From positions 1 to 21,356 of the IMG/VR virus record IMGVR_UViG_3300025910_000040: 21,356 nt of DNA. One strand, written 5' to 3'. The position numbers and the translations under genes were made by a program. This DNA comes from a virus. Shown piece by piece: positions 1-21,356 of this stretch; the stretch's first letter is position 1, and every line of letters begins with the position of its first letter. The notes beneath the pieces were generated by a model that was not told where the DNA came from, did not search any database, and was given only the letters and a program-made list of their open reading frames with translations.

Positions 1-44
1 TCATTGGCAACGTGTTGAAGTTGTTGAAGTCTTTGAGGGTTCAT
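1..44 (-). CDS. Partial hypothetical protein (N-terminal 14 codons)
   Basis: A leftward reading frame begins with ATG at 44-42 and runs off the left edge. Only about 14 residues are visible (MNPQRLQQLQHVAN). Its start overlaps the stop codon of the upstream gene (TAATG), and an AAGGAAG-type ribosome binding site lies about 7 nt before the ATG, so it looks like the next gene of the same leftward operon. The Gln/Leu-rich start gives no function. Confidence 0.5.
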   Translation of the reverse strand, partial: MNPQRLQQLQHVAN

Positions 45-343
45 TACTTCACTTCCTTTGCAGCAGCTTCAAAAAACTCTCCGCATTGATCTGGTTGCAA
101 TGCGTAATATGCTGCTGTGTTCATTGCTTCAAGAAAATCAGCTACAATATTTTCATTCATCTGGTTTGAAAGTTCAATCTTGATAATGTTCAATTCAGAA
201 CGATTGTCTAATTCAGAAGAAACAAACATGCGCCCTTTTTTGATTTCTTCCATATAGAAGTTATGAATAGCAACTAACATTGTTTCATGTTGTCTTACTG
301 AAATCAGTCTTACGCTATCGTATCTTAGGAATAATGTTTTCAT
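44..343 (-). CDS. Hypothetical small phage protein (99 aa)
   Basis: I do not recognise the family. The protein is soluble-looking and mixed charged, with no membrane segment or signal peptide. The start is well supported: AAGGAG lies 8 nt before the ATG. The 19 bp covering the ATG, spacer and ribosome binding site are identical to those of the neighbouring leftward gene at 370-549. The stop overlaps the start of the next leftward gene by one base, so translation is probably coupled. It sits in the leftward, probably early, block of the phage. It could be a small regulatory or host-takeover protein, but nothing in the sequence proves this. Confidence 0.7.
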   Translation of the reverse strand: MKTLFLRYDSVRLISVRQHETMLVAIHNFYMEEIKKGRMFVSSELDNRSELNIIKIELSNQMNENIVADFLEAMNTAAYYALQPDQCGEFFEAAAKEVK

Positions 344-359
344 TTTTGGCTCCTTATAA
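341..359 (-). repeat. 19-bp leader repeat, copy 1 (RBS plus start codon)
   Basis: Read leftward the sequence is TTATAAGGAGCCAAAAATG. It contains the AAGGAG ribosome binding site and the ATG of the 99-aa gene. An identical copy lies at 547-565 in front of the 59-aa gene. Confidence 0.85.
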
Positions 360-369
360 AATTGATTGA

Positions 370-549
370 TTATTTAATTATTGCTGTTTGCACTTCATAA
401 GATGTTTTGATTTCTAAAAGCAAATACAAGCGACGCGCATTATATTTATAATAATGTGTCGCGCCATTGTCTCTAGTAATTTGAATATATTTCCGATTGT
501 ACGAAACCCACCTACGTAAACCTTTTTTATTTTTCAATAACGTTTCCAT
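370..549 (-). CDS. Hypothetical small basic protein (59 aa)
   Basis: A short leftward gene starts at ATG 549-547 and ends in TAA at 372-370. The product begins METLLKNKKGLRRW and is rich in Lys, Arg and Tyr (for example HYYKYNARRLYL near residues 32-43). It has no recognisable domain and no membrane segment. An AAGGAG ribosome binding site lies 8 nt upstream within the 19-bp leader repeat. The start of the product resembles that of the next gene (METLL versus MKTLF), so the leader and first codons may have been duplicated. The basic, aromatic composition would fit a nucleic-acid-binding protein, but that is only inference. Confidence 0.65.
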   Translation of the reverse strand: METLLKNKKGLRRWVSYNRKYIQITRDNGATHYYKYNARRLYLLLEIKTSYEVQTAIIK

Positions 550-565
550 TTTTGGCTCCTTATAA
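547..565 (-). repeat. 19-bp leader repeat, copy 2 (RBS plus start codon)
   Basis: The sequence is identical to 341-359 and carries the AAGGAG and ATG of the 59-aa gene. The identity stops right after the start codon and just upstream of the ribosome binding site. Confidence 0.85.
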
Positions 566-589
566 CTAATTGGTTGAAAATTTCATAAC

Positions 590-669
590 AAAGAAAAAAT
601 CTTGACGCTCTGCTTAATCTGTTGCAGTATCAACAACAGAGCAGGGGATACACGTCAAGATTTTTCTTT
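590..669 (-). terminator. Long compound hairpin with leftward T-run; terminator or attenuator
   Basis: The arms at 590-607 and 653-669 are complementary over 17 bp with one bulged A. Inside them, CTCTG (608-612) pairs with CAGAG (637-641) and TGTTG (620-624) pairs with CAACA (631-635). Read leftward, the stem runs into a T-rich stretch (TTTTTTCTTT), as in an intrinsic terminator. It lies 41 bp before the start of the 59-aa leftward gene, so it could stop read-through or act as a leader attenuator. Both arms also carry TTGACG, which resembles a -35 box, but no matching -10 was found. Confidence 0.55.
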
Positions 670-686
670 TATCATGAATTTATAAA

Positions 687-724
687 AATGCAGCAGCGTC
701 TTTTATTATCCACGCTGCTGCATT
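687..724. terminator. Perfect 13-bp stem-loop, probable bidirectional terminator
   Basis: AATGCAGCAGCGT (687-699) and ACGCTGCTGCATT (712-724) are perfect inverted repeats with a 12-nt loop. Rightward, a seven-T run follows at 730-736. Leftward, the stem merges into a five-T run. It lies downstream of the leftward promoter at 1057-1084 and could end that transcript. Confidence 0.65.
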
Positions 725-1047
725 ACTAATTTTTTTGGTCGAATGTATGTCTCAAAGATAAGTAATCATCTATCGCTTCGCCTTTCATCGTATTTGCTCA
801 TTCACTATACAAGCTAACTGCATGAGTAGGGGATAGTAGAAGCATGGTCAAGCTATATTGACATTACTTCTCTTGATCTACTTATCTCACTCTCTATACT
901 TTTAGCAGCTTGCATCTTTGCTTTTTTTACTCGCATTACCTTTGTTCAAGTCATCTGTCAACTGGCTTGGAGACTATGTTTATCTTTGTCTCTAAAGTGA
1001 TGTCAATCTTTGCTGCTTCATTTCTATTGAGTTTGTCATCCCCGCTC
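725..1047 (-). other. Gene-free stretch; possible leftward small RNA
   Basis: No open frame of convincing length lies here on either strand. The leftward strand is transcribed from the promoter at 1057-1084 and could end at the 687-724 hairpin, giving an RNA of about 370 nt. It contains only micro-ORFs: 15 codons from ATG 1039, 27 codons (MRVKKAKMQ...) and 20 codons (MKGEAIDDYLS...), none with a well-placed ribosome binding site. Some leftward frames look protein-like in composition, for example ...NEAAKIDITLETK..., but they lack a start codon and are broken by stops. A decayed gene is therefore an alternative to a non-coding RNA. Confidence 0.35.
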
Positions 1048-1064
1048 GTTACAAGAATTGTAAC
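1048..1064. promoter_or_regulatory. Operator-like palindrome over a leftward -10 box
   Basis: GTTACAAGAATTGTAAC is a perfect 7-bp inverted repeat with a 3-bp spacer. It covers the -10 box (leftward TACAAT) and the expected start site of the promoter at 1057-1084, which is where a dimeric repressor would block transcription. No repressor gene is visible in the window. Confidence 0.6.
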
Positions 1065-1084
1065 AGAAAATAAACTTTTGTCAA
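1057..1084 (-). promoter_or_regulatory. Strong sigma70-type leftward promoter
   Basis: Read leftward, TTGACA (1084-1079), a 16-bp spacer and TACAAT (1062-1057) match the consensus at 6/6 and 5/6 positions. Transcription would start near 1050 and run leftward through the gene-free stretch towards the small leftward genes. Confidence 0.65.
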
Positions 1085-1146
1085 GTCTAATAAAGTTGAT
1101 TTATGCGTGTAGCGTAGGGGTGAAAAGTTGCAAATATTACAGTTTT

Positions 1147-1506
1147 TTATTTGTCGTTTAGCTCAATAATAATTAACTGTTTTTGCAACTTTTTTGCCAA
1201 TGATATTGAATGTCTAGTGCCTGTGCTTTTCCCCATTGGCAAAGCTATTACTAATTCACTTGCAGCGACAATACGCAAATTGCGCCTAAAGAATTTTGCT
1301 GGATACCCATCTTCTGGTTTAGGTGGGTGGCATACAAATGTTATCCCCTGCTCAATTGCGTATTTATATGCAAGACTATCAACACCTAAAGCGCCACCTG
1401 AAATAATCATATCTATATTTTGTTTTGATCTAATATTATTAATAATTATTTTGAATGTTTGATAATCTGAATAATTTCTACTGCCTACAATTGCTGCCTT
1501 ACACAT
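1147..1506 (-). CDS. SLOG-fold nucleotide-binding protein (DUF2493/YpsA-like)
   Basis: This 119-aa protein has the motif order of the SLOG superfamily (DUF2493/YspA/DprA-like Rossmann proteins): an N-terminal strand followed by VGSRNY (residues 7-12), the glycine-rich SGGALGVD (36-43), an RRN near 74-76, and a late GKSTGTRHS (92-100). Family members bind nucleotide-derived ligands; the ligand and role here are unknown. Such genes are common in phages, usually as lone small proteins. The start at ATG 1506-1504 has a weak GA-rich ribosome binding site (AAAGAG). It lies 160 bp downstream of the RepA-like gene in the same direction, separated by the TATCA-rich spacer. The fold is confident from motifs; the biological role is not. 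Confidence 0.8.
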   Translation of the reverse strand: MCKAAIVGSRNYSDYQTFKIIINNIRSKQNIDMIISGGALGVDSLAYKYAIEQGITFVCHPPKPEDGYPAKFFRRNLRIVAASELVIALPMGKSTGTRHSISLAKKLQKQLIIIELNDK

Positions 1507-1530
1507 TTTTCACTCTTTTCATAATTAGAA

Positions 1531-1663
1531 TATATGGATATATGGACGCGGTTCTTGACATATACTATCAACTATATCAACGATTACAAATCTATCTTTT
1601 ATATCATTTCTATTATCATTATTGATACTATTGATATTATTGTAATAGTTAACATAGTTGATA
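1531..1663. repeat. TATCA/TGATA-rich repeat spacer, possible origin or iterons
   Basis: This AT-rich intergenic spacer holds a tandem 8-bp repeat (TATATGGA at 1531-1538 and 1539-1546). It also has a 10-bp inverted pair, TATCAACTAT (1566-1575) and ATAGTTGATA (1654-1663), and several further TATCA or TGATA pentamers between them. It sits next to the RepA-like ATPase gene, a usual place for iterons or an origin. No protein was found to bind it, so the origin call is inference. Confidence 0.35.
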
Positions 1664-1666
1664 CTT

Positions 1667-2647
1667 TTAATTCATCTTCCTATCTTTAGATAACATATAA
1701 GGAATATTTCTGCCATTCTTTTCTCCTCTTGATAATATTCCTTTTTTGACTAGCTCCGATACCTCTCTTGATATAGCAGCTTCATCGTATCCTAATTTCT
1801 TTGCTAATATGCTGATATAACTTTGAGTACCATTATTACCAAAATAGGAAATAATTTTAGCTTGCACAGTCCCGGGTCTTACAATCTCTTGATTGATAGG
1901 CATCCATAATGTCCTATCATTATCAAATTGTAGATCAATGTGATCTATTTCTGTGTCTCTTGACGCAATCAGAAGTTTAGCAGCAGCTTTACCACGCTCT
2001 CCTACAAGACCCCAAACAGTGTCCGCCACCCCAGCTTTTGCACCACTGCCAGATAAATCATCAATTACATCGCCGCTAAATTGATTATTCTTTCTATGGT
2101 GATCTACAAAGAGGAATGAAAACTCTCCACCTCTTGTTAGCTCATATAAGGGAGATAGAAATTTCGTAGCCTCAACAGCATCATTGTTGTCACGTAATAA
2201 AACTGATTTGGCATAAGTATCAATAACACATAATATATATTTCTTTTTGCTCAATCGCTCTAGTAATTTCTCTAACCCACCTTTATTCAATCGGGGCCAC
2301 CGCTCTTCAATTTCAAATAAATCCAATCCTTTTGTTGCAGAGCTTACACCCATGTTGGCAATTCTCTTTTTTATTCTCCTTACATTATCTTCAAGAGATA
2401 TATACAAAACCCTGCCCGTCTGCATAACATCGTAACCAAGAAATGGGACACCTGTTGTAATAGATAACAAAAGCTGGACTGCCATAAATGATTTCCTCAT
2501 CTTTGGGCGCCCAGCTAAAAACGTGAACCCTTGCGGTAATATCTCTTTGACTAACCATTGAACATCGGGCATATCTGTTTCGGTGATCTGTTTTACTGTC
2601 CACGACGTCCTTCTGTCATTATGTAAATTTGTTTGCTTTGTTGACAT
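1667..2647 (-). CDS. RepA-like RecA-fold ATPase/helicase with C-terminal winged helix
   Basis: This 326-aa protein has the motifs of RepA/AAA_25-type hexameric ATPases. Walker A is AGRPKMRKS (residues 45-53), SLEDN is at 84-88, the Walker B strand is ILCVIDTYA (138-146), DHH at 182-184 fits a sensor-like motif, and SGSG is at 199-202. Residues about 261-310 look like a winged helix. The family unwinds or loads DNA in phage and plasmid replication. I chose ATG 2647 because AGGAGT lies 7 nt before it; an upstream ATG at 2716 would place the start inside the hairpin leader. A promoter at 2833-2860 and a terminator-like leader precede it. The AT-rich repeat spacer lies downstream. The ATPase call is secure; acting as the sole initiator is uncertain. 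Confidence 0.85.
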   Translation of the reverse strand: MSTKQTNLHNDRRTSWTVKQITETDMPDVQWLVKEILPQGFTFLAGRPKMRKSFMAVQLLLSITTGVPFLGYDVMQTGRVLYISLEDNVRRIKKRIANMGVSSATKGLDLFEIEERWPRLNKGGLEKLLERLSKKKYILCVIDTYAKSVLLRDNNDAVEATKFLSPLYELTRGGEFSFLFVDHHRKNNQFSGDVIDDLSGSGAKAGVADTVWGLVGERGKAAAKLLIASRDTEIDHIDLQFDNDRTLWMPINQEIVRPGTVQAKIISYFGNNGTQSYISILAKKLGYDEAAISREVSELVKKGILSRGEKNGRNIPYMLSKDRKMN

Positions 2648-2675
2648 TATCAATACTCCTATACTGAAATAAAAA

Positions 2676-2810
2676 AACTCATTTCTTTTAATGTATCTCT
2701 GTCTCTGTTTCAGCATGGCAGTCCACGAATAGGTATGGGTTGCTTCAACTTTGCCAGAGACACATTAAAAGCAATGAGTTCGGTAAAGCCTATTCTTTAT
2801 TCTGCTGCCA
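2676..2810 (-). promoter_or_regulatory. Structured leader of the RepA-like gene: attenuator or pseudoknot
   Basis: The arms 2676-2701 and 2755-2780 are complementary over 26 bp with two mismatches. Read leftward, the second arm is followed at once by seven T, as in an intrinsic terminator, 29 nt before the start codon. Two loop segments can pair with leader sequence outside the stem: TGGCAG (2716-2721) with CTGCCA (2805-2810), and GAATAGG (2727-2733) with CCTATTC (2789-2795). The pairings are mutually nested and cross the main stem, so the RNA could form an H-type pseudoknot or switch between two folds. This is the layout expected of an attenuator controlling replication-protein synthesis. 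Regulation itself is inferred. Confidence 0.6.
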
Positions 2811-2832
2811 CACAGATTAAATTGTTGTCTTT

Positions 2833-2860
2833 ATTATATGCACTTCAATCATTTTGTAAA
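2833..2860 (-). promoter_or_regulatory. Leftward promoter of the RepA-like gene
   Basis: Read leftward: TTTACA (2860-2855), a 16-bp spacer, then a perfect TATAAT (2838-2833). The expected start near 2826 gives a leader of about 180 nt that includes the whole hairpin element. Confidence 0.7.
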
Positions 2861-2879
2861 TTTATTCAAGTTGAATAAC

Positions 2880-2908
2880 TATAATGATTTTATAAAAAGA
2901 ACTATAAT
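2880..2908 (+). promoter_or_regulatory. Rightward promoter region with two TATAAT boxes
   Basis: Two perfect TATAAT hexamers lie at 2880-2885 and 2903-2908 upstream of the first rightward operon. Neither has a good -35 box at 16-18 bp. TTGTAA at 2855-2860 is 19 bp before the first box. A weak -35 would suit a promoter that needs an activator. Confidence 0.45.
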
Positions 2909-2924
2909 GCGCCCATAGTGTTTT

Positions 2925-2940
2925 TATATCGTACGATATA
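2925..2940. promoter_or_regulatory. 16-bp palindromic site, copy 1
   Basis: TATATCGTACGATATA is a perfect palindrome between the TATAAT at 2903-2908 and the ribosome binding site of the first rightward gene. Its last 14 bases recur exactly at 11105-11118, before the second rightward unit. Confidence 0.6.
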
Positions 2941-2956
2941 GAAAAGGAGATTGATA

Positions 2957-3181
2957 ATGATTGATCCTGTTGTCCATGCTGCTTTGGTTGTGTTGGCTGC
3001 CGCATTTGTGAAATGGTTGGCAAACTATTTGGGTATCAGCTTGACAGAAGATACTTATACTCAAATTGCTGGAGTGATTGTTGCATACATTCTTTCACTC
3101 TTTGGCTACTCTCTTTGGGTATATGCAACTGCCAAAACAAAGCTTGCCAATTTCAGAACTTACAAACCACTATTCACCTAA
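2957..3181 (+). CDS. Small two-TM membrane protein, holin-like
   Basis: This 74-aa protein has two hydrophobic segments, about residues 5-24 (VVHAALVVLAAAFVKW) and 36-56 (IAGVIVAYILSLFGY). A short polar turn (LTEDTYT) separates them, and the tail is basic. The size and layout match class II holins and other small phage membrane proteins. The ATG at 2957 is preferred to the TTG at 2951 because AGGAG lies 7 nt before it. It is the first gene after the palindromic site and promoter region. It is not adjacent to an identifiable endolysin, so the lysis role is an inference from topology only. Confidence 0.65.
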   Translation: MIDPVVHAALVVLAAAFVKWLANYLGISLTEDTYTQIAGVIVAYILSLFGYSLWVYATAKTKLANFRTYKPLFT

Positions 3182-3188
3182 CAGCATT

Positions 3189-3219
3189 TATAGGCAGAGC
3201 ATTAAAAACTCTGCCTATA
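3189..3219. terminator. Perfect 11-bp stem-loop between two small genes
   Basis: TATAGGCAGAG (3189-3199) pairs perfectly with CTCTGCCTATA (3209-3219) around a 9-nt loop. No T-run follows on the rightward side, so it may be an RNA-processing or mRNA-protecting hairpin rather than a true terminator. Confidence 0.5.
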
Positions 3220-3252
3220 ATTCATTATTATCAATGAGGCGTTTTTAATATC

Positions 3253-3480
3253 ATGAAATCAAACAAACAAAACAGAGCGGTACATAGACCTATTACAATC
3301 AATATTGAAAATGTGGAAGATTTGCCTGTTATTCGTTCATTGCCACAAGAAACTTTAATTACTGTCAATTTGAAAATGAACCGTGTTGTGGCGTTGATGT
3401 TGGTAGAACATATCCAAAAACAACTAGATGCGCCAGAGGAAATAAACTTGATTGCTTCAACCATTATAGGCACCAGTTGA
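3253..3480 (+). CDS. Hypothetical small protein (75 aa)
   Basis: I do not recognise this protein. The first 12 residues are basic and polar (MKSNKQNRAVHR). The rest alternates short strands and one amphipathic helix around residues 45-60 (VALMLVEHIQKQLDA). It is soluble, with no signal peptide. The ribosome binding site is weak: GAGG lies 13 nt before the ATG. Its stop overlaps the TTG that precedes the next gene's ATG by a few bases, consistent with one operon. It lies between a holin-like gene and a membrane-anchored coiled-coil gene, which says little about its job. Confidence 0.5.
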   Translation: MKSNKQNRAVHRPITINIENVEDLPVIRSLPQETLITVNLKMNRVVALMLVEHIQKQLDAPEEINLIASTIIGTS

Positions 3481-3482
3481 TT

Positions 3483-3923
3483 ATGGTAATTAATTGGGAG
3501 CTAATAGTTTCAATTATCATAGCTGCATTGGGAGGCGGCTTTTTTGTTGAATACATCAGGCAACGTGGGCAAAAGCCAGTTACCAAAGCACAATCAGAAG
3601 AGATATTATCAGAAGCCTGGGAGCGTTTAGGCAAAGAGTATGCAAGACAATTGGAGAATTCAAGACGTTTAGAGGATGAAGTTATATCGCTGCGCCCTGT
3701 TGTCTTGAAGCTAGCACTACAAGAGAAAGAAATGGAACAATGTCATGAGGACAAAGAAGATTGGAAAAAGTATGCCACTAAATTGTCGAAACAACTCGAA
3801 GAGAATAATATAATGCCTATACCTTTCAAGCGATACCCTAGCGGGGACAGCGGTAAGATTTCAGCTATTATGCCTATTAATAATCAAGATCAACCTACAA
3901 TCATTATGACAAAGGATAAATAA
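3483..3923 (+). CDS. Membrane-anchored coiled-coil protein
   Basis: This 146-aa protein has an N-terminal membrane segment (about residues 6-23, LIVSIIIAALGGGFFVEY). A long charged helical region follows (about 35-110), rich in Glu, Lys and Leu with a heptad-like pattern, and then a polar tail. This single-anchor plus coiled-coil layout resembles inner-membrane spanins (Rz-like) or XhlA-type accessory proteins, but no overlapping outer-membrane partner or lipobox gene is visible. The ATG at 3483 is chosen; a TTG at 3477 is possible and there is no strong ribosome binding site for either. It sits two genes after the holin-like gene, so a role in lysis or membrane interaction is plausible but unproven. 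Confidence 0.6.
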   Translation: MVINWELIVSIIIAALGGGFFVEYIRQRGQKPVTKAQSEEILSEAWERLGKEYARQLENSRRLEDEVISLRPVVLKLALQEKEMEQCHEDKEDWKKYATKLSKQLEENNIMPIPFKRYPSGDSGKISAIMPINNQDQPTIIMTKDK

Positions 3924-3924
3924 T

Positions 3925-4263
3925 ATGGAAGCTAAAATATTATTGATTGTTCTGCCACCTGCCGGATTGAATATATGGGATACACCTAGACCGCAATCAC
4001 AGGGAGCGTTATTGCGTCGTGCTGTTGCGAAGGGGACGCCGTTATATGCTTATCGAATAGTCAACTTTCAAGGTGTTCCTTATGCGTGGTTGCAACCACA
4101 AGACCCTAATAAACCTGAATGGGTACGTGTTGCAGAAGCAGATGGAGTTACTAAATATGTTGAAATCATACAATCAGAAGTTGAGCCAGCTCCTAATCAA
4201 TTAGCGCAAGCAATACGATATGCAGCAGACAAGTTAGCTGATGCAATCCGATTTAGTGGATAA
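3925..4263 (+). CDS. SH3-like domain protein
   Basis: This 112-aa protein is mostly beta. It looks like a bacterial SH3-type domain over about residues 5-82: a start of LNIWDTPRP (15-23), a central VPYAWLQ (51-57), and a closing strand WVRVAEADG (66-74). A short amphipathic helix ends the protein (about 92-110). Such domains in phages usually bind cell-wall peptides as part of endolysins or tail proteins, but here no catalytic domain is attached. A ribosome binding site (AAAGGA) lies about 8 nt before the ATG. It is placed directly upstream of terS. It could be a free-standing wall-binding subunit or a virion-associated protein. The fold is a moderate-confidence call. Confidence 0.5.
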   Translation: MEAKILLIVLPPAGLNIWDTPRPQSQGALLRRAVAKGTPLYAYRIVNFQGVPYAWLQPQDPNKPEWVRVAEADGVTKYVEIIQSEVEPAPNQLAQAIRYAADKLADAIRFSG

Positions 4264-4265
4264 TA

Positions 4266-4841
4266 ATGGCAACAAAGAAGTCAAAGAATAAAGCAGCAGA
4301 AGATTTCTTAAATGATAAATCTTCTGATTTACTATTAAGGCATGAGGCGTTTATAGAAGAGTATTTGATCTGCATGAATGGTACATTGGCATACCAAACA
4401 ACCCATCCAGATGTTGGCTATGATACTGCTTCCGTCAATGCTTCTAAATTACTAAGAAACACTAAGATAAAAGCAGAGCTAGAGCGGAGATTTGGGGAAG
4501 AAGTAATGACAAAAAAAGAAGTGTTAAAGCGTTTGCGGGATCAAGCTAATGCTACACTTCACGCCTTTGTAAAAGTGGACGATGAAGGTCATATATATTT
4601 CAACTTCAAAGATAAAGAAGCAAAAAGAAATTTTCATTTAATCAAGAAAGTGAAACACAGAAAGAATGAAACTTATAACGAGAGAAGTGGAGAAGCATCA
4701 GAGGAACATTGGGTGGAAGTTGAATTGCATGACCCACAAAGAGCTTTAGAGTTGATAGGTAAATATCACGCTCTATTTACTGACAAGACAGAGAGTAATG
4801 AAAAGAAAACTATTAGAGTGACAATCAAGAAGGAAGAATAA
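4266..4841 (+). CDS. terS: Terminase small subunit
   Basis: This 191-aa protein matches the Terminase_2 (PBSX/SPP1 G1P) pattern. After a Lys-rich start, residues about 24-75 form the DNA-binding helix bundle, with the family-like segment FIEEYLICMNGTLAYQTTHP followed by SVNASKLLRNTKIKAEL. A coiled region and a charged C-terminus (DPQRALELIGKYHALF) follow. The family recognises the packaging site and regulates the large subunit. The next gene, the large subunit, starts directly after the stop codon, and the two are clearly co-translated. The family assignment rests on sequence pattern and position. The pac or cos site is not identified. Confidence 0.85.
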   Translation: MATKKSKNKAAEDFLNDKSSDLLLRHEAFIEEYLICMNGTLAYQTTHPDVGYDTASVNASKLLRNTKIKAELERRFGEEVMTKKEVLKRLRDQANATLHAFVKVDDEGHIYFNFKDKEAKRNFHLIKKVKHRKNETYNERSGEASEEHWVEVELHDPQRALELIGKYHALFTDKTESNEKKTIRVTIKKEE

Positions 4842-6134
4842 TTGTTAGATACCGATTTCATTATCACAGAACCAGATTACAGCATTGAGGTAGACCCTAT
4901 TATCTTCAATAATGTTTATTATGACTGGCTCTACGATATGAGCAGAATTCAAATATTTTATGGTGGAGCTTCATCGGGGAAAAGTGTATTTTTGTCTCAA
5001 AGAGTTGTGATTGATCTAATGAGTGGCGGGAGAAATTATTTAGTGTGTAGAGCAGTTGCAAAGACAATTAGACGCTCTGTATTCAATGAAATCAAAAGAA
5101 GGATTAGCGAGTGGGGGGTTAGTGAAATGTTCAATATAAATAATACTGAATTTACCATAACTTGTATAAATGGCTATCAAGCTTTCTTTGTGGGTTTAGA
5201 TGATGTCGAAAAGATTAAATCTATTGTCCCCGAAATAGGCGTTATTACTGACATATGGGTGGAAGAAGCAACAGAGGTACAAGATAATAAAGTATTTAAA
5301 TCGCTCATGCGAAGGCAGCGGGGTGGTGATAGTAATACACCCAAACGCTTTACAATCAGTTTCAATCCTATCTTACAAGACCATCAGATATATACTAATT
5401 ATTTTGCGCCTATCGCGTGGGCAGAAGATCAAACAGAATACCATAGTAATGAATTGTCTATCTTACGGACTTGGTTTGAGCATAATAAATTTTTGACTGA
5501 TGCAGACAAACATGATTTGACAAGTGAACAGGATAAATATTTCAGTGACGTGTATACCTGGGGCAAGTTTGGCGTGTTAGGTAATGTGATCTTCAAGAAT
5601 TGGGTAATAGAAGATTTATCACAAATGAGAAATCAATTTACAAATAAGCGTCATGGATTGGACTTTGGTTTTGCCAGTGACCCCGCTGCTGCTGCTTCAT
5701 GGCATTTTGATAAGAAGAAAAAAGAGATTTATATATTTGAAGAGTTTTATGAGCGTGAATTAACAAATGATGAATTGGCAACAGAGTTGTTAAAGATGTT
5801 TGGCAAAGAATTAGTGAAATGTGATAGCAGTGAACCAAAAAGCATCAAAGAATTGCGTAATGCTGGCGTCAATGCAGAAGGGGCGAGAAAAGGTCCTGAT
5901 AGTGTCAATTTTGGTATTCAATGGTTGCAAGGCTGCAAATTGCATGTTGATAAATCGTGCATCAACTTTCAAAATGAATTGAGACAGTATAAATGGAAAG
6001 AAGGGGTGGATGGAAAGCCAGTATCACCACCTAAACCTGTTGATGCTAAAAATCATCTGATAGATCAATTGAGATATGGTAGTGAAGATGATATGTTAGA
6101 AACACCATCACGCGGTAGAAGTTATAAAGGATAA
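4842..6134 (+). CDS. terL: Terminase large subunit (PBSX family)
   Basis: This 430-aa packaging ATPase/nuclease has Walker A GGASSGKS (residues 41-48), Walker B with catalytic acid ITDIWVEEATE (135-145), and the coupling motif SFNP (173-176). The C-terminal RNase H-like nuclease has acids at D274 and D280 (GLDFGFASD), D328 (VKCDSSEPKS) and D408 (HLIDQLRYG). It pumps DNA into the procapsid through the portal and cuts concatemers. The start codon is an unusual TTG one base after the terS stop codon, with AAGGAAG upstream. The next in-frame ATG would cut into the region just before Walker A. All key residues are present, so the protein should be active. Confidence 0.95.
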   Translation: MLDTDFIITEPDYSIEVDPIIFNNVYYDWLYDMSRIQIFYGGASSGKSVFLSQRVVIDLMSGGRNYLVCRAVAKTIRRSVFNEIKRRISEWGVSEMFNINNTEFTITCINGYQAFFVGLDDVEKIKSIVPEIGVITDIWVEEATEVQDNKVFKSLMRRQRGGDSNTPKRFTISFNPILQDHQIYTNYFAPIAWAEDQTEYHSNELSILRTWFEHNKFLTDADKHDLTSEQDKYFSDVYTWGKFGVLGNVIFKNWVIEDLSQMRNQFTNKRHGLDFGFASDPAAAASWHFDKKKKEIYIFEEFYERELTNDELATELLKMFGKELVKCDSSEPKSIKELRNAGVNAEGARKGPDSVNFGIQWLQGCKLHVDKSCINFQNELRQYKWKEGVDGKPVSPPKPVDAKNHLIDQLRYGSEDDMLETPSRGRSYKG

Positions 6135-6139
6135 TGATA

Positions 6140-6358
6140 ATGGATGAAGTTGTTCTGATTGTGCCAGAAAATAAAAAATATTTAGTTTTTGAACATCCAG
6201 AAATATTTGGAGATATTTTGCATGGTATCCGTTTCCCTATTTCAAATAATAAGGGAGATTGGGTTTACAAGCTTCCATCATATGTTGCTGCACATCTTTT
6301 TGACGAGATTGATAAATTAGATAGAAACAACACTACTAGGATAATAATCAATGCCTAA
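6140..6358 (+). CDS. Hypothetical protein between terminase and portal (72 aa)
   Basis: The protein is small, acidic to neutral and soluble, and I do not recognise it. It begins MDEVVLIVPENKKYLVFEHP and has a predicted alpha/beta mix with no membrane segment. The ATG at 6140 is preferred because AAAGG lies 9 nt upstream. An ATG at 6134 overlaps the terL stop but is only 3 nt from that site. Its 3' end overlaps the portal start by 8 nt, so it is translated within the packaging operon. A small protein between terL and portal is common in siphoviruses and usually has no known function. Confidence 0.65.
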   Translation: MDEVVLIVPENKKYLVFEHPEIFGDILHGIRFPISNNKGDWVYKLPSYVAAHLFDEIDKLDRNNTTRIIINA

Positions 6359-7748
6359 TATTACAAATCCACACGTGAAATTAGCCTTTGAAACAATCAA
6401 GGCGAAGAAGCCTTTATATGATGAGTTGTATAAATACTATACTGGCTTCCACCCGTTGCGCTATTCGACCAATAAACTCAAAAAAGTATTCGAGGCGATC
6501 AATGTTTATTTTAGTGAGAATTGGTTAGGCGTGATTGTTGATAGTGTTATTGATAGATTGGTATTAAAAGGTTTCGATATATCAGATAATACAGCAGCTA
6601 AGACAAAGCTGGATGATATGTGGCGAGATCATAATATGATGCTGATTGCAGAAGATGTCCACGAGGCAGTTACTATCACGAATGAAGCATTTGTTATTGC
6701 TATGAAAATTGAAGATGAAGATACTGGGGCAGAGTTGCTGGAAGTGTTTCACAATGACCCTAGAATGTGTCATGTGTTTTACGACGCCAATCAACCTGAT
6801 AAAAAAGAATTTGCAGCTAAGTTATGGCAGAGTAATGATGGTTACATTCATCTTACACTTTATTACAAAGATAGATTTGAGCATTATAGAAGTTTGACAG
6901 CAACAAAGCCAGGAGTTTCAATCTCATCATATAAACAATTACAGCCAGACCCAGATGGAGATATTGAAGATAATCCCTTTGATACTATTCCAGTATTTCA
7001 TTGGGTGACATCAAAGACAACTAAGAAAAGAGATATGGGTCCATCTGAAATATCTATGCAGGATGCAATTAATAAACTCCTATCAGATATGATGGTCAGT
7101 AGCGAGTTTAATTCTTATGTTCAAAGAGTGATTATCTCTAAAGCAGACCCGGGGAATATGCCTAATGAACCTGGGGCAAATTGGTGGTTGCCTGCAAGCG
7201 ATGAAGGGCAACAAACAACAGTTACAGAATTAGGTGGCAGAGTGCTTGATGGTTTTCTTAATGCTATTGATAAACTAGCAACATCATTGGCAATCATTTC
7301 GAGAACACCTAAACATTATTTTTTTGCACAAACTGGCGACCCATCGGGAGAAGCTCTCATAGCAATGGAGGCGCCGCTCAATAAAAAAGTAAAAAAGAGA
7401 CAAGGTAGATATGCAATATCATGGCAGGATTTAGCACAGTTTTTATTAGAGCTTGAAGATATAAAGATTGATAAAAAGCAGATTGTCCCCATGTGGGAGC
7501 CTGCTGAAACAGTTCAGCCACAAACGTCTGCAACGATTACTAAAACACAAGTAGACAGTGGCGTACCACTAAAAACATCCTTACGCTGGCAAGGTAAAAC
7601 CGCTGATGAAATCAAGCAGCTTGAGGAAGATCAAAAAGAAGAGCAGACAAAAAGAACTGGATTAGCACAAGACGCATTAGATCAATTACGCGCGGAAGAT
7701 GCTAGAAACAATGCTAATTCAACAGGTGGCACAAATGTACAGGCATAG
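6351..7748 (+). CDS. Portal protein (SPP1 gp6-like)
   Basis: This 465-aa protein resembles SPP1 gp6-type portals (Phage_prot_Gp6). It has an N-terminal helical region with YKYYTGFHPLRY (residues 28-39), a wing/stem region, and the characteristic C-terminal segment with TGDPSGEALIAMEAPLNKK (about 326-344), followed by a long helix. The C-terminus is Gln/Glu/Asn-rich. The dodecameric portal forms the DNA channel and the docking site for terminase and head connectors. Its position right after terL fits. The start overlaps the upstream gene by 8 nt. The length is normal for the family. Confidence 0.9.
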   Translation: MPNITNPHVKLAFETIKAKKPLYDELYKYYTGFHPLRYSTNKLKKVFEAINVYFSENWLGVIVDSVIDRLVLKGFDISDNTAAKTKLDDMWRDHNMMLIAEDVHEAVTITNEAFVIAMKIEDEDTGAELLEVFHNDPRMCHVFYDANQPDKKEFAAKLWQSNDGYIHLTLYYKDRFEHYRSLTATKPGVSISSYKQLQPDPDGDIEDNPFDTIPVFHWVTSKTTKKRDMGPSEISMQDAINKLLSDMMVSSEFNSYVQRVIISKADPGNMPNEPGANWWLPASDEGQQTTVTELGGRVLDGFLNAIDKLATSLAIISRTPKHYFFAQTGDPSGEALIAMEAPLNKKVKKRQGRYAISWQDLAQFLLELEDIKIDKKQIVPMWEPAETVQPQTSATITKTQVDSGVPLKTSLRWQGKTADEIKQLEEDQKEEQTKRTGLAQDALDQLRAEDARNNANSTGGTNVQA

Positions 7749-7881
7749 CGGTAAAATCGCTCTCAACCCTTCCTGGCGGGTTTTTCAAGCTATGTTTTTG
7801 CTCATTCTAGGAGCTTTACTCTACTTGCAGTATAAAAATAGATCAATCAGTATTTTATGTAATGGTGGCGGCTACGCCTAA
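7735..7881 (+). CDS. Possible 48-aa single-TM protein
   Basis: A short frame starts at ATG 7735, inside the end of the portal gene, with AGGTGG 6 nt upstream. It encodes a basic N-terminus (MYRHSGKIALNPSWR), one hydrophobic segment (about residues 16-33, VFQAMFLLILGALLYLQY) and a short tail. It fills the gap between the portal and the lectin-fold gene, whose own ribosome binding site overlaps its end. A terminator-like hairpin lies inside this frame (7765-7785), so either the frame or the hairpin may be incidental. No family is recognised. Confidence 0.4.
   Translation: MYRHSGKIALNPSWRVFQAMFLLILGALLYLQYKNRSISILCNGGGYA
7765..7785 (+). terminator. Weak terminator-like hairpin after the portal gene
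   Basis: AACCC (7765-7769) and GGGTT (7778-7782) form a 5-bp stem with an 8-nt loop running into TTTTT (7781-7785). A second 4-bp stem, AGCG/CGCT, lies at 7747-7761, over the portal stop. Partial termination would lower expression of downstream genes relative to the portal, but the stem is short. Confidence 0.4.
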
Positions 7882-7890
7882 GGAGACAAC

Positions 7891-8670
7891 ATGCCAGATA
7901 TACCATTGATAGGCGAAAAGAATAATAATAAATCTAATCCTGTTTCAGCACGATATAGAGACAAACATAGGTCAAGAAGTCATATACTGGAAATAGATGA
8001 CACTTTGACGTTGCCACAAGTTGCAAGCGCAATACTGTTATGCGATTTACCTGCTGATGATTTGTCATTGGGTTTATTATCCACATGGATGGACGCAAGC
8101 GGGAATGGTCGTGATTTCACGGCCACTGGCTCTGCCCGTCCTGATGTGCAAGCAATCGGAGATTATAAGGCAGTTGTATTTGATGGCGTGGATAATGTAA
8201 TGACTGGCGATAACTTTGCCGATAATCTTGCTTCTCTTGCACTCGTTGTAGTTTGCTCAACACCAAACGGCGGAACACATCTTGTCCTGTCCAAAGAGGA
8301 CTCTGGATTTGCAAGTGGGTATGAGCTTTACACTAATCAATTACTTGTATATGGTTCAGCAACAAACAATGTTTCTGGTGGTTCATTCGCTGAAGATACA
8401 AAAATCTTGACGCTTGCGGAGTTAATCAATCGGACAAACTCTGATTTATATCTCAATGGTGACAATTCCGAGACTAACCCCGGGGACACGGAGGTTGCCG
8501 ATTATTTGACCAGCGGTACAGTCAAACTGGCTGCGTATGGCGATGGAGTTGCAGACGAAATTACCATTTACAGGTTATTAATTTATCAGATTACCGACCT
8601 CGTGAACTGGCACGCTGACCGCGATGCAATCAACGCATGGCTGGTAAATAGATATGGAATAACCTCATAA
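7891..8670 (+). CDS. LamG/ConA-like lectin-fold protein, probable virion protein
   Basis: This 259-aa protein has a basic N-terminal tail (residues 20-31, RYRDKHRSRSH) and then a concanavalin-like domain from about residue 45 to the end. The typical features are WMDASGNGRDFT (66-77), VVFDGVDNVMTG (95-106) and the closing NAWLVNRYGI (248-257). Such domains bind glycans and are found on phage decoration or fibre proteins. A strong ribosome binding site (AAGGAGA) precedes the ATG. Its middle and C-terminal codons are richer in G+C and in C-ending codons than the neighbours, like those of the capsid and tail-tube genes, which suggests either high expression or later acquisition. The position between portal and MuF is unusual for a lectin. 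Function is inferred from fold only. Confidence 0.7.
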   Translation: MPDIPLIGEKNNNKSNPVSARYRDKHRSRSHILEIDDTLTLPQVASAILLCDLPADDLSLGLLSTWMDASGNGRDFTATGSARPDVQAIGDYKAVVFDGVDNVMTGDNFADNLASLALVVVCSTPNGGTHLVLSKEDSGFASGYELYTNQLLVYGSATNNVSGGSFAEDTKILTLAELINRTNSDLYLNGDNSETNPGDTEVADYLTSGTVKLAAYGDGVADEITIYRLLIYQITDLVNWHADRDAINAWLVNRYGITS

Positions 8671-8671
8671 T

Positions 8672-9676
8672 ATGCCTACATCAAATCAAGACCCAGAAGT
8701 TGTTCAACTATTGCGCCAATATCGTTTAGCTCTAATTGCTAGAGAGAATGAGCAAATTAAAAGACTGGCAGCAACGTGGCTAGAGCTTGAAAAGTCACTG
8801 CAAGATGATATGATTTTATTGGGATTAGAGATACAACAAGCACAGGCAACAGGCAGTGTCATCACAGAGCAGCTATTAAAAAGGATGGATAGATATAAAA
8901 AACTCAACGAGCAGATGAAGGCGCAAATTTTAGATTACGCCAAGAATGTTGCGGCATTAGATATTGAAGCAGAGCAGTTAGAATATGGACTATTAGGAAT
9001 TCAATCAGCAAGTGAAGCAATTAGAATATCAGCAGTGTTAGGAGTTGCGTTTGATAGATTGCCTGTTGATGCTGTTGAAACATTTGTAGGATTTCTAGGT
9101 GATGGCACGCCATTATATAGATTATTGAAAGAAGCATATCCAGAAAGTTTAGATGCTGTTATCAAAGCATTTTTAGAAGGTGCGAGTAAGGGATTAAATC
9201 CCAATACAATTGCTCTAAATGCTTCTCGTGCATTAGGGATAGGTTTAGAAAGAATTACGCTCATCGCACGCACAGAGCAGTTAAGAGTTAATCGAAGTGT
9301 ATCAGCAGAACAATACAGAAATAGTGGATTAGAAGGATATATGAGGAGAGTAGCAACAAAAGATGATAGAGTGTGTATGGCGTGTTTAATTCTAGATGGG
9401 CAAATAGTGCCATTAGATCAAGAAGTGGACGACCACCCTAGAGGTAGATGCACAGCAGTATTTCAAATCAAAGGCTCTCCTGTTATTCAATGGGAGAAAG
9501 GCGCTGATTGGTTTATGCGACAAGAACCGGCGTTGCAAGCTCAAATGATGGGACAACAGAAGTTTGAGTTATGGCAAGATGGGCAATTCAAGCTTACAGA
9601 TATAGCAAAGATCAATTTCAATGCCACATGGGGAAATAGTCCACGAGAAGCTACATTACAGGAGTTAACAGGATGA
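8672..9676 (+). CDS. Minor head protein, MuF / SPP1 gp7-like
   Basis: This 334-aa protein has a long helical, coiled-coil-prone N-terminal half (to about residue 125). Its C-terminal Phage_Mu_F domain shows the conserved RTEQLRVNR (200-208), CMAC (C235 and C238) and HPRGRC (H255, C260), a likely zinc-binding set, followed by a hydrophobic strand. MuF-type proteins sit in the head near the portal and are ejected or take part in head assembly. No extra C-terminal toxin domain is fused here. The next gene starts in an ATGA overlap with its stop. The ribosome binding site is poor. Domain and position both agree, so the call is firm. Confidence 0.88.
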   Translation: MPTSNQDPEVVQLLRQYRLALIARENEQIKRLAATWLELEKSLQDDMILLGLEIQQAQATGSVITEQLLKRMDRYKKLNEQMKAQILDYAKNVAALDIEAEQLEYGLLGIQSASEAIRISAVLGVAFDRLPVDAVETFVGFLGDGTPLYRLLKEAYPESLDAVIKAFLEGASKGLNPNTIALNASRALGIGLERITLIARTEQLRVNRSVSAEQYRNSGLEGYMRRVATKDDRVCMACLILDGQIVPLDQEVDDHPRGRCTAVFQIKGSPVIQWEKGADWFMRQEPALQAQMMGQQKFELWQDGQFKLTDIAKINFNATWGNSPREATLQELTG

Positions 9677-9927
9677 ATATTCAAATGGGCAGCGGTAATG
9701 TTGCAGTGACAACATATGGCGACAAAGAAATTGAATACGGACTGGCGCTAAAGGTGACAGATGAAGTTCATGAGATAGGTTATAAGGACATATCAGTTAT
9801 TGGTAAAACAATTGATGAATATCAACCAACTTTAACTATTGAATTTTCTAAGTCTGCAAGCGTTCAAGTTGTAATAGACATGTTGACGCTTATTAAAAAT
9901 AGTTTGTTGATGCAGGAGGAGCAATGA
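9673..9927 (+). CDS. Hypothetical protein downstream of MuF (84 aa)
   Basis: This small protein starts at the ATGA overlap with the minor head gene. It is beta-rich in the first part (GNVAVTTYGDKEIEYGLALKV region), with one amphipathic helix near the C-terminus (about residues 63-82). It has no membrane segment, no cysteines and no recognised domain. Its last bases hold the GGAGGAG ribosome binding site of the next gene. Placement in the head operon suggests a minor structural or assembly role, but this is inference. Confidence 0.6.
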   Translation: MNIQMGSGNVAVTTYGDKEIEYGLALKVTDEVHEIGYKDISVIGKTIDEYQPTLTIEFSKSASVQVVIDMLTLIKNSLLMQEEQ

Positions 9928-10088
9928 AATTAATTAGTTTGAAAGTGGAAGAAACAAGTTTAAGATATAGAATTATCTTTCGGTTTGAAGGTAAAGATCT
10001 GGCGGTGGATTTGTATAAGAAAACGAATACCACGCATATTGTCAGAGCATTTACAACATTGATAAAAGAGATAAGGCAACTGAAATGA
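9924..10088 (+). CDS. Hypothetical protein (54 aa)
   Basis: This is a short gene with an excellent ribosome binding site (GGAGGAG, 3-9 nt upstream). It starts in an ATGA overlap with the previous stop and ends at TGA 10086-10088. The product begins MKLISLKVEETSLRYRIIFR and ends in a basic helix (IKEIRQLK). It is small, basic and soluble, with strand-then-helix character. I recognise no family. The previous protein shows the same general order of strands followed by a helix, so a distant duplication is possible but unproven. Confidence 0.6.
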   Translation: MKLISLKVEETSLRYRIIFRFEGKDLAVDLYKKTNTTHIVRAFTTLIKEIRQLK

Positions 10089-10122
10089 ATATAAAATTTG
10101 TCTCTATAACAGGTGTTTGTTT

Positions 10123-10138
10123 TCAGCGTGTCGGGGAG
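10123..10138 (+). repeat. 16-bp direct repeat, copy 1
   Basis: TCAGCGTGTCGGGGAG is identical to 10230-10245, 107 bp downstream. The two copies fall in different reading frames, so the identity is not explained by protein conservation. Confidence 0.85.
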
Positions 10139-10229
10139 CGAGTGCGCTCCAAGGCGCACGAGTTAGGTATAAAACAAAACCCAGCCACAAAGGACTGGGA
10201 GTTGTTTGCCTCAACAACAGTATGTTGTA

Positions 10230-10245
10230 TCAGCGTGTCGGGGAG
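10230..10245 (+). repeat. 16-bp direct repeat, copy 2
   Basis: This copy, identical to 10123-10138, extends into a perfect GTGTC-GGGGA-GACAC hairpin, whereas copy 1 extends into a different stem. Confidence 0.85.
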
Positions 10246-10278
10246 ACACTCTCATTTTATCACAGAAAGGATTTTATA

Positions 10279-10587
10279 ATGGCAGTAATTAATGAAAAAG
10301 TTATGAATAACGACAAACCTTTATCTGATGAGCAGATTAATAGGATTGTTATTGCAGTTCAAACACTTGCAAAGAATACCCATAACGCACAAGCCATCAC
10401 ACTTGCCCACAATCTAAAAATGTGTAAAGATATTGAAGAGAAGAGAAAATGGATAGTAATGTTTTATGCTGCTTGTTTTCAGCTTCTCTCTTTTGTCAAT
10501 ATGGCAAGAGATAAAGATTTGCCATTAGATCAATATACCAAAGAGGTGGAAAAGCTATTCAAACAGGTACAAGTAAATGGACACTAA
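10279..10587 (+). CDS. Hypothetical helical protein (102 aa)
   Basis: The start at ATG 10279 is supported by AAAGG 8 nt upstream; a longer frame upstream would cross the hairpin-rich gap and is rejected. The product (MAVINEKVMNNDKPLSDEQI...) looks mostly helical, with a hydrophobic stretch around residues 58-74 (WIVMFYAACFQLLSFVN) that is short for a membrane segment. It overlaps the next gene by 11 nt. I recognise no family; it lies in the run of small genes between the MuF and scaffold genes. Confidence 0.6.
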   Translation: MAVINEKVMNNDKPLSDEQINRIVIAVQTLAKNTHNAQAITLAHNLKMCKDIEEKRKWIVMFYAACFQLLSFVNMARDKDLPLDQYTKEVEKLFKQVQVNGH

Positions 10588-10801
10588 AGAAGCTTTATTA
10601 TTGCGTGCTGATTTGTTACAATTAGTTAAGGGATTAGAGTTGCAAAGAGCAGCAGTATTATCAATTGTTGCACGATTGGAAAAAGAATATAACATAGAGA
10701 AAGGAACAGGAAATGGAAGATCAAAAAGCACTCCCGTCCATAATCAGAATGAGAGCGGAGAACATATTGAAAACAAAATTGTCAGTATGTTACACAGTTG
10801 A
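10577..10801 (+). CDS. Hypothetical small helical protein (74 aa)
   Basis: The first 45 residues are strongly helical and coiled-coil-like (MDTKEALLLRADLLQLVKGL, then RAAVLSIVARLEKEYN). The remaining 29 are polar and overlap the next gene in another frame by 89 nt. The overlap is unusually long for this genome, where most are 1-11 nt. The polar tail may simply be read-through into the next gene after loss of an earlier stop. The ribosome binding site is weak (AGG). No family is recognised. Confidence 0.5.
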   Translation: MDTKEALLLRADLLQLVKGLELQRAAVLSIVARLEKEYNIEKGTGNGRSKSTPVHNQNESGEHIENKIVSMLHS

Positions 10802-11066
10802 AGGGGATATAGTCAAATGTGTATTAGCAGACAATCAAGGAGTTAAATATGTTGACATAGTAAAGAAAAAAGAAGTACCATTTACTACTCTTAAGGTAAC
10901 GCTTGAAGATGCTGGGGCAGATGATACTAATAAGCTCGTTAGCAACCCAGAGCCAATACATTATGGCAATGAAGCTCAATCAGCACATCAAACAAACGAG
11001 GAGGTAATCACTTATGAAGTAGAGAAAAAACCTAAAAAGAGAAGCACAACGAAAAAGCCGAAATAA
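10713..11066 (+). CDS. Hypothetical protein with Lys-rich tail (117 aa)
   Basis: The ATG at 10713 has AAGGA 7 nt upstream. The N-terminal two thirds look like a small mixed or beta fold (LSVCYTVEGDIVKCVLADNQ, then VDIVKKKEVPFTTLKVTLED). The end is a very basic tail (KKPKKRSTTKKPK), which suggests nucleic-acid or capsid contact. It is the last gene before the promoter and palindrome of the second rightward unit, and its stop codon lies only 3 bp before the TATAAT. No family is recognised. Confidence 0.6.
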   Translation: MEDQKALPSIIRMRAENILKTKLSVCYTVEGDIVKCVLADNQGVKYVDIVKKKEVPFTTLKVTLEDAGADDTNKLVSNPEPIHYGNEAQSAHQTNEEVITYEVEKKPKKRSTTKKPK

Positions 11067-11068
11067 GT

Positions 11069-11074
11069 TATAAT
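11069..11074 (+). promoter_or_regulatory. TATAAT box before the second rightward unit
   Basis: A perfect TATAAT follows the stop codon of the upstream gene. No good -35 box lies 16-18 bp upstream, as at 2903-2908. An alternative is TTGAAT (11083-11088), 16 bp, then TATCGT (11105-11110), which would put the -10 box inside the palindrome. Confidence 0.45.
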
Positions 11075-11104
11075 ACCGCCAATTGAATATCTCGTGTAAA
11101 TGTG

Positions 11105-11118
11105 TATCGTACGATATA
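11105..11118. promoter_or_regulatory. Palindromic site, copy 2
   Basis: TATCGTACGATATA is identical to 2927-2940. The inner 12 bases are a perfect palindrome. Both copies lie in the intergenic leaders of the two rightward gene blocks, downstream of a TATAAT with a poor -35 box, which suggests a shared regulator. Confidence 0.6.
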
Positions 11119-11146
11119 AATTTACAGTGAGGTAGGTAATCAATCG

Positions 11147-11190
11147 AATGCCTGCAACTGTCTAATTTGACAGCAGCAGGCATTTTAATT
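11147..11190 (+). terminator. Strong leader hairpin before the scaffold gene
   Basis: AATGCCTGC (11147-11155) pairs with GCAGGCATT (11176-11184). Inside, CTGTC (11158-11162) pairs with GACAG (11169-11173) around a 6-nt loop, for 14 bp in all with one 2x2 internal loop. A short T-rich tail (TTTTAATT) follows. The hairpin ends 19 nt before the scaffold ribosome binding site, so it could be a terminator for upstream read-through, an attenuator, or a stabilising 5' structure for the capsid mRNA. Confidence 0.55.
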
Positions 11191-11215
11191 GTGCGTGATG
11201 CACAGGAGTAACGCG

Positions 11216-11830
11216 ATGTTCCCTAATTATAAAAAGTTCCATTTATCACCTTTTTTCTTTGAAGCTAACCGCGATGGTGGCTCTGGAAATAATGGCGATA
11301 ATAACTCAAATGATAATCAGAATAATAATGCTGAAACATTTGAAAGTTGGCTAGATAAACAATCCGACGAGATTAAAACAAAAGCTAAACCCTTATTTAC
11401 TGCCCATATTGAAAAGCTCCAAAACACAGTCAAGGCAACGCGGGAGGAGCGTGATGACTTCTCCAAACAGTTGCGTGATGCAACCAATAAACTTGCCAAA
11501 GATAGTGAAGAGCGCAAGCGATTGGAAGGTATTGCCGACCAATATGATGAGCAGACAAGACGGGCAGACTTTTATGAGGACTCTTTTTCACAAAACTGCC
11601 ATAACCCTAAAGCTGCTTATGCAATTGCCAAGTCAGAAAATTTATTCACCAAATCTGGCGCGCCTGACTGGAAGAAAATCCAAGAAGTTGTCCCAGAATT
11701 CTTTGGCGATAAAAAGCGTGAGCTACCTAGGAAGAAAACATCAGGCAGCGGCACAGGTGAAGAGCCACCGTCATCTCAAACCATGAACGATTGGATTAGA
11801 AGTCAAGCCAATAGAAATGTTACAACATAA
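11216..11830 (+). CDS. Head scaffolding protein
   Basis: This 204-aa protein has the build of a tailed-phage scaffold: a low-complexity Gly/Asn/Asp stretch (about residues 22-38), a long charged coiled-coil region (about 60-115, with KLQNTVKATREERDDFSKQL), and a basic, Pro/Ser-rich C-terminus that would contact the capsid protein. It lies directly before the major capsid gene, 13 nt away. ATG 11216 is chosen because AGGAG lies 7 nt upstream; an in-frame TTG at 11189 would extend into the leader hairpin. No protease domain is visible. The call rests on composition and position rather than on conserved residues. Confidence 0.75.
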   Translation: MFPNYKKFHLSPFFFEANRDGGSGNNGDNNSNDNQNNNAETFESWLDKQSDEIKTKAKPLFTAHIEKLQNTVKATREERDDFSKQLRDATNKLAKDSEERKRLEGIADQYDEQTRRADFYEDSFSQNCHNPKAAYAIAKSENLFTKSGAPDWKKIQEVVPEFFGDKKRELPRKKTSGSGTGEEPPSSQTMNDWIRSQANRNVTT

Positions 11831-11843
11831 TAAGGAGTAACAA

Positions 11844-12833
11844 ATGACCGTATTCAATTCAAATATCTCCCGGGAAGATGCTAGTGCATTAATCCCAGAA
11901 GATGCGTCAAAAGAAATCCTGCAAACTATTGCAGAAGGTTCAAGCGTGTTGCGTCTATCAAGGCGTTTGCCCAATATGGCGCGTGGACAACGGCGGCTCC
12001 CTGTTCTTTCTGCATTACCTCAAGCCTATTTCGTAGGTGAGGCCGGCAGAAGTCCCCAAACATTTACAGAAGTAAAGCAGACCACCGAAGCCGCATGGGC
12101 AAACAAATATCTTAATGCGGAAGAAATTGCCTGTGTTGTACCTATCCCTGAAAACGTTTTGGAAGATGCTGATTTTGATATTTGGGGAGAGATGCGTCCC
12201 CAAATCGTAGCCAGCATTGGTGCAGTAATTGACACCGCCATTTTGTTTGGTACTTCTGATGTAGATGTACCGCGCAACTGGCCTGATGGTTTGTTAGTTG
12301 CCATGCCTGCTGCTCATATTGTCTCTGAAACATTTGGCAATGATCTGTATGACGCCATTATGGGCGAAGGTGGCGTATTATCATATGTTGAAGAAGATGG
12401 CTATTTAGTTAATGGTCATCTTTCTGCTCTTACGATGCGTTCTAAATTGCGTGGTTTGCGTGATGGCGGGACGGGATTGCCTCTGTTCGTTCAGAACATG
12501 CAGAACGCTGTACCTTATACACTTGATGGGCAGCGTTTGGAATTCCCACTCAACGGCGCCATGGACGACTCACAAGCTCTACTTGTCTCTGGTGATTTCA
12601 ATCAACTTGTATACAGTATCCGTAAGGACATCACCTACAAAGTATTGACTGAAGGAGTTATCACCGATAACGCCACTCCTCGCGCCATCATCCACAACCT
12701 GGGGCAGGACGATATGATTGCTCTGCGTGTTACTTTTCGCATGGCGTGGCAGTTGCCTAATCCTATCAATCGCGTTAACCAGACAGAGGCAACACGCTTC
12801 CCCTTTGCTGCTCTTGCACCTTCTGGGAGCTAG
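11844..12833 (+). CDS. Major capsid protein, HK97 fold
   Basis: This 329-aa protein has the usual HK97-type pattern: an N-terminal segment (ISREDASALIPEDASKEIL, residues 8-26) like the start of phage capsid family members, an E-loop region with GEAGRSPQTFTEVKQ (about 65-79), and a spine and A-domain further on (VPIPENVLEDADFDIW, about 99-114). A strong ribosome binding site (TAAGGAG) precedes the ATG. Codons are clearly more G+C and C-ending than in the surrounding genes, as expected for the most abundant virion protein. No N-terminal delta domain is present, consistent with the separate scaffold gene. Confidence 0.9.
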   Translation: MTVFNSNISREDASALIPEDASKEILQTIAEGSSVLRLSRRLPNMARGQRRLPVLSALPQAYFVGEAGRSPQTFTEVKQTTEAAWANKYLNAEEIACVVPIPENVLEDADFDIWGEMRPQIVASIGAVIDTAILFGTSDVDVPRNWPDGLLVAMPAAHIVSETFGNDLYDAIMGEGGVLSYVEEDGYLVNGHLSALTMRSKLRGLRDGGTGLPLFVQNMQNAVPYTLDGQRLEFPLNGAMDDSQALLVSGDFNQLVYSIRKDITYKVLTEGVITDNATPRAIIHNLGQDDMIALRVTFRMAWQLPNPINRVNQTEATRFPFAALAPSGS

Positions 12834-12837
12834 CTTA

Positions 12838-14013
12838 ATGTTATACGTCAATCCCATTATCAATGAAGATACCAGCATTGATCTATACGCTGGCAATGAT
12901 AGAAGTTATAGAGAACTTCTGCCATTGTGGGATGCGTTAGGCGAGAGGCGAGGAACATTCTTTGCCTCTCGTCTAGTACATCAGAATGGTGCAGCTATTC
13001 AATACACAGATAATGGCATTGATAGTGATAGTCCTATTGTCATTTCAAACTATAAAGATTTAAATGACATATTTATCGCCTGTAAAGAACGTCCATTTAT
13101 CATGTTCGAGAATGAGCATAATTCAGAAACACGTGGATTATTAAATATTGTTTCTTTGTTTTTATGCAAAGACCAAAAGATGTCAAAGCTACGCAAAGCG
13201 TATTCCAAAAATGTATCTTTGTTTGATACCGCTCAATCTGCTGCTCGTCTAATCTTTGAATTCTGCAAAGGCAAAGAGCCTGAATATATTACAGAAGTTA
13301 ATGGCAAGAGTGTTGGAATTATTTATATGGTTTGGGGAGACAAAGCTTTACAAGCTGCCAAAAGATCAATAGCGACATTGAAGCAATTAGGTTATTGTTA
13401 CCCTGCTGCATTTATAGGGCAATGGAAACAAAATGAAAATTGGACAAAGGGACATGGCGTTAATGTTATTTGTAGCATTGACCCGTTTGATAAAACAAAG
13501 CAACGTGGATTTCAATTTAGAGCAGGTAGAATAAAGCCATTATTGTATGAGTTGTCCCCCTTTGATTACACTTTATACCTTGATGCTGATACATCTTTTT
13601 TACAACCTATCCAAAGCTCATTTGAGTTACTAAATGATTTTGATCTGATTGTCACTGATGAAAAATTATCACTAGCACAGTTATATAATAAAAAATTAGC
13701 TGGCTGGGAATTGAATATGTTGGAACGCGATAGCACAATTATAGAACTTAATGGAGATGATGGCCAACCTTTTGTTAATAGCGGTGTGTTTTTCTTTCGC
13801 AAGAATAATATAACTAGGAAATTATTTGCTGATTGGTCTAAAGAGTGGTTGAGATTTCAAGAATGGGATGAGCAATTGGCACTCATGCGTGCAATATATA
13901 AGAATGACGCAATTGTTAAACACCTGCCAGTGGAGTGGAACTCTCCCAGCTTGAACGAGAAAGCAATTATTTTCCATAATTATGGGCGTGGGGAAGTGAG
14001 AATAAATGTCTAA
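12838..14013 (+). CDS. Glycosyltransferase-like protein (GT-A fold with DAD motif)
   Basis: This 391-aa protein has two parts. Residues 1-150 are a region I do not recognise. From about residue 158 there is a GT-A nucleotide-sugar transferase-like domain: SVGIIYMVWGDKALQAAKRS (158-177), the metal-binding DAD at 249-251 in YTLYLDADTSFLQ, FVNSGVFFF (312-320), WDEQLALMRA (343-352) and a late HNYGRG (380-385). This resembles GT8/GT77-like enzymes. I chose ATG 12838, four bases after the capsid stop codon, with GGAG 8 nt upstream. The next gene overlaps it by 8 nt. It probably acts with the next two genes to decorate a virion or host component. Substrate unknown. Confidence 0.75.
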   Translation: MLYVNPIINEDTSIDLYAGNDRSYRELLPLWDALGERRGTFFASRLVHQNGAAIQYTDNGIDSDSPIVISNYKDLNDIFIACKERPFIMFENEHNSETRGLLNIVSLFLCKDQKMSKLRKAYSKNVSLFDTAQSAARLIFEFCKGKEPEYITEVNGKSVGIIYMVWGDKALQAAKRSIATLKQLGYCYPAAFIGQWKQNENWTKGHGVNVICSIDPFDKTKQRGFQFRAGRIKPLLYELSPFDYTLYLDADTSFLQPIQSSFELLNDFDLIVTDEKLSLAQLYNKKLAGWELNMLERDSTIIELNGDDGQPFVNSGVFFFRKNNITRKLFADWSKEWLRFQEWDEQLALMRAIYKNDAIVKHLPVEWNSPSLNEKAIIFHNYGRGEVRINV

Positions 14014-14737
14014 AACTGCTTTGATAATTGTTGGTCAACCTCGTACATTTGAATTCTGTTTCCCGTCACTAAAAAAACATATTTTAGACGTGTATCATCC
14101 TGATATTTTTATTTGCACCGACGATCAAAAAGAAAGAATAGCAGAGCTATATAAACCTATTGCTCTTGACGTGTTGACGCAGGAAGAGATATTTGATTAT
14201 GCCATTCAATTGCGCGATGCCATCCCAAGCGTGATGCCTACTAATGATTTATCAGTTGCGTGGAAACTCAATCGTGCAATGACTAGAAAAGCAGAGCATG
14301 AATTGGTGGAAGGTTTTATTTATGATACTGTGATTGTTACCAGATTTGATGTGAAATTTAGAAATGTGCCATTGATAAAAGCAAAGCAAAATACTTTTCA
14401 TGTTCCCTTGATTGGTGGTTATTGGGATACGCCAGAAGATACTCCTGGTATTCACTGGGGTGGGTACTCTGCTCATCTGTGCTGGGGCTCATCTGATGTT
14501 ATGAACAAAATTGCCAATATCTATTTTGATGCTGCTGATTATCTAACACTTGCAACAAACGCAACAGAAAAATTTGGTTGGGCGCCCGAGCATGTTCTAA
14601 AATACTTTTGTGATGTAAATGGCATACAAGCATTTTTTGAAGATATTGAAATGATGTTAATCCGAGGCACATCCATCCATCCTATGTCATTTCACAATCA
14701 CAAACTTTCTGAATATCCAGAGTATTTATATGATTGA
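14006..14737 (+). CDS. Second glycosyltransferase-like protein
   Basis: This 243-aa protein starts with a strand followed by GQPRTF (residues 10-15), a signature seen in a group of uncharacterised glycosyltransferase-like proteins. It then has VTRFDVKF (111-118), where an aspartate lies in a position comparable to a DxD-like metal site, a Trp/Gly-rich stretch (WGGYSAHLCWGSSD, 151-164) and PEHVLKYF (194-201), similar to the acceptor-side motif of such proteins. It overlaps both neighbours by 8 nt, so all three genes of this insert are translated together. The enzyme class is a moderate-confidence inference; the sugar and acceptor are unknown. Confidence 0.6.
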   Translation: MSKTALIIVGQPRTFEFCFPSLKKHILDVYHPDIFICTDDQKERIAELYKPIALDVLTQEEIFDYAIQLRDAIPSVMPTNDLSVAWKLNRAMTRKAEHELVEGFIYDTVIVTRFDVKFRNVPLIKAKQNTFHVPLIGGYWDTPEDTPGIHWGGYSAHLCWGSSDVMNKIANIYFDAADYLTLATNATEKFGWAPEHVLKYFCDVNGIQAFFEDIEMMLIRGTSIHPMSFHNHKLSEYPEYLYD

Positions 14738-15254
14738 TATTTATTCGATTACAACAGCAGCAGAACGCAATAAATTATCAGAGCTTGCCAAAGAAGTTCC
14801 TAACAATGGTTGCATTGTAGAAATAGGCGCATTGTATGGCGGTGTTACTGCTGTATTAGGATTAGCTGCTCCTAATACTCGTATTTATGCAATAGACAAT
14901 TTTTCCTGGCACCCTGAAAATATGCCAGTGACAAGTAAAGCATTATTGCTTGACAACATGAAATCTATTGGTGTTAAAAATGTGCTTGTGCTTGAAATGA
15001 CAAGTAAAGAAGCTATGCGGAATTGGAATAGAAATATTGACCTGTTGTGGATTGATGGTGGTCATGATTTCAAAACTGTTTATTTTGATCTGTATAACTT
15101 TTCAATGTGCGCTGATGTTATCGCAATGCACGATTACAGAAATATTTTATGGCCTGACATCGAACAAGCTGTAAAGATATTTTTGTCTGCTGATAGCAAT
15201 TGGCACATTAGTGAGGTTGTAGATCAATTGGTAGTATTGCGAAAGAGGAAATAA
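14730..15254 (+). CDS. Class I SAM-dependent methyltransferase
   Basis: This 174-aa protein shows the Methyltransf_24-like pattern. Motif I is VEIGALYGG (residues 30-38), the acidic ribose-binding loop is AIDNF (54-58), DLLWIDGGHD is at 104-113 and MHDY at 133-136. Proteins of this group often methylate sugars or small hydroxylated substrates in glycan clusters. It follows the two glycosyltransferase-like genes with an 8-nt overlap and precedes a head connector gene by two bases. The simplest reading is that it methylates the sugar added by its neighbours. No DNA-recognition domain is present, so DNA methylation is less likely. Confidence 0.8.
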   Translation: MIDIYSITTAAERNKLSELAKEVPNNGCIVEIGALYGGVTAVLGLAAPNTRIYAIDNFSWHPENMPVTSKALLLDNMKSIGVKNVLVLEMTSKEAMRNWNRNIDLLWIDGGHDFKTVYFDLYNFSMCADVIAMHDYRNILWPDIEQAVKIFLSADSNWHISEVVDQLVVLRKRK

Positions 15255-15256
15255 TT

Positions 15257-15685
15257 ATGGCTGCTTCTGCTGCTGATATTGCAAGATTAAGACGAATGAC
15301 AAATGAGTTAACAACTGCTGTTTATGATGATAGCTTGATGGCTGATTATTTAGAAGCATGGCCACTTGTTGATAAGAATGGTTTGACTATTGAGAATGGC
15401 GAGAGTTGGATTGAAGCTTATGACTTGCACGCTGCTGCTGCCGATATATGGGAAGAGAAAGCGGCAAAGGCTTATGATAAGCATGATTTTTCTGCTGATG
15501 GTGCTAATTATTCAGCAGACCAGATACACGCCAACGCTCAAACACAAGCAAAGCGCCATAGGGCACAACAAAAAGCAAAAGTAAAGAGAATGACACCTGT
15601 CCGTACTTCAACATATTACCCAAGTTATGTTAATCCTATCTTCGATGAAGATGAAAACCCAGACTGGGTAGATAGTGTGATCTAA
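15257..15685 (+). CDS. Head-tail connector (gp15-like adaptor)
   Basis: This 142-aa mostly helical protein begins ADIARLRRMTNELTTAVYDD, continues with SWIEAYDLHAAAADIWEEKA (about 51-70), and ends with a polar, Pro-containing tail. This pattern is usual for the first head-completion gene after the capsid in siphoviruses. Position supports the call: it is first in a tight run of overlapping connector genes. A GAGG-type ribosome binding site lies upstream. It would bind beneath the portal and extend the DNA channel. The family assignment is by pattern, not by catalytic residues. Confidence 0.7.
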   Translation: MAASAADIARLRRMTNELTTAVYDDSLMADYLEAWPLVDKNGLTIENGESWIEAYDLHAAAADIWEEKAAKAYDKHDFSADGANYSADQIHANAQTQAKRHRAQQKAKVKRMTPVRTSTYYPSYVNPIFDEDENPDWVDSVI

Positions 15686-16062
15686 TGTTAGATAGTAATC
15701 AATTGTCCCATTTCAGAGAAAGACAAGCAGTATCATTGATGGATACTTGCCATCGGCTTGTTTATTCTCGAACATATAATGATTACAACGAACCTGTTGA
15801 AATATGGACAGAAAGCAATACAGATATTCCGTGCGGTTTAGATATGCGCCCAGGTGAAGAGCGTGGTAGAGATAAAGATACTATTGTTTCGTACGATGCA
15901 ACTTTAAGAGTGTCATTGACAACTGCTTTTGTTGAAAAAGATAAAGTAAAGATAACAAAACGATTTGGTGAAAGTATTACAGCAATTGAGTTCGAGATTA
16001 ATTCACCTGCTCAAAGAGGTCCATCAGGCATTCGTTTTCTGCTAAAGAAAATATCATTATGA
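15685..16062 (+). CDS. Head-tail stopper / joining protein
   Basis: This 125-aa beta-rich protein has the sequence style of head-closure proteins: a conserved-looking segment CGLDMRPGEERGRDKDT (about 50-66), then strands such as VSYDATLRVSLT and DKVKITKRFGE. It starts in a TAATG overlap with the connector gene and ends in an ATGA overlap with the next. The gene order connector, stopper, gp10-like, terminator, tail tube is the standard one, which is the main support. It probably closes the portal channel after packaging. Confidence 0.65.
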   Translation: MLDSNQLSHFRERQAVSLMDTCHRLVYSRTYNDYNEPVEIWTESNTDIPCGLDMRPGEERGRDKDTIVSYDATLRVSLTTAFVEKDKVKITKRFGESITAIEFEINSPAQRGPSGIRFLLKKISL

Positions 16063-16508
16063 AATATTCATTGAAGATAGACACAAAACAACTTGACAAA
16101 GCATTATCTAAAATACATGGTAATGTTTCAGATGGTTTAGGCAAAGCAGTATTAGCAGGTTTATTTCAACTTGAAGCAGAAGCTAAAATAAATATTAGAG
16201 CAAACTTCAAACAGAGAACTGGTTTTCTAGCTTCTGCATGGGAAACAATTTTAGATAATAAGACAAATAAAACAGCAACGGGGCACACTGCTCCACTTGC
16301 TGTGTACGCAAGAATACAAGAATTAGGTGGCGTTATCAAAGCCACGAAAGGTAGATTAACATTCCAAACAGATGACGGAGCATGGCACAGCGTCAATGCA
16401 GTAACAATTCCCGCGCGTCCATATTTGCGCCGTGCTGCTGATGAGCATAAAGAGGATATATTTCAAGCTGTTAGTAATATTTTGAATGAATTGATTGAAG
16501 GCAAATAA
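16059..16508 (+). CDS. HK97 gp10-like neck protein
   Basis: This 149-aa protein matches the HK97 gp10 family. An N-terminal amphipathic helix (TKQLDKALSKIHGNVSDGLG) leads into AKINIRANFKQRTGFLASAW (about 47-66), an AVYARIQELGG segment (about 82-92), and the typical C-terminal TIPARPYLRRAADEHKEDI (about 117-135). The protein takes part in joining head and tail. It starts in an ATGA overlap with the stopper gene and ends in a TAATG overlap with a small gene. Both motif and position agree. Confidence 0.82.
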   Translation: MKYSLKIDTKQLDKALSKIHGNVSDGLGKAVLAGLFQLEAEAKINIRANFKQRTGFLASAWETILDNKTNKTATGHTAPLAVYARIQELGGVIKATKGRLTFQTDDGAWHSVNAVTIPARPYLRRAADEHKEDIFQAVSNILNELIEGK

Positions 16509-16666
16509 TGGCAACACAAGAAGCATTAATAAAAGTTGATACAACAGAATTAGATAGAGCGGCGGCTAAGGTCGAATATCTTTTGTCACTTGTTGAGAAA
16601 CTTTATAAGTTATCGGAAAGAAGCTGGTTAATTAGATTTTTATTAGGTATAAATAATGACCGCTAA
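16508..16666 (+). CDS. Hypothetical small protein in the neck operon (52 aa)
   Basis: This short gene begins at ATG 16508 (TAATG overlap with the upstream stop) and ends at TAA 16664-16666, overlapping the next gene by 11 nt. The product begins MATQEALIKVDTTELDRAAA and is mostly helical (residues 14-38), ending in a hydrophobic, basic stretch (SWLIRFLLGI). It resembles the N-terminus of the gp10-like protein next door in the phrase KVDTTELDRA versus KIDTKQLDKA, so it may be a truncated duplicate of that gene. Confidence 0.6.
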   Translation: MATQEALIKVDTTELDRAAAKVEYLLSLVEKLYKLSERSWLIRFLLGINNDR

Positions 16667-17063
16667 TATCTGGAAAGCATTACCGCATTTCATAAAGAAT
16701 AATTCTGGAGTTGCTGCTCTAATTGTTGACAGAGTTTACCCTATGCGCTTACCTGAAACAACAACCTTACCAGCTATTGCCTTTCAAGATATATCAACAG
16801 TTGCAACACAAGCGCATAAAGAGAGATCAATATTACCGCGTCCTAGATTTCAATTCACAATTTATGGTGGTACTGTTGAAAGTATTGATCTTGTTTCTAA
16901 AGCATTGAAAACAGCATTGGACGGCTATCAAGGAAACATGGGAACTGGTTCCTATATCACGGAGGTGGAAGCATGTTTGTATAAGAATGAATTTAGCAAT
17001 GATGACCCCGAAACTGGTATCTATTTACGATACCAAGATTATTTGATTATGTATAAGGAGTAA
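16656..17063 (+). CDS. Tail terminator (SPP1 gp17 / DUF3168-like)
   Basis: This 135-aa protein has the DUF3168 pattern: an early helix followed by VAALIVDRVYPMRLPETTTLP (about 19-39), an AIAFQDI strand, PRFQFTIYGGT (about 62-72), a helix (VSKALKTALDGY, about 79-90) and late strands. Tail terminators cap the growing tail tube and join it to the head. It lies just before the tail tube, as expected, and overlaps the small upstream gene by 11 nt. A weak ribosome binding site is present. Confidence 0.75.
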   Translation: MTANIWKALPHFIKNNSGVAALIVDRVYPMRLPETTTLPAIAFQDISTVATQAHKERSILPRPRFQFTIYGGTVESIDLVSKALKTALDGYQGNMGTGSYITEVEACLYKNEFSNDDPETGIYLRYQDYLIMYKE

Positions 17064-17065
17064 AT

Positions 17066-17299
17066 ATGGACGAAACAATTAGAGCTAAATTTCTTTGTGT
17101 AAGTAAAACAGTTGACATGGATGGAAAAGGAAAGAGTTATAAATTTAAGTTCTATCCTGTTACAAGTGGAAGCAAGGAAAATGAAACCTTTTTCAAATAT
17201 ACGCCATCAGGTTCACTTGAAATTGGCGTTACCGCAACAGATGTATTTGAAGTAGGTCAAGAATATTATCTTGATTTCAATAAAGCAAATAAGGAGTAA
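17066..17299 (+). CDS. Hypothetical protein before the tail tube (77 aa)
   Basis: This small, soluble, beta-rich protein starts MDETIRAKFLCVSKTVDMDG and ends in a strand-turn (GQEYYLDFNKANKE). A strong ribosome binding site (AAGGAG) precedes the ATG, and another, of the same type, sits at its end before the tail tube, so it is well expressed. It is not a recognised tail-tube paralogue. A small gene in this place is found in several siphoviruses, without known role. Confidence 0.6.
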   Translation: MDETIRAKFLCVSKTVDMDGKGKSYKFKFYPVTSGSKENETFFKYTPSGSLEIGVTATDVFEVGQEYYLDFNKANKE

Positions 17300-17304
17300 A
17301 TAAA

Positions 17305-17724
17305 ATGACTGATACACGCCAAGGCGGATATGGTTCCGTCCTCAAGATCAATACAGGGAGCTTAACTGCTGTTACTCATGTTATGGATTTTGAGTTCCCA
17401 GAGTTTGAAAAGATTATTGCTGAAATCACCGCCCATGATAGCCCGGGTGGTTGGGCAGAACATATTTCAACCAACAAGCGCAAAATGAATTCATTCACAG
17501 TAAAGCTGGTTTGGGATGTAAATGAATTAACTCATGCTGCTGTTGTCGCTGCGTTTGATAGTGATGAAGCTGTTGGAATGTCTGTTGAAGATCCAGACGG
17601 CAATGAGGTGATTGCCTTTGATGGGATTGTTACAAAGCTGGGTCGTATTGCAGAACAAGAGGAAGGTTATGCCTGTGATGTTGAAATTCAACCCACTGGC
17701 ATCCCTACCATTAACGGTTCGTAA
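17305..17724 (+). CDS. Major tail tube protein
   Basis: This 139-aa protein shows a tail-tube pattern: strands with GSVLKINTGSLTAVTHVMDF (11-30), then ITAHDSPGGWAEHISTNKRK (41-60), SFTVKLVWDVNE (63-74) and a last strand (GYACDVEIQPTGI). Many copies of this protein polymerise into the tube around the tape measure. A strong AAGGAG ribosome binding site precedes it, and its codons are G+C-shifted compared with neighbours, as in the capsid gene. Its position before the chaperone pair and tape measure is standard. Confidence 0.85.
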   Translation: MTDTRQGGYGSVLKINTGSLTAVTHVMDFEFPEFEKIIAEITAHDSPGGWAEHISTNKRKMNSFTVKLVWDVNELTHAAVVAAFDSDEAVGMSVEDPDGNEVIAFDGIVTKLGRIAEQEEGYACDVEIQPTGIPTINGS

Positions 17725-17726
17725 TC

Positions 17727-18143
17727 ATGACAAATAAAAATAAATATCTTTCTGCTAGTGAAATTCTAGCCGCCAATGACATTCAAATTGAAGAGCTACC
17801 CGTCCCCGAATGGGGAGGCGTGATCTGTGTCAAGACACTGCAAGCAGATGAAAGAGATGAATTAGAAGCGTCTATGGTTGTATTGTCAAACACAGGTCAG
17901 GCGAAGAGTATGAAGCTTGACCATTTGAGGTCAACCATTGCCTATTTGGGTATCTGTGATGATAAAGGTAATCGTTTATTCACAGATAAAAAAGATATAG
18001 CTGCGTTAGGTAAAAAATCTGCTGCTGCTCTTGATAGAGTTGTATCAAGAATTCAACAAATGTCCGCAATGTCACCAGCAGATATTGAGAATTTGGTAGC
18101 AGAAATAAAAAACGACCAATCCGCCGCTTTGCCTACCGCCTAG
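17727..18143 (+). CDS. Tail assembly chaperone (gpG-like)
   Basis: This 138-aa protein precedes the tape measure and ends at TAG 18141-18143, just after a frameshift signal. It is an acidic and helical protein with an early strand pair (IEELPVPEWGGVICVKTLQ, about 18-36) typical of G-type chaperones, and a late helical region (about 110-135). G-type proteins coat the tape measure during tail assembly. Most ribosomes would make this form; a fraction would slip at 18107-18113 and make the longer GT form. Confidence 0.8.
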   Translation: MTNKNKYLSASEILAANDIQIEELPVPEWGGVICVKTLQADERDELEASMVVLSNTGQAKSMKLDHLRSTIAYLGICDDKGNRLFTDKKDIAALGKKSAAALDRVVSRIQQMSAMSPADIENLVAEIKNDQSAALPTA

Positions 18144-18148
18144 CGGCG
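18107..18148 (+). promoter_or_regulatory. Programmed -1 frameshift signal
   Basis: The heptamer A AAA AAC (18107-18113) is in the exact register of the gpG frame (codons AAA 18108-18110, AAC 18111-18113). After an 8-nt spacer, CGCCGC (18122-18127) can pair with GCGGCG (18143-18148) in an all-G/C 6-bp stem with a 15-nt loop that covers the gpG stop codon. The -1 frame is open from there to the tape-measure start. All elements of a bacterial -1 frameshift site are present. Confidence 0.88.
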
Positions 18149-18427
18149 CACTTGGGACGAATTGATGTGGACAAAATGCTTGCTGAAATATCATCAAGAC
18201 AGTTATCAGAGTGGATGGCATTTGCACGATTAGAACCATTTGGTTTTGAGGCAGATATGTTAGGTCACGCCATTACTGCTTCAACTGTTGCAAACACAAG
18301 CAGAACAAAGAAAAGCCAAAAGGTATTCAAACCTGATGATTTCATACCTAAAGAAAGACGTATACCCACACCAGCAGAATTTTTCCAAAACCTGAAAACA
18401 TATTTCCAGTTACGAAAAGATAAATAA
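18113..18427 (+). CDS. T-domain of the frameshifted tail chaperone (gpGT extension)
   Basis: This -1-frame extension is read from 18113 after slippage. It adds about 104 residues (starting RPIRRFAYRLAAHLGRIDVD) to 129 residues of gpG, for a 233-aa GT fusion. The first part shows the T-domain pattern: HLGRIDVDKMLAEISSRQLS and WMAFARLEPFG. The frame has only a TTG at 18152 without a ribosome binding site as an independent start, so frameshifting is the better explanation. Its stop overlaps the tape-measure ATG (TAATG). T domains bind tail tube subunits and recruit them to the tape measure. Confidence 0.82.
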   Translation, partial: RPIRRFAYRLAAHLGRIDVDKMLAEISSRQLSEWMAFARLEPFGFEADMLGHAITASTVANTSRTKKSQKVFKPDDFIPKERRIPTPAEFFQNLKTYFQLRKDK

Positions 18428-20253
18428 TGGCAACCACTATCGCGCAACTGTTAGCCACATTAGGACTAGATAGCTCTGCTTTTGATAAAGGCATTGATGC
18501 TGCTGAAAACAAGAGCAAGGGATTTAGTAATACCATGTTGGGATTGTCCAATGTGGGTGCTGGTGTTCTTACTGCTGGCTTTACAACTGCGGCAGCGGGT
18601 GCTGCATTACTAGGCTCTGAAATTTATAAAGATATAGGTATTGCTGCTGACGCTGAAAAGGTGCAAGCACAGTTAGAGGCAGTAATTAAATCTACTGGTG
18701 GAGTTGCTGGTGTAACAGCACAAGCAGCGAATGAATTAGCCACCGCTTTATCATCAGTTACTACTTTTGACGATGAAGCTATTACGAGTGGCGAAAGTAT
18801 GTTGCTAACATTTACCAATATTGGCGAAGATGTTTTTCCACAAGCAACTGAAACAATATTGGATATGTCGCAAGCATTAGGGCAAGATTTACAAAGCTCT
18901 GCAATACAATTAGGTAAAGCATTAAACGATCCTGTTCAAGGCATTACGGCTTTACAGCGTGTAGGTGTGTCATTCACTGATGAGCAAAAGAAACAAGTAG
19001 AAGCAATGGTGGAAGCAGGTAAGACAGAAGAGGCACAAAGATTTATATTGGCAGAATTATCAAAAGAGTTTGGTGGTTCTGCCAAAGCAGCAGGAGAAAC
19101 ATTTGGGGGACAAATGATTATCTTGAAAAATCTTATTGACAACATTAGGGAAAGTGTTGGCGCAAAATTCTTGCCTATACTTATCAAGCTGGGCAAGATG
19201 TTTAAAGATCAATTAATGAAGCCAGAGGTATTGGCATTTATAGATCAATTGGCAAGCGCCATTGCTTCATTCGTTGAAAACGCAGTAAATAATATCCCTA
19301 AATTTATTCAGGGATTTAAAGTTGCGTTCCAATGGCTGCAAGACAACAAGCCAATTGTCGTTGGAATTCTTGCTGCTCTAGGTGTTGCCGTGCTTGCGTT
19401 TGGTGTCACTACTGCCATTGCTGCTTATACTGCATTAGTTCCATTGCTTCCCATTATTGCAGTAATGGCAGCCATTGGGCTTGCTGCATATCTTTTATAC
19501 AGAGCTTGGACAGAAAACTGGGGAGGGATACAGGAGAAAGCTGCTGCTGTTTGGGCATTTATTCAACCCTTATTAGCTCAATTGATTACATGGTTGCAAA
19601 TAAATATTCCAGCAGCTATCAAGGCTTTATCAGCATTTTGGACGGGAACTTTGTTGCCTGCTATTCAATCTGTTTGGCAATGGTTGAGTACAACATTATT
19701 TCCATTCTTTCAATCAATCGCTAACTTTCTAAGTATTGTATTTACAAAGATAATTATAGATTTAGCGAATGTATGGACAACAGAGTTATTGCCTGCTATC
19801 ACTACTCTTTATAACTTTTTAAAGACATATGTGTTTCCAATATTTCAAGCTATAGGCTCGTTTATTGGCAATAGATTAGTGGTATGGTTTAATAGCTTAA
19901 CTGAAACTGTACAGTTACTTACAGGTTGGATTAATACACTAGCAACAACATTATCCGGAATGTCAAATAGTATCCCAGACTGGTTAATGCCTGGTTCACC
20001 TACGCCTTTCGAGTTAGGGTTATTAGGTATTGTTGATGCTCTTGACAAAGTAAATCAATCAAGCTTCTTACCTAAACTGCCTACAAACAATATGAGTTTA
20101 TCGCCTGCTGCTGCAACTGTTGGCGGTAATAATCTTTCTGCAAGTGGCGCGCAAGGCAGAAACTATACAATCAGTATAGCTGCCACAATACGCAATGAGC
20201 AAGACATAGACCATCTAACGCAAAGAATAGTTAAACGGATAACCAAATCATAA
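18427..20253 (+). CDS. Tail tape measure protein
   Basis: This 608-aa protein sets tail length and is ejected with the DNA. The N-terminal third has the TP901-type core pattern (AADAEKVQAQLEAVIKST near 73-90, then SGESMLLTFTNIGEDVFPQA near 121-140, and NDPVQGITALQRVGV near 167-181). Hydrophobic segments lie at about 309-333 and 335-358. Residues about 400-480 hold two similar 45-residue repeats starting at W405 and W450 (FWTGTLLPAIQ and VWTTELLPAIT). The C-terminus is basic. It begins in a TAATG overlap with the T frame. The length is short for the family, so a relatively short tail is expected (about 90 nm at 1.5 angstrom per residue). Confidence 0.88.
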   Translation: MATTIAQLLATLGLDSSAFDKGIDAAENKSKGFSNTMLGLSNVGAGVLTAGFTTAAAGAALLGSEIYKDIGIAADAEKVQAQLEAVIKSTGGVAGVTAQAANELATALSSVTTFDDEAITSGESMLLTFTNIGEDVFPQATETILDMSQALGQDLQSSAIQLGKALNDPVQGITALQRVGVSFTDEQKKQVEAMVEAGKTEEAQRFILAELSKEFGGSAKAAGETFGGQMIILKNLIDNIRESVGAKFLPILIKLGKMFKDQLMKPEVLAFIDQLASAIASFVENAVNNIPKFIQGFKVAFQWLQDNKPIVVGILAALGVAVLAFGVTTAIAAYTALVPLLPIIAVMAAIGLAAYLLYRAWTENWGGIQEKAAAVWAFIQPLLAQLITWLQINIPAAIKALSAFWTGTLLPAIQSVWQWLSTTLFPFFQSIANFLSIVFTKIIIDLANVWTTELLPAITTLYNFLKTYVFPIFQAIGSFIGNRLVVWFNSLTETVQLLTGWINTLATTLSGMSNSIPDWLMPGSPTPFELGLLGIVDALDKVNQSSFLPKLPTNNMSLSPAAATVGGNNLSASGAQGRNYTISIAATIRNEQDIDHLTQRIVKRITKS

Positions 20254-21356
20254 TGACAACTACATTATTGAGATTAACAGATGGAGAAACTACAATCAAT
20301 TTTTCAGTAGGTGATGGCGAAAAGTTGATTGAGTACACTCCTCAAATTGCTCTATCATTTACACAATACATTGACGATGAATTTGATGTAGTTTTTCTGG
20401 ATACACCATCAAACAATCGTATTAATATTCAGAAAACAAATAGACTATTTGAGCAAGCTAGAAATTATAAAAGCTCTGAAACAGGCAGAAAGGTTTATAT
20501 TGAAATTGATCCTGCAAGCTCTGGGCAATATTGGCGGTCATTGATAACAAATGGGAAGATTGATCTAAATAAAGATGTTATCAGTCCTACGTGGGACACT
20601 CATTTCAAGCTAATAATTCATATAACACGCCAGCCTTTTTGGGAAGGTGAATTAACACAGATACCACTTTCTAATAGTTCTGCTGAAAACAATACCAGCG
20701 GTATAACTATCTCTAATTCATCAAGAGAAATATTCGATCTGTCTATGTTATGGGATGACGAAACTCCTATACTGTGGGATGACGAAAGCGAGATTGAATG
20801 GGAAGAGGGTTCGGGCGCGGAAAACTTTGTTGATTTAGTTGCAGCAGATATTATTGGTGATTTGCCCGCACCTATCAAAGTTGAATTAGAGCATACAAAA
20901 AGTGGTGCTGATGCTGCTAAAGAGTTTTATATTTGGCATAATGTTTATAGTAATCCTACTTCATTCACTCATATACTGGAAGCAGAGGACGCTAGTGGTT
21001 CAACTGTTACACCATCAGGAGCAGACAGCACAAGCTCTAACAATCAATATGCCACATTAGCATGGACAAATTTGAATGAAACATTGATTGCCGAGTGGGC
21101 GTTATCTGACACATTGATGACCAATGCGGCAGGTGGTCGTTTTGCAGTACTAGCACGCTGGCGTGGAGTGTTCCCATATACAAATGCTTGGATGCGTTTG
21201 AAGTTACTAACAGCAAATGATAATGTTTTATGGAGTGGTGATCTAAAGTTAATATCATCAGTCAAAGAGCTTGCGTTTTTGGACTCATTGCGATTGCCGC
21301 CTTATCTCGCCAACCAAGCATCAATCAAAGATATAAAAATGCAGCTATATGGTTAC
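20253..21356 (+). CDS. Distal tail / baseplate protein, partial at the right edge
   Basis: A frame of 368 codons begins at ATG 20253 (TAATG overlap with the tape measure) and is open to the end of the window. The first 140 residues look like a beta-rich tail-hub domain (ending about WDTHFKLIIHITRQPFW). A Trp/Asp/Glu-rich linker with repeated LWDDE follows (about 166-184). After this comes a second beta-rich region, ending RFAVLARWRGVFPYTNAW and beyond, which resembles a jelly-roll or carbohydrate-binding module. Position after the tape measure fits a Dit-like distal tail protein. The 3' end and any receptor-binding domain lie outside the window. Confidence 0.6.
   Translation, partial: MTTTLLRLTDGETTINFSVGDGEKLIEYTPQIALSFTQYIDDEFDVVFLDTPSNNRINIQKTNRLFEQARNYKSSETGRKVYIEIDPASSGQYWRSLITNGKIDLNKDVISPTWDTHFKLIIHITRQPFWEGELTQIPLSNSSAENNTSGITISNSSREIFDLSMLWDDETPILWDDESEIEWEEGSGAENFVDLVAADIIGDLPAPIKVELEHTKSGADAAKEFYIWHNVYSNPTSFTHILEAEDASGSTVTPSGADSTSSNNQYATLAWTNLNETLIAEWALSDTLMTNAAGGRFAVLARWRGVFPYTNAWMRLKLLTANDNVLWSGDLKLISSVKELAFLDSLRLPPYLANQASIKDIKMQLYGY

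Follow-up and report, generated by a model that had tools for sequence, protein, structure and literature searches.

In the rep leaders of IncB and IncI-alpha plasmids, a 5' hairpin loop and a distant strand of the replication gene leader pair with each other, and the pseudoknots so formed regulate translation close to the rep start. The attenuators of plasmids pT181 and pIP501 also lie in the leader of a replication gene and combine a 5' hairpin with competing antiterminator and terminator structures (PMC4878617, PMC4981023). The put RNA of phage HK022, located immediately 3' of an early promoter, is about 70 nt long, consists of two stem-loops of conserved sequence, binds RNA polymerase, influences termination and has no terminator of its own (PMC9378689). 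In the fluoride and preQ1 riboswitches, a pseudoknot aptamer forms ahead of the terminator hairpin, with which it competes while the RNA is being transcribed (PMC11077080, PMC3905878). The leader RNA described here belongs to the leftward operon of a phage, and its fold is kept, with the bases mostly replaced, in two distant relatives.

The DNA analyzed (the window) is a virus record of 21,356 bp whose terminase, portal and head genes lie to the right; in the head gene region, at 12718–14737, the ORF list includes two sugar-modifying or glycosyltransferase-like ORFs. The leftward operon begins with the gene for an AAA_25 (RepA-type) replication ATPase (1667–2647, minus strand; PF13481, E = 1.4e-23; PHROGs primase/helicase families), and the leader lies between this gene and a divergent small membrane-type gene. 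As an earlier note on this DNA had claimed, a good leftward promoter is present, TTTACA-16-TATAAT at 2860–2833 on the minus strand, with 11 of 12 consensus matches and joint best among 31 sites in 6 kb; promoters throughout were scored by consensus scan only. From the predicted start near 2826 to the start codon of the ATPase gene (ATG at 2647) the leader measures about 178 nt, in agreement with the 180 nt or so given in that note. The Shine-Dalgarno sequence of the ATPase gene, AGGAG (2656–2660, minus strand), is outside the element.

Reading the minus strand from 5' to 3', the leader is composed of a hairpin P1, the 5' strand of helix P2, the 5' arm of stem P3, the 3' strands of P2 and then of K, the 3' arm of P3 and a U-tract, an anatomy in which the outer crossing helix is formed with the loop of a small 5' hairpin. 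That hairpin, P1 (UCUG-UGUGGCAG-CAGA, 2801–2816), has 4 bp and an 8-nt loop, seven bases of which (2811–2805) form the 5' strand of crossing helix K and pair with its 3' strand, CUGCCAU (2715–2721), in the P3 loop. The 5' strand of P2, GAAUAGG (2789–2795), pairs with CCUAUUC (2727–2733), also inside that loop. P3, the putative terminator stem, was recognized from an inverted repeat (arms 2676–2715 and 2741–2780) and from folding; it has 25–26 bp and a 53-nt loop, its arms at 2779–2755 and 2701–2677 pairing with one mismatch and one G-U pair in 25 bp, and it is directly followed by a U7 tract (2671–2677). P3 as a stem is far beyond chance. The 26-bp stem directly before seven T of the earlier note (T7 at 2677–2671) is real, and so are the two complementarities by which loop segments were said to cross the stem, TGGCAG/CTGCCA (7 bp if a G-U pair is added) and GAATAGG/CCTATTC. 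In the window by itself the crossing pairing (−24.0 kcal/mol) is modestly unlikely by chance and only suggestive, with 35 of 2000 double shuffles equaling it. Folding of the minus-strand RNA gives an MFE of −54.1 kcal/mol (z = −4.9), nearly equaled by the plus-strand RNA (−48.0 kcal/mol, z = −4.7), so that folding energy alone cannot separate the strands; the G-U pairs within P3 are too few to count for a strand preference. No Rfam family exceeded its gathering cut-off in the window (the best sub-threshold matches had E above 2), and a DNA similarity search in phages returned no match.

A search with the ATPase led to two relatives, L002 (71% identical, on a 23-kb contig) and L003 (66% over the alignment, on a 43-kb contig); the genome collection scanned contained none. 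At the DNA level, nothing in the L002 record matches the window leader. In both relatives, equivalent leader anatomy occupies the interval between the matching divergent gene and the leftward operon, with a promoter of 16-bp spacer and 11 of 12 matches at the corresponding place. The leader of L002 contains the P1 hairpin CGGG-AAUUGGAG-CCCG (4612–4627), P2 formed by GAUGAGAUAA/UUAUCUCAUC, a 26-bp P3, the K strand UUCCAAU and U6; that of L003 has the P1 hairpin CUAC-UGUGGCAA-GUAG (3043–3058), P2 formed by GUCGAG/CUCGAC, a P3 with 15 perfect pairs above a weaker base, the K strand UUGCCGC and U7. The form of P1, a 4-bp stem with an 8-nt loop, is constant in the three leaders, all four stem pairs being altered on both sides, and the second crossing helix, P2, spans 6–10 bp. 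The spacings in the window, L002 and L003 are 5, 3 and 6 nt from P1 to P2, 9, 5 and 12 from P2 to P3, 21, 8 and 13 from P3 to the 3' strand of P2, and 14, 0 and 5 from K to the 3' arm of P3; the P3 loops measure 53, 30 and 37 nt, and the predicted start is about 150, 145 and 137 nt from the U-tract.

The crossing pairing reaches −25.8 kcal/mol in L002 and −26.9 kcal/mol in L003, where 4 and 0 of 2000 shuffles, respectively, are as good, so that with the relatives included the evidence for it is strong. A joint motif written from the shared features (P1, 8-nt loop, K and P2, with P3 added for the long-stem version) is present in each of the three leaders and in 10, 0 and 0 of 20,000 shuffles of the window, L002 and L003 leaders. 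Long stems with loops of 24–70 nt and a T5 tail number just five in the 474 kb of retrieved DNA, and among these five the strongest crossing pairing belongs to the leaders of the window and L002. In 592 kb of phage and plasmid DNA, the joint motif with a long P3 picks out only the three leaders and one artefact, a match in L045/L046 that was rejected as an array of inverted tandem repeats; this aside, the motif is absent from the distant ATPase relatives (25–30% identity, L035–L056) and from the phage and plasmid records L073–L079. Plain alignment of the three leaders fails, their sequences being too divergent, and the covariation count was therefore made on a hand alignment guided by structure. 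All 51 of the 51 cells in P1, K and P2 pair, a completeness that is partly built in because the structure guided the alignment; both partners have changed in 11 of the 17 pairs, compared with 4.3 in shuffles and at most one when the partner is slid one to three columns. The pairing of a hairpin loop outside itself, the defining property of an H-type pseudoknot, is thus seen both as complementarity and in these both-side changes. Independent weight comes from the 20,000-shuffle test of the joint motif and from K, which sits in one and the same register on the 8-nt loop, in a comparison that rests on three phages. Because the fold persists with almost no shared letters, a genuine switch acting on the gene cluster as a whole is probable.

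The covariation in relatives that the earlier note had named as a check of its proposal is found, in that equivalent anatomy is built from mostly different bases; conservation of the palindrome at the DNA level only, which the note regarded as incompatible with that proposal, is not, the palindrome sequence differing between the phages. Another reading is that the element acts as DNA, for example as a single-strand origin, cruciform or operator, rather than as RNA. The nearly equal folding of both strands and the iteron-like repeats nearby would suit such a role, but in every case the U-tract is found on the gene-sense side, with a good promoter of the same direction 5' of it, the arms are 30–53 nt apart and without sequence conservation, and wobble pairs in K are kept in the sense RNA; we consider a DNA-level element highly improbable. 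A 5'-UTR stability or processing element, in which P3 would be an RNase III substrate or a protector of the mRNA 5' end and the U-tract would not terminate, agrees with the 15–25 nearly perfect base pairs of P3 across the three leaders and with the further long stems that precede downstream genes in the same phages. It leaves unexplained the conserved crossing helices and the U6–7 directly after the stem in all three, and appears improbable.

The reading we favor, to which we give an even chance, is that of a cis-acting transcription attenuator gating the leftward (replication) operon. RNA polymerase would start near 2826 and make hairpin P1, and as the large loop emerges its P2 and K strands would pair with the RNA before the stem, enclosing the 5' arm of P3. 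As long as this crossing structure held, the 25–26 bp of P3 would be unable to wind fully, as more than two helical turns would have to be made around a strand in the loop closed by P2 and K, with the polymerase at the other end, and transcription would read through. If the crossing structure failed, or some signal were to open it, P3 would form and halt the polymerase at the U7 tract, with release of a transcript about 150 nt long. The promoter, the helices, the U-tract, the anatomy common to three phages and the early pairing of the crossing strands, ahead of the synthesis of the 3' arm, are computed features. In RNAs cut just before the 3' arm of P3, the favored fold of all three leaders contains at least one crossing helix, with best crossing-pair probabilities of 0.89, 0.92 and 1.00 in the window, L002 and L003; the second crossing helix is weaker (K at 0.09 in the window, P2 in an alternative register in L002, 0.42 in L003). 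Once the RNA extends about 12 nt into the 3' arm, the MFE, computed with an energy model for folds without pseudoknots, switches from the crossing helix to P3. Since the crossing strands can pair before the 3' arm exists, a terminator/antiterminator switch is plausible. It counts against the attenuator that the window RNA lacking its 3' arm shows no unusual stability (z = −1.3); the z values are −1.8 in L002 and −3.1 in L003.

The position of the element points the same way. The U-tract ends 20–35 nt before the first start codon in the three leaders and the Shine-Dalgarno sequence is outside the fold, which makes translation control by occlusion unlikely; with so short a gap, any operon transcript that begins at the mapped promoter has to pass the U-tract, and an attenuator is the simplest reading of this forced read-through. 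The three leaders have no consistent ORF for a leader peptide, which in ribosome-mediated attenuators has a Shine-Dalgarno sequence of its own and a conserved position. Against an attenuator stand the long loop and A-U-rich base of P3 and, in L003, weak pairing of the base about 5 nt ahead of the U-tract; P3 may on these grounds be a poor terminator. Moreover, classical antiterminators share bases with the terminator arms, whereas P2 and K have none in common with the arms of P3, and any competition would accordingly have to be topological; part of the 5' arm of P3 pairs locally elsewhere in the folds without the 3' arm in all three leaders. Alternatively, a complete pseudoknot may exist, in which P3 and the crossing helices are formed together.

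The interval from start to U-tract, 137–150 nt in all three phages despite differing loops, raises another alternative, namely that the product that matters is a terminated, pseudoknotted small RNA of about 150 nt acting in trans, the operon being served by leak-through. The strong promoter, the compact fold and the presence of at least one other predicted structured RNA in the same genomes are consistent with this. On the other hand, no complementary target of at least 12 nt was found elsewhere in the phages, pairing with the neighboring structured RNAs is nothing unusual, the sequence is hardly conserved and the element is always at the 5' end of the operon mRNA. We regard a trans-acting product, whether directed at host or phage RNA or serving as a decoy, as rather unlikely.

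A second, larger candidate structured RNA gene of about 370 nt is found at 682–1052 (minus strand) in the window, at 6282–6657 (plus) in L002 and probably at 5428–5800 (plus) in L003, with a good promoter of its own (TTGACA-16-TACAAT, 1084–1057) and a terminator hairpin. It aligns between the window and L002, with many identical blocks such as the hairpin-loop CAAAGAUAAACAUAG, and of 55 consensus pairs 17 have both bases replaced with the pairing kept. It matches no Rfam family at a relaxed threshold and no phage or plasmid DNA, and looks like an undescribed phage noncoding RNA; a match of its motif in L067 was discarded as a chance match in a coding region. Further long stems (about 15–30 bp) around variable inner domains occur upstream of the next leftward genes, at 575–681 (minus strand) in the window, about 6660–6930 in L002, and about 5810–5975 and 7491–7610 in L003. 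The genes behind them have GGAG Shine-Dalgarno sites, and three of the stems have the ends TTCATGA ... GTTATGAA in common; the stems are possibly RNase III sites or more attenuators.

The earlier note had linked the leader to plasmid-type copy control by antisense RNA. An antisense-controlled attenuator of the pT181/pIP501 type, setting the genome copy number, would account for attenuator anatomy before a replication ATPase, for a 5' hairpin with an exposed loop and for iteron-like repeats after the ATPase gene. The consensus scan, however, finds no promoter-like site on the plus strand of the window between 2236 and 3202, about 400 bp either side of the element, and no conserved one in L002 or L003, where plus-strand sites are weak and differently placed. 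In addition, the first gene of the operon is the ATPase in the window, a small ORF in L002 and a SLOG gene in L003, where some 840 bp and three ORFs separate the ATPase from the leader; the leader thus accompanies the operon rather than the rep gene. Antisense control of this kind, and with it membership in the plasmid attenuator class, is not supported, and we think it most improbable. What stands of the proposed switch or pseudoknot is a pseudoknot-capable leader with a predicted terminator that recurs in two relatives; the plasmid-type antisense link is not supported.

Two further features of the replication region were observed. In each of the three phages, repeats resembling TGTTGATA/TATCAACA directly follow the stop codon of the ATPase gene (about 1540–1690 in the window, 6030–6130 in L002, 5017–5124 in L003), partly arranged as inverted repeats, and are candidate replication origin iterons. 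A small SLOG/DprA-like protein (PF02481, PF10686) is encoded in the replication operon of the window (1147–1506, minus strand), L003 (3185–3541) and L058 (4445–4792), with 69% identity between the window and L003 and at differing operon positions.

In this probable regulatory RNA, three phages have retained the anatomy with the sequence largely replaced, so that ordinary sequence and Rfam searches miss it. It is possible, if at present doubtful, that the leader stands for a previously undescribed class of phage RNA, which may be called a topological attenuator, in which the antiterminator has no bases in common with the terminator but closes a loop round its 5' arm and blocks its winding; selection would then act on architecture and not on sequence, as the failure of homology searches would reflect. 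If the mechanism were true, the leader would be a naturally occurring case for asking whether topology, instead of base competition, lets a pseudoknot block a terminator, a question answerable with a short in vitro transcription template. Among described RNAs, the put RNA of HK022, the riboswitches and the ribosome-mediated attenuators were set aside, each failing a defining feature. As in put RNA, a structured RNA without a leader peptide lies just 3' of the promoter and has a predicted effect on termination, but the present leader differs in size and anatomy, ends in a stem and U-tract and is not conserved in sequence. A pseudoknot ahead of a predicted terminator recalls the fluoride and preQ1 riboswitches, which differ in having the conserved ligand-binding type of sequence that is absent here, together with any Rfam match. 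The pairing of a 5' hairpin loop with a distant strand in the leader is shared with the IncB/IncI-alpha leaders, although the Shine-Dalgarno sequence is here outside the fold. The leader resembles those of pT181 and pIP501 in its 5' hairpin, in the proposed competition between helices and in the expectation of a short terminated RNA; its stem and U-tract (U7 in the window, U6–7 in the relatives) are conserved and form a putative terminator. It departs from them in that no promoter for an antisense RNA was found and in that the controlled gene, in those plasmids the replication gene, is an ATPase directly behind the leader only in the window; and the helices proposed to compete here cross the 5' arm of the putative terminator instead of containing it.
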